Assembly: GCF_009728145.1 (NCBI RefSeq) | Contig: NZ_WOCA01000005.1 | Span: forward strand, 1 to 64,000 | DNA length: 64,000 bases | Origin: Ornithinibacillus caprae | GTDB taxonomy: Bacteria; Bacillota; Bacilli; Bacillales; Amphibacillaceae | Direction: 5' to 3' | Part shown: positions 1 to 64,000 of the stretch, piece after piece | Layout of the letters: each line of letters opens with the position of its first letter | How positions within the stretch are numbered: position 1 is the stretch's first letter | Notes under the pieces: model-generated | Databases searched by the model: none | What the model saw: only the letters and a program-made list of their open reading frames with translations | Told to the model about the DNA's origin: nothing | Position numbers and translations under genes: made by a program

Positions 1-128
1 ACCCGTCCGCCGCTCGTTCCACAAGTTCACGCCCCGAAGGGCGATCACTTGCTTCCCGCGCTCGACTTGCATGTATTAGGCACGCCGCCAGCGTTCGTCC
101 TGAGCCAAGATCAAACTCTCCAAAAAAG
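1..128 (-). rRNA. 16S ribosomal RNA, 5' end (partial)
   Basis: Read on the minus strand, this begins with the universal 16S start (GGAGAGTTTGAT, then GGCTCAGGACGAACGCTGG) and continues through the first variable region to GGCGGACGGGT at the window edge. The gene runs off the left end, so only the first ~128 bases are present. The position just before the universal primer site is GATCTTGG rather than the more common GATCCTGG. The mature 5' end is estimated by analogy with Bacillus. Confidence 0.98.
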
Positions 129-334
129 TTTGTATGTGATTAACACCAATCAATCACATGAAAGTTCTTAGCTACTAGAAACACTAGCTTCTAGATTTAA
201 TCTTTTAAGAAAAACAGGGTTGCTTTTCTTCTTGGCAGATTAAAAAGTTCAACTTTTTAATCCTGCATAAGCTCAACTAACCTTTTCTTCATAAAGTCGA
301 AAAGCTAAGTTTCGCTAAACATACTAGTTGTTTT

Positions 335-359
335 GTTCAGTTTTCAAAGAGCAAATATT
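335..359 (-). promoter_or_regulatory. rRNA leader with boxA-like antitermination motif
   Basis: On the minus strand the leader reads GCTCTTTGAAAACTGAACA, the conserved Bacillus pre-16S leader element that includes a boxA-like sequence (CTCTTTGAAAA). It lies between the promoters and the 16S gene, as expected for Nus-dependent antitermination and RNase III processing. No tRNA lies in the leader. Confidence 0.7.
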
Positions 360-388
360 AATGTGTCGTTTTTAGCGACAACTTTTAT

Positions 389-417
389 ATCTTACCACGT
401 TAACCAATCAATGTCAA
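389..417 (-). promoter_or_regulatory. rrn promoter P1 (proximal)
   Basis: On the minus strand: TTGACA at 412-417, a 17-bp spacer, then TAAGAT at 389-394. It is a near-consensus sigma-A promoter pointing into the rRNA operon. Confidence 0.8.
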
Positions 418-477
418 CAACTTTTTCTGGAGTTTTTTGTTTGGTTTTCGTGTGCCGCTCAAATCAGCGACTCTAAT

Positions 478-507
478 AATATATCACATGACCTATTCGA
501 AAGTCAA
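478..507 (-). promoter_or_regulatory. rrn promoter P2
   Basis: On the minus strand: TTGACT at 502-507, an 18-bp spacer and TATATT at 478-483. It is the second of three tandem promoters, a usual arrangement for Bacillus rRNA operons. Confidence 0.65.
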
Positions 508-574
508 CAAGAATTTTGATGTATTTTTTAGTCAGTTGTCGTTTTAATCATCGTGTGATTGCGACGAATATATA

Positions 575-603
575 ATTTAACACGGTTATATACCATAAGT
601 CAA
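575..603 (-). promoter_or_regulatory. rrn promoter P3 (distal)
   Basis: On the minus strand: TTGACT at 598-603, a 17-bp spacer and TTAAAT at 575-580. The even spacing of P1-P3 (about 90-97 bp apart) supports a tandem promoter array. The rest of 129-802 holds only leader and promoter DNA; I see no gene in it. Confidence 0.55.
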
Positions 604-802
604 CAATTATTTAAATCCTAGGAAACACCCTATATAAGTATGCATTTCACCTAGATACTGACACTATTCCTACTCAATTTATTCCTATATATAATCCCAA
701 AGATCCCCCTACGTTCTATTACATACTTCTATTTATTAATTCTAAAGTTAGTCTATTATATGCTATACTTATCATGGAAATATTGAAGGAGGGAATGCAG
801 GT

Positions 803-1192
803 ATGGCTCAACTTGTCTATTCAAGCAAAATAAATAAAATCCGTTCCTTTGCCTTGATCTTAATTTTCGTTGGATTTGCCTTTATGTATATAGGAATATT
901 AACAAAGAAGATTGATTGGTTAATGGCACTGTTCTTTATCATCGGTTTATTATTTATCGTATTTAGTGTTGTTGTTTATTTCTGGATTGGCTTATTTTCA
1001 GTACGGGCCGTTTCTATTATATGTCCTAGCTGTGAGAAACCGACCAAAATGTTAGGCCGTGTTGATGCATGTATGCATTGTAATCAACCACTAACACTTG
1101 ATAAGGAATTAGAAGGCAAAGAATTTGACGAAAAATATAATAAACGTAAGTATAAAAAAGAGATAAAGAAACAACAGAATAAAGACAATTAA
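803..1192 (+). CDS. ygzB: YgzB-like UPF0295 membrane protein
   Basis: A 129-residue protein of unknown function. Two hydrophobic membrane segments (about residues 15-35 and 40-65) are followed by a small zinc-ribbon-like motif with CPSC and CMHC pairs (about residues 74-93). The tail is very basic, rich in Lys ([12 protein letters not shown]). The start is supported by AAGGAGGG at 786-793. In B. subtilis ygzB is next to perR, and here it lies in the same neighbourhood with pabA and pabB-pabC between. The paired cysteines suggest metal binding, which is inference only. Family assignment rests on length, topology, motif and context. Confidence 0.85.
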
Positions 1193-1218
1193 ATCCACCA
1201 AATTAGGTGGATTTTTTT
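1191..1218 (+). terminator. Intrinsic terminator after ygzB
   Basis: 8-bp stem AATCCACC/GGTGGATT with a 6-nt loop followed by a run of T, immediately at the ygzB stop codon. Confidence 0.85.
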
Positions 1219-1291
1219 ATGCCTTGAAAATATAATGAAGGAGGTCTTACTTAGTTATATATATAATCCAACCTACAAAGGATGAACCAAC

Positions 1292-1870
1292 ATGATATTA
1301 ATCATAGACAATTATGATTCATTTACATTCAATTTAGTTCAATATATACGACAATTGGACAGGGAAGTTACTGTTAGAAGGAATAATGAAATTACAATAG
1401 AAGAAATAAAACAATTGAAGCCTTCACATATTTTATTATCTCCTGGACCAGGAAACCCTGATGGTGCAGGTATTTGCCTTGAAGTTGTTAATCAGTTCTA
1501 TAAAGATATTCCTATTTTAGGAGTATGCTTAGGTCACCAAATTATTGCCCAAGCTTTTGGCGGGAATGTAATTAAGGCTTCTCAACCAATGCACGGAAAA
1601 ATATCTTCTATAAAACATGATGTACAAGGAATTTTTCATAACCTTACGAATCCATTAAATGTAACAAGGTACCATTCACTAATAGTAGATGCTAGTACAT
1701 TACCCTCTTGCTTAACGATTACGGCACAAACGCAACAGGGAGAAATAATGGCCCTTAGGCATAAGGAATATAAGATTGAAGGAATTCAAGCACATCCAGA
1801 GGCAATTCTTACAGAGAACGGTTTACAGCTTTTGGATAATTTTTTTAATGATAGGGGTAATTCCGTATGA
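1292..1870 (+). CDS. pabA: Aminodeoxychorismate/anthranilate synthase glutamine amidotransferase
   Basis: A 192-residue class I glutamine amidotransferase that supplies ammonia to a chorismate-using synthase. The start MILIIDNYDSFTFN is typical of PabA/TrpG. The nucleophile Cys79 sits in GVCLGHQ, and the His168/Glu170 pair of the triad in QAHPEA. It overlaps the next gene by ATGA (1867-1870), so translation is coupled. The partner is a PabB-type subunit with a PabC domain, so the role is 4-aminobenzoate for folate rather than tryptophan. In B. subtilis pabA lies in the folate operon; here the pair is separate from other folate genes. Confidence 0.93.
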   Translation: MILIIDNYDSFTFNLVQYIRQLDREVTVRRNNEITIEEIKQLKPSHILLSPGPGNPDGAGICLEVVNQFYKDIPILGVCLGHQIIAQAFGGNVIKASQPMHGKISSIKHDVQGIFHNLTNPLNVTRYHSLIVDASTLPSCLTITAQTQQGEIMALRHKEYKIEGIQAHPEAILTENGLQLLDNFFNDRGNSV

Positions 1871-3633
1871 ATCCATTACTTTTCTTTGAGTTCATGAATG
1901 CAAATGGAGAAAAAGAACCGCTTCTCTTTAAAGAGCCAATCGATATCATCGTTGCGAATAACATCGATGAGGTAATTCCAACTCTTCAAAACGTTCAAGC
2001 TGCTGTTCATAAAGGATATTATGCTGCGGGATACCTTTCATATGAAGCTGCCCCAGCATTTGAACAAGCATTCCAAGTAAATAGCGATGCAAAAATGCCA
2101 TTGCTATGGTTTGGAATCTTTAAAGAACCTCAATACAAATCGATAACTAGTACGAGCCAGTTCCAAACGAAGGAATGGATTCCCCAAACGGATATCGCTA
2201 GTTATAACCAATCGATCAACCAAATAAAAGATTACATTGAACAAGGTGATACCTATCAGGTGAACTATACCATCCGATTAAAATCAGAGTTTGATGGTGA
2301 TCCAATCGCTTACTATAATCATCTGTCCACATCACAGTCAGCTAATTATAGTGCTTTTCTTAACACTGGTGACTATTCCATTCTATCCGCTTCTCCGGAA
2401 TTATTTTTCCATTTAAAGGATGGCAAGCTCACAACCAAACCAATGAAAGGTACGGTTGGACGCGGAACTACCGATCACGAAGATACCTCAAATGCTGAGT
2501 GGTTATACCATTCCGAGAAAAATAGAGCGGAAAATGTCATGATCGTGGATTTACTTCGCAATGACTTAGGACGAGTTGCTAAAGCGGGAACAGTTCAAGT
2601 GCCAAAGCTGTTTACCATTGAAGCCTATCCGACCGTTTTTCAAATGACCTCAACAGTAACCGCTGAATTGGAACAGGATAAAAATTTGATAGATATTTTC
2701 AAAGCTCTTTTCCCTTGTGGTTCTATTACTGGCGCTCCAAAGGTAAGTACCATGAATATTATTAATGAACTAGAGACTAGTCCACGTGAAGTATATTGTG
2801 GAACGATCGGTTACATTACACCAGAGCAAGAAGCAATATTTAATGTCCCAATTCGAACGGTTATGATTGATAATAAGAGTGGTACTGCCCAATATGGTGT
2901 TGGTGGAGGTATTACATGGGATTCAACAAATAAAGAAGAATATGAGGAGATGCTAACCAAAGCTAAAATTTTAACTGTAAATAAAGAAGAGTTCCAGTTA
3001 CTCGAAACACTTGGGTTGGAAAATGGTGAATATATTGTTTTGGATAATCACCTAAATCGGATCAAGCAATCCGCTGCCTACTTTTCCTATTCCATTTCTA
3101 TAGAAGAAATCCGTAAACGACTATTGGAAATTGCCGTTACTCATGCTGAAGGTTTTTGGAAAGTTCGATTACTTGTATCAAAAAAAGGAAGCTTTGAAGT
3201 AGAGATAAAGGAATCAACCAATCTAAATGAACCCGTTTCTGTATCCCTTAGTAGATCACCTGTTCAGAAAAGTGATGTGTTTTTATATCATAAAACAACG
3301 AATCGCAAAGTGTATGAAAAGAGCAAAGAACCATTCCCAAATGCTTTTGATGTTTTGCTCTGGAATGAGGATGGAGAAATAACGGAGTTTACAATTGGAA
3401 ATGTAGTAGTAGAACTAGACGGAAAGTATTATACCCCGCCTGTAGAATCTGGACTGCTAGCTGGAACCTACCGTCAACACTTAATTGACGAGAATATCAT
3501 TGAGGAGCGGAAAATTAAAGTAGAAGAACTGAAGGATTGTACGAACGTGTGGTTAATCAATAGTGTAAGGAAATGGGTAGCTGTACGATTAGAAAACTTG
3601 GATTTTGCCAAGCCTTTATGGCAAAAGCCTTAG
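1867..3633 (+). CDS. pabB: PabB-PabC fusion: aminodeoxychorismate synthase component I / lyase
   Basis: A 588-residue two-domain enzyme. Residues ~1-370 are a chorismate-binding domain with KPMKGTVGRG, where the Lys is diagnostic of PabB (TrpE has Ala there), plus CGSITGAPK and GVGGGITWDS. Residues ~380-588 look like a class IV PLP aminotransferase (PabC) that removes pyruvate to give 4-aminobenzoate, with LLVSKKGSFEVE and EFTIGNVVVE near the expected positions. With PabA it would carry the whole chorismate-to-pABA branch on two proteins. The start overlaps the pabA stop. PabB-PabC fusions are known in other bacteria; B. subtilis uses separate genes. Confidence 0.92.
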   Translation: MNPLLFFEFMNANGEKEPLLFKEPIDIIVANNIDEVIPTLQNVQAAVHKGYYAAGYLSYEAAPAFEQAFQVNSDAKMPLLWFGIFKEPQYKSITSTSQFQTKEWIPQTDIASYNQSINQIKDYIEQGDTYQVNYTIRLKSEFDGDPIAYYNHLSTSQSANYSAFLNTGDYSILSASPELFFHLKDGKLTTKPMKGTVGRGTTDHEDTSNAEWLYHSEKNRAENVMIVDLLRNDLGRVAKAGTVQVPKLFTIEAYPTVFQMTSTVTAELEQDKNLIDIFKALFPCGSITGAPKVSTMNIINELETSPREVYCGTIGYITPEQEAIFNVPIRTVMIDNKSGTAQYGVGGGITWDSTNKEEYEEMLTKAKILTVNKEEFQLLETLGLENGEYIVLDNHLNRIKQSAAYFSYSISIEEIRKRLLEIAVTHAEGFWKVRLLVSKKGSFEVEIKESTNLNEPVSVSLSRSPVQKSDVFLYHKTTNRKVYEKSKEPFPNAFDVLLWNEDGEITEFTIGNVVVELDGKYYTPPVESGLLAGTYRQHLIDENIIEERKIKVEELKDCTNVWLINSVRKWVAVRLENLDFAKPLWQKP

Positions 3634-3685
3634 TTGCATTACTGTTGGATAGGAAAGTTTATACATTCATATCTGCTAAAAAACA

Positions 3686-3717
3686 AAAAGCCAATTGCAA
3701 TATGCATTGGCTTTTTT
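3686..3717. terminator. Bidirectional terminator between pabB-pabC and perR
   Basis: 10-bp stem AAAAGCCAAT/ATTGGCTTTT with a 10-nt loop, A-rich on the left and T-rich on the right, so it can stop transcription from both convergent genes. Confidence 0.85.
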
Positions 3718-3719
3718 CA

Positions 3720-4166
3720 TTATTGTTTTACTGCTTCTTTTTTACACTCTTCACATGTTCCGTATACTTCCATTCGATGATGACTAACTTCAAACCCCGT
3801 TACTTGTTCAGCTAACGATTCTACTTCATCCAATGACGGATAATGGAAATCTACAATCTTACCACATTCCTCACAAATAATATGATAATGCTCTGTCGTA
3901 TTGCAGTCAAAACGACTAGAAGCGTCACCGTACGTTAGCTCACGTACTAAACCTATTTCTTTTAAGACACGTAAGTTGTTATAGACGGTAGCAACACTCA
4001 TATTTGGGAATTTTCCTTCTAGTGCTTTGTAGATTTCATCCGCTGTTGGATGAACCATTGAGTTAAGGAGATAATCAAGCACCGCATGACGTTGTGGTGT
4101 AATCCGGACACCTGATTGTTTTAGCCGATCGATTGCTCTTTGTAACTTTTTATCAGACACCGCCAT
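3720..4166 (-). CDS. perR: Peroxide-responsive repressor PerR
   Basis: A 148-residue Fur-family regulator. It has an N-terminal winged helix (about 15-85, with [11 protein letters not shown] and [12 protein letters not shown]) and a C-terminal dimer domain. The structural zinc site is made by two CxxC pairs, Cys98/Cys101 and Cys138/Cys141, as in PerR. The regulatory-metal region ([11 protein letters not shown], residues 85-95) contains the Asp that favours peroxide sensing in the family. The start at 4166 is chosen for GAGGTG just upstream; an in-frame ATG at 4280 lies in the operator region and is unlikely. The neighbours (ygzB, bcp, hemL) match the B. subtilis perR locus. Autoregulation is indicated by Per-box-like sites upstream. 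Confidence 0.95.
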
Positions 4167-4203
4167 GCACCTCGCTTTCAATATATGTTCTATTGATAAT
4201 ACC

Positions 4204-4292
4204 ATTATTAGATAATAATCTTTATAATTAGTGTACTCTTTCCTATCATACTCTGTCAATATAAGTATATTGCTAAACAATAATTATTATAA
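4204..4292 (-). promoter_or_regulatory. perR promoter with two Per-box-like sites
   Basis: On the minus strand: TTGACA (4254-4259), 18-bp spacer, TACACT (4230-4235). Upstream at 4278-4292 is TTATAATAATTATTG, 12 of 14 defined positions of the Per box TTATAATnATTATAA. Just past the -10, at 4204-4219, is a second palindrome, ATTATTA-GA-TAATAAT. This fits negative autoregulation by PerR. Confidence 0.7.
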
Positions 4293-4311
4293 CTAATGAT
4301 CCTCATTTAAT

Positions 4312-4343
4312 AAGCAAGCAGTATTATATTTTACTGCTTGCTT
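4312..4343 (-). terminator. Terminator-like hairpin after the adenosyltransferase gene
   Basis: Perfect 12-bp stem AAGCAAGCAGTA/TACTGCTTGCTT with an 8-nt loop, just beyond the stop at 4348. On the minus strand the T-tract is short (TTATTAAA), so termination strength is uncertain. Confidence 0.6.
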
Positions 4344-4347
4344 AAAA

Positions 4348-4905
4348 TTAAACATCCGCATTTAATGAAATTTCTTTTCCTTGTAGTTCCTTATTCGTAT
4401 ATCGTGCAGCAACAAAAAGAAAGTCAGAAAGCCTATTCAAATATTGTACAACGAGAGGATTTTTTACTTCATCACCTAATCCAACTGCGGTACGTTCAGC
4501 ACGTCTTACAATCGTCCGTGCTGTGTGTAATGCACTGGATGTGCTGTTTCCACTTGGCAAGATAAAGTTTTTCAATGGCTCCAAATTAATGTCCCATTCG
4601 TCGATTTGTTTTTCTAATTCTTCGATATGTTCTTTTTTCAGTTTCCATGTAACCTCTTTATCGTTCGGTGTCGCTAGCTCTGCTCCTACATGGAATAATA
4701 TCGTTTGCACTCGATGCATTATTTCAAGAAAAGCTTCTTTTCCTGACCATTCTTCGTGTTCTAAAAAGCTAAGTGCCAAACCGATCATCGAGTTTGCTTC
4801 ATCACAAGTTCCATAAGCCTCTACTCGCAAGTCATTTTTCGGTACTCTTGTTCCATAAATTAACGACGTCTTCCCCTTATCTCCTGACCTTGTATAAATC
4901 CGCAC
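4348..4905 (-). CDS. PduO-type cob(I)alamin adenosyltransferase
   Basis: A 185-residue ATP:cob(I)alamin adenosyltransferase (YvqK/PduO type) that makes adenosylcobalamin. It shows the N-terminal ATP-binding motif TRSGDKGKTSL, then GTCDEANSMIG, and the helix ALHTARTIVRRAERTAV followed by LSDFLFVAAR, all hallmarks of the trimeric family. Length is normal. It starts with GTG, 2 nt after the stop of the upstream dehydrogenase, with AGGGGG as ribosome binding site inside that gene, so the two are co-transcribed. The functional link with the dehydrogenase is not clear. Confidence 0.92.
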   Translation of the reverse strand: MRIYTRSGDKGKTSLIYGTRVPKNDLRVEAYGTCDEANSMIGLALSFLEHEEWSGKEAFLEIMHRVQTILFHVGAELATPNDKEVTWKLKKEHIEELEKQIDEWDINLEPLKNFILPSGNSTSSALHTARTIVRRAERTAVGLGDEVKNPLVVQYLNRLSDFLFVAARYTNKELQGKEISLNADV

Positions 4906-4907
4906 CT

Positions 4908-5858
4908 TTAGTACCCCCTTGAAACGTCAATTTGATTGATAAAATCTTTTTCATCTTTTAAAAATTTGTTGAGGTTTTGCTCAAATATATCTAATGCACG
5001 TGGTACATAATTTGGTGATATCCCTGATAAATGTGGTGTAATGGTCACATTCTCTTCCTTCCAAAAAGGATGGTCTTCTGGTAATGGTTCTTCCTCCATT
5101 ACATCTAGGACAGCATGAGCAATCTCATTTGCTTGAATTGCTTTTATTAACGTACTACTACGAACAAGATCTCCACGGCCCATATTTAAAAAGACAGCTT
5201 CGTTATTCATCATGGAGAAATGATCATCTGTTAGTAAATATTTCGTTTCCTTCGTACTAGGCAATACAGAAACGATGAAATCTGCTTTAGGTAGTAATTG
5301 ATCCAATTCATCTATTTTATATGTTTCATCAAAATAATCAACGGGACGACCACTTCTTGAAACCCCATACGTTGTCATTTGGAATGCTTTGGCTAGCCTT
5401 GCCACTTCTTGTCCAATTGCCCCAGTACCTAGAACAATCATCTTTCTTCCCGTTATTTCTTTCATACGAACAGAACGGTCCCAAACCGCTTCTTTTTCAT
5501 TTGTAATAAGCTGCTTCTCTTGTCGATATACTTGAAGCAACATGGATATTGCATATTCGGCCATTGGCACCTTATGGATCCCTCTCACATTCGTTACCAT
5601 AATGCCTCGTTCAGCTATAGCTTTAAATGGCATTTGATCCAGTCCTGCTGATATCACCATAATCCACTTTAATTTTTCCGCTTGGGAAATCAATTCGTCA
5701 TTTAAGTCCTCCCCATATGTAACTATTATATCTGCATGAGGTAATTCTTTTTTTGCCTCTGGCATTCTATCCGAAAAAATAAATGTTAGGTCAGGATATT
5801 TTTGTTTTAGTGCTTCTTGATGTTTAGTCGACATTCTTGCAGAGAAAAGAATAACCAA
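4908..5858 (-). CDS. D-2-hydroxyacid dehydrogenase family protein (NAD-dependent)
   Basis: A 316-residue D-isomer-specific 2-hydroxyacid dehydrogenase. The Rossmann fingerprint VLGTGAIGQEVARL is at about residue 135. The catalytic Arg is in NMGRGDLV, the Glu in VMEEEPL, and the His in ITPHLSG. The start is taken as the TTG at 5858, because AGGGGGAG lies 6 nt before it; the ATG at 5876 overlaps that ribosome binding site and cannot use it. It is the first gene of a pair with the cobalamin adenosyltransferase. Substrate is unknown: many relatives act on glyoxylate, hydroxypyruvate or branched 2-oxoacids. Confidence 0.85.
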   Translation of the reverse strand: MVILFSARMSTKHQEALKQKYPDLTFIFSDRMPEAKKELPHADIIVTYGEDLNDELISQAEKLKWIMVISAGLDQMPFKAIAERGIMVTNVRGIHKVPMAEYAISMLLQVYRQEKQLITNEKEAVWDRSVRMKEITGRKMIVLGTGAIGQEVARLAKAFQMTTYGVSRSGRPVDYFDETYKIDELDQLLPKADFIVSVLPSTKETKYLLTDDHFSMMNNEAVFLNMGRGDLVRSSTLIKAIQANEIAHAVLDVMEEEPLPEDHPFWKEENVTITPHLSGISPNYVPRALDIFEQNLNKFLKDEKDFINQIDVSRGY

Positions 5859-5965
5859 ATAAATCTCCCCCTTCATCTGTTCACTTGTTATTGTTCTTCT
5901 TCTATAGTAAACGTTTTAAAAGCAATTGTGAATAAAGAAGGATAGAAAGATTTTATTCAATTGTT

Positions 5966-6631
5966 CTAATTGTTTGAAAATATTCGTTTGAAGAACTCTA
6001 AGATAATTTTCCCTTCAAGCTTATAGGAATAATTATTTATATAGTAGAGATCATGTTTAATTTTTTGTCCATGATTATCATTTGTTGCGTCATGGATTTG
6101 CGCATAACCAGTGATACCCGGTCTTACTTTTAACCTACTCGATTGATAGCGATTATAGTATTGTGCTATTTCAGGTATCTCTGGACTTGGTCCAACGAGA
6201 CTCATATCCCCTTTTAACACATTTACTAGCTGTGGTAGCTTTTCAAGATTATACTTCCGAAGCCAGGTTCCTGTCATTGTATAGACTTTGTTCTTATCTC
6301 TAATAAATTTAAAATAATCTGGAACTCCTTTTTCCCATGAGCTTGGAAATGGATGTGGCGGTAATGATCGAATTACTTTGGAGGAGTTCATCATCGTTCG
6401 AAATGACCACAATGTAAAGTTTCGTCCGTTCTTACCAACACGCACTTCACGATAGAAGATAGGGTTTCCCTCTTTTTTATAGAGGCGATAACTGATCCAT
6501 AGGAATAGTGGAGATAGTAGTACTAAAAGCGTTAAACTAATGATGATATCAAACAAACGTTTGACGATAAAATACAGATTAATATGCACGAAAGAACCAG
6601 ACTTTGTTCGAACAGATTCATATAATCCCAA
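5966..6631 (-). CDS. Undecaprenyl-phosphate sugar-1-phosphate transferase (bacterial sugar transferase family)
   Basis: About 221 residues of the polyprenyl-phosphate sugar-phosphate transferase family that starts extracellular or capsular polysaccharide units. One membrane helix (about residues 25-48, [17 protein letters not shown]) is followed by the catalytic core with [43 protein letters not shown] and RPGITGYAQ. It is the short form with a single helix. TTG at 6631 is chosen because AAGAGGTG precedes it by 6 nt; a GTG at 6640 overlaps that site. It stands alone here with no other polysaccharide genes, which is unusual. Confidence 0.88.
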
Positions 6632-6791
6632 TCTATACACCTCTTTTAATAGTTGTACATGATCTCCTAATACATACTATTCCAGAAGCTAAGAGTATAT
6701 CACTGTTGTAATAGAAAAGTAACATAACTTTTTCTGACAAAATGATAGCATATGAAATTGATAATCATTAATTAAACAAGAGGTGGCGTAA

Positions 6792-7343
6792 ATGAAAGAT
6801 GTTCATGATGAAAGTAATTGGCCAATCTGGGCAAAAGAGAAAATTGATATTGTGGAACCAAATCCAAATTGGAGAAAAATAGGGGAACAAGAAAAAGATC
6901 TTATTCTTAACTACCTATCTTCATATGGTGTGTCAGAAGTTCAACACTATGGAAGTACGTCCATTCCAAATTTACCATCAAAACCAATAATAGATTTAAT
7001 GGCTAAAATAAATTCCTTTACTTCCATTAAAGATATTTCTTCTGTACTTGCTAAACATGACTGGCATTATGTACCTCCTGAATTAGACGGAAGGCATTGG
7101 CAACGTTTTTTTGTCAAAGTAATAAATCATAAACGAGTCGCACATTTACACATAATGCTTGAAACGGAGGAGCGATGGAATCAACAACTCCTGTTCCGTG
7201 ACCTCTTACGTAGCAATCCACATTTTATTGAAGAATACGCTAACTTGAAAAGAAATTTAGCAAAAAAATATGCTCAGGATCGCGAAGGATATACCAAAGC
7301 AAAAACGGAATTTATCAATTACGTTCTTTCAACCCAGTCCTAA
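6792..7343 (+). CDS. GrpB family protein (nucleotidyltransferase fold)
   Basis: A 183-residue GrpB/UPF0157 protein. The family has a nucleotidyltransferase-like fold of unclear substrate. Visible marks are VEPNPNWRKIGEQEK, the GSTSIPNLPSKPIIDLM block (about residues 55-71) with the acidic Asp expected in the active site, and the C-terminal YTKAKTEFINYVL. AAGAGGTGG sets the start. It lies between divergent or convergent unrelated genes and looks monocistronic. Confidence 0.85.
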   Translation: MKDVHDESNWPIWAKEKIDIVEPNPNWRKIGEQEKDLILNYLSSYGVSEVQHYGSTSIPNLPSKPIIDLMAKINSFTSIKDISSVLAKHDWHYVPPELDGRHWQRFFVKVINHKRVAHLHIMLETEERWNQQLLFRDLLRSNPHFIEEYANLKRNLAKKYAQDREGYTKAKTEFINYVLSTQS

Positions 7344-7361
7344 CCCATTTACCATAAAAAA

Positions 7362-7394
7362 AGAGGTACCATGTAATCGACAATTGGTACCTCT
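7362..7394 (-). terminator. Terminator after bcp
   Basis: 9-bp stem AGAGGTACC/GGTACCTCT followed on the minus strand by a run of seven T. It also lies just after the GrpB gene on the plus strand. Confidence 0.85.
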
Positions 7395-7417
7395 CCTAAT
7401 AATTTGATTTTAATAAT

Positions 7418-7882
7418 CTATTTTACGTCTAAATTATCTCGAATAAATGATAGAGCATCCTCCACATGGCCGTCCACTTTTACTTTTCGATACTCCTTCT
7501 GAAGAACACCTTCTTTATCGATGATAAAGGTAGAACGTTCAATCCCCATATATTCTTTACCAAAGTTTTTCTTTAATTTCCATACACCGTACTCTTCCGC
7601 TACTTTATGTTCTTCATCAGCAAGTAGCTCAAAAGGTAGATCATGCTTATCAATAAACTTTTGGTGACGGTCGACTGGATCAGGGCTAACGCCTAAAATA
7701 ACTGCATCTAGTTCTCCAAAGCTTTCGTGATTATCACGGAAATCACACGCTTCTGTTGTACATCCAGGCGTCATATCTTTCGGATAGAAATATAATACGA
7801 CATTCTTTCCTTTATAGTCTGATAAACTGACTGTATCACCATTTTGGTTAGGTAATGTGAATTCTGGTGCTTGTTTTTCCAA
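7418..7882 (-). CDS. bcp: Peroxiredoxin Bcp (thioredoxin-dependent thiol peroxidase), frame broken at N-terminus
   Basis: A 1-Cys/atypical 2-Cys peroxiredoxin that reduces hydroperoxides. The catalytic motif FYPKDMTPGCTTEACDFRD (about residues 32-50) has the peroxidatic Cys in PGCT. The open frame begins at a TTG (7882) with no good ribosome binding site. The well-placed GGAGG and ATG at 7895 read MTVEVGK, exactly the usual Bcp start, but are one frame off. Removing one base from the five-A run (7874-7878 on the plus strand) would join MTVEVGK to QAPEFTLP. So this is a one-base insertion, a sequencing error, or a gene now using the TTG. The neighbours perR and hemL match B. subtilis ygaF. Confidence 0.88.
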   Translation of the reverse strand: MEKQAPEFTLPNQNGDTVSLSDYKGKNVVLYFYPKDMTPGCTTEACDFRDNHESFGELDAVILGVSPDPVDRHQKFIDKHDLPFELLADEEHKVAEEYGVWKLKKNFGKEYMGIERSTFIIDKEGVLQKEYRKVKVDGHVEDALSFIRDNLDVK

Positions 7883-7952
7883 CTTCTACTGTCATGTGTA
7901 AAACCTCCAAACTAGTTTCTATCTCTACTATAACATTTGCTAAAATTTGATG

Positions 7953-8393
7953 CTAACGATCACGAATTCTATCACGTGTATTTTGTACCAAGCGAAGTAC
8001 AAATGCAGTTGGTAAAATATATCCGATTAGTGCTTCGACTACCGCAATCATCCTACCTATTCCAACTGGTGTTACATCACCATAACCAATTGTAAGCATT
8101 GTTGCCCCACTAAAATACATGGAATTCGTCATTGATGCCAAAACACTAACCTCTTTCGGTTCCCCATTCTCTACTAAAATAATCTGTTCAAATGACAGAA
8201 TAAAGTAAATCAAACCAAACCCAACAATGACAATTATATAAGTCACTAATAGAGTGTAAAATATTTCGAGTGAAAAACTACTTTCTCGCATTTCTGTACC
8301 AAACGTATACTTCCTACCATTAATAAATAAGGCTAAGCTCTTAATCACAATAAAACAAATAGCTGAAATTATAATCCAGGGTATTATAAACAT
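7953..8393 (-). CDS. Two-TM potassium channel protein
   Basis: About 146 residues. Two to three membrane segments flank a pore loop with the K+ selectivity filter TIGYGDVTP (about residues 102-110). No cytoplasmic RCK/TrkA domain follows, so this is a minimal pore-only channel subunit. The start at 8393 is chosen for AAGGAG six bases upstream; an in-frame ATG at 8459 lacks one and would add a polar tail before the first helix. It is divergent from hemL and probably has its own promoter in 8394-8510. Confidence 0.88.
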   Translation of the reverse strand: MFIIPWIIISAICFIVIKSLALFINGRKYTFGTEMRESSFSLEIFYTLLVTYIIVIVGFGLIYFILSFEQIILVENGEPKEVSVLASMTNSMYFSGATMLTIGYGDVTPVGIGRMIAVVEALIGYILPTAFVLRLVQNTRDRIRDR

Positions 8394-8518
8394 GTAATCT
8401 CCTTCTATTCTCGTTATACTTATCTCATACATATGCCTACTTCTATAAAAGCTTGTCATTTATTTTTGAATATGAAGAGGTTAAAATGTAATAGAAAGTT
8501 ATTTCTAGGAGGATGTTT

Positions 8519-9817
8519 ATGAATTTTTCAAAATCTGAAGCATTACATAAGGAAGCACTTGAACATATTGTCGGTGGAGTAAACTCCCCATCACGTGCAT
8601 TTAAAGCTGTTGGTGGAGGTTCCCCAGTATATATGGAACGAGCAAAAGGAGCTTATTTTTGGGATGTAGATGGTAATAAGTATATTGATTACTTAGCTGC
8701 TTACGGACCAATCATCACGGGACATGCTCATCCACATATCTCAGAGGCGATTACACATGCAGCTAACAATGGTGTGTTATACGGAACCCCAACGAGCTTA
8801 GAAAATAAATTCGCTAAAATGTTAAAGGAAGCAATTCCATCATTAGAAAAAGTCCGGTTCACAAATTCTGGAACGGAAGCTGTTATGACAACCATTCGTG
8901 TAGCACGCGCATATACAGGACGAACAAAAGTTATTAAATTTGCAGGAAGCTACCATGGCCACTTTGACGCCGTATTGGTTCAGGCTGGTTCTGGCCCTTC
9001 AACTCTTGGAACACCTGATTCTGCAGGGATTCCAGAATCCGTTGCACAAGATGTAATTACCGTTCCATTTAATGATATTGATGCATATAAGCACGCATTA
9101 GACACTTGGGGAGATCAAGTTGCAGCTGTTCTAGTAGAGCCAATCGTTGGTAACTTCGGTATTGTTGAACCAAAAGACGGTTTCCTACAAGCTGTAAATG
9201 ATTTTACCCATGATGCAGGTGCATTGGTCATCTATGATGAAGTAATCACTGCCTTCCGATTCACATATGGAAGTGCACAACAAGTATACGGTATCGAACC
9301 TGATATGACCGCTATGGGTAAAATTATCGGTGGCGGTCTTCCAATTGGAGCTTACGGTGGTAGGAAAGACATTATGGAACAAGTGGCACCACTTGGCCCA
9401 GCTTACCAAGCAGGAACAATGGCTGGTAACCCAGCATCCATGGCCGCAGGAATTGCTTGCTTGGAAGTACTACAACTAGAAGGCGTTTATGAAAAAATGG
9501 ACCGACTTGGTGAGAGACTAGAAAAAGGAATTCTAGAAAAAGCCCGTGAGCATGGGACTACGATCTCAGTTAACAGACTACGCGGTGCACTAACCGTTTA
9601 CTTCGGTGAAGGTGATAAAGTTACCAACTACGCTCAAGCCGAGGCAAGTGATGGCGAAGCATTCGGTCGATTCTTTAAATTAATGCTAGAGCAAGGCATC
9701 AATCTAGCACCATCTAAATATGAAGCATGGTTCTTAACGACAGAGCATACCGAAGCAGATATTGATCAAACAATTGAAGCTGTAGGTCGTGCATTTGCGA
9801 CAATGTCGAATGAATAA
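8519..9817 (+). CDS. hemL: Glutamate-1-semialdehyde 2,1-aminomutase (GsaB/HemL2 type)
   Basis: A 432-residue PLP enzyme that converts glutamate-1-semialdehyde to 5-aminolevulinate for heme and cobalamin. Motifs are [11 protein letters not shown] at the N-terminus, [20 protein letters not shown], the YDEVITAFR Asp, and the PLP lysine in [18 protein letters not shown]. Start 8519 is used because AGGAGG (8507-8512) is 6 nt away; the ATG at 8513 directly abuts it. The position near perR and ygaD matches B. subtilis gsaB, the second paralogue, rather than hemL in the hemAXCDBL operon. A terminator follows. Confidence 0.95.
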
Positions 9818-9824
9818 ATTGGGG

Positions 9825-9856
9825 TACACTCTTCCAGTGGGGAGAGTGTATTTTTT
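9825..9856 (+). terminator. Terminator after hemL
   Basis: 11-bp stem (TACACTCTTCC/GGGAGAGTGTA, one G-U pair), 4-nt loop and six T. Confidence 0.9.
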
Positions 9857-9880
9857 GTTTGTGGGTGGTAATGTGTTGCT

Positions 9881-10000
9881 TGGAAGCTGATATTCTGTGC
9901 TGAAGGCGGATACTTAACTTTGAAGGCCGATATTTTCAATTGAAGGACGATACTCTCGCTCCTAGACTGATATTTAGTACCAATATCTGATGTTTCACTC
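9881..10000. repeat. Six-unit degenerate 20-bp tandem repeat, array 1
   Basis: Six consecutive 20-base units start at 9881, 9901, 9921, 9941, 9961 and 9981. The consensus is about TGAAGGCCGATATTTTNNNT; GAT at offset 9-11 is kept in all six. Units 1-4 are the most alike and the last two are decayed. The array fills the gap between the terminators of two convergent genes. Similar short degenerate arrays occur between genes in other Bacillaceae; function unknown. There are no spacers, so it is not CRISPR. Confidence 0.75.
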
Positions 10001-10009
10001 CTCACAACA

Positions 10010-10036
10010 AAACCCCCTCCAATCAGAAGGGGGTTT
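10010..10036 (-). terminator. Terminator after ygaD
   Basis: 9-bp stem AAACCCCCT/AGGGGGTTT directly beyond the stop at 10039, followed by TTTTG on the minus strand. Confidence 0.85.
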
Positions 10037-10038
10037 CA

Positions 10039-11787
10039 TCAATCATTCAAATGCTGTACTTGGTATAAATCGTAGTAGCTTCCTTGCTTCTTCATTAACT
10101 CGTCATGTGAACCGATTTCGGTGATTTTTCCATTCTCAATAACAACAATGCGATCGGCATGTGTGATGGTTGCGAGTCTGTGTGCGACGATAAATGTCGT
10201 ACGATCGGAAGCTAGCTTCTCTACTGCTTCTTGAATCGTATGCTCACTTTCTAGGTCTAATGCAGATGTTGCTTCATCAAAGATTAAGATTGGTGGATTT
10301 TTTAGGAAAACTCTCGCGATTGCGATACGCTGTTTTTGTCCACCAGATAATTTTACTCCACGCTCCCCAACTAATGTATCATAGCCCTGTGGCAGTTCTT
10401 CAATAAATCCATGGGCATTAGCAGCTTTAGCTGCTTCGATTACTTCTTCATCGGTTGCATATGGGTTACCCATTCGGATATTCATTGCGATTGATTCACT
10501 AAATAAGATATTATCCTGTAATACCATTCCAATATTATCTCGCAATGAACGTGCTTCGACATCACGAATGTCGATTCCATCGACTTTAATCGACCCATTT
10601 GTCACATCATAAAAACGAGGCAACAGGCTGATTAAGGTTGATTTTCCTCCCCCACTCATTCCAACAAATGCAATGGTCTCTCCAGCCTCGACGTGAAGGT
10701 CTACATTTTTCAACACTTCTTCTTCTTCATCTTCATAGCGGAAGGAGACATTTTCAACATCAATCTCTCCATTTACGCGATCAAGTTTTTTAGCATTGGG
10801 TTTATCTACAATATCATATTTTTCATTCATTAATTCGAAGACACGGTCAATAGATGCGATTGATTGAACTAATACTGTAGATGAATTTATTAGTCTACGT
10901 AACGGACTGTAGACTCTCTCCATATATCCGACAAATGCCACCATTGTTCCCAAGGTTAAGTTTCCATTAATAACTTGATATCCAGCAAAAGCGATAACCA
11001 GTAATGGAGCTAAATCTGTAATTGTATTGGTAACAGCAAATGTTTTGGCATTCCAGCTTGTATGGCTTAGAGCTTTATGAAGAAAATTATCATTGCGCTT
11101 TTCAAACTGATCTTGCTCGTAATCCTCTAAGGCAAAACTTTTCGTTACTGGAAATCCTTGCACTCGTTCATGAAGGTGTCCTTGAACCTCTGCCAATGCT
11201 TGAGAGCGTTCTCGAGTAAGTTGTCGAAGTCTTCCATAGAAATATTTTATCGAAAAACCGAAGAATGGGAATAAAATGATTGCTACGACCGTTAGCCAAA
11301 TATCCATCGAAAGCATGATTGCAATTGCTATCGCGATGGTTACTAAGTCTAACCACACATTCATTAATCCAGTCATCACGAAATTTTTCGTTTGTTCGAC
11401 ATCATGTATTACCCGGGAAATAATTTCCCCGGTTTTTGTCTGAGAATAGAATTTCAAGCTCAATTTTTGTAGATGATCAAACAGCCTATCTCTGATATCA
11501 TAAAGTATTTTGTTACCGACCCATTGTGCTAAATACTGTCGAACATATTCAATAGGCGGTCTTAAAATAAGGAAGATGATAAATGATCCTCCCATAACCC
11601 ACAGTAATTTTGACGTTTTTTCTTCAGTTGTCATATTTTCTGGGGAAATAATATCATCGATGACGTATTTTAATATCAACGGAATCAATAATGGAATCGC
11701 AAACTTAAATATTCCGATAATAATTGTCCAAACTATTTTCCATTTGTATGGTGCGACGAATTTCATATATTGTTTTATGCTACTCAT
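10039..11787 (-). CDS. ygaD: ABC exporter, fused permease and ATPase (YgaD-like)
   Basis: A 582-residue half-transporter of the MsbA/Sav1866 type. Six membrane helices lie in residues ~15-310, with the coupling segment [20 protein letters not shown]. The nucleotide-binding domain (~335-580) has Walker [10 protein letters not shown], signature [13 protein letters not shown], Walker [13 protein letters not shown] and the H-loop IVAHRLAT. It works as a homodimer exporting lipids or drugs; the substrate is not shown by sequence. The order ygaC-ygaD-hemL matches B. subtilis. AAGGAAG precedes the start. Confidence 0.93.
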
Positions 11788-11951
11788 ATTTTCAACTTCC
11801 TTATGTTGTAGTTATTCTGTTAAAAAATAAAGGTTAATACACTATAATAAGATACTTGTAAATCAAATGTTTTTTCATACAAAGTAACCTTGCATCCAAG
11901 CATCGAATTGTTCCAAAGCACTAGGTTCCACAGTGCTAGATTATCACAGTA

Positions 11952-12074
11952 CAAATGAAGTGACCTTGACACCTGCGTCTGCTAGTTAAATCATGGAAGC
12001 TAAATTCCTCGGTGTTAGGTTGCAGAGAAACTTATTCAAATGAAGTGACCTTGCTACAATATTGTAACAAGGTC
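11952..12074. repeat. 17-bp direct repeats with hairpins upstream of ygaD
   Basis: CAAATGAAGTGACCTTG occurs at 11952-11968 and again at 12037-12053, with a shorter relative (CAAAGTAACCTTG) at 11880. Each copy starts a potential hairpin: ACACC/GGTGT after the first, and GACCTTG/CAAGGTC (12047-12053 with 12068-12074) after the second. A further hairpin AGCACT/AGTGCT lies at 11916-11937. The last hairpin may serve as a weak terminator for ygaC, though it has no T-run. The 304-bp gap 11788-12091 holds no gene I can support. Confidence 0.5.
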
Positions 12075-12091
12075 TACTTACTTTGTATTTT

Positions 12092-12622
12092 TTACCACCG
12101 ATATGTTAGGAATCGTTCATACCATTGATCGATAAAGCCTGGTGAAAATGGCCCTTTTCGTTGCATTACCCATTTTTGTAGATATTCAATATTGTTGTAC
12201 AGAATGCGATCTAGAACTACAGGATAATTCATTTGTTCTTTATGTAATTCGTATTCATCTTCGTCTAATATATCAAATGTCATATCTGGATATACTTTTA
12301 GATCTAAATCATAATCAATATACTTTAGTGCTTCTTCATCGTATACAAAGGGTGAACTAATATTACAGTAGTAATAGATCCCATCATTACGAAGCATTCC
12401 AATGATGTTAAACCAGTGCTTCGCATGAAAGTAACAAATAGCTGGCTCCCTTGTAATCCAAGTTCTACCGTCACTTTCTCTTACTTCTGTTTTGTCGTTT
12501 GCCCCGATTACCACTGTTTCTGTACCCTTCAATACAATACTGTTCTCCCAGACTCGATGAAGATGTCCATCGTGTTTGTAGCTATGTATTTGAATTTTGG
12601 ATCCTGTCCTCTGAGCGGCCAT
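12092..12622 (-). CDS. ygaC: DUF402 nucleoside di/triphosphatase-like protein (YgaC, UPF0374)
   Basis: A 176-residue DUF402 protein, the same length as B. subtilis YgaC. Characterised relatives hydrolyse nucleoside tri- and diphosphates. Visible marks are [16 protein letters not shown] at the start, [12 protein letters not shown] and [13 protein letters not shown] with clustered Asp/Glu likely binding metal, and HLHR/FNIIGM elements. Start 12622 is preferred for AAAGGG upstream and the length match; the ATG at 12655 is an unlikely extension. It sits between ygaD and sspE as in B. subtilis. Confidence 0.9.
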
Positions 12623-12731
12623 GTAAATATCCCTTTCTATACATATAACATGCATGTTTTTTGATATGTTTTCTATTATAAAGTTAATAATATGAAATAT
12701 AAAGTATTATGACTATGGTACTAATCACAAC

Positions 12732-12763
12732 AAAAGAGCTTCCGGAGAAATGGAAGCTCTTTT
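12732..12763. terminator. Terminator after sspE
   Basis: 12-bp perfect stem AAAAGAGCTTCC/GGAAGCTCTTTT with an 8-nt loop; T-rich on both strands. Confidence 0.9.
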
Positions 12764-12790
12764 GGCATTTAAATTTTGAGGGTAGGTAAC

Positions 12791-12988
12791 TTATTTTTTG
12801 TTTTGCTGAGATTTTTGATTTTGCTTTCTTACTTGTTGAGCATCTGTTTCAGAAGCAAATTCAGTACCAAACTGTCCTTGACCAGCTTGTTGGCCAGCTT
12901 GTGGTCCTTGTTGTGCTGCTTTTTGGTTTTGTTGTTTTACATGCTGAACATTAGTACCCGAAGCAGACTGTTTAGGATTTTTAGCCAT
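12791..12988 (-). CDS. sspE: Gamma-type small acid-soluble spore protein
   Basis: A 65-residue protein, almost entirely Gln, Lys, Ala, Asn, Gly and Ser. It has the two-copy repeat of gamma-SASP (NPKQSASGTNVQHVKQQNQK and QFGTEFASETDAQQVRKQNQ) including the F-G-T-E-F-A-S-E site that resembles the Gpr protease cleavage sequence. Gamma-SASP stores amino acids in the forespore and is degraded at germination. Start 12988 is used for AGGTGAT upstream; a GTG at 12997 overlaps the ribosome binding site. It shows that the organism sporulates. Expression is likely forespore sigma-G dependent, by family knowledge. Confidence 0.95.
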   Translation of the reverse strand: MAKNPKQSASGTNVQHVKQQNQKAAQQGPQAGQQAGQGQFGTEFASETDAQQVRKQNQKSQQNKK

Positions 12989-13097
12989 CAATATCACCTC
13001 CGCAATAATTAATTTGTCCAGATGATTAATTGTTATCCATGTTATTTAGTAATTTAAAAATAACTTTATCTGGAAATCCATTGCGGTGGGTAATTTG

Positions 13098-14165
13098 TCA
13101 TATATATTTTTTTATTTTCTGATGGGAGACTGGAAAAGGATATTGTTCGACATCAGCTTTATCAATAACCTTTAAGCGTTGGTCGTGAACGTCGGTTTCT
13201 TGTGTTTCCGCCTCCATAACATCCATATGCCAAATTAAATGGGAAAAGGTGTGTTTAATATGATCAAGCTCTTTTGTTAGCTTAACCGTCAATCCATACT
13301 CTGCTCGAAACCAATTTTCTACATGATCTTTGCTAATATCAGTTAAAGGAATCATCGGGAATTGCCAAAGATTGGCAAGTAATCCTTGTTCTGGGCGTTT
13401 CTCGATTATAATTTGATCATCTGCATTTTTAATGAGCAATGTTACGTATGGTATTGACTTTTGCTTCTTGGCTTTTGATTTAATTGGCAATTGTTCTTCA
13501 ACACCTTCCGCATACGCCCTGCAATATTCGTTGACGGGGCATAACATACAAGTAGGTGATTTTGGCGTACAAATCGTCGCTCCTAGATCCATGATGGCTT
13601 GGTTGAATGAAGAGGGATCTTCTTTTGAAATAATATTACCCGTAACAGACTCAAAGAGTTTTTTTGTTTTTGCTTGAGCAATATCATCATCTATCATTAA
13701 TACACGAGAGAATACCCGCATGACATTACCATCTACTGCTGGTTCTGGTTGATTAAAGGCAATCGATAAAATAGCTCCCTTTGTATATGGTCCAACTCCT
13801 TTTAATGCACCAAGCTGCTTTGGATTGTCAGGTATTTTTCCATCATATTCAGCTACAACCTCACGTACCGCATGCTGTAAATTTCTTGCTCGTGAATAAT
13901 ATCCCAACCCCTCCCATGCCTTTAATACATCTTGTTCATCCGCTTCAGCAAGATCATGTACGGTTGGGAATTTTTCTAAAAAATTGTGGAAATATGGAAT
14001 TACCGTATCTACCTTCGTTTGCTGAAGCATGATTTCTGATACCCATACACGATATGGATCTTGGTTTTCTCTCCAAGGCAAATCTCGCTTATATTGGTAA
14101 TACCATTCTAATAATTCCTGTTGAAAACCAGAAATGTTAAATTTCTGTAATACATGGTTTATCAT
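13098..14165 (-). CDS. mutY: A/G-specific adenine glycosylase MutY
   Basis: A 356-residue base-excision repair enzyme that removes adenine opposite 8-oxoguanine. It shows LPWRENQDPYRVWVSEIMLQQTKV, the helix-hairpin-helix LKGVGPYTKGAI, the catalytic Asp in EPAVDGNVMRV, and the 4Fe-4S cluster cysteines CTPKSPTCMLCPVNEYC. The C-terminal third is the NUDIX-like domain that recognises 8-oxoG. Start 14165 is chosen for AAAGGA and because it gives the normal length; the frame upstream to 14273 overlaps the divergent gene. The order with yfhP matches B. subtilis yfhQ. Confidence 0.95.
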   Translation of the reverse strand: MINHVLQKFNISGFQQELLEWYYQYKRDLPWRENQDPYRVWVSEIMLQQTKVDTVIPYFHNFLEKFPTVHDLAEADEQDVLKAWEGLGYYSRARNLQHAVREVVAEYDGKIPDNPKQLGALKGVGPYTKGAILSIAFNQPEPAVDGNVMRVFSRVLMIDDDIAQAKTKKLFESVTGNIISKEDPSSFNQAIMDLGATICTPKSPTCMLCPVNEYCRAYAEGVEEQLPIKSKAKKQKSIPYVTLLIKNADDQIIIEKRPEQGLLANLWQFPMIPLTDISKDHVENWFRAEYGLTVKLTKELDHIKHTFSHLIWHMDVMEAETQETDVHDQRLKVIDKADVEQYPFPVSHQKIKKYI

Positions 14166-14280
14166 AAATTCACGTCCTTTATGGTACAATAAAAAAACAA
14201 AATGGATTTCTATGTTCAAAATGATCCACAAATATAAGTCAATCTCAACCAAGAAATATTCTAAGGAGGACATCTGTTAT

Positions 14281-15267
14281 ATGGATACAGGTACCCATAT
14301 TGCTATGGGTGTTGCGTTAGCAGGTTTGTCTACATTAGACCCTGTTGTGCAAAATGATCCTACACTATTTAATGCTATTTTAGTTGGTACAATCGTAGGT
14401 TCACACGCCCCAGATTTCGATACAGTCTTAAAACTAAAAAATAATGCCACTTATTTACGGCATCACCGGGGTATCACCCATTCAGTTCCTGCTATTCTTC
14501 TGTGGGGAGTAGTGATCTCTAGTATTATTCATATGTTTGTCCCACAAGTCAGTTTTTGGCATTTATGGGCCTGGACGTTTATAGCGGTAATTCTTCATGT
14601 ATTTGTTGATATCTTCAATGCATATGGAACACAAGCATATCGTCCATTTACAAATAGATGGATTGCACACGGGTTTATTAACACCTTTGATCCGTATATT
14701 TTCACCCTACATCTAGCAGGTATCGGAGCATGGTTACTCGGGGCAAATCCAGGTTATGTGTTCTTAATCATTTATGCAGTGATTTTATTATATTACATTA
14801 AACGCTACTTGGATAAGAAAGAAATTGTTAAAAAAATTCATGATCATTTCCCTGATGTAGAGCAAATTGCAACATCCCCTACCCTGAAACAGAACTACTG
14901 GAGAGTTGCCATTACAACTTCAGAGAAATTTTACGTGGGTATTGTGGAAAATGGTCACATCGATATTGTTGATGAATTTAATAAAATACCACTACCGGAT
15001 ACTCCAATTATGGACATTGCGATAAAAGATAAAAATATCGCTGCTTTTCTTTCCTTTTCTCCTGTGTATCGGTGGGAAATTAATATGTTTGATGATTATA
15101 CCGAAGTCCGATTTGTTGATTTAAGATATCGCTCGAAAGATTATTATCCATTTGTCGCTGTGGTACAAATAGATAATGATCACAATATCATTAGTTCCTA
15201 CACAGGATGGATATTTTCTGAGCATAAATTACAAAACAAGCTCTATGTTGGAGATAACCCAATATAA
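14281..15267 (+). CDS. yfhP: Membrane-bound metal-dependent hydrolase family protein YfhP
   Basis: A 328-residue YfhP/DUF457-type protein. The N-terminal half holds histidines in membrane-associated context: MDTGTHIAMG, GSHAPDFDTV and LRHHRGITHS (about residues 1-80), which likely bind metal. Several hydrophobic helices follow (80-190), then a soluble C-terminal domain. AAGGAGG lies 11 nt before ATG 14281. It is divergent from mutY, as in B. subtilis, where yfhP has been described as a regulator of an adjacent gene; the biochemical activity is unproven. Confidence 0.88.
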   Translation: MDTGTHIAMGVALAGLSTLDPVVQNDPTLFNAILVGTIVGSHAPDFDTVLKLKNNATYLRHHRGITHSVPAILLWGVVISSIIHMFVPQVSFWHLWAWTFIAVILHVFVDIFNAYGTQAYRPFTNRWIAHGFINTFDPYIFTLHLAGIGAWLLGANPGYVFLIIYAVILLYYIKRYLDKKEIVKKIHDHFPDVEQIATSPTLKQNYWRVAITTSEKFYVGIVENGHIDIVDEFNKIPLPDTPIMDIAIKDKNIAAFLSFSPVYRWEINMFDDYTEVRFVDLRYRSKDYYPFVAVVQIDNDHNIISSYTGWIFSEHKLQNKLYVGDNPI

Positions 15268-15272
15268 TGAAA

Positions 15273-15300
15273 ACAGCAGGCGCATTACCTGCTGTATTTT
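15273..15300. terminator. Bidirectional terminator between yfhP and yfhH
   Basis: 8-bp stem ACAGCAGG/CCTGCTGT with T-run on the plus strand and AAAA before it, serving both convergent genes. Confidence 0.8.
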
Positions 15301-15301
15301 A

Positions 15302-15643
15302 TTATTTATTTTCTACTCGTTTACCTAACAAGGAAATTGGAATTGCTTCTTCTTTTTCATATTGTTCATGAAGCAAGTTCACTCGATGTCCCCATGCAAA
15401 AACACCATTTATATAATTCACCTTAAATTGATGACCAGGATCGTTATTCAGTTCATATGTTTCATTTGCATGAAAGTCTTCAGGATTTAAGGTATACGCC
15501 ATTGCAACCTGCATTTTTCTTTCATTTACTGCAACCTCACTAATATTGCCAAGTTGCTCTGCCTTTTGCGCCTTTTCCTTTAACTTTCCAATTTCTATTC
15601 GTAACTGTTCTATTGAGTAATCACTATATCGGTAAAAATTCAT
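15302..15643 (-). CDS. yfhH: YfhH family protein (DUF1811)
   Basis: A 113-residue soluble protein. The helical N-terminal half (YSIEQLRIEIGKLKEKAQKAEQLGNISEVAVNERKMQVA) is followed by a small beta domain (PGHQFKVNYINGVFAWGHRVN) resembling an SH3-like fold. Function unknown. GGGGGAGG precedes the ATG. The neighbourhood (yfhP, recX, yfhF) matches B. subtilis yfhH. Assignment rests on length, sequence character and context. Confidence 0.82.
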   Translation of the reverse strand: MNFYRYSDYSIEQLRIEIGKLKEKAQKAEQLGNISEVAVNERKMQVAMAYTLNPEDFHANETYELNNDPGHQFKVNYINGVFAWGHRVNLLHEQYEKEEAIPISLLGKRVENK

Positions 15644-15793
15644 AATAACCTCCCCCTATCATTTTACATTTTACCAATAGTTTAGGACAATGGAAATGAT
15701 GAGACTCACTATTTTTACAGGTAAATCATTGAAATTGTAACTCATGGGGATATGAGACAGCAATCTACGATCAATTAATTAGGGGGAGATTAT

Positions 15794-16453
15794 ATGCCTA
15801 CAGTTGCAATTACAGGTGCTGGCAGTGGATTAGGTAGAGCATTAGCTCTTGAATATGCTACAAATGGTTATAAAGTTTTTCTGTTAGGTAGAAACGGAGA
15901 AAAGTTACATATTGTACAGCATGAAATACTAGAAAACGGTGGAAATTCTGAGGTTGTACTTTGTGATGTGCAGGAATACGCCTCCGTAAGTATCGCTTTT
16001 CAACAAATCGGTGAATTAGACGTATTTATTAATAATGCAGGTATTGGCATTTTTGGACCAGTCTCGGATTACACCGTTGAGGATATCGAAAAAACATTGA
16101 ATACCAATATCAAAGGAACGATCCTTACTGTAAAATCTGCACTACCTTTAATCAGAGAAAGTAAAGGAAGAATGTTAACTATCGTATCTACGGCTGGATT
16201 GCGCGGAAAAGTGAATGAATCCATTTATTGCGCAAGCAAATTTGCGATTCGGGGATTTACCGAAAGCCTACAAAAAGAATGGGAAAAGGAAGACTTCTCA
16301 ATAACTGCCGTTTATATGGGTGGTATGAACACTCCATTTTGGGACGAAACATCACATGTTGACGATCCAAGAAAATTAAAGAGCCCTGCATTGGTAGCAA
16401 AAAAAATTTATCAAGAAGATGATGGTCGAAAAGAAATTTACATAGACCGTTAA
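15794..16453 (+). CDS. Short-chain dehydrogenase/reductase
   Basis: A 219-residue classical SDR. The NAD(P) site TGAGSGLGRALALEY is at residues ~7-21, NNAGIGIFGPV at ~80-90, and the catalytic Ser in VSTAG with YCASK (Tyr-x-x-x-Lys) at ~145-149. An Arg after the second strand (LGRNGEK) hints at NADP preference. It is shorter than most SDRs (about 245), ending soon after the substrate loop. Substrate unknown. AGGGGGAG supports the start; a terminator shared with recX follows. Confidence 0.88.
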   Translation: MPTVAITGAGSGLGRALALEYATNGYKVFLLGRNGEKLHIVQHEILENGGNSEVVLCDVQEYASVSIAFQQIGELDVFINNAGIGIFGPVSDYTVEDIEKTLNTNIKGTILTVKSALPLIRESKGRMLTIVSTAGLRGKVNESIYCASKFAIRGFTESLQKEWEKEDFSITAVYMGGMNTPFWDETSHVDDPRKLKSPALVAKKIYQEDDGRKEIYIDR

Positions 16454-16462
16454 AAACGAATA

Positions 16463-16496
16463 GAAGGACTTGTTTGATTCTACGCACAAGTCCTTC
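16463..16496. terminator. Terminator between SDR and recX
   Basis: 9-bp stem GAAGGACTT/AAGTCCTTC with a 16-nt loop, overlapping the recX stop. It serves the convergent pair; T-tract weak on the plus strand. Confidence 0.6.
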
Positions 16497-17316
16497 ATTC
16501 TTCCAAATTCTCATCCATGAATTTATTGATACTCTCCATTGTAAACCCTTTGCGAAATAATCCTTCTTTCACTTTATTTCGAAATTCGAAGCCACTATAT
16601 TTCTTTTTATGCTTACGAACTAATTTTTCTCCTTGATAGACAAGTGCATCCCACTCGGCATCGTGATCTTTTGCATTATCAAGGGATTGTAATACATCCT
16701 GAATTACATCCTGTGTAAAACCTTTTTGGTTCAAGTTTGCTTGAAGGTTTTGAATTTGCTTGCGGAAGGAGTCCTTCTTCGTTGAACGAAATTTTTTCTC
16801 AACCCATTTTTCCGCTTTTTCGTATTGTATTTCATAGGGATATTTCGTAATTGCTTCTGATGCAATTGCCTGTGAAACTCCTTTTTCTATTAATTCTTTT
16901 TTTACTAATAATGGTCCTTTATTCGATGTGTTTATTCTTGTTTGTACGAAGGCTTTTGCAAATTCCTTATCGTTCAAATAGCCTTCCTTCATTAATTTTT
17001 CAAGGATTTTAGATTTATGCTCCGGTTCGATTTCCTTTTTTATTAAATAATCATTCATCTCTTTTATTGTGCGCATTCGATAGCTTAAGAAATTAACTGC
17101 AAGTGTATACCCTTTTTGCAGAGTGTCTTTTTTAACAAGGGTATCGATCATGGCTTCATCTAGCTCTAACCCTTTACGAAGATGAAATTCAATGAGTACC
17201 GCTTCGTCTACACTAAATGCGTATTCCTCGCCACCATCTTGCTTGGTTAAATAAATATTATATCGACTCGTATTTTTCTTCTGAGTCGTAATACGGGTGA
17301 TTTTCTTTATCAACAA
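16495..17316 (-). CDS. recX: Regulatory protein RecX
   Basis: A 273-residue RecX, which binds and modulates RecA filaments during recombination and SOS. It consists of helical repeats of the RecX type: AVNFLSYRMRTIKEMNDYL, then MKEGYLNDKEFAKAFVQTR, GPLLVKKELIEKGVSQAIA and further three-helix units to the end. The length is that of Gram-positive RecX, longer than in E. coli. It starts at TTG (17316 or 17313) behind AGGAGGGG. Location next to yfhF matches B. subtilis yfhG. Confidence 0.93.
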   Translation of the reverse strand: MLIKKITRITTQKKNTSRYNIYLTKQDGGEEYAFSVDEAVLIEFHLRKGLELDEAMIDTLVKKDTLQKGYTLAVNFLSYRMRTIKEMNDYLIKKEIEPEHKSKILEKLMKEGYLNDKEFAKAFVQTRINTSNKGPLLVKKELIEKGVSQAIASEAITKYPYEIQYEKAEKWVEKKFRSTKKDSFRKQIQNLQANLNQKGFTQDVIQDVLQSLDNAKDHDAEWDALVYQGEKLVRKHKKKYSGFEFRNKVKEGLFRKGFTMESINKFMDENLEE

Positions 17317-17443
17317 TGACCCCTCCTATCTTTATTTTAACATGAAAATTGGTTATAACACTGTAAGATTAGTAACCTCTAGCATATAATAAGGTTAGAA
17401 TCTTATATATTACTTACCTCATAATGATATAGGAGGAAGAATC

Positions 17444-18337
17444 ATGAATTTCTTAATTACTGGTGGAACCGGATTTGTTGGAAAACATCTAGTCGATGCC
17501 CTACATCAAAAAAATCACCATACATACATTTTAACAAGATCCCCTGATACAAATAGTAATTCAACTTTAACATCTTATATTGGATATGATCATCCTATCG
17601 AACAACTCCCTGCTATTCATGGTGTTGTCAATTTGGCTGGTGAATCCTTATTTGGATATTGGACAAAGCATAAGAAGGAAAAAATTCTCTCTAGTCGAAT
17701 AGAAACGACAGAGAAAGTCATTAACATAATGAAACAACTCGATAAAAAACCGGAAGTTTTTATTAACGGGTCAGCTGTTGGATATTATGGTATGTCAGAG
17801 GACCTCATGTTTACCGAAGCAACAGAAGAACCAGGGGATGATTTTTTAGCTCATGTAGTGGTTGAGTGGGAAAAAACTGCAAAACAAGCTGAAAACCTTG
17901 GAATTCGAACTGTCTTTGCTAGATTTGGCGTTATATTAGGCAAGGAAGGTGCCCTTCCATTGATGAGCCTACCAGTGAAACTTTTTGCTGGTGGTAGGGT
18001 TGGTAGTGGAGAACAATGGCTGTCGTGGATTCATGTTGATGATGTTGTTGAATTACTCATGTTTTGCTTAACAAATCCAACTATACAAGGGCCCGTTAAT
18101 TTTACTGCTCCTAATCCGATGCGAAATAAGGAGTTCACGAAGATTTTAGCTAACGTATTAAAACGTCCATATTGGCTCCCAACCCCCGGTCCATTGTTTC
18201 GTCTAGCTACTGGCCAAATGAGTAAGTTAGTTCTTAAAGGGCAATATGTACTACCAAGGAAAGCCCAAGAGCATAACTATACATTTATCTTTCCAGAGCT
18301 AGAACATGCACTACGAAACCTTTACCAATCGGCGTAA
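17444..18337 (+). CDS. yfhF: TIGR01777-type NAD-dependent epimerase/dehydratase family protein
   Basis: A 297-residue extended-SDR protein of the YfhF/YfcH group. The N-terminal Rossmann motif is TGGTGFVGKHLV; the central NLAGESLFGYWT, NGSAVGYYGM (in place of YxxxK) and ARFGVILGKEGGALP-like block are typical; the tail carries the DUF1731 region (LPRKAQEHNYTF). AGGAGGAAG precedes the ATG. It is divergent from recX as in B. subtilis. Reaction unknown. Confidence 0.9.
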   Translation: MNFLITGGTGFVGKHLVDALHQKNHHTYILTRSPDTNSNSTLTSYIGYDHPIEQLPAIHGVVNLAGESLFGYWTKHKKEKILSSRIETTEKVINIMKQLDKKPEVFINGSAVGYYGMSEDLMFTEATEEPGDDFLAHVVVEWEKTAKQAENLGIRTVFARFGVILGKEGALPLMSLPVKLFAGGRVGSGEQWLSWIHVDDVVELLMFCLTNPTIQGPVNFTAPNPMRNKEFTKILANVLKRPYWLPTPGPLFRLATGQMSKLVLKGQYVLPRKAQEHNYTFIFPELEHALRNLYQSA

Positions 18338-18439
18338 CAACACTGTAAAAATTTGTCGTAAATTTTGTTAAAAAAATGATTCCCTTTTTGCGAAAAAGAT
18401 AGTATTATATGTATTAGCAAATCACAGACTTACAAATTA

Positions 18440-18613
18440 CATAGGGAAGGCAAATGGTGCGCCACCAGTTGTTAACTGGTTCTAGTGGGTTCGATTCCCA
18501 CCCCGAATTTTTGTTGAAATTTAACTAAAAATTCGCGGGTGGGCTTCTTTCCTACTAATTGCCTTCATGGTATTTTTTTCGGAACCCTCCTGCTTAAATA
18601 AGGAGGGTTTTTT
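18440..18613 (+). ncRNA. Candidate structured RNA with tRNA-Asn-like half, upstream of the acetyltransferase gene
   Basis: Three elements are visible. An anticodon-like arm ACCAG-TTGTTAA-CTGGT (18464-18480) shows GTT. A perfect T-arm GTGGG-TTCGATT-CCCAC (18485-18501) follows after a 4-nt variable loop. A competing hairpin (18497-18512 with 18527-18543, about 16 bp with one bulge) uses the 3' side of the T-arm. An outer stem GAAGGCAA/TTGCCTTC (18446-18453 with 18559-18566) encloses all. The acceptor stem of a real tRNA cannot be formed. A terminator hairpin containing the next gene's ribosome binding site ends it. It may be a regulatory leader or a tRNA relic; inference. Confidence 0.5.
18583..18613 (+). 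terminator. Terminator hairpin that also hides the acetyltransferase ribosome binding site
   Basis: 9-bp stem AACCCTCCT (18583-18591) with AGGAGGGTT (18601-18609), followed by T's to 18613. The 3' arm is the AAGGAGG binding site for the ATG at 18615. Folding would therefore end transcription or block translation. Confidence 0.75.
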
Positions 18614-18614
18614 G

Positions 18615-19169
18615 ATGCTAAAAAAACGTGATCTACATGAAGTGCCTGTACTATTTGAACTGATGTCACATCCTGAAGTATTTCCGTACGTTAGACAAAA
18701 AGCAACAACAAGTGATGAATTTTACTTCGTTACAAAGCAAACTATTGAAGCAGAAGAAAATGGAGAGTTGATTTCTAGAACCATATTAGATGAGTATCAT
18801 CAGCCAATTGGTACGATTAATCTATTTGATATCGAAAACGGGCATGGATTTTTAGCAACATGGATCGGCCAACCTTATTTTGGCAAAGGGTACAATAAGC
18901 TTGCGAAGGATCAATTCTTCGATGAAATCTTCTATCATACGAACATCGAGACGATTTTCATGAAGGTAAGAAAAACGAATAAACGTTCATTGAAAGCCGT
19001 TTTAAAAATACCATATGTTGCATTAGGAAATACTGTATATCCAGATGTTTATCAAAAAATTAATCAAAACGAAGATATATATGATTTGTTCGCAATTTCT
19101 AGAGAACATTATATTTCTTATCAACAATTTAGGGTGGATGAAACTGCAGCAGATCATGGAGTAGTGTAA
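18615..19169 (+). CDS. GNAT family N-acetyltransferase
   Basis: A 184-residue protein of the RimJ/RimL-type GNAT family. LKKRDLHEVPVLFELMSHPEVFPYVR is the usual first helix; ISRTILDEYHQPIGTINLFDI and LATWIGQPYFGKGYNKLAKDQFFDEIF (about 65-115) form the acetyl-CoA site, with YFGKGYN in place of the Q/RxxGxG/A loop; KVRKTNKRSLKAVLKI is the conserved Asn-containing helix. Substrate unknown. ATG 18615 is used because AAGGAGG lies 8 nt before it; the frame open to 18567 crosses the terminator hairpin. The preceding structured RNA suggests controlled expression. Confidence 0.82.
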   Translation: MLKKRDLHEVPVLFELMSHPEVFPYVRQKATTSDEFYFVTKQTIEAEENGELISRTILDEYHQPIGTINLFDIENGHGFLATWIGQPYFGKGYNKLAKDQFFDEIFYHTNIETIFMKVRKTNKRSLKAVLKIPYVALGNTVYPDVYQKINQNEDIYDLFAISREHYISYQQFRVDETAADHGVV

Positions 19170-19190
19170 GAGGAAATAAAGTGAAACTTC

Positions 19191-19211
19191 AATCAGTGGG
19201 GACCACTGATT
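19191..19211. other. Perfect hairpin after the acetyltransferase gene
   Basis: 9-bp arms AATCAGTGG/CCACTGATT with a 3-nt loop just after the gene. There is no T-run (GTTAACACC follows), so it is a poor terminator but could protect the 3' end. Further on, AAGAACCC (near 19237) can pair with GGGTTCTT (near 19317) around a CTCAAATTTTGAG palindrome. Confidence 0.4.
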
Positions 19212-19402
19212 GTTAACACCTTAATGGTATGACCTAAAGAACCCTGAACAAAACCAGACATTTACGGTAATTGATCCTCCACTTAACCTTCTTTTGTATA
19301 CTCAAATTTTGAGGTGGGGTTCTTACTGTCCGTTACATGTGGGATAAATGTATATTTTAAATTAGGTTGGTTATCCTAAGCGTAAAAGCGAGGGGTGATC
19401 AT

Positions 19403-19531
19403 ATGGCCAACAAACCAAAGGATGCTAGAGTAAAGCATTTATCTAAAACCCAGGAAGTTCTGTACCAGAGAGAGTTTAAGCAAGCAAATCGTATTTATAA
19501 TGAATTAACCCAGAAAGGAAACCGAGGCTAA
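19403..19531 (+). CDS. yfhE: YfhE-like small protein
   Basis: A 42-residue basic protein: MANKPKDARVKHLSKTQEVL is followed by YQREFKQANRIYNELTQKG. The LSKTQEVLYQREFKQA block is what I recall of the YfhE family in Bacillus, which has no known function. AGGGGTGAT lies before the ATG, and a terminator follows at once. In B. subtilis yfhE is adjacent to yfhF, which agrees with the position here. Confidence 0.75.
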   Translation: MANKPKDARVKHLSKTQEVLYQREFKQANRIYNELTQKGNRG

Positions 19532-19547
19532 TTGCTTCGGTTTTTTT
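19520..19547 (+). terminator. Terminator after yfhE
   Basis: 9-bp stem AACCGAGGC/GCTTCGGTT (one G-U) with a 5-nt loop and seven T's, overlapping the yfhE stop codon. Confidence 0.9.
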
Positions 19548-19662
19548 AATTTGGCAGATAAAAAAGAATAAGCTTCTTATGCTTCATTAGTCACACTAAG
19601 ACTTTTGCCATAAAGGTATGTACATAATCTACATTTCACAGGTAATTAATTTTTTCGATATA

Positions 19663-19836
19663 GCATCCACATTTTATCCACAATAACATTGACATTGTGA
19701 ATAACTACAATAAACCCACTCTCAATCAGCATACTTTATCCACATCGTGTTTATGAGTAAATCTGTGGGTAATGTGTATAAGTTATAAAAAATAGGTAGT
19801 TTACAGAATTTATTATGTGGATATTCATGTGGATTT
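19663..19836. other. Cluster of DnaA boxes
   Basis: Four exact matches to TTATnCACA: TTATCCACA at 19674-19682 and 19736-19744 (plus strand), TTATTCACA at 19696-19704 and TTATACACA at 19773-19781 (minus strand). One-mismatch sites are at 19764-19772 (TTACCCACA) and 19816-19824 (ATATCCACA); weaker ones at 19663-19671 and 19828-19836. This density within ~170 AT-rich bases is far above chance. There is no dnaA or dnaN gene nearby, so it is a distal cluster rather than oriC. B. subtilis is known to have such clusters that titrate DnaA or serve as targets for its control of genes. Confidence 0.75.
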
Positions 19837-19864
19837 CTTATTTTTTTATTTTACTATTGTTTTT

Positions 19865-19905
19865 TTGTTCTAACTGTTATATTATCAATATAACAGTTAG
19901 AACAA
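19865..19905. promoter_or_regulatory. 41-bp palindrome before the GntR/ABC operon
   Basis: Two perfect 19-bp arms (19865-19883 and 19887-19905) surround ATC; the arm core is CTAACTGTTATATT. It ends 24 nt before the regulator gene and includes TATAAC, a possible -10. It is a strong candidate operator for the GntR regulator encoded next. Confidence 0.7.
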
Positions 19906-19928
19906 ATGTAACATGTGGAAGGATGTGA

Positions 19929-20327
19929 TTGAATGTGTTCATAAATTTAGATTTTGAATCAAAAGAACCAATATATACTCAGTTAATGCACCAAATCATT
20001 GAAGGTATTGCAAGACAAGAGCTTAAGCCAGGAGAGGCTTTACCTTCTGTTCGCTCCTTAGCTGCAGATATCGGTATTAATCTTCACACGGTGAATAAAG
20101 CTTACCAGCAATTAAAGCAAGAAGGTTTTATTTTGATTCATAGGCAGAAGGGTGTTGTGGTCAATCCCGATGGCATTCCGCAGGCAGATGAGGCCTATAT
20201 GGAGTTATTAAAATCCAAGCTTCGACCTTTAGTTGCTGAATCGATCTGCCGTGGAGTTAATGCAGATGAATTTATAGAAGTAACAACTAATCTATATAGA
20301 GATTTAAACAAGAAAGAGGAGATCTAA
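19929..20327 (+). CDS. GntR family transcriptional regulator (YtrA/YhcF type)
   Basis: A 132-residue short GntR regulator. The winged helix (residues ~8-77) contains EPIYTQLMHQIIEGIARQELKPGE-like and LPSVRSLAADIGINLHTVNKAYQQL, and the rest is a short helical dimerisation tail, as in the YtrA subfamily. It starts at TTG (19929) behind GGAAGGATG; GTG 19935 is also possible. It directly abuts the next gene (stop at 20327, ATG at 20328), so it heads a five-gene transporter operon. Regulators of this type usually repress their own ABC operon and respond to cell-wall-active compounds. Confidence 0.9.
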   Translation: MNVFINLDFESKEPIYTQLMHQIIEGIARQELKPGEALPSVRSLAADIGINLHTVNKAYQQLKQEGFILIHRQKGVVVNPDGIPQADEAYMELLKSKLRPLVAESICRGVNADEFIEVTTNLYRDLNKKEEI

Positions 20328-21443
20328 ATGAATAATACGGTTCTGTTTCTCTTGGTATTAGTTTTATTACCTGTGTTTATATCCACTATGTTCATCCCTT
20401 ATTGGACGAGAAAGTCTGAAAGCTTTGGTGTTTCCATTCCAGAAAGTTTATATTCGTCAAAGAAGTTGAAACAAATGCGGAAGGAATACGTACTACAAAC
20501 TGGGATCCTTAGTTTCATTACAGCATCGTCTTTAGTACTGCTAACCGCATTTTTTGAAATCACAGATGATATCGTTAGTATCTATTTCGCTAGCTTAACA
20601 TTGTTTTACATTGTTATTTCATTTCTAATCTATTTAACATTTCATCGCCGAATGAAACAGATTAAACATGAAGATAGCCAATATGGGTCAAAGCAATCTC
20701 AAATGCTAGTCATTGATACAAGTTTTCGTCAACAAAAACTAACCTATTCAAACCTGTGGTTTACTATCTCATTCCTCATTGCGATTACAACCATGTTAAT
20801 TACATTGCAAAATTATCACCACATTCCTAAACGGATACCAATGCAATATAATTTTTCTGGCGAGGTAACAAATTGGACCAATAAATCATATCGTTCCGTA
20901 TTAATCTTACCTATTATGCAGGTTTACCTAACATTACTTTTCATTTTTATTAACAAGATTATTGCTAAAGCGAAGCAACAAGTTAGTGCTGTTAATCCAG
21001 AAGACTCTAAAAAGCGAAACATCATTTTTAGAAGAAGGTGGTCAGCTTACTTAATCACTACTAGCATCGCATTAACTGCTATGCTTTCCATAATTCAGTT
21101 ATCATTCATTTATCCGATTAACCAACAGTTCATGGTAGTTGTACCACTTGTTTTTTCCCTAGTAATTACATTAGGTGCAATATGGTTATCGATAACTACT
21201 GGGCAAGGTGGTAGCCGCGTTATTACGCATGATAAAGATGAAGCTGAAAAACGAATTAATCGTGATGATGATAAGTACTGGAAACTAGGTGTGTTCTATT
21301 TTAATAAAAACGATCCATCACTATTTTTAGAAAAACGTTTCGGTGTTGGTTGGACAAATAATTGGGCCAACCCACTTTCCTGGATTATTATTATCGTGAT
21401 TATCTTATTAGCAGCTGGTATTCCATTTATTCTAAGTACTTAA
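20328..21443 (+). CDS. DUF1648/DUF5808 multi-span membrane protein
   Basis: A 371-residue membrane protein with about eight hydrophobic segments. Around residues 165-190 the segment HIPKRIPMQYNFSGEVTNW is the DUF1648 signature, also found in SdpI-type immunity proteins. Near the C-terminus DDDKYWKLGVFYFNKNDPSL-FLEKRFGVGWTNNWANP matches DUF5808. Such proteins often accompany GntR/ABC operons. Role unknown; resistance or immunity to a peptide is a reasonable guess from the SdpI link. It is transcribed with the regulator. Confidence 0.85.
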   Translation: MNNTVLFLLVLVLLPVFISTMFIPYWTRKSESFGVSIPESLYSSKKLKQMRKEYVLQTGILSFITASSLVLLTAFFEITDDIVSIYFASLTLFYIVISFLIYLTFHRRMKQIKHEDSQYGSKQSQMLVIDTSFRQQKLTYSNLWFTISFLIAITTMLITLQNYHHIPKRIPMQYNFSGEVTNWTNKSYRSVLILPIMQVYLTLLFIFINKIIAKAKQQVSAVNPEDSKKRNIIFRRRWSAYLITTSIALTAMLSIIQLSFIYPINQQFMVVVPLVFSLVITLGAIWLSITTGQGGSRVITHDKDEAEKRINRDDDKYWKLGVFYFNKNDPSLFLEKRFGVGWTNNWANPLSWIIIIVIILLAAGIPFILST

Positions 21444-21460
21444 AAGGGAGGAGAATTATT

Positions 21461-21652
21461 ATGGAAGCTTTTAATTGGGGGCTTATTGCTCCAATACTTG
21501 TTATTCAAGGGATTTTAATTATTGTAGCTATGATTGATTTAATTCGAACAGATTACACAAACGGTCCTAAATGGTTATGGGTACTCATCATTATTTTCGT
21601 TAGCACGTTAGGACCTATTCTCTACTTCGTATTAGGAAGGAGACAACGATAA
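21461..21652 (+). CDS. Small PLDc_N-type membrane protein
   Basis: A 63-residue protein with two membrane helices (about 8-28 and 38-56) and the pattern IRTDYTNGPKWLWVLIIIF-STLGPILYFVLGRR, typical of the phospholipase-D N-terminal (PLDc_N) domain that occurs alone next to ABC transporters. GGGAGGAG at about 21445 and ATG 21461 set the start. The stop TAA shares a base with the ATG of the ATPase gene (TAATG), so translation is coupled. It may be an accessory of the transporter. Confidence 0.88.
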   Translation: MEAFNWGLIAPILVIQGILIIVAMIDLIRTDYTNGPKWLWVLIIIFVSTLGPILYFVLGRRQR

Positions 21653-22563
21653 TGGCCTTTCTTACCGTTCAAGACCTTACTAAAAAATATAAAAATAAAA
21701 CCGCAGTAAACAATGTAAGCTTTGAATTCAAAAGCGGTCAGTGTATCGCTTTAATTGGTCCAAATGGTGCAGGGAAAACAACCATATTACGTACGTTAGC
21801 TGGTTTGTTGAAACCGACAACAGGCTCGATTGAGTTTGCCAATGAAAAAGGAAATTCGGATATACGAAAATTTATTGGCTATTTACCACAGTACCCTGTG
21901 TTCCATTACTGGATGACTGGTAGAGAATTTTTAGTTTATAGTGGAGAACTCGCCTTATTGCCAAAATCAGAAGCAAAAAAACGAGCAGAAAGCTTACTCG
22001 AAAAAATCGGAATCTCCAAAGAAGCTAGAGATGAACGAATTTCTAGGTACTCAGGTGGTATGAAGCAGCGACTTGGAATTGCCCAAGCGATCATTCATAA
22101 ACCAAAGCTATTAATACTTGATGAGCCTGTTTCATCCTTAGATCCTATTGGTCGCAGAGAAGTTTTGCAGTTAATGGAGGAATTAAAGCAGGAGATGTCG
22201 ATTCTGTTTTCCACCCATATTTTAACCGATGCAGATGAAATCAGTGATGAACTTCTATTACTTCGGCAAGGAGAGATCGTCGAATCCGGTTCTATGGAAG
22301 AGTTGCGAATTAAATATCAGACAGCAAAAATTGAGATTGAATTTGAACGTGATATAGAAGCATTTGCTAAAAAAATAAACGATTTACCAGAAGTAACAGC
22401 TAGTAATATAGAAAGAAACACGTTACATGTCACTGCATCAGATATTCAACTAGCTCGTCAACGAATACTAGAAGCAGCTTCCAACGAAAATTGGCCATTA
22501 ACTTCATTTAATATCAATCGAGCTTCCCTGGAAGATATGTTCATGAAAGTGGTGAAGGACTAA
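21652..22563 (+). CDS. ABC transporter ATP-binding protein
   Basis: A 303-residue ATPase. Walker A GPNGAGKTT (about 37-45), Q-loop GYLPQYPVF, signature YSGGMKQRLGIAQA, Walker B LLILDEPVSSLD and H-loop FSTHIL are complete. A ~80-residue C-terminal extension (after 220) is like that of ABC-2 exporters of the CcmA/NatA type. It is coupled on both sides (TAATG overlaps) and works with the permease encoded next. Confidence 0.93.
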   Translation: MAFLTVQDLTKKYKNKTAVNNVSFEFKSGQCIALIGPNGAGKTTILRTLAGLLKPTTGSIEFANEKGNSDIRKFIGYLPQYPVFHYWMTGREFLVYSGELALLPKSEAKKRAESLLEKIGISKEARDERISRYSGGMKQRLGIAQAIIHKPKLLILDEPVSSLDPIGRREVLQLMEELKQEMSILFSTHILTDADEISDELLLLRQGEIVESGSMEELRIKYQTAKIEIEFERDIEAFAKKINDLPEVTASNIERNTLHVTASDIQLARQRILEAASNENWPLTSFNINRASLEDMFMKVVKD

Positions 22564-23330
22564 TGCAATGGATGACATTATTTAAAAAAGAGCTTTTAGA
22601 AAACTGGAGAAACAAGAAATGGATTTGGGTCCCCCTCGTCATTATTTTGCTATCCATCATGGATCCAATTACAAGTTACTATCTGCCACAAATTATTGAT
22701 TCAGTGGGAGGACTACCAGAAGGGTCAACATTAGAAATGCCTGAATTTGCACCACCAGAGGTAATAATGATGAGTCTTAGCCAATTAAGTAGTTTAGGTG
22801 TATTAGTACTTGTCCTTATGTCCATGGGTACTATTGCTGGAGAACGTAAAAGTGGCGTTACAGAGCTAATCCTAGTTAAGCCAGTCGCTTACAGAAATTA
22901 TATTACTGCAAAATGGGTTTCCCTATTAATGCTCGTTTGGATCTCTCTGTTTTTAGGGTTATTAACAAGCTGGTATTATATCAACCTTCTATTTGGAGAT
23001 TTATCCTTTGTAGAACTTTTACAGATCACATTTTTCTACGGGCTTTGGTTAACACTTGTAGTATCGTTATCTATTTTTTACAATGCATTGATTAAAACGC
23101 CGGGACTTGTTGCATTCTTAACTATTCTAACGATAATGGTTATGAGTTTGATTAATCAAGTATTTAATCACGTATTAGAATGGTTCCCGAATAACTTATC
23201 CAGTTACATTCTTGATATGCTAATGACGGATCAATTATCTACAGACCTGATTGCGACTGCGTGTGTTACTATGATCCTTTCAATTGCACTAGTAGTTGCT
23301 TCCATTTATACATTTAGAGTGAAAGATTAA
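22563..23330 (+). CDS. ABC-2 type permease
   Basis: A 255-residue membrane protein with six predicted helices. It opens with LFKKELLENWRNKKWIW, a typical ABC-2 N-terminus, and has the GTIAGERKSGVTELILVKPVAYRNYITAKW loop seen in NosY/GldF-like exporters. The TAATG overlap with the ATPase gene indicates coupled translation. It ends the operon; a terminator follows at 23415. Confidence 0.9.
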   Translation: MQWMTLFKKELLENWRNKKWIWVPLVIILLSIMDPITSYYLPQIIDSVGGLPEGSTLEMPEFAPPEVIMMSLSQLSSLGVLVLVLMSMGTIAGERKSGVTELILVKPVAYRNYITAKWVSLLMLVWISLFLGLLTSWYYINLLFGDLSFVELLQITFFYGLWLTLVVSLSIFYNALIKTPGLVAFLTILTIMVMSLINQVFNHVLEWFPNNLSSYILDMLMTDQLSTDLIATACVTMILSIALVVASIYTFRVKD

Positions 23331-23414
23331 TAGACTACTTTAAAAGGAATTGGATGATTAACTTGTACTGATTTGTGTATACACTGACTCACACAATAAT
23401 TCACATATATGAGT

Positions 23415-23443
23415 AAAGAGCTTGGAACCGCCCCAAGCTCTTT
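23415..23443. terminator. Bidirectional terminator between two ABC operons
   Basis: 11-bp stem AAAGAGCTTGG/CCAAGCTCTTT with a 7-nt loop, between convergent operons. Confidence 0.85.
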
Positions 23444-23456
23444 ATTTATTCCCGTA

Positions 23457-24158
23457 TTATCTAGCTTTATTAATTGTAATTGTTTGGATTAGTAAAAAAG
23501 AAATACAGTATATAACAATCCCTATCAATAAAATTTGATAGAACAATGTTAGATCCAAATTGTTAACTAAATGACTAATAAAATCAAATATCCATCCTTT
23601 AGCAATTGCTAATAACATCGCTATAGCCAACACTGCTACTACAGAACCCCCACCAGCTAATCCATATCTATAAAACAACAATCCAATAATAAACATGACC
23701 GAGGAGAATAAAAACATCAATGATGTATCGATAATCACCCGATTTAACCAGGTATCCTCTATTAGCTGTGCTAAATGCAAAAATGCAAATGAATCAATTC
23801 CGATAGCCTTGGTAAAAGCTAAAGTAATCTCCTGAAGGGTGTTTGCTACGATTGCATAAGCAAACACTAAGATGAGAAAGAATATCCCAATACTAATAAA
23901 AATGTTTTTCCTTGTTGCTCCAAGTTTTAAAGCGAATGGAATGCTCTCCTTCACCGTTAAAAAACCCAGTATCATAAAATAGACGTATATCGCGAATGGA
24001 AAACCAAATCTCATAAATCCATCTTCTACACTCAACAGAAAATAAGCAAAAACGATGCAAACTACTAAAACACTCAATAATATTGACCAAAATATCTTGA
24101 TAGAATGTTGTATATCCGTCAAATAATAATATAATAACCCTCTTATTTGTTTTCCCAT
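23457..24158 (-). CDS. Membrane component of a GntR/ABC operon
   Basis: A 233-residue membrane protein with about six helices (near 18-40, 50-68, 85-105, 130-155, 160-182, 200-225). It has no strong named motif; FALKLGATRKNIFISIG resembles the loop of ABC-2 permeases in YtrA-type operons. AGGGGGC precedes the ATG. It follows the ATPase gene by 3 nt and is the likely permease. Confidence is lower on family than on being a real gene. Confidence 0.85.
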   Translation of the reverse strand: MGKQIRGLLYYYLTDIQHSIKIFWSILLSVLVVCIVFAYFLLSVEDGFMRFGFPFAIYVYFMILGFLTVKESIPFALKLGATRKNIFISIGIFFLILVFAYAIVANTLQEITLAFTKAIGIDSFAFLHLAQLIEDTWLNRVIIDTSLMFLFSSVMFIIGLLFYRYGLAGGGSVVAVLAIAMLLAIAKGWIFDFISHLVNNLDLTLFYQILLIGIVIYCISFLLIQTITINKAR

Positions 24159-24161
24159 TAA

Positions 24162-25016
24162 TTATGCCCCCTTCCTATCTGTCAAATAAATCATTAAGTC
24201 TTGAATTGGAATACCTTCTACATTTAACCCCTGGTTCTTTGCCTCTTGTTTTTCTCCATAAACATATGCTGTCATCATGCCAGCTAATTGTTTCTTCTGA
24301 ATTACTTCTTTATCTTGAATAAATGCTTCTACCTCTTCAATGGTGCCAGAGACAGCATACGTGTTATTACGGAGAAGTTCAGCTTCTTCTTTCAAGACAA
24401 GTGAGCCCTCCTGAAAGATAAGAACCTCTTCAAATAACAAACTAACTTCGTCAATTAAGTGAGTTGAAAAAATAATGGTACGTTTTTCAGCTTCATATTC
24501 TTCTAGTAAAATCTCATAAAATTTCTTTCTTGCTGCTGCATCTAGACCAATATACGGTTCATCAAAAACCGTTATTGGTGCTTTACTTGCTAAGCCAACA
24601 ATTATTCCTAATGCTGACTCCATTCCCTTGGATAACGTTTTTACTTTAGCATGTAGGTTCAAATTATATTCACGAATTAATTCCTGTGCCAATTCTTCAT
24701 CCCATTTCGGATAAAAATAAGAATATATTTTAAGCACATGTTTCACTTTTAAGTCCTTCTTAAAGTTTTGTCCTTCTTTTATTAAACAAATGGATTGAGT
24801 TAATTTTTGATTATCAAACGGATTCTCACCATTAATTAAAACTTCTCCACTTGAAGCTAAGATTTGCCCTGAAAGAATCTCCATAAATGTAGTTTTTCCT
24901 GCACCGTTTCTTCCCAGTAAACCGTAAATTTTAGGTTCATCTAAAGTAAAAGAAATTTGATGTAGCGCGTTTTTATCCCTATACTTTTTCGATAACTCCT
25001 TTACCTCAATTTTCAT
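24162..25016 (-). CDS. ABC transporter ATP-binding protein (YtrB-like)
   Basis: A 284-residue ATPase with Walker A GRNGAGKTT (about 35-43), a signature region reading LSKGMESALGIIVGLA (KGM in place of GGQ, common in the YtrB group), Walker B ITVFDEPYIGLD and H-loop FSTHLIDE. It overlaps the regulator by ATGA (25013-25016). With the membrane protein at 23457 it forms a small exporter or sensor under GntR control. Confidence 0.92.
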   Translation of the reverse strand: MKIEVKELSKKYRDKNALHQISFTLDEPKIYGLLGRNGAGKTTFMEILSGQILASSGEVLINGENPFDNQKLTQSICLIKEGQNFKKDLKVKHVLKIYSYFYPKWDEELAQELIREYNLNLHAKVKTLSKGMESALGIIVGLASKAPITVFDEPYIGLDAAARKKFYEILLEEYEAEKRTIIFSTHLIDEVSLLFEEVLIFQEGSLVLKEEAELLRNNTYAVSGTIEEVEAFIQDKEVIQKKQLAGMMTAYVYGEKQEAKNQGLNVEGIPIQDLMIYLTDRKGA

Positions 25017-25384
25017 TCTTCGTTCTCCTCCCTCTTCATCATTTCGATCAATTCCTCTGAATTAATTCTTAGTTTTTTCGCTTCTTCTTTTAATGGTTGA
25101 ATAAAATTCTCATAAAACGTTTTCTTCCGTTTTTCAATTAATATTTCTTTTGCATTTTCCGTGACAAACATACCTACACCCCTCCGTTTAAAAAGAATTT
25201 CCTCTGCTACGAGTTCATTAATGCCTTTTGCAGCTGTTGCCGGATTGATCTTGTAATATGCTGCAAATTCATTCGTTGAAGGCACCCTTTCTCCCGCCTT
25301 AACAGAATCGTTAATAATAGAATCTTCTATTTGTTCTTTGATCTGAAGGAATATTGGTCTGTTGTCATCTAGAGCGTTTTTCAT
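25013..25384 (-). CDS. GntR family transcriptional regulator (YtrA type)
   Basis: A 123-residue short GntR protein. RPIFLQIKEQIEDSIINDSV and VPSTNEFAAYYKINPATAAK form the winged helix-turn-helix, followed by the wing RRGVGMFV and a helical tail. GAAGGTGAT precedes the ATG. It heads the three-gene operon and is the probable ligand of the palindrome over its promoter. It is a distant paralogue of the regulator at 19929, not a copy. Confidence 0.9.
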   Translation of the reverse strand: MKNALDDNRPIFLQIKEQIEDSIINDSVKAGERVPSTNEFAAYYKINPATAAKGINELVAEEILFKRRGVGMFVTENAKEILIEKRKKTFYENFIQPLKEEAKKLRINSEELIEMMKREENEE

Positions 25385-25403
25385 AAAATCACCTTCGTTA
25401 ATT

Positions 25404-25453
25404 GGTTAGTTACTTATGTAATTAACCATACAGCTATCGAACTTTATTGTCAA
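25404..25453 (-). promoter_or_regulatory. Promoter with overlapping palindromic operator
   Basis: On the minus strand: TTGACA (25448-25453), 17-bp spacer, TATGGT (25425-25430). A palindrome GGTTAGTTAC-TTAT-GTAATTAACC (25404-25427; 9 of 10 pairs) overlaps the -10. This is where the autoregulatory GntR would block RNA polymerase. Confidence 0.75.
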
Positions 25454-25554
25454 TATATTTTTTAAAATTGTTAGAAAACTAGTTCTTCACCTAGACTTAA
25501 AATCAAGAGCCTTAGTTGCACTTTATGCAGAATTGGAAAGTTGATACTATCTAG

Positions 25555-25590
25555 AAAAATAAAAAAACACCCCGTAATAACGAGGTGAAT
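25555..25590 (-). terminator. Terminator after the RHH gene
   Basis: 7-bp stem CACCCCG/CGAGGTG (one G-U), then at least seven T's on the minus strand. It ends the SPFH-RHH operon. Confidence 0.8.
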
Positions 25591-25670
25591 TAAATATCTT
25601 GCTGTATTAAAAAATATCCATACTTCTCAATTTAGATACTAGATCGATCTTTATAAACGCTCCCTTACTG

Positions 25671-25850
25671 TCAATCAGTATCCATTTTCTTATCTTGACT
25701 CTTTGGTAGTCTACCTGCTTCTTTTGCTGCTTGGCGTAATAAATATTCTACATGACTATTGACACTACGAAACTCATCCTTTGCCCATGCCTGTAAAACG
25801 TCATATAATTTCGGATCGATTCGTAATGGAAAACTCTTTTTTTTAGCCAT
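25671..25850 (-). CDS. Small ribbon-helix-helix (Arc-like) protein
   Basis: A 59-residue basic protein: MAKKKSFPLRIDPKLYDVLQ, then AWAKDEFRSVNSHVEYLLRQ, then AAKEAGRLPK. The FPLRID strand plus two helices (SVNSHVEYLLRQA as the second) is the ribbon-helix-helix pattern of Arc/MetJ repressors. AGAGGGTTTTT precedes the ATG. It starts 25 bases after the SPFH gene and is co-transcribed with it. RHH proteins are usually dimeric DNA-binding regulators; here the target is not evident. Confidence 0.82.
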   Translation of the reverse strand: MAKKKSFPLRIDPKLYDVLQAWAKDEFRSVNSHVEYLLRQAAKEAGRLPKSQDKKMDTD

Positions 25851-25875
25851 AAAAACCCTCTTTTATATAAATGAT

Positions 25876-26721
25876 CTATTGATATAAGGTACCAGTATTG
25901 ATAACCGGTTGTGTTCCATGATCAGAAACAATTGAAACTAGTAAGTTATTGGTCATCGCTGCACGGCGTTCATCATCCAATTCAACTAACCCATCTTTTT
26001 CAAGCCTATCAATCGCATCCTGCACCATACCAACAGCACCTTCTACAATAAGTTTTCGAGCGGAGATAATCGCACTCGCTTGTTGACGTTGTAGCATTGC
26101 TTGAGCAATTTCTGTGGAGTAAGCAAGATGCGTTAAACGCGCCTCAATCACTTCCACTCCTGAAACCGTTAAACGATCTTGTAATTCTGTTGTTAATTCC
26201 CTTGAAATCTCTTCAGCATTCCCACGTAAGGTAAGCTCAACCTCTTCAAATGTATCATATGGATAATTTGTTGCAACCGAACGGATCGCTGTTTCACTTT
26301 GAATTTCCACAAATTTTTCATAGTTATCTACATCAAAGACTGCCTTTGCAGCATCAACTACTTTGAATACAATAACCGCAGCAATTTCAATTGGATTCCC
26401 ATTGACATCATTCACTTTTAATCGTTTACTATTAAAATTTCTAACACGAAGGGAAATCGTCTTTCGAATAGAAAATGGCACAGTAATCACAATTCCTTCT
26501 CTTCGAATCGTCCCCATATATTTACCTAAAAAAATTACAACAACAGATTGATTAGGTTGAACAAGTGTTATACCGCTACCTAATGTAATCGCAATTACCA
26601 AACAAATAGCACCTAGAATAAACTCTTGAGCGATAAAACTAAATACTGTTCCTGCTAAAAGTAATGCAATTACTAAAACACCGAGAAATCCATTAATCAT
26701 CCAAGCATTTCTTTCTTTCAT
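25876..26721 (-). CDS. SPFH/Band 7 domain membrane protein
   Basis: A ~281-residue stomatin/flotillin-like protein. Two hydrophobic stretches near the N-terminus (about 8-50) anchor it; then comes the SPFH domain with QPNQSVVVIFLGKYMGTIRREG-like, NPIEIAAVIVFKVVDAAKAVFDVDNYEKFV and IRSVATNYPYDTFEE; it ends in an Ala/Glu-rich coiled region (TEIAQAMLQRQQASAIISARK). These proteins organise membrane microdomains. AAGGGG upstream favours the start at 26721 over 26748. It shares a transcript with the small RHH gene. Confidence 0.9.
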   Translation of the reverse strand: MKERNAWMINGFLGVLVIALLLAGTVFSFIAQEFILGAICLVIAITLGSGITLVQPNQSVVVIFLGKYMGTIRREGIVITVPFSIRKTISLRVRNFNSKRLKVNDVNGNPIEIAAVIVFKVVDAAKAVFDVDNYEKFVEIQSETAIRSVATNYPYDTFEEVELTLRGNAEEISRELTTELQDRLTVSGVEVIEARLTHLAYSTEIAQAMLQRQQASAIISARKLIVEGAVGMVQDAIDRLEKDGLVELDDERRAAMTNNLLVSIVSDHGTQPVINTGTLYQ

Positions 26722-26807
26722 CAGAATAATTCCCCTTCCCCAAATCATAATATTATTTTTATATTATTATGATATCACTTTTGTATAAAACTGTAAATAA
26801 ATTTTTG

Positions 26808-27677
26808 TTAACTTGTTTTTTCTAACAACCCCTCCATTGGACTTTTCTTTGGAAAAACAAAAAAATTCTCTCCCTCAGTTCGAATAACAATATCTCCAAA
26901 CACAGCAGTTGAATATATTTGTGCGTTTATATTGTACAAATTCTCTATAACCCGGTTAACAGGATGACCATAATCATTTTTTTTACTATAGGTTAGTATA
27001 GCTACTTGAGGATCTACTTCCTGAAGAAATTCTAGAGAGCTGCTTGTTTTAGAACCATGGTGAGCTACCTTCATGATTTCTGCATTTACATCATATTTTT
27101 TTATTAATTGTTTTTCTTGCTTTTTTTCAATGTCGCTTAATAATAGAAAATCAATCTCCTGGTAGCTTATTTTTAAAGCAATAGAGGATTGATTATTGTT
27201 TTTGCCTTTGTCATAGGTATTTAATACAGTAATATCAACTAAAGGGTCGATTTTTATCTTTTCGTTTTGCTTTGCAATTTTAATTGGTATTTTCTCTTTA
27301 CGTACCGTATTTAAATACTTTGCATAAGTTTGTGTTGTATGCAATTTTCCCGAATCGATAATCCTGTTCGTTTCTATCGACCGCATTACTTCTGGTAACC
27401 CTCCAACATGATCCTTATCTGGATGTGTTGCAATTAATAGATCTATCTCCTTTACGTCACGATTCTCTAAATACTTAACAACTTTTTTTCCTGCTTTCGG
27501 TGGGCCACCATCAATTAAAATATTCTTCTCATTAGGAGTTTGAATGAGTATACTATCTCCCTGTCCAACATTTATAAAATGGACAACCAGTTCATCGGGA
27601 CGCGGCTCCTGACTAGTCATTCCAGTAAGAATTGTGCTAATAAAAATCAAGATAACTACACGTTTAAAGTACTGCAT
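26808..27677 (-). CDS. Secreted ComEC-like metallo-beta-lactamase fold hydrolase
   Basis: A ~289-residue exported protein. A hydrophobic signal sequence (MQYFKRVVILIFISTILTG) is followed by a metallo-beta-lactamase fold: HFINVGQGDSILIQTPN, ATHPDKDHVGGL (the THxDxDH metal motif), LLLSDIE and KVAHHGSKTSSS. This is the ComEC/Rec2 C-terminal type, which in ComEC degrades the incoming strand. Here it stands alone outside the membrane. AAAAGG before ATG 27677 sets the start; the ATG at 27686 overlaps it. Substrate not known; nuclease activity is an inference. Confidence 0.88.
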   Translation of the reverse strand: MQYFKRVVILIFISTILTGMTSQEPRPDELVVHFINVGQGDSILIQTPNEKNILIDGGPPKAGKKVVKYLENRDVKEIDLLIATHPDKDHVGGLPEVMRSIETNRIIDSGKLHTTQTYAKYLNTVRKEKIPIKIAKQNEKIKIDPLVDITVLNTYDKGKNNNQSSIALKISYQEIDFLLLSDIEKKQEKQLIKKYDVNAEIMKVAHHGSKTSSSLEFLQEVDPQVAILTYSKKNDYGHPVNRVIENLYNINAQIYSTAVFGDIVIRTEGENFFVFPKKSPMEGLLEKTS

Positions 27678-27931
27678 GTATAACATCCTTTTATGGAGAA
27701 ATTACTAATTTAGTTTGTCACGTTTTGAGGTAAAATATTTATTGGTCGAGAGATGTCATTGCTTCGTAAGGCGATGGCTCCAAACAAAAAATTGGTTGAT
27801 TCCGGAGGGAAAACACAAAACAAACAGGGGATTTATGGTAATATATAAAAAGAAATAACTCTTGCTTATTTACGTGTAGAATGTTGAAATAACAATAGGA
27901 ATATCTAACAGAAAAAGAAAGGTAGCATGTT

Positions 27932-28576
27932 ATGAAAAACAATCAGAAATTTTTAATGGGAATATTAACGGTATTATTAGTTATTTTGACTGCTTGTGGA
28001 AACTCATCTAACGAGTCGGACAACCATTCCTCAAATAATAGTTCGAATCAAAATGAAAATGGTGAATCATCAAGTAAAGACGGATCAAATATAGATAAAA
28101 ATAAAACAGAAAACTCTTCAGAAGGTTCTGAGACTGACCAGATAAATGACCGAGATGAATCCTCTAATCATACATCGACATATTCAAGTGAAGGAGAATC
28201 CTCCAGCAGTAGTGACAATGAAGTTACTGAAAAGGAAGAATATCTGCAAAAACTTAATGAAATGGAAGAATTAGATAGAAACTTAGAAGCCGAAACAACC
28301 ATATTAGCTATGGAGGAACAAGAGGCGGAAAGATTTAAAACCTGGGATGAGGAATTGAATAAAATCTATGGCGTGTTGAAAGAGCAGCTTAGTACAGAAC
28401 AGATGGCTAACTTAAGAGAGGAACAACGAAACTGGATCGAACATAGGGATGAAGCTGCTAAAGAAGCATCACTAAAATATAAGGGCGGTTCGACGGAATC
28501 TTTAGAATATGTAGCAACGCAAGCAACCCTTACAAGAGAAAGATGCTATGAGTTAGTTGCTAAATATATGAAGTAA
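27932..28576 (+). CDS. Lipoprotein with LprI-like (DUF1311) domain
   Basis: A 214-residue lipoprotein. The signal peptide ends with lipobox LTAC (Cys22). A long low-complexity linker of Ser, Asn, Glu and Asp (residues ~24-105) leads to a C-terminal helical domain, WDEELNKIYGVLKEQL, LREEQRNWIEHRDEAA and LTRERCYELVAKY, the DUF1311/LprI pattern known from lysozyme-inhibitor-like proteins. Exposed on the outer face of the membrane. AAAGGTAG lies before the start. A shared terminator follows. Confidence 0.88.
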   Translation: MKNNQKFLMGILTVLLVILTACGNSSNESDNHSSNNSSNQNENGESSSKDGSNIDKNKTENSSEGSETDQINDRDESSNHTSTYSSEGESSSSSDNEVTEKEEYLQKLNEMEELDRNLEAETTILAMEEQEAERFKTWDEELNKIYGVLKEQLSTEQMANLREEQRNWIEHRDEAAKEASLKYKGGSTESLEYVATQATLTRERCYELVAKYMK

Positions 28577-28660
28577 CTTTTCACTTCACTAAATTCATTA
28601 TGAAGATGCAATTTAGATTATAAAAACATACTTAAATACGGGTTCTTAACATTCAAAAAT

Positions 28661-28693
28661 AAAGCTCAGAGTCAACTATTCTCTGAGCTTTTT
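28661..28693. terminator. Bidirectional terminator, lipoprotein / clpE
   Basis: 11-bp stem AAAGCTCAGAG/CTCTGAGCTTT with a 9-nt loop and T-run, between convergent genes. Confidence 0.85.
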
Positions 28694-28745
28694 CCATGGT
28701 TATTAACTGTGTGAATCCCAAAATCAAAGGCTTTTCTATTAACTA

Positions 28746-30881
28746 TTAAGCTTTTTTAACTACAATCACACCATCAGCCAATTCTACATTGACTGCAGAT
28801 ACAGATTCTTCTTCAAGCAATAGATCTGTTAATTGATCTTCAATTTTATCTTGGATGACACGGCGTAATGGTCTTGCTCCGAATCGTGGGTCATAGCCAA
28901 GACGTACTAATTCTCGTTTTGCTTCATCTGTAATGGTGATATTCATGTCATTTTCTTCTACTGTTTCTTGTAAGTCTTTAAGCATCAAGTCTACAATTTC
29001 GACTAAGTTATCTTCTGACAACTCATTAAAGTTAATAATCGCATCAAAGCGGTTTAAGAACTCTGGTTTAAAGTATTCACTTAAGTTTTCTAACTGTGAA
29101 ACAGACTCATGCTCTGTACTATTGAAGCCAACATTAACTTGTTTTACTCCAGTACCAGCATTACTTGTCATGATAATAACCGTATCTTTAAAGCTTACTG
29201 TTCTACCATGTGAATCGGTTAGATGACCATCCTCCATAATTTGTAGGAACATATTTTGCACGTCTGGGTGCGCTTTTTCAATTTCATCTAATAGAATGAT
29301 TGAGTAAGGATTACGACGTACACGTTCAGTTAATTGTCCCGCTTCTTCGTGGCCAACATAGCCTGGAGGGGAACCGATAATTTTTGAAACAGCGTGTTTT
29401 TCCATATATTCACTCATGTCTAATCGAATGAGTGAATCACGTGTTCCAAATAACTCTTCTGCTAATGCTTTTGTCAATTCTGTTTTACCTACACCAGTTG
29501 GTCCAACAAATAGGAATGATCCAATTGGACGATATTTCGATTTAAGACCAGCACGGCTACGGCGAATTGCTTTAGCCACTTTAGCTACTGCTTCATTTTG
29601 ACCGATTACTTTCTTACCAAGATTTTCTGCAATATTTTTCATTTTTTCTTGTTCATCTGTTTGAAGCTTCGTTACAGGTATACCTGTTTTTTCTTCCACA
29701 ATTAATTGAATGTCAGAAACATCTACATCAATTACTTGCTCTTCGTCTTTAGCTTTTTCTAATTGTTTTTGCAGTTGAATTTCTTGGTAACGAAGGTTGG
29801 CTGCACGCTCGTAATCTTCTCTTTCGGCAGCTTCTTCTTTTTCACTAATAATCTCTTGCAGTTTTTGCTCAATAGAATTTGAGTCTTTTTCTGCATTTGC
29901 AAGGTTTAGACGAGATCCAACTTCATCCATTAAGTCGATTGCTTTATCTGGCAAGAAACGATCTTGGATGTAACGTTCAGAAAGTGTTACGAAATTACGG
30001 ATAACATCGTCAGAGTAACGTACTTCATGAAATTTTTCATAACGATCTTTAATGCCATTTAAAATTTGGATCGCTTCTTCTACGCTTGGTTCTTTAACCA
30101 TGATCGGTTGGAAGCGTCGCTCTAGAGCTGCATCTTTTTCAATTTTACGGTACTCTTTTAATGTAGTTGCACCGATGATTTGCATTTCTCCTCGTGCCAA
30201 TGCTGGTTTTAAAATGTTTCCAGCATCCATTTGTGAGCTTTCTGCAGTACCAGCGCCTACTAATAAATAAATTTCATCTACGAAAAGAATTACGTCTTTA
30301 CGAGATTGCACCTCTTGAATCAACTTTTTCATTCGTTCTTCAAATTGACCACGAACCCCTGTATTAGCAACTAGGGATGCTACGTCTAATAGATACACTT
30401 CTTTATTCATTAATTTTGCAGGTACATTTCCTTCAGCAATTTTAAGAGCAAGCCCTTCTGCAATTGCTGTTTTACCAACACCAGGCTCCCCAATTAGGAC
30501 TGGGTTGTTTTTATTTCTTCTATTTAAAGTTTCAATTACTCGGTTTACTTCTTTGTCACGGCCAATTACTGGATCAATCTCACCATTTCTAGCCGCATGT
30601 GTAATATTTTTTCCTAATTGATCAATTAGACCATTACCTTTATTTCCTTTTTGCTTTGTTCTAGTTGTTGTATTGCTAGAACCATTTCCTTGAAAATTTG
30701 CAAATGCATCTTCAGCATTTCCACCCGAAAATGGATTTGAGAACATATCATTGGAGTTCATCATTTGATTTTGGATTTCACGGAAACATGAATTACAGAG
30801 GTGCATCTGCATTCTTTCATGGTTCATTTGCATTTGTACATTAATATTAGCTTCATTTACACCACATTGTTGACATTTCAT
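28746..30881 (-). CDS. clpE: ATP-dependent Clp protease ATPase subunit ClpE
   Basis: A 711-residue HSP100 ATPase. ClpE is marked by the N-terminal zinc finger [12 protein letters not shown] with CNSCF (C3, C6 and the second pair at ~29-32), in place of the long ClpC N-domain. Two AAA+ modules follow: [15 protein letters not shown] with LFVDEI, a UVR-like region ([17 protein letters not shown]), then [15 protein letters not shown] with [12 protein letters not shown]. It pairs with ClpP to remove damaged proteins under heat and disulfide stress. Two CtsR boxes upstream show class III heat-shock control. Confidence 0.97.
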
Positions 30882-30923
30882 TTTCCATTCCTCCTACTAA
30901 GATTTAATTTATATCAATTTGAC

Positions 30924-30979
30924 TTTGACTATCTTTGACTTTCTGACTTCATTATACTCTGACCTTTTTTGACTTTCAA
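30924..30979 (-). promoter_or_regulatory. clpE promoter with two CtsR operators
   Basis: On the minus strand: TTGAAA (30974-30979), 17-bp spacer, TATAAT (30951-30956). A perfect CtsR box (plus-strand reading TTTGACTATCTTTGACT) is at 30924-30940, with a further overlapping TTTGACT at 30918. A second with one mismatch (TCTGACC-TTT-TTTGACT) at 30958-30974 fills the spacer. Confidence 0.9.
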
Positions 30980-31010
30980 GTGTTTTGTTTGGATTTTTTT
31001 AAGCTATTGG

Positions 31011-31135
31011 GTGATATGCTGAATTAATGCGTGGTTTTGCTGAATTATCGTATGATATGCTGAATTATTCATAATTTCGCTGAAAAAGCACTCCAATATG
31101 CTGAAAAAATTAAAATTTCGCTGAATCACATGGAC
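31011..31135. repeat. Six-unit degenerate 20-bp tandem repeat, array 2
   Basis: GCTGAA recurs at 31018, 31039, 31059, 31079, 31100 and 31120, a period of 20-21 bases. Units alternate between ATATGCTGAA and TTTCGCTGAA/TTTTGCTGAA forms, giving a ~40-base higher-order unit. It lies between the clpE promoter and the terminator of the next gene. It resembles the array at 9881-10000 in unit length, copy number and lack of spacers. The gap 30882-31208 holds this array, the clpE promoter and a terminator, and no gene. Confidence 0.75.
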
Positions 31136-31170
31136 TAACTCCAACCCCCAACCCCATCCAATAAAAAATA

Positions 31171-31200
31171 AAAAGCCTCCATCCATCGGACAGAGGCTTC
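31171..31200 (-). terminator. Terminator after acyl-CoA synthetase
   Basis: 7-bp stem AAGCCTC/GAGGCTT with TTTTTATTTTT following on the minus strand. Confidence 0.75.
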
Positions 31201-31208
31201 TACTATAC

Positions 31209-32789
31209 TTATTTATTCAATAATTCCTGTTGTCTTAATTCCACACGTCTTATTTTACCTGATGTTGTTTTTGGTAGTTCATTCAAAAATTCAATTTCTC
31301 TTGGATATTTATATGGTGCTGTCAATTCCTTCACATGGTCTTGTAGATCTTTAATCAGACTAGGATCTTCTTTATCGACATTCTCTTTTAACACGACAAA
31401 TGCTTTTACGATACTTCCCCGAATTTCATCAGGACTAGCAACTACAGCACATTCCTGTACGGAAGGATGTTTGACTAAGGCATCTTCAACTTCAAAAGGT
31501 CCAATCGTATAGCCAGAGCTAATTATAATATCATCTCGTCGCCCCTCAAACCAGAAGTAGCCATCCTCATCTTTACGTGCTTGATCCCCTGTTATATAGA
31601 AATCACCACGTCTTGACATCTGAGTACGCTCTGGATCTTTATAGTATTCGCGGAATAAGGCTGGACTGTTCAGTCTAACAGCAATATCTCCTATTTCATT
31701 TACGCCTACTGGTTCACCAAATTCATCAATGATTTCGACGTCATTACCAGGAGTTGGTTTCCCCATAGACCCAGGTTTAACCTCCATATCTTTCATGACA
31801 CCCAATAATAATGTATTTTCTGTTTGACCGTATCCATCTCTAACTGTTACATCAAAATACTTTCTAAATGTATCAATAACTTCAACATTTAACGGTTCCC
31901 CAGCTGAGACAGCACTGTGAAGCTCAGACAGTTTATATTCGGATAATGTATCTACTTTGGCCATTAACCTGTATTCAGTCGGTGTACAACATAGCACATT
32001 AATATCATGATCCTGTAAGAGACTTAAATACTTTTTCGGATCAAATTTTCCATGATAGATGAAGCCTGTTGCTCCAGTTCCTAAAACAGATAAAAACGGA
32101 CTCCAAATCCATTTTTGCCATCCAGGCCCAGCTGTTGCCCATACTTTATCCCCTTCCTTGATGCATAGCCAATTTTCAGGAGCCGTTTGTAAGTGAGCAA
32201 ATCCCCATCCATGTGTATGAACTACACCTTTAGGGTTACCAGTCGTTCCAGATGTGTAGGATACAAATGCAATGTCGTCACGCGTAGTTTCAGCCGTCTC
32301 TAATTCTTCACTAGCATCCTCCATAAGTCCATCTAAAAATAACCACTCGTCTACTGGTTTTCCTACAACAAATTTCTTTAACTGATCATATTCCTGTAAA
32401 TCTTTATATTGTTCGATAAAAGGATAATAACTTACAACACCATCTACTTCACCATGACTTACCCGATATTGTAAATCCTTTGTTTTTAGCATTTCAGAGC
32501 TAGGAATCACAATTATTCCAGTTTTTAATGCAGCTAAATAGACTTCATAAGCCTCGATCAGTCTTGGGATCATTATTAGGATCTTGTCGCCTTTTTTTAA
32601 TCCACTACTATAGAAAGCGTTCCCAATTTTATTTACATTTTTCAGTAACTGAGCATATGTAATTTCGCGTGAATTACTGGAATCATCCTTCCATATTAAC
32701 GCATGTCTAGCTGGAGCTATCTTCGCAAATTTTTCAACCTCTTTTACGATGTTATAATCATGTGGAGCAATTAGATCTTCTCGCTTCAT
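31209..32789 (-). CDS. AMP-forming acyl-CoA synthetase
   Basis: A 526-residue ANL-superfamily ligase that activates an acid with ATP and joins it to CoA. The P-loop FVSYTSGTTGNPKGVVHTH (about 172-190), DGYGQTENTLL, the hinge YFWFEGRRDDIIISSGYTIGPFEVE and the catalytic Lys in TTSGKIRRVELR are all present. It resembles the medium-chain/acetyl-like group (YtcI/MbcS type) more than long-chain FadD; the acid cannot be named. AGGAG precedes the ATG. It is monocistronic. Confidence 0.9.
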   Translation of the reverse strand: MKREDLIAPHDYNIVKEVEKFAKIAPARHALIWKDDSSNSREITYAQLLKNVNKIGNAFYSSGLKKGDKILIMIPRLIEAYEVYLAALKTGIIVIPSSEMLKTKDLQYRVSHGEVDGVVSYYPFIEQYKDLQEYDQLKKFVVGKPVDEWLFLDGLMEDASEELETAETTRDDIAFVSYTSGTTGNPKGVVHTHGWGFAHLQTAPENWLCIKEGDKVWATAGPGWQKWIWSPFLSVLGTGATGFIYHGKFDPKKYLSLLQDHDINVLCCTPTEYRLMAKVDTLSEYKLSELHSAVSAGEPLNVEVIDTFRKYFDVTVRDGYGQTENTLLLGVMKDMEVKPGSMGKPTPGNDVEIIDEFGEPVGVNEIGDIAVRLNSPALFREYYKDPERTQMSRRGDFYITGDQARKDEDGYFWFEGRRDDIIISSGYTIGPFEVEDALVKHPSVQECAVVASPDEIRGSIVKAFVVLKENVDKEDPSLIKDLQDHVKELTAPYKYPREIEFLNELPKTTSGKIRRVELRQQELLNK

Positions 32790-32953
32790 TCTATCAACTC
32801 CTAACTTTTATTTAACATACAGTATAGCAAATATTTATAAAATTTAAAATGATTATACAGTATATTATTGTTCATTAGGTGATGATTCCAACTGATCAAC
32901 TATTGATGTAGAATTCGAAGGTAGAACAGGTCCTAATGCTCTCCATAAAAAAA

Positions 32954-32974
32954 GCCGATGAAAATCTCATCGAC
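32954..32974 (-). terminator. Terminator after pdaA
   Basis: 8-bp stem (GCCGATGA/TCATCGAC, one G-U) directly at the pdaA stop, followed by seven T's on the minus strand. Confidence 0.85.
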
Positions 32975-33772
32975 TTAATAACCATATATTTCTTGTGGAA
33001 TTTTATCCTTTATTACAAAATCATCTAGGCTTTTAAAAGTGTAGCCTTCTGCCTTCAAGCCTTTAATTAAATGTTCTAATGCTTTTGCATTGTCTTCAGA
33101 AACGGCATGGAGCAATATAATCGCTCCTGGATGAATTTGTTTCATAATCTGATCATATGCAAATTGCCAGCCACGTTGGGAATGGGTGTTCCAATCAATA
33201 AACGCTAATGACCAAAACACATGGATATAGCCTAATTCATTAGACCATTGTAACGTTGTTTCATTAAACATCCCCTTTGGCGGACGTAAATATTTCATAT
33301 CCTTTTGATCAGATATATCTGCTACAGCTTTTTCAAGGCTTTCTAACTCTCTCTTCATAACATCCTTGGTTACAATAGTAAAGTCTGGATGATGATATGA
33401 GTGATTACCTATGATATGTCCTTCAGACACCATTCTTTTTATTAGCTCTGGCTGACTCGATACATAATGGCCAGTAACAAAAAAAGCTGCTGGGACATTC
33501 TCCTTTTTCAGAACATCAAGCACTTCTTCTGTGTAGCCTTGTTCGTATCCATTATCAAATGTTAAGTAGACATTTTTTTCTCCAGACTCATCAACATAAT
33601 AAGCACCATACTGTTTAAGTATATCTCGATATTTTCCGACGTCAGGTATTTCGTGGTTAGGGTTTTTCTTAAATCCCCAACCATAACCCTTCGCCTGAAT
33701 ATCTGCTTGGTTTATGGAGAAAGATAGTAAGAACATAAAAGTGATTAATATAATGCTTCTTTTCCTATTCAT
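32975..33772 (-). CDS. pdaA: Delta-lactam-biosynthetic de-N-acetylase PdaA
   Basis: A ~265-residue exported polysaccharide deacetylase that removes the acetyl group from N-acetylmuramic acid during spore cortex formation, needed for muramic-delta-lactam and germination. An N-terminal signal (RSIILITFMFLLSFSINQA) is followed by the NodB fold: YLTFDNGYEQGY (TFDNG form typical of PdaA), NHSYHHPDF as metal ligands, RPPKGMFNE, and LLHAVSEDN at the end. Start 33772 is used for AGGTGGG; the ATG at 33808 would add a charged tail before the signal. B. subtilis pdaA (yfjS) is also near the yfk genes. Confidence 0.93.
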   Translation of the reverse strand: MNRKRSIILITFMFLLSFSINQADIQAKGYGWGFKKNPNHEIPDVGKYRDILKQYGAYYVDESGEKNVYLTFDNGYEQGYTEEVLDVLKKENVPAAFFVTGHYVSSQPELIKRMVSEGHIIGNHSYHHPDFTIVTKDVMKRELESLEKAVADISDQKDMKYLRPPKGMFNETTLQWSNELGYIHVFWSLAFIDWNTHSQRGWQFAYDQIMKQIHPGAIILLHAVSEDNAKALEHLIKGLKAEGYTFKSLDDFVIKDKIPQEIYGY

Positions 33773-33826
33773 ATCAACCCACCTATCTGCTTTCTTACTC
33801 TCCCCCATAACCTTTCATATTATGCA

Positions 33827-35131
33827 CTATAAGATTATCGCACCAACCCATCCAAATAAGAACAATGGAATATTAAAGTGTAAGAAGGTTGGTACACATG
33901 TATCCCAAATGTGATTGTGTTTACCATCGGCATTTAATCCAGAAGTCGGTCCAAGTGTACTATCTGAGGCAGGTGACCCTGCATCACCTAACGCACCAGC
34001 TGTCCCAATTAATGTAGCAGTAGCTAACGGAGAAAAACCTGCAGCCATAGCGATTGGAACAAATAATGCTGCAATAATTGGAATCGTACCAAACGAAGAA
34101 CCAATTCCCATCGTAACGACTAAACCAACTAATAATAAAATAAATGCAATTAATGGTTTATTCCCTGCTAAAAATCCAGAAGATGCTTCTACTAAGGCAT
34201 CCACGGATCCTGTTTCTTTTAAGATATTTCCAAATCCAGATGCTACTAACATTACAAATGCGATTGTTCCCATCATACTAATACCTTCAGTGACAATTTT
34301 ATCGCCATTTTTAAATGGTACTACGATAAATAAGAACATAGCTACTAAACCTGCTAACGCACCAAGAATTAAATTATCAGTAACTAACTGTACAGCTAAG
34401 GCAGCAATAATTGCTACAATCGTTAATGCATGCTTCTTATTGAATTTCACCTCTACTTTATTATCTTCAGAGGCGATATCTTCCCTCTCCGAAACTGCTA
34501 CCGTACGATCTTTTCGATACGTAATAAAAATAGCAATTAATAATCCTACAATCATTCCCGATCCAGGAATGAGCATTGCTAAAACTGCTTCATTATCAGT
34601 TAATGATGAACCATTTTGTACCATTCCATCTATAATAATTCCGTGGAAAATCAGACCAAAACCTGCGGGTATCATGACATATGGTGCCTTTAATCCAAAC
34701 GTTAAAGCAACTGCAACCGCACGGCGATCCATACGCATTTTATCAAATAGCTTTAATAATGGTGGAATTAAAATTGGTATAAATGCAATGTGTACAGGAA
34801 CAACGTTTTGTGATAAGGATGCTACACCAGCAATCACTAATAACATCATCGTTTTCTTTCCTGTTAGCACGCGAATTAAATAGTTTACTAGAATAGTAGT
34901 AATTCCAGTGTAACTAATCGCTACAGCAAACGCACCAAGTAAAATATAGCTCAATGCTGTATTTGCTTGGCCTCCCATTCCTGAAACTAACATATCTATC
35001 GAATCAACTAATGATAATCCAGAAATTAAACCTGCAGTAAGAGCAGCAGCAATAATTGCAATAATAACATTAACTCGTAATAAACTTAAAACTGTCATAA
35101 CTAAGACAGAAATAACAACTACCCATTCCAT
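33827..35131 (-). CDS. Na+/H+ antiporter family protein (NhaC-like, YuiF type)
   Basis: A ~434-residue transporter with about 12 helices. It starts MEWVVVISVLVMTVLSLLRV and has the repeated ion-transporter motifs QNVVPVHIAFIPILIPPLL and GDAGSPASDSTLGPTSGLNADG, which are typical of the Na+/H+ antiporter (NhaC/YuiF) family; a cytosolic loop lies near 210-235. GGAAGGGGAAG upstream of 35131 sets the start; further upstream ATGs lack it. Substrate by family only; some relatives carry amino acids. Confidence 0.85.
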   Translation of the reverse strand: MEWVVVISVLVMTVLSLLRVNVIIAIIAAALTAGLISGLSLVDSIDMLVSGMGGQANTALSYILLGAFAVAISYTGITTILVNYLIRVLTGKKTMMLLVIAGVASLSQNVVPVHIAFIPILIPPLLKLFDKMRMDRRAVAVALTFGLKAPYVMIPAGFGLIFHGIIIDGMVQNGSSLTDNEAVLAMLIPGSGMIVGLLIAIFITYRKDRTVAVSEREDIASEDNKVEVKFNKKHALTIVAIIAALAVQLVTDNLILGALAGLVAMFLFIVVPFKNGDKIVTEGISMMGTIAFVMLVASGFGNILKETGSVDALVEASSGFLAGNKPLIAFILLLVGLVVTMGIGSSFGTIPIIAALFVPIAMAAGFSPLATATLIGTAGALGDAGSPASDSTLGPTSGLNADGKHNHIWDTCVPTFLHFNIPLFLFGWVGAIIL

Positions 35132-35247
35132 TTTTACTTCCCCTTCCATATCACTATGTTTTAATACTTTATCATAGTAAAGCACTAAAGAGATAAAATC
35201 AACCCCTTTTTATAAAAAAATATTTTGTTGGGTTGAAAAATGAAAGA

Positions 35248-35280
35248 AAAGCCCTGAGCTTTAAATTCACACAGAGCTTT
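35248..35280 (-). terminator. Terminator after yfkD
   Basis: 9-bp stem AAAGCCCTG/CAGAGCTTT (one G-U) followed by TTTTC on the minus strand. Confidence 0.75.
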
Positions 35281-35292
35281 TATAGCAGTGTC

Positions 35293-36120
35293 TTACTGTT
35301 TTACTTGAAAGGAGAAGGAAACATGTTCCTGAATTGGAATCCAAGCACCGATTCCTTGCTTCGTAACATTCTTTACAACAATTGACTTCTTAGAGCCTTT
35401 TAATTGAATATACACCTCACCAAACGTTACCTGCCCTTTTTCATTTACGGCTGGCGCGTATGCTTTTAACTCTCCATACTTTTTCGGTGGAACTCCGTAT
35501 GAATTTTCTTTTTTCGTTCCTCTACCAATTGTTGTGTTATAAGAAAGCGGCAATTTCGTCTTTTCTTTAGATTTTAATAACATCATGGTTTTAACATCGT
35601 TTGGATTGGTAATTTTACTTGTTAGTGCTCCTTTTATTTCCTTTTGTTCTTGCTGGTTGTAATTTAACTTTTGATTACTATCTCCACCTAAGTTATTTAA
35701 CTCATTTGTATTAATCGGTTGAAACTCCCAATTTACCGTAGTTTCAGATGACTGATAATTTAACGGCCAACGTCCTAAAAAAACAGAACCACGGTAACCA
35801 AAAGCAATTGGAGATGGACTTAATGTTGTTTCATTTAACATTTTGATTAAGTTAGGATTTTCAATCGGTACATCTACACCATCAATTAATTCCTTAGTTA
35901 AGTCGCTTGGCTCAATTATTTCTTCATCTTCTGTTGAATTAGGATAGGTATTTTCTTTTGATATGTTTAACACATGACTAGGAATACTGAAATCATCTTT
36001 TTCTTCCTTTTTTTCTTCAGCTTCCCCTTCCTTTTCTTCAGCAAAACTAATGACCGGAAGCATTAATACAAGTATAGTAAATACGATAAAAGATACCCCA
36101 AAACGGCTATTCTTTTTCAT
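35293..36120 (-). CDS. yfkD: YfkD-like exported protein
   Basis: A 275-residue secreted protein of unknown function. It has a signal peptide (cleavage near SFAEE), an acidic Glu/Lys-rich linker, then the conserved body: IPSHVLNISKENTYPN, SDLTKELIDG, ENPNLIKMLNETTLSPSPIAFGYRGSVFLGRWPLNY and TVNWEFQ. This agrees with what I recall of B. subtilis YfkD, and it is beside yfkF and pdaA as there. In B. subtilis this gene is linked to sporulation or general stress; I see no clear promoter class here. Confidence 0.88.
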   Translation of the reverse strand: MKKNSRFGVSFIVFTILVLMLPVISFAEEKEGEAEEKKEEKDDFSIPSHVLNISKENTYPNSTEDEEIIEPSDLTKELIDGVDVPIENPNLIKMLNETTLSPSPIAFGYRGSVFLGRWPLNYQSSETTVNWEFQPINTNELNNLGGDSNQKLNYNQQEQKEIKGALTSKITNPNDVKTMMLLKSKEKTKLPLSYNTTIGRGTKKENSYGVPPKKYGELKAYAPAVNEKGQVTFGEVYIQLKGSKKSIVVKNVTKQGIGAWIPIQEHVSFSFQVKQ

Positions 36121-36252
36121 AGTGACACTCCTTTCTTTTTGAGTTAGTTTTTTCTCCCAAATAAATATTATACGTAGGATTGTTTAAATTGACCTTTCCC
36201 TCAAAACAATTTAAATTGAAAGGAGTGAACTTATCATGATAGGAGGATCATA

Positions 36253-37437
36253 ATGGTTTCAACTAGAGTTCGTTTTTGGATACTAATTGCACTCGTAACC
36301 ATTTCTGGATTCTCACAGGGAATGCTATTACCATTATTAGCAATCATTTTAGAACAAAATGGTGTACCTTCCTCTGTAAATGGCTTACATGCAACAGGTT
36401 TATACATAGGGGTTTTAATTGCCTCACCATTCATGGAAAAACCAATGCAAAAATTTGGTTTTAAACCGGTAATTGCAATTGGGGGACTACTCGTAATTGT
36501 ATCGTTAGCCATGTTTCCACTATGGGAAGCATTATGGTTTTGGTTTATATTACGGGTAACGATAGGAATTGGCGATAATATGCTGCATTTTGGAACGCAG
36601 ACATGGATTACCACAACTGCAGCAAAAGAAACACGAGGTCGTAGTATTGCATTATATGGAATGTTTTTCGGATTAGGATTTGCAATCGGCCCATTGATGA
36701 CAAGACTTCTATCAGTCAGCCAAGCATTTCCTTTTATCGTTTCTGCTGTACTAAGTTTAATTGTATGGTCCTTGCTATTATTCGTTAGAAATAGCTGGCC
36801 TGATGATGAAGAAGAAATTGATACGGTTACCCATTCATCCAGTTCATTCAAACGATTTATCCAAACAGGGAAAATTGCTTGGATTGCCCTACTCGCTCCA
36901 TTTGGTTATGGCTTTTTAGAAGCAATTCTACATGGCATATTTCCGATTTATGGGTTAAGGATTGGTCATGAGGTAGATATGCTGTCATTAATTATTCCTT
37001 GCTTTGCTGCCGGTAGCCTAATTTCTCAATTACCATTAGGGATGCTAAGTGACCGTTATGGGAGACGAAACATATTATTATTTGTATTAACTGGTGGCTT
37101 ATTCACATTCTTATGCGCAGCTTTTTATGACACATCAGTGGTTGCTTTATTCATCCTATTCACGCTAGCAGGTATGTTCGTAGGCTCTTTATTTTCACTC
37201 GGGATTTCCTATATGACGGATTTATTACCAAAAAGCCTACTGCCAGCTGGCAATATCATGTGCGGGGTTGCGTTTAGCTTTGGTAGTATTAGTGGTCCTT
37301 ATTTAGGTGGCTTGTTTCTACAGCTGTTCCCTAACTTGTCGTTTTTCTATGTCATAGTATTTGTATTATCCATTATCTTACTAGCGTTAGTATTTAGAAA
37401 AGAGAATACTGAAATAGCGGAAGTAACAAAAGCGTAA
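36253..37437 (+). CDS. yfkF: MFS transporter (YfkF-like)
   Basis: A 394-residue major facilitator with 12 helices. The start LIALVTISGFSQGMLLPLLAIILEQNGVPSSVNGLHATG is typical of the drug-efflux-like group; the conserved loop after helix 8 reads LPLGMLSDRYGRRNIL, an MFS signature. Export of a toxic compound is the usual guess; substrate is unknown. AGGAGG precedes the ATG (36243-36248). It is divergent from yfkD as in B. subtilis. Confidence 0.88.
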   Translation: MVSTRVRFWILIALVTISGFSQGMLLPLLAIILEQNGVPSSVNGLHATGLYIGVLIASPFMEKPMQKFGFKPVIAIGGLLVIVSLAMFPLWEALWFWFILRVTIGIGDNMLHFGTQTWITTTAAKETRGRSIALYGMFFGLGFAIGPLMTRLLSVSQAFPFIVSAVLSLIVWSLLLFVRNSWPDDEEEIDTVTHSSSSFKRFIQTGKIAWIALLAPFGYGFLEAILHGIFPIYGLRIGHEVDMLSLIIPCFAAGSLISQLPLGMLSDRYGRRNILLFVLTGGLFTFLCAAFYDTSVVALFILFTLAGMFVGSLFSLGISYMTDLLPKSLLPAGNIMCGVAFSFGSISGPYLGGLFLQLFPNLSFFYVIVFVLSIILLALVFRKENTEIAEVTKA

Positions 37438-37578
37438 GTGCCCGTTTGTACGATCTGCTCCCCCTCAAAGCGGGTGGTTCAATGTTGCCACAGTTTTAAT
37501 TGAACATTCTTTCGGCCAGTAAAGCGGAAGGAATAGTACCTCCACTAGTCGTTGGGCGCTTTAGCTGGAAGAATAACA

Positions 37579-37610
37579 AAAGGAATCAGGACAATGCCTG
37601 ATTCCTTTTT
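37579..37610. terminator. Bidirectional terminator, yfkF / amino-acid ABC genes
   Basis: 12-bp stem AAAGGAATCAGG/CCTGATTCCTTT with a 6-nt loop and T-run. The stretch before it (37440-37578) shows no gene. Confidence 0.9.
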
Positions 37611-38303
37611 CTATATATACCTACTATATCGTTTTTCTAAACGATCTTGCATATAAGAAATTACTATACAGATTGGCCAATAAATTAAAGCAACCAAAAT
37701 GTACATGGTCATAGAGTCAAATGTTCTTCCTGCAACAATTTGAGCTTTTTGAAAAAGCTCAGGAACTGTAATCATCGCTGCAAGTGATGTTGCTTTTACA
37801 ATATCCATAAACACATTAGTAAGTGGTGGAACTGCGATTCTAGTTGCTTGAGGTAATATAATTTTTCTTAGTGTATACCAATATCCCATATTTAGGGCTC
37901 TTGCAGACTCCCACTGTCCTTTGTCAATACTGTTTAATGCAGAACGAATAATTTCCGCTATATAAGCAGCACTATTCAAACCAAATCCAAGAGTGGCTGC
38001 CACAACTGCAGTTAATTTAAGACCAATAGTTGGCAGTCCAAAATATAATAGAAATAAGAAAACCAACATAGGAGTTCCACGCATAAATGAGATATACACC
38101 CTCGCTGGCCAACGAAGAACAATCTGATCAGAACCCCGAGCCAACGCTAAGAATAAACCTAAAAATAAACCAATTCCCATTCCGATCACAGCTATTAGTA
38201 GTGTCATTGGTATCCCTTCTAATAGAAAAGGGATACTTTTCCAAGCTAATTCCGGATCAAATAGATATTGTAATTGAACGTCATCAAATTGAAATCCAAA
38301 CAT
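37611..38303 (-). CDS. Polar amino acid ABC transporter permease
   Basis: A 230-residue HisM/GlnP-type permease. Five helices; the family motif FLRGTPMLVFLFLLYFGLP appears as FMRGTPMLVFLFLLYF, and the EAA loop reads SARALNMGYWYTLRKIILPQA. It sits 14 bases after the binding-protein gene. No ATPase gene is in this operon, so the system must borrow one. Imports an amino acid, perhaps cystine or a polar type; not resolvable. Confidence 0.93.
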   Translation of the reverse strand: MFGFQFDDVQLQYLFDPELAWKSIPFLLEGIPMTLLIAVIGMGIGLFLGLFLALARGSDQIVLRWPARVYISFMRGTPMLVFLFLLYFGLPTIGLKLTAVVAATLGFGLNSAAYIAEIIRSALNSIDKGQWESARALNMGYWYTLRKIILPQATRIAVPPLTNVFMDIVKATSLAAMITVPELFQKAQIVAGRTFDSMTMYILVALIYWPICIVISYMQDRLEKRYSRYI

Positions 38304-38317
38304 TTACTTACACCTAA

Positions 38318-39178
38318 TTACTCAATGCCTTCAATTTCAATGATTTCTTCATCTGGTTCTTTAGAAACATCCAAACCACCAAAGAATTCTGCTGATAGTT
38401 CCGTAAGCGTTCCATCTTCTTTCATATCTGCAACTATTTCATTTATCTTTTCAAGTAATACAGTTGCCTCTTTCTTCATTACAACATTATTCGTAGTAGG
38501 ATGCATCTTTAAATCTGGATGAAGTGTAATATTCAACTCTGGAAAAGCTGTTAATGCTAAACTTTGTAAATAATAATCATTGATGACTACATCTGTATTG
38601 CCATTAGCAACATCACGTAAGTATGCGTCATTTGTTACATTTCCATAAGTTTTAACTTCTGCACCATATTTTCTTGCTATTTCACTATATACTGTAGTTG
38701 CAGCTCCGCCAGCAACTTTACCTTCTAGGTCCTCTAAGGTTTCTATTCCAGAAAGGTCATCTGCACGTACAATCATAGTTACGTAAGAGTATTTTACTGG
38801 TTCGCTAAATGCAAACTTTTCTCTACTTTCCTCACGAGGTCCCGCTTGAATAATATCTACACGACCACTTTGCAAAGCAGAAAGCATTGCGTCATATGCC
38901 ATTTCTTCAAACTTTATATCTACATCTAATCGATCTGCAATTTCTCTGAATACTTCAACGTTATAACCAGTTAGTTCATCTGAATCTTCTGGGTAGTACG
39001 ACGCCGGAAACAGGGTTCCTGCAGTTCCAACAACAATTTCTCCTCTTTCCTGAATATCAGCCCATACTTTATCTTCGACTTCCTCATTTTCTGCCCCATC
39101 ATTTTCTTCAGCAGTACCACAAGCTGCCAAAACTAACATTGATACAAGTAAACCTAAGAAGAGTATTAACTTCTTCAT
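38318..39178 (-). CDS. Amino acid ABC transporter substrate-binding lipoprotein
   Basis: A 286-residue family 3 solute-binding protein. Signal peptide with lipobox LAAC (Cys20), acidic linker, then GEIVVGTAGTLFPASYYPEDS, LTGYNVEVFREIADRL, MLSALQSGRVDIIQAGPREESREKFAFSEPV and LEDLEGKVAGGAATTVYSEIARKYGA. This matches the periplasmic-type amino acid binders (FliY/GlnH-like). AGGGGGA precedes the ATG. It pairs with the permease downstream. A possible operator lies upstream (39261-39300). Confidence 0.93.
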   Translation of the reverse strand: MKKLILFLGLLVSMLVLAACGTAEENDGAENEEVEDKVWADIQERGEIVVGTAGTLFPASYYPEDSDELTGYNVEVFREIADRLDVDIKFEEMAYDAMLSALQSGRVDIIQAGPREESREKFAFSEPVKYSYVTMIVRADDLSGIETLEDLEGKVAGGAATTVYSEIARKYGAEVKTYGNVTNDAYLRDVANGNTDVVINDYYLQSLALTAFPELNITLHPDLKMHPTTNNVVMKKEATVLLEKINEIVADMKEDGTLTELSAEFFGGLDVSKEPDEEIIEIEGIE

Positions 39179-39260
39179 GATGAATCCCCCTTTTATTATT
39201 GTTATATAAATTTTCCATAATTAATTATAACAGTTTATATTTAATTATAAAACAATTTTA

Positions 39261-39300
39261 TATCTGTATCTTTTTGAAAAATATAATAGTGATACAGATA
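39261..39300. promoter_or_regulatory. Inverted repeat upstream of the amino-acid binding protein gene
   Basis: Perfect 10-bp inverted repeat TATCTGTATC (39261-39270) and GATACAGATA (39291-39300), 20 bp apart (30 bp centre to centre, about three helical turns). It lies about 85-120 bp upstream of the gene start. A dimeric or looping regulator could bind it; the factor is unknown. Confidence 0.5.
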
Positions 39301-39334
39301 TAGTACAGTTTGCACGTGAAACCAAAACTTTATC

Positions 39335-39393
39335 TTGACATCGATAACAACCATGATAAAATTATAATACATACTAAATTATAATTATTATAA
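39335..39393 (+). promoter_or_regulatory. zosA promoter with a perfect PerR box
   Basis: TTGACA (39335-39340), 16-bp spacer, TAAAAT (39357-39362), then TTATAATTATTATAA at 39379-39393, which matches the Per box TTATAATnATTATAA at every defined position. It overlies the region just past the transcription start, as for a repressor. B. subtilis zosA is a known PerR target. Confidence 0.88.
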
Positions 39394-39451
39394 AAAGAAA
39401 CATAAACATAGTAAAAACCTATTTTATATTTATGTATCATCCTTTTGTAAA

Positions 39452-39466
39452 TGATTATTATTCTCA
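39452..39466 (+). promoter_or_regulatory. Second Fur-family box before zosA
   Basis: TGATTATTATTCTCA matches 12 of the 14 defined positions of the Fur-type 7-1-7 box TGATAATnATTATCA. It lies 22 bases before the zosA start. It may be a second PerR site or a Fur/Zur site. Confidence 0.5.
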
Positions 39467-39487
39467 ATTAAATTGGAGGTATTGAAA

Positions 39488-41413
39488 ATGAGTTTAAATA
39501 CAGGGGCACTAGAGTCTTACCATAAATCACCGATGCGTATTAGTAATATGTTTCGTCGCATACTTCCTCACATTGAGCTAATTGCCGCTCTGTTAAGCGG
39601 TCTTATTATCCTTGTAACCTGGCTCTTAGCTGAATCTATATCACAGCCTCTCTGGGTGATCTTACATGTATTAGCTTTCATCATAGGAGGTTATGCAAAA
39701 GCGAAGGAAGGTATTCAAGATACAATTACAAACAAAGAATTAAATGTGGAAATGCTTATGATTTTTGCTGCAATCGGCTCTGCAATCATCGGATACTGGA
39801 CAGAGGGTGCCATCCTCATTTTTATTTTCGCCTTATCTGGAGCATTAGAAACCTACACCATGAATAAAAGTAATAAAGAAATTTCTTCCTTAATGGATCT
39901 ACAACCTGAGGAAGCGCTGTTAATAGAAAATGGGCAAGAAAGAATTGTACCAGTTTCTGAGCTACAGATTAACGATATGATACAAGTACGTGCTGGTGAG
40001 CGTATACCAGCTGATGGAACGATTGTCCATGGAACAACAGCTATAGATGAAAGTGCCATTACCGGAGAATCCATTCCTATTAATAAACATGAGCAAAATG
40101 ATGTATTAGCTGGGACGGTTGCCTTAGATGGAACAATTCAGGTTAAAATAACAAAGCCAGCAAATGAAACAATGTTCCAGAAGATAATAGAATTGGTGCA
40201 ATCAGCACAAGAAGAAAAATCGCCTTCCCAATTATTTATCGAGCGATTTGAAGGTACGTATGTAAAGGTCGTTTTAATTGTAGTAACGATTATGATGTTT
40301 TTACCATATCTCATATTTGGATGGACATTGTCTGAAAGCATCTATAGAGCTATGATTCTACTTGTAGTAGCCTCTCCTTGTGCACTTGTTGCATCAATTA
40401 TGCCTGCAACCTTATCTGCTATTTCTAATAGCGCAAGAAAAGGCGTTCTTTTTAAAGGTGGGTTGCACATTGAAAATTTAGGTCATGTAAATGCCATTGC
40501 CTTTGACAAAACCGGGACACTAACAAACGGAAAACTTACTGTAACGGATGCATTCTACGATGATCAAGTTAACCAAGATGAAATTCTAGCAACAGTCGGT
40601 GCTATTGAAAAACAATCAACTCACCCACTTGCTCAAGCATTAACTAATTTTAGTAGTACACAAATGAACACTATTCCAGTAACTGTAGATGATATGAAAA
40701 CCATTGGCGGTAATGGGGTTCGTGCCAAAGTAAATAATCAAACATGGAGAATTGGCAAACCAGATTTTGTTGGAAAAGAAGAGGCTAACGTATTTTATAA
40801 TGGAATACTAGAAACATTAGCTAGTCAAGGAAAAACGGTAGTGTTCGCTAAAAAAGGGGATAGAATTGTAGCTGTTTTCGGATTAAAGGATACGATTCGA
40901 AAAGATACAAAACAGGCTATAAAACTACTACGAGAAAATGGTGTCCACACCATCATGCTTACAGGTGATAATGAAATTACCGCTAAGGCTATTGCGGAGG
41001 AAGCTGGCATTGACGATTATATTGCAAACTGCCTCCCAGAAGAAAAGGTAGGACATATAAGAGAACTAAAGAATAATTTCAAAAATGTAGCAATGGTCGG
41101 CGATGGAATTAATGATGCACCTGCATTAGCAACTGCTAACTTAGGCGTTGCTATGGGCGAAGGAACGGATGTAGCACTTGAAACTGCTGATATGGTTTTA
41201 ATGAAAAATAATCTAGATAAAATTACAAATGCTATCAATCTATCAAAACGAATGAATCGCATTGTAAAACAAAATATTTACTTTTCTTTAAGTGTGATTG
41301 TCATCTTAATACTATCGAACTTTTTCCAAGTCATTGATTTACCATTAGGTGTCATCGGTCATGAAGGAAGTACGATACTAGTTATTTTAAATGGACTAAG
41401 ATTATTAAAATAG
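39488..41413 (+). CDS. zosA: P-type metal-transporting ATPase, ZosA-like
   Basis: A ~641-residue P1B-type ATPase. Membrane helices at ~35-120, then an actuator domain with TGESIPI, the ion motif ASPCALVASIMPAT (about residue 296), the phosphorylation site DKTGTLTNG (about 340), the THPLAQAL nucleotide site and VGDGINDAPALA. It lacks an N-terminal metal-binding domain, like B. subtilis ZosA (YkvW), a zinc ATPase induced by peroxide. ATG 39488 is used for GGAGGT upstream. The perfect PerR box supports ZosA; cadmium/zinc export is the alternative role. Confidence 0.9.
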   Translation: MSLNTGALESYHKSPMRISNMFRRILPHIELIAALLSGLIILVTWLLAESISQPLWVILHVLAFIIGGYAKAKEGIQDTITNKELNVEMLMIFAAIGSAIIGYWTEGAILIFIFALSGALETYTMNKSNKEISSLMDLQPEEALLIENGQERIVPVSELQINDMIQVRAGERIPADGTIVHGTTAIDESAITGESIPINKHEQNDVLAGTVALDGTIQVKITKPANETMFQKIIELVQSAQEEKSPSQLFIERFEGTYVKVVLIVVTIMMFLPYLIFGWTLSESIYRAMILLVVASPCALVASIMPATLSAISNSARKGVLFKGGLHIENLGHVNAIAFDKTGTLTNGKLTVTDAFYDDQVNQDEILATVGAIEKQSTHPLAQALTNFSSTQMNTIPVTVDDMKTIGGNGVRAKVNNQTWRIGKPDFVGKEEANVFYNGILETLASQGKTVVFAKKGDRIVAVFGLKDTIRKDTKQAIKLLRENGVHTIMLTGDNEITAKAIAEEAGIDDYIANCLPEEKVGHIRELKNNFKNVAMVGDGINDAPALATANLGVAMGEGTDVALETADMVLMKNNLDKITNAINLSKRMNRIVKQNIYFSLSVIVILILSNFFQVIDLPLGVIGHEGSTILVILNGLRLLK

Positions 41414-41431
41414 CCCCTCATCCAGGGGCTA
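41411..41431. terminator. Terminator between zosA and yfkH
   Basis: 8-bp stem TAGCCCCT/AGGGGCTA with a 5-nt loop, then TTTTT on the plus strand. Confidence 0.85.
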
Positions 41432-42259
41432 TTTTTCATGCTTATTTAATTTGTTTTTTCGAATTACAGCATTTAGTACTCCACCAATTATAATAATAAC
41501 ACCTGACATGTATAACCAGATCATTAATACAATAACAGCACCAAGACTCCCATACATCGCAGAATAATTTCCGAGATTTTCTACATAAAAAGAAAATACA
41601 AAGGAAACCAACTGCCAACTAATTGTTGCAAAAAGCGCACCCCATATAGCATTTCTAAAATATATTCGTTTATTTGGTGCTAGTTTATATAAGAAAAGAA
41701 ATACGATGAAAAACACACTGGAAGAAATAACCCATCTAAGCATTTCCCAAAAGCTTAAAAAGTCCTCTGTAAGTCCAAATAGAGAGAATATATAATGCCC
41801 AATCATTCTTCCTAGAACCGGTAAAATAATGGCAATTACAATAACCATAACCATCCCAATAGTTAATATAATTGCAATGAGTCTAGAAATGATGAAAGAT
41901 CTATTTTCCTCAACTTCATATGCTCGGTTAAATGCTCTCATAATCGCATTAACACCATTTGACGCTGCCCAAAGCGTACCAATCAACGTTAAAGATAATA
42001 AACCACCATTTTGAGAATTTGCTAATTGGTTAAGATTTGTATTTATTAGCTCCATCGTTTCGTCAGGTGCTACTGCTGCAACCATATTCATTAGGCTTTT
42101 TTCACTAAACGGTAAATAACCGATAAGCGTAATGAAAAATAATAAAAAAGGAAAAAGCGATAACAAGAAGAAATAGGCAAGTTGTGCAGCTAAACCAAAA
42201 ACATCCGCTTCTATGATCCGTTTGTATAGCTGCTTTAAAAAGTCTACAACTTGCTTCAT
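41429..42259 (-). CDS. yfkH: YihY/BrkB family membrane protein
   Basis: A 276-residue protein with six helices. LAAQLAYFFLLSLFPFLLFFITLIGYLP near the N-terminus is the YihY/BrkB signature. LWAASNGVNAIMRAFNRAYEVEENRSFI and GSLGAVIVLMIWLYMSGVIIIIGG are the other conserved blocks. Once called ribonuclease BN by mistake, the family is of unknown function. It follows yfkI by about 30 bases, so yfkJ-yfkI-yfkH form one operon as in B. subtilis. Confidence 0.9.
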   Translation of the reverse strand: MKQVVDFLKQLYKRIIEADVFGLAAQLAYFFLLSLFPFLLFFITLIGYLPFSEKSLMNMVAAVAPDETMELINTNLNQLANSQNGGLLSLTLIGTLWAASNGVNAIMRAFNRAYEVEENRSFIISRLIAIILTIGMVMVIVIAIILPVLGRMIGHYIFSLFGLTEDFLSFWEMLRWVISSSVFFIVFLFLYKLAPNKRIYFRNAIWGALFATISWQLVSFVFSFYVENLGNYSAMYGSLGAVIVLMIWLYMSGVIIIIGGVLNAVIRKNKLNKHEK

Positions 42260-42289
42260 TTATGTTTCCTCACCTTCAACTATCTATTT

Positions 42290-42580
42290 TTATTCGATCC
42301 GTTTTTTCGTAACTTGATCTAATGTATTTTCTACTTGTTCTAATGCATTAACTGCATTTTCAACCTGATAGGTAAAAGTTTTATTGAACTGCTCGAAAAC
42401 AACTCTTGCATTATGAACCGTTTCTGACGGATGCCTTAAGCAATAAGATGTCTGTGTTGTCATTGTTTTAAGCTTATCTTTTGTATAAATACGTGTATCT
42501 CTATCAAATAATGCAGTTAACCCGCCTACTGCTGCTCCTATTGCAATACTTGCTAATAATCTACGTCTACCCATTAACAT
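42290..42580 (-). CDS. yfkI: YfkI-like / YtxH-like small membrane protein
   Basis: A 96-residue protein. One N-terminal glycine/alanine-rich helix (LLASIAIGAAVGGLTALF) and DRDTR are followed by an amphipathic helical tail, the pattern of YtxH-domain proteins. AAAGGAGAGG precedes overlapping starts (42580 or 42574). Ten bases separate it from the phosphatase gene. Function unknown. Confidence 0.78.
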   Translation of the reverse strand: MLMGRRRLLASIAIGAAVGGLTALFDRDTRIYTKDKLKTMTTQTSYCLRHPSETVHNARVVFEQFNKTFTYQVENAVNALEQVENTLDQVTKKRIE

Positions 42581-42590
42581 TCCTCTCCTT

Positions 42591-43058
42591 TTATATGTTA
42601 TGTTTGTTGCGAATATACATTAATAATTTCTTGCTGCCTTCTGAAACAAGCTGATACGTGTAATCAAAATTCCCAGTATAATATGGATCAGGTACATTTT
42701 TAGTTTCCGGTTCATCGACAAAATCCATTAACTTAGCAACGACGGTATCATTACCTATTTGAATCCGATTTAAATCTTCGATGTTTTGATCATCCATTGC
42801 AATCAGATAATCAAATTCTTCCCAATCACTTTCTTTTACTTGCCTAGCAGTAATACCTTGGTAATCAATCTTATTTTGATCCAATAATGCTCTAGTACCT
42901 TCATGTGGGACATTACCTACATGCCAATGACCTGTACCACCTGAATCTACTTCTATTTTGCCTTCCAAATTTTCTTTTATTACAAGATCTCGAAATACAG
43001 CCTCTGCCATTGGTGATCTACAAATATTGCCTAAACATATAAATAGAACTCGAATCAT
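42591..43058 (-). CDS. yfkJ: Low-molecular-weight protein-tyrosine phosphatase YfkJ
   Basis: A 155-residue LMW-PTP. The P-loop FICLGNICRSPMAEAVF (Cys at ~8, Arg at ~14) is at the N-terminus, and the general acid Asp lies in the VPDPYYTG loop near residue 125. It removes phosphate from tyrosine (or arginine) residues; YfkJ of B. subtilis is a tyrosine phosphatase linked to ethanol stress. Start 43058 is preferred: AAAGGTGG lies upstream and it gives the usual length; more upstream ATGs give an atypical tail. Confidence 0.93.
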   Translation of the reverse strand: MIRVLFICLGNICRSPMAEAVFRDLVIKENLEGKIEVDSGGTGHWHVGNVPHEGTRALLDQNKIDYQGITARQVKESDWEEFDYLIAMDDQNIEDLNRIQIGNDTVVAKLMDFVDEPETKNVPDPYYTGNFDYTYQLVSEGSKKLLMYIRNKHNI

Positions 43059-43258
43059 TGAATATTTACCACCTTTCCTTTTCATTATAATCAAAACGCG
43101 GATGATCTTTAAGTAAAATGGTGTTTTTTTCATGTCTTTCCCTATCTTACCAACTATGTGAAATTTCTTCTGATTTCGGAAAATCTTTAAAAAAGGCTTG
43201 ACTTTTCATGTAATATTCGAAATATTTAATATAGTACAATTTAAAAGGGGGAAGAGTA

Positions 43259-44611
43259 ATGAACGATATACTAGGAGCAATTAGCGATTTTGTCTGGGGA
43301 CCTCCAACATTAATATTAATTGTTGGAACAGGTATTTACTTAACACTTCGTTTAGGCTTTTTGCAATTTAAGACGTTGCCCTACGCACTTAAATTAGCAT
43401 TTAGCCCAAAACGACAAGACAAAAAATCAAAGGGGGACATCAGTCATTATCAAGCATTAAGTACGGCTATGGCCGCCACGATAGGAACCGGGAATATAGT
43501 TGGGGTAGCAACTGCAGTTGTTCTCGGTGGACCTGGTGCAGTATTTTGGATGTGGATTACCGCGTTCTTCGGTATGGCAACAAAATATGCCGAAGCATTA
43601 TTAGCTGTTAAGTATCGTGTTGAAAACAGTAAAGGCGAGATGTCCGGGGGACCGATGTATTACCTGGAAAATGGCCTTAAGCAAAAATGGCTAGGAGTAT
43701 TATTTGCTATATTTGGTGCCTGTGCAGCTTTTGGAATTGGAAATATGGTTCAATCTAATTCCGTATCAGATGCATTAAATAGCTCCTTTAATGTACCTAC
43801 ATGGGTGACTGGTCTTATGCTAACAGGATTAGCCGCATTAGTTATTCTTGGAGGAATTAAAAGTATCGGTAGGGTTACTGCATTTTTCGTTCCGATTATG
43901 GCTTTATTCTATGTTATTGGTGGATTAATCATTATAATTATGAACCTTGATCTCGTACCTGCTGCAGTTAGTTTAATCTTTACAGATGCATTTACTGCTA
44001 GCGCTCTTGGTGGAGGTATTTTAGGTACTGTAATTCGTTACGGGGTAGCACGTGGAGTATTCTCTAACGAAGCTGGTTTAGGTTCTGCACCGATTGCTGC
44101 AGCTGCTGCTAAAACTGACTATCCTGGACGACAAGCACTTGTATCAATGACACAGGTATTCATTGATACAATCATCGTATGTTCCATCACAGGTATTACT
44201 ATTGTTATGGCAGACCTTGCTGGAAGTGGACTAGAAGGTGGGCCATTAACATCTGCTTCATTCGCTGCATTCTTAGGTGATGCTGGTGGCCATATTGTAA
44301 CACTAGGAATTGTATTCTTTGCCTTTTCAACCATTGTTGGTTGGTCATACTACGGTGAAAAATGTTTCGCATACTTATTCAATGATAAGGCAATTCCAAT
44401 CTATCGCGTAATTTTCGTTGCTGCTATTATGTTTGGTGCTGTCCAAACACTAGACGTAGTATGGGGAATATCAGACATTATGAACGCATTAATGGCAATC
44501 CCTAACTTAATTGGACTTTTAGGGTTGTCAGGTGTAGTTGTTTATGAAACAAACAAATTCCTCAAAGTAGCAAAAGAAGAAAAAGAACAGGAAAAAGCAA
44601 AAGCATCTTAA
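43259..44611 (+). CDS. Sodium:alanine/glycine symporter (AGCS family, AlsT type)
   Basis: A 450-residue symporter with about 11 helices. The family signature HYQALSTAMAATIGTGNIVGVATAVVLGGPGAVFWMW is unmistakable, followed by MSGGPMYYLENGL and the GVFSNEAGLGSAPIAAAAAKTDYP motif. Imports alanine, glycine or glutamine with Na+ or H+. AAAAGGGGGAAG sets the start. TTGACT near 43199 with a -10-like AATATT 17 bp later may be its promoter. A terminator follows. Confidence 0.95.
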   Translation: MNDILGAISDFVWGPPTLILIVGTGIYLTLRLGFLQFKTLPYALKLAFSPKRQDKKSKGDISHYQALSTAMAATIGTGNIVGVATAVVLGGPGAVFWMWITAFFGMATKYAEALLAVKYRVENSKGEMSGGPMYYLENGLKQKWLGVLFAIFGACAAFGIGNMVQSNSVSDALNSSFNVPTWVTGLMLTGLAALVILGGIKSIGRVTAFFVPIMALFYVIGGLIIIIMNLDLVPAAVSLIFTDAFTASALGGGILGTVIRYGVARGVFSNEAGLGSAPIAAAAAKTDYPGRQALVSMTQVFIDTIIVCSITGITIVMADLAGSGLEGGPLTSASFAAFLGDAGGHIVTLGIVFFAFSTIVGWSYYGEKCFAYLFNDKAIPIYRVIFVAAIMFGAVQTLDVVWGISDIMNALMAIPNLIGLLGLSGVVVYETNKFLKVAKEEKEQEKAKAS

Positions 44612-44628
44612 CGTTAACAGTTTATAAA

Positions 44629-44658
44629 GAAGAAGCTTGGTTGATCAAGCTTCTTTTT
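44629..44658 (+). terminator. Terminator after the AGCS symporter gene
   Basis: 9-bp stem AGAAGCTTG/CAAGCTTCT with T-run. Between here and 44845 an imperfect direct repeat (AACTTTGTT[T/C]AGCTG near 44695 and 44769) is seen, but no gene. Confidence 0.8.
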
Positions 44659-44845
44659 TATGCTTGATTTTATTAACGGAGGAATGGGTGGCAACTTTGT
44701 TTAGCTGGCGGATCCTCTTCATCCTCTCTAGACTCTCTTTTTTGCTTTATAACGGAATGAGGATCCAACTTTGTTCAGCTGTTGGTTCCTCGTTCCGCTA
44801 TTTCAACAACCTCTCCATATGAGCTGACTCCGGAATCTCGCCACA

Positions 44846-45385
44846 TCACTCCAATAAATAACCTTTTCCTCGAAGTGCTTCGCATGCTTCATCCAATTGT
44901 TTTACGGTATCCGCTTCAATCGTGTGTAAATGAACTCCTTCCGTCAGCTTAGATAATAGAGACGCCTTTTTATTCTCTAATTCTTCTAAAAACGCATCCA
45001 CATCTCTTCGATTCTTAAGCATTAATGAACCAGTCAGGTCACCATAGATTGGATGCTCTACCATTACATTTTTAACACTCACTCCATGATCGACTAAGGT
45101 GTACAATTCATCCGCTGTCTCCTCCGAGTTATGTGATACTACGATTATTCTCGATTCTTTTTGTGTACTGTTATTTTCTTTAAAGTAAACATATCCACGA
45201 GAGGTGGCAATGATTGGTTCTCCTTTAGCCTTTAGCAAGGAGATATCTTGTACAATCACTTGTCGGCTTACTTTTGTTTTTTCTGCCAATGATTTTCCTG
45301 TAATTGGTTCTCCGCTATCTTGAAGCCATTCTAATATTAAGCTTCTCCTTCTTTCCCCTAAAACCTTTGCACCGTCATCTTGCAT
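44846..45385 (-). CDS. niaR: NiaR-type transcriptional repressor (HTH + 3H domain)
   Basis: A ~179-residue regulator. The N-terminal helix-turn-helix (ERRRSLILEWLQDSGEPITGKSLAEKTKVSRQVIVQDISLLKAKG) is followed by the 3H domain with its histidines: VVSHNSEETADELY, VEHPIYGDL and EGVHLHTIEA. This is the YrxA/NiaR pattern: a nicotinic-acid-responsive repressor of NAD synthesis or niacin uptake. GGGGAG before 45385 sets the start. No nad gene is adjacent; the divergent symporter operon could be a target but that is speculative. Confidence 0.92.
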   Translation of the reverse strand: MQDDGAKVLGERRRSLILEWLQDSGEPITGKSLAEKTKVSRQVIVQDISLLKAKGEPIIATSRGYVYFKENNSTQKESRIIVVSHNSEETADELYTLVDHGVSVKNVMVEHPIYGDLTGSLMLKNRRDVDAFLEELENKKASLLSKLTEGVHLHTIEADTVKQLDEACEALRGKGYLLE

Positions 45386-45656
45386 CACAATCTCCCCTTT
45401 CCATATCAATTCATTCTAATATGTAAATATTTAAAATTACTGATTTCAATATTGTGAATTACTTTTAATTATAGCGAAACTTCTTCAGGTACGCATTACC
45501 TTAACAAGGAAATGTATAAGATTCCAGAATTCATACAACTTAAAAAAGCATTGCTTTTTTTGAGCACGTATGTAAATATAGGTGTAAAGACACTTGTAAA
45601 GTGAAAACTTTTAATCAAACGTTTGTTTAAAAACTATACAACAAAGGGGGAATTTC

Positions 45657-45845
45657 ATGATGAAAAGTAAATCTAAGCTATTTTGGGGAGCTCTTATTGT
45701 CTTACTAATTGTATTGGCTTATATTCTTCCTTACACCGTTCTTTCAAAAGTCAATGATTGGTATGGAAGTTTTCTTTTATGGGGAATCATAGGCGTACTT
45801 ATTATTATTGCTAACTATATGGTAACAAGGGATTGGGGGAAATAA
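45657..45845 (+). CDS. Small membrane partner of the SSS symporter
   Basis: A 62-residue protein with two helices (about 8-28 and 38-56). It stands directly before the symporter gene (next start 45847), so the two are one transcript. Similar small two-helix proteins accompany some SSS symporters (such as DUF997 next to PanF or DUF485 next to ActP), likely as accessory subunits. AAAGGGGGAA precedes the start. A CAAACGTTTG palindrome lies upstream (45616-45625), possibly an operator. Confidence 0.8.
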   Translation: MMKSKSKLFWGALIVLLIVLAYILPYTVLSKVNDWYGSFLLWGIIGVLIIIANYMVTRDWGK

Positions 45846-45846
45846 T

Positions 45847-47310
45847 TTGAATACAAGTCTAGTAGTCTGGGGAATTATTATATATATTATAATAGCAACA
45901 GTTATTGCTTTATTATCGCGTCGTGGTGACCGCACTGGGATGGCTGGATATTATCTTGGTGGACGTAAATTAAACGGTATGCTTTCTGCACTTAGCTACA
46001 GTGCCACAACTTACAGTGCATTTATGATGGTTGGACTTGCCGGTTTAACCTATCAAGGTGGTGTTGGTGCACTAGGTTTTGAAATTGTTTATTTTGCAGG
46101 TGTCTCTCTTATTGCATTATTTGGTCCTCGTTTTTGGTTAGTTGGGAAGAAGTTTGGTTATGTTACACCTTCTGAAATGGTTGGTGATCGCTTTGAAAGT
46201 AAAACTGCTGCGTCAGCGATTGCTTTAGTAAGTTGTCTATTTCTGATTCCTTACTCAGCAGTGCAGCTAGCTGGGGTTGGGTATCTCTTACAAGGAATTA
46301 CGAATAACGCCATTCCGTTTACAACAGGCGTAATCATTGCTACGGTTTTAGCAATCTTCTTTTCTTATGCAGCAGGAATACGATCTGTTGTTTGGACGGA
46401 TGCACTACAAGCTATTTTTATGATAATTACATCAACAATTGTCGTGTTATTAGTAATTAATGGGCTAGGTGGCTTCGGACAATTCTTTGATAACTTAAAA
46501 ACGAGTCATCCAGAGTCATTAAGTGTACCTGGAAACGGCTATTTTAGCTTTTTAACATTTTTGGGCTTGACGTTACCATGGTTCTTCTTTAGTTTATCTA
46601 ACCCACAGGTGAGTCAGCGAATGTTTATGCCTAATTCGTTAAAAGGATTAAGACAGATGCTTATTGGCTTTTTAGTCTTCGGTTTTATCTATACATTCGT
46701 TTCCGTATTATGGGGTTTTTCTGCACTACAAATGTTTCCTAATCTTGAAACTGCAGACCTTGCTACACCGAAGCTTTTATCATCTGATCTAGTACCACCT
46801 GTACTAGGCGTTATTGTGATGATCGGTATTATGGCTGCTGCTATTTCGACAATTGATTCCATTATGCTTACATTATCCTCTATGTTTGCAAGAGATGTTT
46901 ATGGAAATATGAAGAATCGTCCAAATGATGAAAAACAATTAAAGATCGGTAAAATTGTTATTCCGATTATCGCCATTTTAGCTTACGGATTTGCGGAACT
47001 AGAATTAAACCTAATCGCAGTACTTTCTGTTGCTGCATCCTCTGGTTTAATTGTTTCTGTTCCTTCTTTCTTCGGTACATTCTTTTGGAAAAAAGGAACT
47101 GCTGCCGGGGTTATCTCAAGTGTAACCATTGGAGCGATTGTCGTATTGTTACTGGAATTTACTGGTACGAAGCCTCTTGGTTTAGGTTCTGGTATTTGGG
47201 GATTAATGATCTCAACCATCTTATTTATCGGAGTTAGTTTAGCAACAAAAGCACCTAAACAAAAAGCTGAAACCTTTATAAATATTACAAAAACAGCTAA
47301 AAACGATTAG
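45847..47310 (+). CDS. Sodium:solute symporter (SSS family)
   Basis: A 487-residue transporter with 13 helices. Motifs include GRKLNGMLSALSYSATTYSAFMMVGLAGLTYQGG, FGYVTPSEMVGDRFES and SNPQVSQRMFMPNSLKGLRQ, typical of the SSS family (proline/pantothenate/carboxylate members). It starts at TTG (45847) with GGGGGAAA seven bases upstream, 1 base after the previous stop. The solute cannot be named. A shared terminator follows. Confidence 0.92.
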   Translation: MNTSLVVWGIIIYIIIATVIALLSRRGDRTGMAGYYLGGRKLNGMLSALSYSATTYSAFMMVGLAGLTYQGGVGALGFEIVYFAGVSLIALFGPRFWLVGKKFGYVTPSEMVGDRFESKTAASAIALVSCLFLIPYSAVQLAGVGYLLQGITNNAIPFTTGVIIATVLAIFFSYAAGIRSVVWTDALQAIFMIITSTIVVLLVINGLGGFGQFFDNLKTSHPESLSVPGNGYFSFLTFLGLTLPWFFFSLSNPQVSQRMFMPNSLKGLRQMLIGFLVFGFIYTFVSVLWGFSALQMFPNLETADLATPKLLSSDLVPPVLGVIVMIGIMAAAISTIDSIMLTLSSMFARDVYGNMKNRPNDEKQLKIGKIVIPIIAILAYGFAELELNLIAVLSVAASSGLIVSVPSFFGTFFWKKGTAAGVISSVTIGAIVVLLLEFTGTKPLGLGSGIWGLMISTILFIGVSLATKAPKQKAETFINITKTAKND

Positions 47311-47335
47311 CATTATATTTTCTGCATCACAATCG

Positions 47336-47363
47336 AAAAGCCTCTTGATTCAAAGAGGCTTTT
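47336..47363. terminator. Bidirectional terminator, symporter / SRAP gene
   Basis: 11-bp stem AAAAGCCTCTT/AAGAGGCTTTT with a 6-nt loop between convergent genes. Confidence 0.9.
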
Positions 47364-47373
47364 CTTTATGGAA

Positions 47374-48039
47374 CTAAGCTAATGGTGCTATACACGTTTC
47401 ATCGTTATTCTTTGCTGCATTTACATATGGAGCAACATTATAAGCAGATAAATCTTCTTCCTCAACTGTTTGTAAAAACTGATAGGCTTCCGTTGGGTCT
47501 AATTGATTCGGTGTTAACCAATCATCCTCCTTGGATTTTGGTAGAATAATTGGCATGCGGTGATGAATTTCTTGCATAAATGAATTAGCTTCCTTTGTTA
47601 AAATCGTACAAGTAAATAAATCCCCTTCTCCTTGGGACCATTTATCCCATAGACCTGCAAAGGCAAATAGCTTTCGATCTTTTAATTGAATTCGCTTCGG
47701 ATGCTTCTCCTTGCCCTCACGCTTCCATTCGTAAAAGCTATCCGCAATAACTAAACAACGTTTTCGTGACATTAACCTTTTAAAGCTAGGCTTTTCATGT
47801 GCCGTTTCGCTACGAGCATTAATCATTTTATATCCAATTTTTTCGTCATTTGCCCAAGAAGGTACAAGCCCCCATCGTAAGTATCCAGCACGTTTTCCTT
47901 TCCCATCGTGGATTACCGCTAACACTTTTTGACCTGGAGCAATATTATAACTTTGATGATATCCTTCAATAGGTTGATTAATGTCAAACTCTTGCAGTAT
48001 CTCTAATTCGTCAGCAAGTAATGTATACCGTCCACACAT
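47374..48039 (-). CDS. SOS response-associated peptidase (SRAP/HMCES-YedK type)
   Basis: A ~221-residue SRAP protein that shields abasic sites in single-stranded DNA by covalent bonding. MCGRYTL gives the required Cys2, freed by methionine removal, so the start must be the ATG at 48039; the frame can begin at 48045, but then Cys would not be N-terminal. Other catalytic parts are NARSETAHEKPSFK (Asn, Glu), YEW, and HHRMPIIL (His). GGGGGAA is upstream. No SOS box was identified. Confidence 0.93.
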   Translation of the reverse strand: MCGRYTLLADELEILQEFDINQPIEGYHQSYNIAPGQKVLAVIHDGKGKRAGYLRWGLVPSWANDEKIGYKMINARSETAHEKPSFKRLMSRKRCLVIADSFYEWKREGKEKHPKRIQLKDRKLFAFAGLWDKWSQGEGDLFTCTILTKEANSFMQEIHHRMPIILPKSKEDDWLTPNQLDPTEAYQFLQTVEEEDLSAYNVAPYVNAAKNNDETCIAPLA

Positions 48040-48067
48040 AAACATTCCCCCTAATACGACTATGATA

Positions 48068-49063
48068 CTAGAATATACTTAAATCCCATTGAGATGCAAT
48101 ATGCCGAAGCAGTCTTATACCAGCAATACTATTCCCCTTGTCATCTAATGCTGGGCCAAACACCCCAATTCCACAGCCATCTACAAATGGAAGCTCTTCA
48201 TCACGCACTCGCGGAGGTGCAACAGCAATGATGCCACCAGATACTCCACTTTTAGCTGGTACTCCAACATAGGTAGCAAATTTTCCAGATGCATCATACA
48301 TTCCACACGTTAGCATCAGCGCCTTAGCGATTCTAGCCACCCGTCGTGGAATGATTTCCTGCTGATTACTAGGGTCTTCACCATCATTAGCTAGAACCAA
48401 CCCAATTCGTGCAAGGTCATCAACTGTTACTTCAATAGAGCATTGTTTAAAATACGTTTCTAACGTAATATTTAGATCGGATTCTAAAAATCCAGTTTCT
48501 AATAAGTAATATCCTATTGCTCGGTTTCTCATGGATGAATCTCGTTCTGACTCATAAACGTCCACATTTAATTGAGGACGATAGCCAAGTATTTCTTCTA
48601 ATAACTTAAACATTGGCTCCATCTTTTGATCTGAGGTTTTACCTGGTAGCATAGATGTCACACTAATTGCGCCCGCATTCACGAATGGGTTAAATGGCTT
48701 TTGAACCTTTCTCATTTCCAAATGCATGATGGAGTTAAATGCTTCTCCAGTTGGCTCCACATCGACTCGATCCAGCATATATCCAACTCCACGTTCCATA
48801 CAAGCTACGATAAAGCTAATTACTTTAGAGATACTTTGAATTGTAAAAGGAATATCAACATCACCAGCTCGAAGCTTCATTCCATTAGCTCCATAAATTG
48901 AAATACCTAGATGATTTGGATTCGCTTCCTTTAGCAATGGAATATAGGAAGCTACTTCTCCTTCATCCGTATGCTTACGATAAAAGGAAACCCAATCTTC
49001 TACGTAGTTTTGCAGCCATTCTTGATTTTGCTGTGTATTCCAATTAGCCATTCCCTGTACCAT
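48068..49063 (-). CDS. glsA: Glutaminase (GlsA family)
   Basis: A 331-residue serine-type glutaminase that converts glutamine to glutamate and ammonia. The catalytic Ser-x-x-Lys is in FTIQSISKVISF (about residues 76-87); NAGAISVTSM, YGSE-like MRNRAIGYYLLETG and VPAKSGVSGGIIAV are the other family blocks. The start at 49063 uses GGAG with an 8-nt spacer. Length is like YlaM/YbgJ. Monocistronic in appearance. Confidence 0.93.
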   Translation of the reverse strand: MVQGMANWNTQQNQEWLQNYVEDWVSFYRKHTDEGEVASYIPLLKEANPNHLGISIYGANGMKLRAGDVDIPFTIQSISKVISFIVACMERGVGYMLDRVDVEPTGEAFNSIMHLEMRKVQKPFNPFVNAGAISVTSMLPGKTSDQKMEPMFKLLEEILGYRPQLNVDVYESERDSSMRNRAIGYYLLETGFLESDLNITLETYFKQCSIEVTVDDLARIGLVLANDGEDPSNQQEIIPRRVARIAKALMLTCGMYDASGKFATYVGVPAKSGVSGGIIAVAPPRVRDEELPFVDGCGIGVFGPALDDKGNSIAGIRLLRHIASQWDLSIF

Positions 49064-49141
49064 ATATATCACTCCAGTGTGTAATCCTAAAATCTATATT
49101 AATTATCATGTCCATCTATGCAGAATTCACAAAAGAAAAAC

Positions 49142-49176
49142 AAAAGTTACTACCATACTATGGGATAGTAACTTTT
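49142..49176 (-). terminator. Terminator after plsC
   Basis: 11-bp stem AAAAGTTACTA/TAGTAACTTTT, followed on the minus strand by TTTTG. Confidence 0.8.
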
Positions 49177-49191
49177 CTTATTTCTTTGCTA

Positions 49192-49950
49192 TTAGCTAAT
49201 CTCTATCATTTCTACCTTCATTGATTCTTCTTGTTCTAATCCTAATGATTTTTCTATCGTCCGTTGAATCAAGGAGGCAAGTTCACCACTTTTTAGGTCT
49301 TTATAATCATCCGGGTAGATCGGATCATTAATAGTCATCTTGATTTCAGAAGCTTGTATTCGTCCATTTCCCTCTTCTAGCATTTTATATGTTCCATCAA
49401 TAGAAACCGGAATGATTGGAACATTCGCTTTTGTTGCTAGTCGTAAACTACCTGATTTAAACTCATTTAGTATACTTCCCCTACTTCTTGTACCTTCAGG
49501 AAAAATAACAAGGGAATGACCTGCTTTTAAATTTTCTATTCCTTGATTAATTGCTTTCATCGATTGTCTACGATCATTACGATCTATAAATACACAATAT
49601 AATAATTCCATCCATTTACGAATAATAGGAAGCTTATTTATTTCTTTTTTTGCGACAAATCCAACCGGTTTTCCTAAATGACCTAAAAAAGCTAGAATAT
49701 CAAATAAGCCCTGATGGTTCGCTACATATAATACAGGTTCATCTAATAGTTTCTCTTTTCCATTCACGTGAACAGTTGTACCTGTTCGTTTAATCACCTT
49801 TTGTGACACTTTACTTGGAATGTGAAAAATCTCTTCATTATATAAATGATTATTTGGTAGTTTAAACTGTCTTTTAGCCTTTTGTAGTGGAACTAAACTG
49901 CCAATGACTAAAGTAGCAGCATATAGATAAATAAAGATAGTAAATAACAT
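49192..49950 (-). CDS. plsC: 1-acyl-sn-glycerol-3-phosphate acyltransferase (PlsC-like)
   Basis: A ~252-residue membrane acyltransferase making phosphatidic acid. An N-terminal helix (LFTIFIYLYAATLVIGSLV) anchors it; motif I NHQGLFDI (His-x4-Asp), motif II (GFVAKKEINKLPIIRKW), motif III FPEGTRSRG and motif IV VPIIPVSIDG are in order. GGGGGGAG before ATG 49950 sets the start. It is a likely single gene; a paralogue elsewhere is usual. Confidence 0.93.
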   Translation of the reverse strand: MLFTIFIYLYAATLVIGSLVPLQKAKRQFKLPNNHLYNEEIFHIPSKVSQKVIKRTGTTVHVNGKEKLLDEPVLYVANHQGLFDILAFLGHLGKPVGFVAKKEINKLPIIRKWMELLYCVFIDRNDRRQSMKAINQGIENLKAGHSLVIFPEGTRSRGSILNEFKSGSLRLATKANVPIIPVSIDGTYKMLEEGNGRIQASEIKMTINDPIYPDDYKDLKSGELASLIQRTIEKSLGLEQEESMKVEMIEIS

Positions 49951-50229
49951 GTTGCTCCCCCCATATCTATCAACCATATTATACCTTCTACCCTAAGAAC
50001 CACAAAATGGTTTGACGTTTTTTTAGTAATTTTTACTTTTTAGGATAAACTATTAGATAACATAAAAAGATAACCTTACCCTGTCTAGATAGAATGTTAC
50101 AAATATAACCAAATTGTAATTGAAATGTCACTTGTCAACGACGGAGATTTGCTCTATTTTATATAGTAGCATGTTTTTTAAAATTGCTTCCAAGAAAAGA
50201 TAGTTTGAAGTAGAAAAATTTCATAAGTC

Positions 50230-50266
50230 GTAGGATAATTATCCTACTGAACAAATTACCACCCCC
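50230..50266 (+). promoter_or_regulatory. Palindrome and SigI-like element before mreBH
   Basis: GTAGGATAATTATCCTAC (50230-50247) is a perfect 18-bp palindrome. ACCCCC follows at 50261-50266, like the -35 box of sigma-I promoters; B. subtilis mreBH is sigma-I dependent, but no CGAA -10 is seen at the right distance. The 378-bp gap 49951-50327 has no gene. Confidence 0.4.
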
Positions 50267-50327
50267 AGAAATACTAGAAATAAATAGAACTATATAGTGA
50301 AAATAGTCATCATTGGAGGAACTTATT

Positions 50328-51335
50328 ATGTTTTCTAATGCAGAAATAGGAATTGATCTAGGAACTGCAAATATTCTTATATATGCTAAAAATAAAGGAA
50401 TTGTACTTAACGAGCCAGCTGTAGTGGCAATCGATATTAATACAAAGCAAGTAGTAGCCGTAGGTACTGAAGCAAAAGAAATGGTAGGTAAAACACCACG
50501 CAATATCGTCCCTATCCGTCCATTAAAAGACGGGGTGATTGCTGATTATGATGTAACAGCACAGATGCTTAAAGAGTTTTTGAAAAAAGTAAGCAAAAAA
50601 ATGGGGATGTCGATGCGTAAGCCAACGGTTGTTGTGTGCACCCCGACTGGCAGTACAACTGTCGAGCGCAGAGCAATCCATAACGCCGTGACAAGCTATG
50701 GAGCTAAAAATGTCCACTTAATCGAAGAACCAGTTGCAGCTGCAATTGGTGCTGATTTACCAGTAGACGAGCCGATTGCTAATGTTATTGTAGATATCGG
50801 TGGTGGTACCTCAGAAATTGGTATTATCTCATTAGGTGGAGTTGTTTCATCAAGCTCTGTACGTGTTGGTGGGGATAAAATGGATGATGAAGTCATTCAA
50901 TATATCCGTAAGAAATACAATATTCTAATTGGTGAACGTACCGCAGAGAATATTAAAATGGAATTAGGTTATGCACATCCTAACCATAAAGAAGAGACAA
51001 TGGATGTTCGTGGGCGTGATATGGTTACAGGTCTGCCGAAAACTGTTGCGATCTCTTCAAAAGAAATATATGAGGCAATTAATGAATCTTTAGAACAAAT
51101 ACTACAAGCAATTCGCATAACCTTAGAGAATTGTCCACCAGAATTAAGTGGTGATATCGTTGATCACGGTGTTGTTATTACAGGTGGCGGATCTCTACTA
51201 AAAGGAATGAAAGAATGGCTATCTAATGAATTAGTAGTACCTGTACATTTAGCTCCAAATCCTTTGGAATCAGTTGCTATAGGTACAGGAAAAGCAATAA
51301 AAATGATATCGAAGCTAGAAAAAGCTGTAAAATAG
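50328..51335 (+). CDS. mreBH: Actin-like cell shape protein MreBH
   Basis: A 335-residue MreB-family actin. Phosphate and ATP motifs: [58 protein letters not shown] and [13 protein letters not shown]. The N-terminus [17 protein letters not shown] and the Lys-rich [12 protein letters not shown] are closest to MreBH, the paralogue that guides the LytE wall hydrolase. ATG 50328 follows GGAGGAAC. It is monocistronic, not in the mreBCD operon, consistent with MreBH. Confidence 0.9.
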
Positions 51336-51340
51336 TAATG

Positions 51341-51373
51341 AGAGGGAATATTGTTATTCCCTCTCATTTTTTC
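51341..51373. terminator. Terminator between mreBH and the GyrI-like gene
   Basis: 11-bp stem GAGAGGGAATA/TATTCCCTCTC with a 4-nt loop and T-run. Confidence 0.9.
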
Positions 51374-51374
51374 A

Positions 51375-51773
51375 CTACATAACCGCTATATGAATCTCTA
51401 TTTCTCCGTTTGGGTAATACTTTTCCAAATCGTAGGTGTAAGCTCTCTTTAATGTCCCCTTTTCTTCTAGTTGCCATATCTCTTTCCACGTATTCATCAC
51501 ACCGTGCTCATTTGATGTGTCTACTGAAAAAGTTTCATACTTACTATTTGGCGGAATTTCTATTAAGTGTTTTCCACTACTACTTTCAATGGCCACGCTG
51601 AGTGTATAATCCCCTTTATAATTACTCTCGTAATCAGAATACACACCATAAATCGTATCAGTATGATTTTCCAACTTGCTTGATGCCTCTTTCCACATAC
51701 CTGTAATTTTCTTAATGACTAATTCATCCGTAAAATTGTTTGTTCTAACACTGTTAATAACGGATAGATTCAA
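51375..51773 (-). CDS. GyrI-like effector-binding domain protein
   Basis: A 132-residue stand-alone AraC-type effector-binding (GyrI-like) domain. NSVRTNNFTDELVIKKITGMW starts the fold, then IYGVYSDYESNYKGDYTLSVAIE and VMNTWKEIWQLEEKGTLKRAYTYDLEKYYPNG, which bear the aromatic and acidic residues that bind ligands in this family. There is no DNA-binding domain. Starts at TTG (51773) with GAAGG close upstream; an out-of-frame ATG precedes it. Ligand unknown. Confidence 0.85.
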   Translation of the reverse strand: MNLSVINSVRTNNFTDELVIKKITGMWKEASSKLENHTDTIYGVYSDYESNYKGDYTLSVAIESSSGKHLIEIPPNSKYETFSVDTSNEHGVMNTWKEIWQLEEKGTLKRAYTYDLEKYYPNGEIEIHIAVM

Positions 51774-51886
51774 TTACCTTCATCCTTTCATTTATAAAAT
51801 TTTTATAACCTATGCGTTCATGATTATTATATTTTATCATAAAATTCAGATTAAGTTATCCTGAAACTCATTTACAATTAGATACT

Positions 51887-51923
51887 TGAAATCGTTTACA
51901 AACTTTTCAGAATCCGTTACACT
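51887..51923 (+). promoter_or_regulatory. Promoter with overlapping cre (CcpA) site for the glutarate operon
   Basis: TGAAATCGTTTACA (51887-51900) matches the catabolite-responsive element TGWAANCGNTNWCA at every position. Its end is the -35 box TTTACA (51895-51900), followed by a 17-bp spacer and TACACT (51918-51923). CcpA binding here would block RNA polymerase, so the operon should be shut off on preferred sugars. Confidence 0.85.
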
Positions 51924-51929
51924 ATTAGT

Positions 51930-52094
51930 AATGAGTCATGACTAAGTGTTTCTGCACTAATTCTCATGACCTTCCAATCGAATGAAATACACTGCCTAAC
52001 TTGTTACAGTCCTACTCCAGGTCTGACCCAACAAGTATCAAGCCAGTTCATCTTGACTTACAGCTACCTGTGGTCTATTTGAACTGGCTTTTTT
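51930..52094 (+). ncRNA. Candidate leader RNA before the CoA-transferase gene
   Basis: About 165 nt lie between the promoter and an intrinsic terminator, ahead of the operon. Visible folds are a hairpin with perfect arms GTCATGA/TCATGAC (near 51937-51969) enclosing AGTG/CACT; a central CTTGTT/AACAAG stem (near 52000-52035); then the terminator (52040-52094). It matches no riboswitch class that I can recall (not the lysine, T-box or glycine types). It may be an attenuator, or a small RNA ending at the terminator. Confidence 0.5.
52040..52094 (+). terminator. Intrinsic terminator inside the leader
   Basis: 11-bp perfect stem AAGCCAGTTCA (52040-52050) with TGAACTGGCTT (52080-52090), and T's to 52094. 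The 29-nt loop includes a small ACAG/CTGT hairpin. It is 36 bases before the CoA-transferase start. Confidence 0.85.
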
Positions 52095-52129
52095 AGTATG
52101 ACATGAATCAATTAGAAAGGAGTGAACAT

Positions 52130-53275
52130 GTGGCTAGTGCATTAGAAAACATTCGCGTGCTTGATTTATCCCGAGTCCTTGCTGGTCCTTACTGTACGAT
52201 GATTTTAGGTGATTTAGGTGCAGAAGTCATCAAGGTTGAAGCACCAGGTGGTAGCGACGAAACGAGAAAATGGGGACCACCTTTTCAGAATGATGTCAGT
52301 GCCTATTATCTATGTGCAAACCGAAATAAGAAAAGCATAACCGTTGACCTAAAAACAAAGGAAGGCATTGAAACGATTAAAGATCTAGTTGCTGAGAGTG
52401 ATGTTCTCATTCATAATTTTAAAACTGGTACGATGGAACGTTTTGGCTTGGATTATGACACGCTTACAGCAATAAATCCTAAGCTTGTCTTTTGCTCCAT
52501 TACAGGATTTGGGGAGACTGGGCCCTATAAAGACATGCCAGGTTATGACTTTATTATCCAAGCAATGAGCGGTCTAATGAGTATTACTGGTGATGAAGAT
52601 TCTGGTCCACAAAAGCTAGGAGTCGCTATTACCGACATCCTCACTGGCCTTTATGCATGTATTGGTATTCAAGGAGCATTATTGGAAAGAAACCAATCTG
52701 GAAAAGGACAAAAGCTAGATATTTCTCTCTATGATTCAGCAGTTAGTGCACTCGTAAATATTGGTAGTAATTATTTAATGTCTGGAAACACCCCTGCTCG
52801 ATTGGGGAATCACCATGCCAATATTGTACCGTATCAAACATTCCAAACGTTGGATGGAGAAATGGTAGTTGCAGTAGGAAATGACAAACAATTTAAAGCT
52901 TTATGTATGATTCTTGGAAAACCAAAATATAGTGATGATGATCGGTTTAAAACAAACCCAGATCGAGTAGCAAATCGTGATGTATTAGTGCCATTACTTC
53001 AAGAGGTTTTTCTAACCAAACCTACCTCCTATTGGCAGGAAAAATGTACAGATAATAATATCCCATGTGGACCAATTCAAAACCTTGAAGAAGTTGCCAA
53101 TGACCCACAGCTAAATTTTAGGAATATGTTTATTGATATGGAACACCCGACAGCTGGAATGATCAAGATGATTGGGAGTCCTTTAAAGCTATCCCGCACA
53201 CCGGTGACGGTTAAACATCACCCCCCTGACCCAGGTGAGCATAACCATGAAATTTTTACCAAATCTAAGCATTAA
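52130..53275 (+). CDS. Class III CoA-transferase (CaiB/BaiF), probable glutarate CoA-transferase
   Basis: A 381-residue family III CoA-transferase. LDLSRVLAGPYCTMILGDLGAEVIKVEAPGGSDETR and NRNKKSITVDLKTKEG are the CoA-binding start; the catalytic Asp is in PGYDFIIQAMSGLMSITG. GTG 52130 is the start, with AGGAG 7 nt before it; the ATG at 52103 overlaps that ribosome binding site. It lies before an acyl-CoA dehydrogenase and a semialdehyde dehydrogenase, so glutarate (with succinyl-CoA as donor) is the inferred acceptor. Other dicarboxylates cannot be ruled out from sequence alone. Confidence 0.85.
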   Translation: MASALENIRVLDLSRVLAGPYCTMILGDLGAEVIKVEAPGGSDETRKWGPPFQNDVSAYYLCANRNKKSITVDLKTKEGIETIKDLVAESDVLIHNFKTGTMERFGLDYDTLTAINPKLVFCSITGFGETGPYKDMPGYDFIIQAMSGLMSITGDEDSGPQKLGVAITDILTGLYACIGIQGALLERNQSGKGQKLDISLYDSAVSALVNIGSNYLMSGNTPARLGNHHANIVPYQTFQTLDGEMVVAVGNDKQFKALCMILGKPKYSDDDRFKTNPDRVANRDVLVPLLQEVFLTKPTSYWQEKCTDNNIPCGPIQNLEEVANDPQLNFRNMFIDMEHPTAGMIKMIGSPLKLSRTPVTVKHHPPDPGEHNHEIFTKSKH

Positions 53276-53295
53276 AAATTAGGAGCTGAGTATGT

Positions 53296-54504
53296 ATGGA
53301 TTTTCATTTTTCAGAAGAACAAACCATGTTAAGAAGTACCGTTAGAAGTTTTGTAGATAAGGAAATTATGCCTCATATTGCAGAATGGGATCGTCAAGGA
53401 AAATTCGATCCAGCTATTATCCCTAAGCTAGCTAACTTAGGCTTAATGGGCGTATGTATCCCCGAACAATATGGTGGCAGTGGAATGGATTATAACTCAC
53501 TAGCTATTGTTTGCGAAGAACTAGAAAGAGGAGATACTGCATTCCGAACAGCAGTGTCTGTTCATACCGGACTAAATAGCATGACACTGCTTCAATGGGG
53601 GACAGAGGATCAGAAGCAAACGTATTTAGTCCCACAAGCGAAAGGCGAAAAAATTGGTGCATTCGGACTTACAGAGCCAGGAGCTGGTTCCGATGTAGCT
53701 GCGATCCAATCGACTGCTGTGAAAGAAGGAGATTATTATATTTTAAATGGACAAAAAACATGGATATCCCTATGTGACACAGCAGATCATTTTATTGTTT
53801 TTGCTTATACTGATAAATCGAAGAAACATCATGGAATATCAGCATTTATTGTAGAACGTACATGGGAAGGTTTTTCCTCTAAAGCAATTAAAGGAAAACA
53901 TGGTATTCGTTCCGGTAATACTGGAGAAATATTTTTTGAAGATGTAAAGGTTCCAGCAGAAAATCTCCTAGGTGAAGAGGGAGAAGGATTTAAAATTGCG
54001 ATGTCAGCATTAGATAATGGGCGGTTCACCGTTGCTGCTGGTGCTGTTGGACAGATTATGGCTTGCTTAGAAGCTAGTGTTAATTACTGCCATGAACGGG
54101 AGACATTTGGTAAACCGATTGGTAAACATCAGCTTGTTCAACAAATGATTGCCAAAATGGAAGCAGGATTACAGATGAGCCGACTACTTGTCTATCGTGC
54201 AGGAGAATTAAAAAATGAAGGAAAACGAAATACAAGAGAAACCTCTCTTGCTAAATGGCAGGCGTGTGATTTTGCTAATAAAGCAGCTGATGACGCGATG
54301 CAAATTCATGGTGCATATGGTTATTCAGATGAATACCCAGTGGAGCGTTATTTACGTAATTCTAAAGCTCCTGTAATCTATGAAGGAACACGTGAAATTC
54401 ACACGATTATGCAAGCGGAATATGTATTAGGCTACCGACAGGATAAACCGTTAAATAAAATGCTCCCTGCTTGGAATTCAGAGGAGAAAGAAACCGTTAA
54501 ATAG
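53296..54504 (+). CDS. gcdH: Acyl-CoA dehydrogenase, probable glutaryl-CoA dehydrogenase
   Basis: A 402-residue flavoenzyme. FGLTEPGAGSDVAAIQSTA and YILNGQKTWISLCDTADHFIVF bind FAD; the catalytic Glu is in KAPVIYEGTREIHTIMQAEYVLG. Neighbouring genes for glutarate activation suggest it oxidises and decarboxylates glutaryl-CoA to crotonyl-CoA. The C-terminal arm differs from that of short-chain dehydrogenases (HTIMQAEYVLGYRQ). AGGAG precedes the start; the gene is 20 bases after the CoA-transferase. A general short-chain or branched dehydrogenase remains possible. Confidence 0.85.
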   Translation: MDFHFSEEQTMLRSTVRSFVDKEIMPHIAEWDRQGKFDPAIIPKLANLGLMGVCIPEQYGGSGMDYNSLAIVCEELERGDTAFRTAVSVHTGLNSMTLLQWGTEDQKQTYLVPQAKGEKIGAFGLTEPGAGSDVAAIQSTAVKEGDYYILNGQKTWISLCDTADHFIVFAYTDKSKKHHGISAFIVERTWEGFSSKAIKGKHGIRSGNTGEIFFEDVKVPAENLLGEEGEGFKIAMSALDNGRFTVAAGAVGQIMACLEASVNYCHERETFGKPIGKHQLVQQMIAKMEAGLQMSRLLVYRAGELKNEGKRNTRETSLAKWQACDFANKAADDAMQIHGAYGYSDEYPVERYLRNSKAPVIYEGTREIHTIMQAEYVLGYRQDKPLNKMLPAWNSEEKETVK

Positions 54505-54516
54505 TACCTCTTGAAA

Positions 54517-54637
54517 GCACCTACCAATTGATAGAAGAAGGTAGGTGCGCTATGCTTATTAGTAAGAAAAAGTCGTGTGAAATTATGTATATCTCACTCT
54601 ACGACTTAATTAGGATAAGAAAGCATATTTTCTTATC
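54517..54637 (+). other. Three hairpins between gcdH and the aldehyde dehydrogenase gene
   Basis: GCACCTACC/GGTAGGTGC (54517-54548), AAGTCGT/ACGACTT (54570-54607) and GATAAGAAA/TTTCTTATC (54614-54637). None has a proper T-run. They could process or stabilise the operon mRNA or partly end it. Confidence 0.5.
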
Positions 54638-54663
54638 TACTAAAAAAGAGGAGGTTTTAGGCA

Positions 54664-56112
54664 ATGATTCAAACGTTAACGAAAAGTATTTACATTAACG
54701 GCGAATGGAGAGAAGTTGATCAGAACCAAACACAAGTCATTTACAATCCTGCTACACTCGAGCCTATTACAGAAGTAGCATATGGAGGTGCAACGGAAAC
54801 GAAAGAGGCGATCGAAGCCGCTTCAAATGCATTTCCTACCTGGAGTGAAATGACTGGAAGACAGCGTTCTCGTGTGCTATACAAAGCTTCTGAGCTAATG
54901 AGAAAAGATGCTAACCGATTAGGTGAAATCCTAACAAGCGAACAAGGAAAACCACTTAAAGAAGCAATTGGTGAAGTAAAGGGTGCTGCAGGATTTTTAC
55001 TATGGTATGCAGAAGAAGCAAGTCGCGGCTATGGTGAATGGATTCCCTCTTCCATCAAATCGAAACGAATGCTCGTCATTCCTAAACCAGTTGGTGTAGT
55101 CGGTGCTATTACGCCTTGGAACTTTCCATCTTCCATGATTACACGTAAATTAGGTCCCGCATTAGCTGCCGGGTGTACCGTTGTATTAAAACCATCACCA
55201 GAGACCCCTCTATCCGCAATAGAGATTGTAAAAATCTTTGAACAAGCTGGTATGCCTGCCGGAGTTGTCAATCTAGTAACTGGAGACGCTCAGGAAATAG
55301 GTAAAGAAATGCTAACAAATAAGGAAGTAAAAGCTATTACCTTTACCGGTTCAACGGAAGTTGGCAAATACTTAATGCGTGAGAGTGCAGATCATGTAAA
55401 GAAGGTTGCGCTTGAATTAGGTGGTCATGCACCAATTATTGCTTTTGAGGATGCTGATATTGATAAAGCTACCACACTAGCACTAGGAAGTAAGTTTAGA
55501 AATAATGGGCAGACCTGTATCTGTGCAAACCGATTATATGTGCATGAATCAATAGCTGAAGAATTTACGAATACACTTAAAGAAAAAGTACAGCAGCTTA
55601 AAATCGGCTCTGGTTTAGAAGAGGATACCGATCTTGGGCCGCTAATTAGTGATAAAGCAACAGAAAAAGTGCAAGCCCATTTAGATGATGCCATTCAAAA
55701 GGGGGCAAATATCGTGTGTGGCGGAAATAAATGGGATGGCGACCTAAAGGGTTACTTCTATCCACCAACCGTTATTTCCAATGTTACCGATGACATGGTT
55801 GTCATGCGAGAAGAAACTTTTGGACCGTTATTCCCAATCCAAACCTTCTCCGATGAAGCTAGTGTCATTGAAAAAGCAAATAATACAGATTATGGGTTAG
55901 CTGCATATATATTTACTGAGAATACATCTCGTACATTACGAGTAGCAGAAAAGCTTGATTACGGAATTGTCGGAGTCAATGATGTATTCCCTGCCGTACC
56001 AGAAGCACCATTTGGTGGAATCAAACAATCTGGTAATGGAAAAGAAGGTGGCCATCATGGTATGGATGAGTTTTTAGAAAGAAAGTTTATTTCTATCGGA
56101 ATCGACTCGTAA
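54664..56112 (+). CDS. NAD(P)-dependent semialdehyde dehydrogenase (GabD family), probable glutarate semialdehyde dehydrogenase
   Basis: A 482-residue aldehyde dehydrogenase. NGEWREVDQNQT starts the fold; TPWNFPSSMITRK and KPSPETPLSA are cofactor parts; the general base Glu is in LELGGHAP and the catalytic Cys in NNGQTCICANR. The family is closest to succinate/glutarate-semialdehyde dehydrogenases (GabD/DavD). In this cluster the likely step is glutarate semialdehyde to glutarate. AGGAGG with a 9-nt spacer. It may be separately transcribed, because 159 bases with hairpins lie before it. Confidence 0.88.
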   Translation: MIQTLTKSIYINGEWREVDQNQTQVIYNPATLEPITEVAYGGATETKEAIEAASNAFPTWSEMTGRQRSRVLYKASELMRKDANRLGEILTSEQGKPLKEAIGEVKGAAGFLLWYAEEASRGYGEWIPSSIKSKRMLVIPKPVGVVGAITPWNFPSSMITRKLGPALAAGCTVVLKPSPETPLSAIEIVKIFEQAGMPAGVVNLVTGDAQEIGKEMLTNKEVKAITFTGSTEVGKYLMRESADHVKKVALELGGHAPIIAFEDADIDKATTLALGSKFRNNGQTCICANRLYVHESIAEEFTNTLKEKVQQLKIGSGLEEDTDLGPLISDKATEKVQAHLDDAIQKGANIVCGGNKWDGDLKGYFYPPTVISNVTDDMVVMREETFGPLFPIQTFSDEASVIEKANNTDYGLAAYIFTENTSRTLRVAEKLDYGIVGVNDVFPAVPEAPFGGIKQSGNGKEGGHHGMDEFLERKFISIGIDS

Positions 56113-56210
56113 ATTTAAGACTTGGATGACTCTTTGTATCGTCCTATGCAATTTAATAGTAGGGACTATATTAGAATCCTTAGCTTTTACCGGCCTTTAC
56201 AGTAGAAATA

Positions 56211-56258
56211 AAAAGGGTAGATGTTAGCAGGAACACCCCCTGTTCATCTACCCTTTTT
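56211..56258. terminator. Terminator between the two convergent catabolic operons
   Basis: 13-bp stem AAAAGGGTAGATG/CATCTACCCTTTT with T-run. The inner loop has GCAGG/CCTGT-like pairing. The 293-bp gap 56113-56405 holds only this. Confidence 0.9.
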
Positions 56259-56405
56259 TATATTTAGAAGGACTTCTGATCGCTGTCCAGCTCGCATTTT
56301 GCCCTTGAGATATCTTATCATGGACGTTTCACGGCTAAGAAGCTCTCATATTGTCTTTCAAAAACTATTAAGTACTTTACGGAGACAAAACTCATCTGTA
56401 CTTCT

Positions 56406-56735
56406 TTATAAACTATTATTATCCATATACGCTTCATATTGTTTATACAAATCTCTTAAAGCTGAAGCCAAAGCATTTCCTGCCTTACCCAAATAATGCT
56501 TTCTCACTTCTTCAACAGGCTCTTCAATTCCCTCCTGTAAGCTGTAGCCCCTTAATAGTTGTTGGACAAACTCCCGTCCATGTACAGTAGCTAACGTACA
56601 CCCAGCTGTCACGATAACCCCGTATTTTTTATCAATTTCAGCAGTAATCGTCAATGTATCATAAATATTTTTGGCAGCCATTCCAGATGGAAGCCTTGCA
56701 TGTCCAGCTATAAAAACGGTCTTCACCAAACTCAT
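56406..56735 (-). CDS. DUF3870 domain protein
   Basis: A ~109-residue protein: KTVFIAGHARLPSGMAAKNIYDT starts the family, then KYGVIVTAGCTLATVHGREFVQQLLRGYSL and HYLGKAGNALASALRDLYKQYEAY. DUF3870 has no known activity. A single Cys in TAGCTLAT and the GHARLP loop look like ligand- or metal-binding residues. The ATG at 56735 overlaps the IclR stop by ATGA, so it is co-translated; GTG 56726 gives better spacing for AAAGGA. Its constant position next to the regulator suggests a role tied to effector sensing or to the pathway; inference. Confidence 0.82.
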   Translation of the reverse strand: MSLVKTVFIAGHARLPSGMAAKNIYDTLTITAEIDKKYGVIVTAGCTLATVHGREFVQQLLRGYSLQEGIEEPVEEVRKHYLGKAGNALASALRDLYKQYEAYMDNNSL

Positions 56736-57475
56736 TCCTTTCTAAGTTGACTTCGATATCCTAATTTATTGGATATATCCATTGCTGTTTGCAATGTCTT
56801 CTCTTTGATTAATTCTAAGTTTTCACCGATAAAATAACTAGATAATCCACTAACGGTTAATGCAGCTATTACTTGATTACGATGATCATAGATTGGATAG
56901 GAAATCCCTGTTGTATCCGTATCCTGTTCTCCAATACTAAATGCATAGCCTCTTTCCCGAATCAACATTAATTCCTGAGCTAATCTTTCATTATTGGTTT
57001 TAGTTACTATAGCTTCTTGTTCATCTTCTGGTAAATAGGCTAGTAAAAGCTTGGGACCTGACCCAATATATAATGGGGAGCTTTTCCCTATTCTCGTATA
57101 AAGTCTCAATGCTTTGTTACTTTCCACCTTCTCAATATATGTAGCCTCATGTTGATTTACGATCACAAGATGAACGGCTTCATTGATTTGCTCTGCCAGG
57201 CTCTCCATAAATGGTAAAGCTGTTTTTCTTACTTCTAATTGATCCGCAACAAGTTGTCCTAATTCTAATAGTTTTAGCCCTAAGCGATAGCGACTATCAT
57301 GCTCCGAGTTTTTTAGTTTATGAACATATCCCATTGCTTCTAATGAACTTAATAATCGGTATGCAGTTGGTTTAGGCAGATTAGCTTTGATAGCAATTTC
57401 TTTTAATGTTAGCTCATCTACATCCTCCGTAAATAATTCAAGCATATTTAATGCCTTGACCACACTTTGATTCAT
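56732..57475 (-). CDS. IclR family transcriptional regulator
   Basis: A ~247-residue IclR regulator. The N-terminal winged helix has VVKALNMLELF, LTLKEIAIKANLPKPTAYRLLSSLEAMGYV; the C-terminal effector domain has LGLKLLELGQL, INEAVHLVIVNQHEATYIEKVES and RERGYAFSIGEQDTDTTGISYPI. Start 57475 is chosen: it begins MNQSVVKALN as usual and has AAGGGG upstream; the ATG at 57532 overlaps the previous stop but has no ribosome binding site. It is the fifth gene in the lysine operon and is the likely binder of the palindromes at 57504 and 63127. Confidence 0.9.
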   Translation of the reverse strand: MNQSVVKALNMLELFTEDVDELTLKEIAIKANLPKPTAYRLLSSLEAMGYVHKLKNSEHDSRYRLGLKLLELGQLVADQLEVRKTALPFMESLAEQINEAVHLVIVNQHEATYIEKVESNKALRLYTRIGKSSPLYIGSGPKLLLAYLPEDEQEAIVTKTNNERLAQELMLIRERGYAFSIGEQDTDTTGISYPIYDHRNQVIAALTVSGLSSYFIGENLELIKEKTLQTAMDISNKLGYRSQLRKE

Positions 57476-57503
57476 ACCCCATTTCCCCTTGTAAGGAAAA
57501 TGT

Positions 57504-57523
57504 CCCTCTACTAGAGTAGAGGG
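57504..57523. promoter_or_regulatory. Palindrome just before the IclR gene
   Basis: CCCTCTACT-AG-AGTAGAGGG, 9-bp perfect arms, in the 56 bases between the lysine dehydrogenase stop and the preferred IclR start. It could be an operator, or an mRNA hairpin tuning regulator level. Its sequence differs from the operator at 63127. Confidence 0.5.
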
Positions 57524-57531
57524 ATTTTCCA

Positions 57532-58704
57532 TTAAATATTCACATGCGACTTTTCTAGTTTTTCTGTTTCTTTGATATGAACATTCCGTTTTGCCATCTC
57601 ATCCATATACAATTTACCAGGAACGATCTTTTCTGGTGGATATACCCCAGGTTTATCAATCTCCCTACTTGCAATCATTTGTGCTACTACAGAGATTGTA
57701 TTTGCTGTTGCTCTTGCCATTGCAGTAACGTTGGTTGAACGATCTTTATAGGTTGTCATTTCATATTCATACGTTACTTGTTCCCCATTTTTAATTCCTG
57801 AAACAATAACCCGGAGAAGAACAGCATCATCTTTGTCACCTAGGTCAACAATTGGTTCCAACACTTTTAATAATACATCTCGAGGATTTACCTTTTGTCC
57901 CTTCACATCAACCTGATAATCCATCCGAGTTAAATTTAAATCCACGAGCAGTTTAAATTTCTCCGCATGTCCTGGGTAACGAATTGTTTTATATTCCAAT
58001 GTATTCACATTTGGAAATGATAGCGGTAATGTTGATGTTCCCCCAGATGTATGAAATGCCTCTAACGGTCCAAATTTTTCAAAATGTACCCGCTCTACTT
58101 CAGATAAAGAAGGTACTTCCTGTTTAATTCCATTCCGAATGATTAACGAAGGGTCTGTATAGTGATCAAATACTCCTTCCATGGAGAATACATGATTATA
58201 TTCCAATGGTGGTTCCGGACGAACAGGAATACCTCCAACGTAAAGTTTGATAGATTCAAGTTGATCAAGTTTACTAGCTCCATAGCCTGACAAAATATTG
58301 ATCATTCCTGGTGCTACTCCAAGATCTGGAATTAACGTCACATTAGCAGCTTCCGCTTCCTCCTTTAAGGCCAATACCTTATCTGTCATATGTCCAATAT
58401 GTCCACCAAGATCAACCGAGTTAACTCCTACTTCAATAGCGGTTTTTGCAACCACTTCATTGAATGAGTAGAATAAGGCATTGATGATTACATCAAATTG
58501 TCTCATGTAATTTGCCAGCTCTTGTTCATCACTTGCATCCACTTGATATGCAGTTAGTTTTGAAGAATTTAACCCATCACACACTTGCCTAGCTCGCTCT
58601 AGGTCTATATCCGCTAGCCCTACTGCTTCAACACCATCACTAGCAACTAAATCACGTGCCGCTTCCTTTCCCATTAAGCCAGATCCTAGTACACCTATTT
58701 TCAT
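57532..58704 (-). CDS. L-lysine 6-dehydrogenase (saccharopine dehydrogenase family)
   Basis: A 390-residue NAD-dependent dehydrogenase. The Rossmann start [20 protein letters not shown] and the blocks [52 protein letters not shown] and [20 protein letters not shown] recall Geobacillus stearothermophilus lysine 6-dehydrogenase, which oxidises the epsilon amino group to give 2-aminoadipate semialdehyde (piperideine-6-carboxylate). AAGGAG before ATG 58704 sets the start; the frame extends to a GTG at 58713. A saccharopine reductase role is the alternative. The aldehyde dehydrogenase next to it fits the product. Confidence 0.85.
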
Positions 58705-58733
58705 AACACTCACTCCTTTTCAAGTCATATGAA

Positions 58734-60230
58734 CTATTCCACATCAATTTGTGCGCGCTGAAGCTTTCCACTAAAATCTACGTACACAGCTTTCCACTCT
58801 GTAAATACATCTAATGCTTGAACCCCAGAATCGCGGTGACCATTACCTGTACCTTTTGCTCCACCAAATGGCAAATGAATTTCCGCCCCTGTTGTTCCAG
58901 CATTGACATACACAATTCCTGTATCAAGATCACGCTGTGCTTTAAACACACGATTAACATCCTGTGTAAAGATAGAGCTTGATAATCCATACGTGACACC
59001 ATTGTTCACTTCAATTGCCTCTTCAAAGCTTTTTACTGGGATCAACGATACAACCGGACCAAAAATTTCCTCTTGAGCAATCCGCATATCCGCTGTTGCA
59101 TCTGTAAACAATGTCGGTGCAAAATAATGTCCTTTTCCTAAATCGCCCTCTGTTAACTCATAGCCTCCAGCTAATAGCTTAGCACCTTCGTTCTTTCCAA
59201 TTTCAATATAATTTTTAATTTTATCTAAGCCCGCTTTATTAATAATTGGACCAACTTTGATCGATTCATCTAACCCGTTACCTATCGTCAGCTTTTCCAT
59301 TTCCACTAATAAGCGTTCTTCTAATCTCTCTTTGACATCTTCATGTACAATCACACGACTGCATGCCGTACAACGCTGTCCACTTGTGCCAAATGCACTC
59401 CATAAAATCCCTTCTACAGCAAGATCTAAATCAGCATCATCCATAACAATAACTGCATTCTTTCCTCCCATTTCCAGAGAGACCTTCTTTAACTGGCGAC
59501 CACATTCTCCAGCTATATTACGTCCGGTTTCATTGGAACCCGTAAACGAAATAACACGAATATCATCATGGTGGACCATAGCATCACCAACCGTAGATCC
59601 AGATCCGAATACTACATTTAGAACACCTTTTGGTAAACCAGCTTCTTCAAAAATCTTCGCTAACTCATATGCCATAATCGGTGTTTCTGTTGCAGGTTTC
59701 CAAATCACTGCATTACCCGCAACAATTGCAGGGAATGACTTCCAAGTTGCTATCGCAATTGGGAAGTTCCATGGTGTGATAATACCAACAACACCGATTG
59801 GTGCACGAACACTCATAGCAAATTTATCCTTTAATTCGGCTGGTGTTGTTTGACCGAATAATCTTCTTCCTTCTCCTGCCATATAAAATGCCATATCAAT
59901 TCCTTCTTGTACTTCCCCGCGGGCTTCCTCAATTACCTTCCCATTTTCCATTGTTAATAGCTGGGATAATCTTTCCTTACGCTCTTTCATTAAGTTTCCT
60001 ACACGATAAAGTACCTCTGCTCGTTGCGGTGCTGGAACTAAAGCCCACTCCTTTTGCGCTGCCTTTGCTGCCTTAACAGCTTGATTAACAGCTTCACCAT
60101 CTGATAATGGAACATCCACTACGGTCTCTCCTGTAGCCGGATTAATAACCGGAGTAGTTTTTTCTACCTCTACCCATTCTCCATTTAAAAAGTTTGCTAA
60201 CTTTTTTGTCTTAAGTGATACATCTGTCAT
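58734..60230 (-). CDS. Aldehyde dehydrogenase, probable 2-aminoadipate semialdehyde dehydrogenase
   Basis: A 498-residue aldehyde dehydrogenase. FLNGEWVEVEKTTPVINPATG begins it; TPWNFPIAIATWKSFP and WKPATETPIMAYEL bind NAD(P); the general base Glu is in LEMGGKNAVIV and the nucleophile Cys in SGQRCTACSR. The frame FGGAKGTGNGHRDSG is at the end. It resembles 2-oxoglutarate-semialdehyde and aminoadipate-semialdehyde dehydrogenases alike; beside lysine 6-dehydrogenase it most likely makes 2-aminoadipate. TAGGAGGG is upstream of the start. Confidence 0.85.
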   Translation of the reverse strand: MTDVSLKTKKLANFLNGEWVEVEKTTPVINPATGETVVDVPLSDGEAVNQAVKAAKAAQKEWALVPAPQRAEVLYRVGNLMKERKERLSQLLTMENGKVIEEARGEVQEGIDMAFYMAGEGRRLFGQTTPAELKDKFAMSVRAPIGVVGIITPWNFPIAIATWKSFPAIVAGNAVIWKPATETPIMAYELAKIFEEAGLPKGVLNVVFGSGSTVGDAMVHHDDIRVISFTGSNETGRNIAGECGRQLKKVSLEMGGKNAVIVMDDADLDLAVEGILWSAFGTSGQRCTACSRVIVHEDVKERLEERLLVEMEKLTIGNGLDESIKVGPIINKAGLDKIKNYIEIGKNEGAKLLAGGYELTEGDLGKGHYFAPTLFTDATADMRIAQEEIFGPVVSLIPVKSFEEAIEVNNGVTYGLSSSIFTQDVNRVFKAQRDLDTGIVYVNAGTTGAEIHLPFGGAKGTGNGHRDSGVQALDVFTEWKAVYVDFSGKLQRAQIDVE

Positions 60231-60264
60231 GCTAAATCCCTCCTAAAATTAGTGAATGATTATG

Positions 60265-61929
60265 TTATCGATTACGAAGTTGTGTAATCGTTGATGATAC
60301 AGAAATTTGCTCCTTATCTGTCCGTATTTCAATTACAGTTGGCTTCTGTGACATTAACGCTTGATCTAGTGCTGATTCAAATTGACTTAGCGAATCAACT
60401 TGGTATCCCACTGCGCCAATGCTTACCGCTAGGTCGACAAATGAAACAGTACCCAAATCAGTTGCCATTACTCTTTTTGGATAATGAATTTCCTGATGCA
60501 TTCGAATGGTTCCATACATATTATTGTTAAATACAAGCGCAATAATTGGAATCGATTCACGAACTGCTGTTTCTAGCTCCTGAACCGTCATCATAAAGCC
60601 ACCATCACCAGATAGGGAAACAACTATTTTCGATGGATAAGCAAGCTTTGCTCCTAATGCAGCTGGCATGCCATATCCCATTGCACCAGATGTTGGTCCA
60701 ACGTATGTATGTTTTTCTGTAAATGGATAAAAAGCATGTAACCATCCAGCAAAGTTACCCGCATCATTGGTTAAAAGTGATTCCTTTGGTAGTTTATTAG
60801 CTAGCATATGGATAATATGCTTATTAATCACATCATCTTCACTAGGGGGTATATCACTCACTTCTCTATACGTAGCGTTACATTTCCCTGCCCAAACCGA
60901 CCAGGAAGGCATTACTTTTATGCGCTGAAGCATTTCTAACGCTTCATATAAGTCTGATATGATCCCTAGACAAGGTGGATACACCTTTCCAATTATGTCA
61001 TGCTCGATATCTATGTGAATGAGCTTTTGATCATTGTTTATTAAAGTATAATCCTGAGTAGTTACTTCTGAAAGTCTCGTTCCCAGTGCCAAAATAACAT
61101 CTGCATCTTGAACCAGTTGAAGAATCTTCTTACTCGTCCCCAGCCCAAGATGACCTGCATACATGGGATGATTATTCGGAAACACGTCATGACGACGAAA
61201 TGCTGTCATAACTGGAATGGTGAATCTTTCGGCAAAGCCTACCAAAAGCTCCTCAGCTTTAGCTAACTTTATTCCTCCCCCTGCAATGATGAGAGGTGAT
61301 GTTGCATTTGCGAGTAATTGTTTAACCTGGTTTGTTTCGGTTTCAGAAGGTGCTGGCTTCGGCCGTTGGATTACTGGTCCAAAAGACATCTCTCGTTCAA
61401 CTGGTAAAATGTCTTCTGGTAAAGAAACGATTACAGGTCCAGGTCTACCAGATTTTGCAATTCGAAAGGCACGTTGAACAATTTCCGGTATTCTTTCTGG
61501 ATCCTTTACTTCCACTGCCCATTTAGAAATAGGTTTGAAAAATTGATCCAAATCGACCTCTTGAAACCCTTCTCTTCCCCGAAACTTACTATGCACCTGC
61601 CCTAGAAACACAACCATCGGAGTAGAATCCTGATAAGCAGTATGTACCCCAATAGATAAATTGGTAGCACCTACTCCTCTTGTCGCCAGTACAACCCCTG
61701 GCTTTAATGCCGCTTTCGCATAACCCTCCGCCATAAAAGCAGCTCCACCTTCATGTCTTGTAGAAATTACTCGGATTGTAGGTTCATCATATAATGCATC
61801 TAAAACTGGTAAATAGCTTTCACCAGGTACACAAAATACTTGATTAATAGTTTCTCTTTTCATGCATTCAACAATCGCTTGAGCAGCAGTCATATTCATT
61901 TTCTCTTGAGCGCTATGGTGTGCACACAT
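60265..61929 (-). CDS. Thiamine-diphosphate enzyme, candidate 2-oxoadipate decarboxylase
   Basis: A 554-residue enzyme of the acetolactate synthase/benzoylformate decarboxylase superfamily. Glu60 in RHEGGAAFMAEGYA is the catalytic ThDP-activating residue; the ThDP motif GDGGFMMTVQELETAVRESI and VFNNNMYG are at ~445-475; all three domains are complete. The gene lies between the aminotransferase and aminoadipate-semialdehyde dehydrogenase genes and has no small regulatory subunit of acetolactate synthase. I infer that it decarboxylates 2-oxoadipate to glutarate semialdehyde. AGGAG lies ~12 nt before ATG; ATG 61899 is also possible. Confidence 0.82.
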   Translation of the reverse strand: MCAHHSAQEKMNMTAAQAIVECMKRETINQVFCVPGESYLPVLDALYDEPTIRVISTRHEGGAAFMAEGYAKAALKPGVVLATRGVGATNLSIGVHTAYQDSTPMVVFLGQVHSKFRGREGFQEVDLDQFFKPISKWAVEVKDPERIPEIVQRAFRIAKSGRPGPVIVSLPEDILPVEREMSFGPVIQRPKPAPSETETNQVKQLLANATSPLIIAGGGIKLAKAEELLVGFAERFTIPVMTAFRRHDVFPNNHPMYAGHLGLGTSKKILQLVQDADVILALGTRLSEVTTQDYTLINNDQKLIHIDIEHDIIGKVYPPCLGIISDLYEALEMLQRIKVMPSWSVWAGKCNATYREVSDIPPSEDDVINKHIIHMLANKLPKESLLTNDAGNFAGWLHAFYPFTEKHTYVGPTSGAMGYGMPAALGAKLAYPSKIVVSLSGDGGFMMTVQELETAVRESIPIIALVFNNNMYGTIRMHQEIHYPKRVMATDLGTVSFVDLAVSIGAVGYQVDSLSQFESALDQALMSQKPTVIEIRTDKEQISVSSTITQLRNR

Positions 61930-61943
61930 ATCATTTTCATCTC

Positions 61944-63104
61944 CTACAAATCTAACTTTTTCAAACGATCAATCACTTCATCTATACGTCCAATAGGTAC
62001 AGATAATGCAATGCGGACATATCCTTCTCCGGAAGGTCCAAATGCTGTCCCAGGTGTTACAATTACACCCGCTTTCTCCAGTAACATGTTTGAAAATTCT
62101 ATAGATGTGTGGTTAGCAGGCGTTTTTGCCCATAGAAAGATGGTCCCTTTTGGCTTTTGTACTTCCATGCCAATTTCATGTAATGCTCCGTATAGCTTTT
62201 CCATGCGTTCTTGAAATACAGCATTATTTTCTTTTACCACAGATAAATCACTTTTAAGTGCAGTTGCTGCAGCCTTTTGGATCGGGATAAACTGACAGGT
62301 ATCCATATTGCTTTTTAATGTAGCAATTGCTTTAATAATCGTTTTATTCCCTACAACATATCCAATCCTCCATCCAGTCATATTAAAACTTTTCGATAAT
62401 GATCCAAACTCAATGGCATTGTCTTTTGCATTCGGAACCTGCAATACACTTGGTGCTTTATATTCCCCAAACGTTACCAGGTCATAAGCAGCATCATGAG
62501 CAAGTAACATATGATTATCCCGCACAAATGTAATCGCTTCCAAAAATGTATTCAACCCTACTGTTGCAGAAGTTGGATTGCTTGGATAGTTTAAAAATAA
62601 TAGTTTTGCTTTTTCTTTCACTTGATCAGGTACAAGATTAAATTTAGGAATATAACCGTTCTGTTGATCCAACGGTAAATATTCACTCACTCCTCCTGCT
62701 AGATGGATTGCCGTACGATAAACTGGATATCCGGGATCTGGTATTAATACTGTATCGCCTGGGTTAATGACTGCTTGCACAAGATTGGCAATGCCTTCTT
62801 TTGATCCAATGAGTGTAAGAACCTCCGAATCGGGATCTAATTCCACTCCATAATGGCTCCTATAATGTTGTGCTACAGCATTTCTATAGTCTGATATCCC
62901 ATCATAGCTCGAGTAACGATGGTTACTTGATACCTTAGCCTCTTCAATTAACTTATCGATCACAAATTGAGGTGTTGGTAAATCAGGAGCACCTATTCCT
63001 AAATCAATGACATCGACACCTTGTTTTTGCAGTTTCTTCTTTTTTCGTTGAAATTCAGAAAACAAATACGGCGGTAAATCCTTTACCCTGTTCGATACTT
63101 GCAT
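61944..63104 (-). CDS. Class I/II aminotransferase, probable 2-aminoadipate aminotransferase
   Basis: A 386-residue PLP enzyme, fold type I. DVIDLGIGAPDLPTPQFVIDKL, YSSYDGISDYRNAVA, LNYPSNPTSA and HDAAYDLVTFGEYKAPS precede the PLP Lys in EFGSLSKSFNMTGWRIGY; the Arg binding the carboxylate is in EGYVRIALSVP. It is similar in form to LL-diaminopimelate aminotransferases. As first gene of the lysine operon it likely converts 2-aminoadipate to 2-oxoadipate. GGAGGATGAAGAGGG precedes the ATG. Confidence 0.85.
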   Translation of the reverse strand: MQVSNRVKDLPPYLFSEFQRKKKKLQKQGVDVIDLGIGAPDLPTPQFVIDKLIEEAKVSSNHRYSSYDGISDYRNAVAQHYRSHYGVELDPDSEVLTLIGSKEGIANLVQAVINPGDTVLIPDPGYPVYRTAIHLAGGVSEYLPLDQQNGYIPKFNLVPDQVKEKAKLLFLNYPSNPTSATVGLNTFLEAITFVRDNHMLLAHDAAYDLVTFGEYKAPSVLQVPNAKDNAIEFGSLSKSFNMTGWRIGYVVGNKTIIKAIATLKSNMDTCQFIPIQKAAATALKSDLSVVKENNAVFQERMEKLYGALHEIGMEVQKPKGTIFLWAKTPANHTSIEFSNMLLEKAGVIVTPGTAFGPSGEGYVRIALSVPIGRIDEVIDRLKKLDL

Positions 63105-63126
63105 CCCTCTTCATCCTCCGTTTCAA

Positions 63127-63187
63127 TATATGAAATGACATTTCATATACTTATCATTAGTATAGAATGGTAATTATGATTTTTCAA
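63127..63187 (-). promoter_or_regulatory. Lysine operon promoter with IclR-like operator
   Basis: On the minus strand: TTGAAA (63182-63187), 17-bp spacer, TATACT (63159-63164). A perfect palindrome with 11-bp arms (TATATGAAATG, centre base 63138) covers 63127-63149, about +3 to +25 of the transcript. Its core TGAAATGACATTTCA is like IclR-family operators (TGGAAATnATTTCCA). The operon encodes an IclR protein, so autoregulation is likely. Confidence 0.82.
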
Positions 63188-63363
63188 TGATTTTTAAAAA
63201 TTTAAATTAATTTTCCAAAAAAAATAATTACTACTAAAAAAATGCCTTCATTTCACTTTATTAGAAACGCTCATTTTTTATTCAAAAAATAATTATTTAA
63301 GCTGACAGAAAACGAATTACCTTGCCTAATTATATAAGGGAACGATAATTCTAGTTTTCAAAG

Positions 63364-63377
63364 AACAAATATTTGTT
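63364..63377. promoter_or_regulatory. Palindrome before kynureninase
   Basis: AACAAATATTTGTT, a perfect 14-bp palindrome 27 bases before the kynU start, next to a -10-like TAGAAT (63377-63382). Possible operator for kynU. The adjoining 63353-63373 stretch copies the rRNA leader motif (20 of 21). Confidence 0.4.
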
Positions 63378-63404
63378 AGAATAGTCTATAAAGAGGTGAT
63401 GTAT

Positions 63405-64000
63405 ATGAACACAGACAAAAATTATGCCATACGGCTTGATCAAAATGATAATTTAGCTTCATTCCGAAAAGAATTTTATATCTCTAATGAGACCATTTAT
63501 TTAGATGGAAACTCATTAGGATTGATGTCTAAGCGTGCAGAAACAGCTGTAACTACGTTAATGAATTCTTGGAAAACCTATGCCATTGATGGTTGGACAG
63601 AAGGGAAGCATCCATGGTTTTATTTATCGGAAAAGCTAGGAGGTATGTCGGCACAATTAGTAGGAGCCAAACCGGAGGAAGTAATTATAACTGGTTCTAC
63701 CACAACAAACTTACACCAGCTTGTTGCAACCTTTTTCCATCCAACAAATGAAAAAAATAAAATCCTTGCAGATGAGTTGAACTTCCCTTCTGACATTTAT
63801 GCATTGAAAAGTCAGCTTCAGTTAAAAGGACTCGATCCAGCTGATCATCTGCTTCAAATAAAAAGTAAAAATGGATATACATTAGATACACAAAGCATTA
63901 TTGATAGGATGCAAGAAGATGTTGCTTTAATTGTTTTACCAGGAGTTTTGTATCGAAGTGGACAAATTTTAGATATGGAACGGTTAACAAAGGAAGCACA
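63405..64000 (+). CDS. kynU: Kynureninase (partial, runs off the right end)
   Basis: The first ~198 residues of kynureninase, a PLP enzyme that cleaves kynurenine to anthranilate and alanine. [57 protein letters not shown] and [14 protein letters not shown] are typical of KynU. The catalytic lysine lies beyond the window. GAGGTGATG is the ribosome binding site, ATG at 63405. It is divergent from the lysine operon; other kynurenine-pathway genes may follow outside. Confidence 0.93.

Follow-up and report, generated by a model that had tools for sequence, protein, structure and literature searches.

Pseudomonas putida degrades D-lysine by a route that has 2-oxoadipate as an intermediate and involves HglS. 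PH1688 (3abi), a protein with saccharopine-dehydrogenase-type domains, is a lysine dehydrogenase. At the RNA level, the lysine riboswitch and its like represent terminator-controlled metabolite riboswitches. The pipecolate-aminoadipate part of the D-lysine/aminoadipate route of P. putida is described in excerpts of PMC5653290. For glutarate catabolism in P. putida and Escherichia coli, the available sections of PMC5974017, PMC6265302 and PMC6667623 describe glutaryl-CoA dehydrogenation or the CsiD (GlaH)-LhgO route, and PMC6667623 adds that glutaric aciduria type I is a condition in which glutarate builds up. The lysine pocket of LysEDH from Geobacillus stearothermophilus has been assigned in a homology model to V130, V172, F173, H181, Y238, T240 and R242 (excerpts of PMC6697735).

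Here, we compare these systems with a locus of Ornithinibacillus caprae located in a stretch of 64,000 nucleotides (the window). Nine genes form two convergent operons at 51.9-63.1 kb, three on the plus strand and six on the minus strand:

52116..52124, + strand: ribosome-binding site AAAGGAGTG of the CoA-transferase
52130..53275, + strand: class III CoA-transferase (CoAT), 381 aa from GTG, predicted acyl-CoA:glutarate CoA-transferase
53296..54504, + strand: acyl-CoA dehydrogenase (ACAD), predicted decarboxylating glutaryl-CoA dehydrogenase
54664..56112, + strand: SSADH-like aldehyde dehydrogenase, predicted glutarate-semialdehyde dehydrogenase
56406..56735, - strand: DUF3870 protein
56732..57532, - strand: IclR-type regulator, from profile and domain matches
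57532..58713, - strand: predicted lysine 6-dehydrogenase (LysDH), from domains, PDB homologues and pocket residues
58734..60230, - strand: aldehyde dehydrogenase ALDHb, predicted aminoadipate-semialdehyde/piperideine-6-carboxylate dehydrogenase
60265..61929, - strand: ThDP enzyme of NCBIfam subfamily PRK08199, predicted 2-oxoadipate decarboxylase
61944..63104, - strand: class I aminotransferase (AT), LL-diaminopimelate-aminotransferase-like, predicted 2-aminoadipate aminotransferase

An earlier sequence-only reading had described nine adjacent genes in two convergent operons, and we found all nine ORFs open and in the order it gave; its family assignments agree with profile and homologue searches of each protein. 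The start at 52130 that it gave is likely the true GTG start of the CoA-transferase, positioned behind AAAGGAGTG; the ATG at 52103, chosen by the ORF caller, lies before this ribosome-binding site. The full set of nine is found clustered at 21 of 75 named LysDH loci, which were picked by their LysDH and some of which are cut short by contig ends, and the grouping is therefore not a matter of chance. The notion that each step is served once fits the window locus, but SSADH lies in the cluster at only 30 of the 75 loci.

We infer the following activities for the encoded enzymes. LysDH would oxidize lysine to aminoadipate semialdehyde (piperideine-6-carboxylate) in an NAD-dependent manner, ALDHb would convert this product into 2-aminoadipate, and the aminotransferase would generate 2-oxoadipate. 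Decarboxylation without CoA by the ThDP enzyme would then yield glutarate semialdehyde, from which the SSADH-like enzyme would form glutarate, the CoA-transferase glutaryl-CoA, and ACAD crotonyl-CoA and CO2. Judged from sequence, the two operons quite probably specify every step of lysine catabolism as drawn here, and the lysine-to-crotonyl-CoA interpretation already put forward for this DNA is well supported by residue-level, neighbourhood and co-occurrence evidence. This Gram-positive route would differ from the lysine routes known to us and to the earlier reading. It would have aminoadipate in common with the P. putida route, and also 2-oxoadipate; in place of HglS, it is predicted to use a ThDP enzyme and to pass through glutarate semialdehyde. 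The glutarate-consuming enzymes are of the same kinds as those covered for P. putida and E. coli in the sections cited above. Compared with LysEDH and PH1688, the window LysDH is embedded in what appears to be a full route to crotonyl-CoA.

LysDH comprises the saccharopine-dehydrogenase NADP-binding and C-terminal domains (PF03435 and PF16653), as found in LysEDH and PH1688. Five of the seven LysEDH pocket positions are kept in a 58% paralogue of LysDH and three in an Agrobacterium saccharopine-dehydrogenase-family protein, and several differ in PH1688. All seven modelled residues, as given in the excerpts of PMC6697735, are present at the same spacing in the window LysDH and in 75/75 homologues, the loci of which were found through peptide patterns, one of them (MEGVFDHY) containing the pocket His. 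This is in keeping with the predicted function as an NAD-dependent lysine 6-dehydrogenase. Saccharopine and carboxyspermidine dehydrogenases are also among the PDB relatives, which would be in line with another amine as LysDH substrate and with a cluster that breaks down a different amino acid or dicarboxylate; given the complete pocket and a downstream half that appears glutarate-specific from its residues and regulon, we consider this scarcely probable.

Among 146 genomes of the host family, LysDH and ALDHb occur in the same 83 and are both absent from the same 63. ALDHb scored 424.9 bits against the piperideine-6-carboxylate dehydrogenase model NF050084, below its cut-off of 730, and higher (537 bits) against a ketoglutaric-semialdehyde model; its context suggests that it may act as a piperideine-6-carboxylate dehydrogenase by functional analogy. 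Several relatives retain only LysDH and ALDHb in the locus, which indicates that the route is modular. At two loci (L112, L136), the genes for AT, the ThDP enzyme and ALDHb neighbor an ornithine-cyclodeaminase/mu-crystallin-type gene and an FAD-oxidase-type gene, as expected for entry of pipecolate at the same semialdehyde.

In the glutarate half, the CoA-transferase (PF02515) contains D149 within a PGYDF motif in 53/53 homologues, and a catalytic Asp is characteristic of class III CoA-transferases. It matched a succinate--hydroxymethylglutarate CoA-transferase (9br6) at E 2.5e-106; its best family was NF052585 (succinate--glutarate CoA-transferase), with 454.4 bits against a cut-off of 750, the next best scoring 321. 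Decarboxylating glutaryl-CoA dehydrogenases feature a catalytic Glu and a glutarate-binding Arg with Glu and Tyr. In ACAD, E363, R84, E77 and Y362 (E370, R94, E87 and Y369 in human numbering) are conserved in 52/52 homologues. The R84 position is occupied by G in the two best PDB homologues, 4l1f and 5ol2, and by R in 3mpi, which is labelled glutaryl-CoA dehydrogenase and has A and V at the positions of E77 and Y362. ACAD missed the cut-off of the glutaryl-CoA dehydrogenase model NF045552 (Acd; 378.5 bits, cut-off 470), and its best NCBIfam score was for acryloyl-CoA reductase (397.3 bits, cut-off 640).

Least certain, and also newest, is the step assigned to the ThDP enzyme. ThDP-dependent 2-oxoacid decarboxylases employ a catalytic Glu and a GDG-NN motif, and the window enzyme contains three ThDP domains (PF02775/PF00205/PF02776), E60 in 48/48 homologues and a GDG..NN motif at 441. 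HglS (PF07063) was detected in none of the 146 family genomes and in 2 of 14 control genomes, and was rejected as the 2-oxoadipate enzyme for this absence. Since HglS is missing, the most plausible candidate for the gap in the pathway is a 2-oxoadipate decarboxylase of the ThDP type, an activity to which the gene context also points. Alternatively, the ThDP enzyme could catalyze a different reaction, e.g., 2-oxoglutarate decarboxylation or carboligation, with 2-oxoadipate passing to glutaryl-CoA via the 2-oxoglutarate dehydrogenase complex. The subfamily is named only 'thiamine pyrophosphate protein', and 5 of 73 ACAD-positive genomes lack the ThDP gene at the cut-offs used. However, a direct glutaryl-CoA route needs neither a glutarate CoA-transferase nor SSADH, yet both cluster with the ThDP gene. 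Moreover, AT and ThDP genes remain adjacent even when split off (L117, L122, L123, L139, L140), and all 70 ThDP-positive genomes also possess LysDH, which makes this alternative unlikely. All 67 aminotransferase-positive and all 73 ACAD-positive genomes of the family likewise fall within the LysDH-positive set. At one locus (L089), all other step genes are clustered and ThDP is missing. Relatives of the decarboxylase candidate on proteobacterial plasmids share 41-46% identity among the 40 listed of 195 records, and lie among other genes in all four loci examined. If the assignment is true, the locus would represent a different Gram-positive lysine route and point to a reaction for a ThDP subfamily that so far has none assigned.

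Upstream of the CoA-transferase, a structured, terminator-bearing leader extends over about 51930-52096, a feature absent from the earlier reading:

51895..51923, + strand: sigma-A-like promoter, TTTACA-17-TACACT, from a consensus scan
51935..51970, + strand: 5' hairpin (stem A), from folding of 51929-52129
51988..52096, + strand: candidate glutarate riboswitch, from model R1, covariation and folding
51991-51997/52041-52047, + strand: alternative closing helix P0, from truncated-transcript folds
51999-52005/52030-52036, + strand: P1 of the candidate riboswitch
within 52007-52025, + strand: P2 of the candidate riboswitch
52040-52050/52080-52090, + strand: intrinsic terminator with U tract

This RNA of ~110 nt, just 5' of the CoA-transferase gene, scored 99.9 bits against covariance model R1, of which the window contributes one of the 20 seed sequences. 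In an unfitted alignment of 20 copies, 15 of 26 pairs exhibited two-sided changes, and none of 500 shuffles attained four of the five covariation measures, while 18 attained the fifth; with 56 copies fitted to the model, two-sided changes rose to 23 of 26 pairs and 0/500 shuffles reached any of the five measures. Slid controls were far lower for both alignments. The leader folds with z = -5.64, the full-length fold being the terminator. P0 and the terminator have AGCCAGU of the terminator 5' strand in common, and the probability of P0 exceeded 0.5 in 65 of 74 truncated transcripts; nearly invariant across copies, P0 is consequently without covariation support. Boxes like those of the leader promoter were seen by eye before many other copies, and in 75 of 76 hand-chosen copies the best promoter score was higher than the mean for shuffles; in the consensus scan as a whole, promoter-like sites were no commoner than in shuffles. 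Hairpins resembling stem A were noted in other leaders by eye only.

No Rfam family (release 15) matched at gathering score, five matches at E up to 10 all being far below it, and the lysine riboswitch or any other Rfam family was rejected as the identity of the leader. The candidate resembles terminator-controlled riboswitches in its aptamer-like domain and a predicted closing helix that would compete with an intrinsic terminator, and differs from them in sequence and regulon. We are highly confident that the leader is a cis-regulatory RNA. It might instead be merely a conserved, ligand-free terminator, e.g., of the upstream gene mbl: three loci (L051, L072, L076) have the RNA between mbl and LysDH without CoAT and ACAD in the locus, and weak antisense matches are terminator palindromes. 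This is very unlikely, as the upstream P1/P2 domain covaries and the element is found shortly 5' of glutarate genes in unrelated neighbourhoods.

Within the host family, 68 of 81 leader copies of at least 40 bits lie just upstream of CoAT-ACAD, three antisense matches (40.8-42.2 bits) overlapping sense copies having been left out; 20 loci of this search were inspected individually, and weak matches that lie next to convergent genes or in the gap separating them (L247, L248) were taken for terminator look-alikes. Of the 53 named CoAT loci, 12 had no RNA match. Outside the host family, 43 of 57 distinct matches, counted after removal of the window's own match, four antisense overlaps and a duplicate entry of the two matches of one genome (G339), are directly 5' of glutarate or 5-aminovalerate metabolism genes. 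The first genes encode a CoA-transferase (24), GlaH/CsiD (12), an amino-acid permease (3), an acyl-CoA dehydrogenase (2), an aminotransferase (1) and a TRAP transporter (1). The remaining 14 are not immediately followed by a gene of this kind; one of them scores 53 bits (L317) and 13 score below 45. One CsiD exceeded the cut-off of the NCBIfam model for the glutarate dioxygenase GlaH and two partner genes that for L-2-hydroxyglutarate oxidase; one locus (L240) carries a csiD-lhgO-gabT-gabD-like set. Further copies stand in front of a LysDH paralogue and of two hydantoinase A genes, targets that fit glutarate less directly.

We infer what the RNA binds, and in which direction it switches, as follows. 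With glutarate bound, P0 would be kept, closing the P1/P2 domain and occupying the 5' strand of the terminator, so that the terminator is blocked and transcription continues (an ON switch); without ligand, the terminator would form. A new structured leader RNA would hence exert cis control over the glutarate operon. For the ligand, we moderately favour glutarate or a closely related compound. The RNA could also sense another compound of the regulon (5-aminovalerate, glutarate semialdehyde, glutaryl-CoA, aminoadipate or lysine) or bind a protein antiterminator, which we regard as possible though less probable. Copies before the amino-acid permease, GABA-type aminotransferase, hydantoinase A and LysDH paralogue genes are indeed closer to 5-aminovalerate or lysine. 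Against this, the two commonest first genes elsewhere, those for CoA-transferase (24/57) and GlaH/CsiD (12/57), have glutarate in common, according to the available part of PMC5974017, and the overlap of P0 and terminator could switch without a partner protein.

The lysine route and a cis-acting leader RNA over the glutarate operon are, as a whole explanation, fairly probable. Its most specific form, to which we give slightly better than even chances, is that 51988-52096 belongs to a novel class of riboswitches found widely among Bacilli, which would bind glutarate and by antitermination turn on operons for CoA-transferase/glutaryl-CoA dehydrogenase, GlaH-LhgO and uptake, accompanying a lysine route whose ThDP enzyme is dedicated to 2-oxoadipate decarboxylation. 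The accessible parts of the papers cited above describe only protein sensors of glutarate, CsiR and GcdR, for P. putida and E. coli; at the window locus, the leader RNA is predicted to take this role, which, if true, would add a dicarboxylate-sensing RNA to these protein sensors. A glutarate aptamer might find use as a biosensor. Literature searches, with most subscription papers and all of bioRxiv outside their scope, returned nothing relevant on 2-oxoadipate decarboxylases or on lysine 6-dehydrogenase with glutarate semialdehyde, did not find the phrase 'glutarate riboswitch', and showed no such RNA in the titles or abstract starts examined among papers that combine two of the terms riboswitch, glutarate and csiD.

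For an operator common to both operons, k-mers shared by the regions upstream of AT and CoAT gave nothing convincing; the comparison brought terminator words to light. The DUF3870 protein (AlphaFold model with pLDDT 87) often adjoins glutarate or acyl-CoA genes, and in some other Firmicutes its neighbours are CoA-transferases, methylmalonyl-CoA mutase and transporters.

ORF and family checks on the window confirmed the nine genes as the sequence-only reading had placed and named them, with the class III CoA-transferase CoAT probably starting at GTG 52130, preceded by AAAGGAGTG. Scanning contigs of relatives with the lysine 6-dehydrogenase LysDH yielded 75 loci, mostly from Oceanobacillus, Virgibacillus, Lentibacillus and kin, and 21 of the 75 hold the complete set of nine genes together. 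Family counts among these loci were LysDH 75, aldehyde dehydrogenase ALDHb 62, CoAT 53, acyl-CoA dehydrogenase ACAD 52, ThDP enzyme 48, aminotransferase AT 45, DUF3870 42, IclR 35 and SSADH-like dehydrogenase 30; with loci picked through their LysDH and in some cases truncated by contig ends, an absence is only soft evidence. Certain loci (e.g., L051, L060, L072) retain LysDH and ALDHb with the other steps missing from the locus, and AT-ThDP lies apart in L117, L122, L123, L139 and L140, whose genomes carry LysDH and ACAD elsewhere. In L112 and L136, AT-ThDP-ALDHb adjoins FAD-oxidase-type and ornithine-cyclodeaminase/mu-crystallin-type genes (families tested on the L136 proteins), from which we infer entry of pipecolate at aminoadipate semialdehyde, the predicted LysDH product. 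An NhaC-family transporter usually adjoins the AT or ALDHb gene in 15 loci (L036 3840-5423, where Pfam was tested, and 14 others); the NhaC family has members predicted to transport lysine.

Over 146 family genomes, with a separate E-value cut-off per gene, we counted LysDH in 83, ALDHb in 83, ACAD in 73, ThDP in 70 and AT in 67. The LysDH and ALDHb sets coincide exactly and contain the other three (Fisher p <= 3e-26, kinship not corrected for), and HglS was found in 0/146. These genomes partly overlap the 75 loci, some scores and lengths being the same, and the two samples are therefore not independent. In a phylum-wide draw the ThDP gene occurred at E 1e-140 in 2 of 398 genomes, including the window's own.

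All seven LysEDH pocket residues are present in LysDH and in 75/75 homologues, the loci having been found via peptide patterns of which one contains the pocket His; an Agrobacterium saccharopine-dehydrogenase-family protein has 3/7. ACAD active-site residues R84, E77, Y362 and E363 are kept in 52/52. Gly replaces the Arg in the top two PDB homologues (4l1f, 5ol2), and 3mpi retains it, with Ala in place of Glu77 and Val in place of Tyr362. ThDP Glu60 (48/48) and CoAT Asp149 (53/53) are likewise conserved. Because cluster proteins missed several equivalog cut-offs in a search against curated families, and ACAD scores slightly higher with the acryloyl-CoA reductase model than with that for glutaryl-CoA dehydrogenase, we treat the enzyme assignments as functional predictions, not family certificates. 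A lysine-to-crotonyl-CoA pathway is very likely, its predicted ThDP step being the least certain.

More surprising than the pathway is the leader RNA upstream of CoAT (51988..52096, plus strand), met as conserved terminator words during a search for shared operators. Twenty leaders aligned with MAFFT, not fitted to the model, fold as helices P1 and P2 followed by a terminator that contains an inner stem, with two-sided changes in 15/26 pairs and 92.7% of cells pairing; slid versions of the structure gave only 27-39%. None of 500 shuffles reached four of five measures, and 18 reached the fifth (further pair types). In 56 model-fitted copies, an alignment biased towards the structure, 23/26 pairs are two-sided, pairing is 93.7% and 0/500 shuffles matched any of the five measures. 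The window's copy has a folding z of -5.64, and Rfam 15 gave no family match.

A predicted alternative helix, P0, would close P1: in the window's copy it joins ACUGCCU to AGCCAGU across a C-C mismatch, and AGCCAGU is also part of the terminator 5' strand, the full-length fold being the terminator. When 76 copies, selected by us before the run, were folded as transcripts ending ahead of the terminator 3' strand, the three CUG-CAG pairs at the core of P0 exceeded a probability of 0.5 in 65 of the 74 copies with both strands recognised (median 0.89). The core is nearly invariant, and covariation therefore speaks neither for nor against P0.

Outside the family, the wider RNA model R2 matched at E <=0.001 in 30/140 order and 21/139 class genomes, both including the window's genome and one other, G339. 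We examined all 57 distinct sense matches, the window's own excluded, identifying downstream genes by BLAST to references taken from these loci. The next same-strand gene was CoAT in 24, CsiD in 12, a permease in 3, ACAD in 2 and a class III aminotransferase in 1; one further match heads a TRAP operon running on into CoAT-ACAD, giving 43/57, and 26/27 at 45 bits or more. The remaining 14 comprise L317 (53.1 bits, Rieske oxygenase downstream), L331, L342, L344, L345 and nine matches at 30.8-33.3 bits; one of the 14, L362, precedes an NhaC gene. One reference CsiD scored 423 bits against a cut-off of 333 for glutarate dioxygenase GlaH, and two CsiD-partner genes, at 605 and 591 bits, clear the 299-bit cut-off for L-2-hydroxyglutarate oxidase.

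The element was found at 41 of the 53 CoAT loci among the 75 LysDH loci: 37 times <=400 nt before CoAT, overlapping its called start in L075, 495 nt ahead in L058, and preceding ACAD in L081 and L090. It was not found at L052, L065, L067, L069, L073, L077, L079, L080, L083, L085, L087 and L105. Of 81 sense copies within the family scoring >=40 bits, 68 have ACAD downstream on their own strand at a distance of 1.17-2.44 kb, consistent with a position before CoAT, and 69 of 74 genomes with a copy have ACAD. Other copies, several of them weak, precede TAXI-type TRAP transporter operons (L237 by Pfam; L234-L236 share 57-85% identity with L237), a LysDH paralogue with 5/7 pocket residues (L238), ACAD (L252), CsiD and hydantoinase A (L239, L240; CsiD copies 31.9 and 27.4 bits, L239 hydantoinase copy 31.4) and an amino-acid permease (L240).

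The leader would act as an ON switch, because its target genes consume the presumed ligand. Glutarate is the candidate, being common to CsiD and, as predicted, the CoA-transferase; its hydroxylation by CsiD is described in PMC5974017 and PMC6265302. In P. putida the glutarate sensors are proteins, CsiR and GcdR (PMC6667623), and the literature searched, of limited coverage, contained no publication on a glutarate riboswitch. The leader is a strong candidate for a new glutarate riboswitch class. At L318 (1335-7187), the RNA leads a row of genes for a class III aminotransferase, an aldehyde dehydrogenase, a permease and a protein related to the ThDP enzyme (60%), which links that enzyme independently to the RNA regulon.

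Hydantoinase/oxoprolinase A/B genes lie in or near the regulon (L239 5414-7727, L240 2057-6583, L344 3098-7113); their nearest NCBIfam model is caprolactamase alpha, at 533 bits for a cut-off of 1000, and they may feed lactams into 5-aminovalerate and glutarate. In L234 (3880-6634), an L-2-hydroxyglutarate-oxidase-like gene (69% to that of L239) lies immediately 5' of the RNA heading the TRAP operon. RNA copies between mbl and LysDH at loci lacking CoAT and ACAD (L051 11215-11320, L072 4864-4949, L076 11372-11458) are apparently relics of a decayed operon. DUF3870 (window 56406-56735; L188, L190, L196, L200, L344) turns up again in other Firmicutes next to genes for CoA-transferases, methylmalonyl-CoA mutase or transporters, or next to glutarate genes, and its AlphaFold model is small and confident, with three strands and three helices. 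A strong near-palindromic hairpin (57503-57525) at the LysDH/IclR junction lies inside the called IclR ORF start, and the true start may be downstream of it. Positions 1-126, minus strand, match the 5' end of a 16S rRNA gene truncated by the window start.
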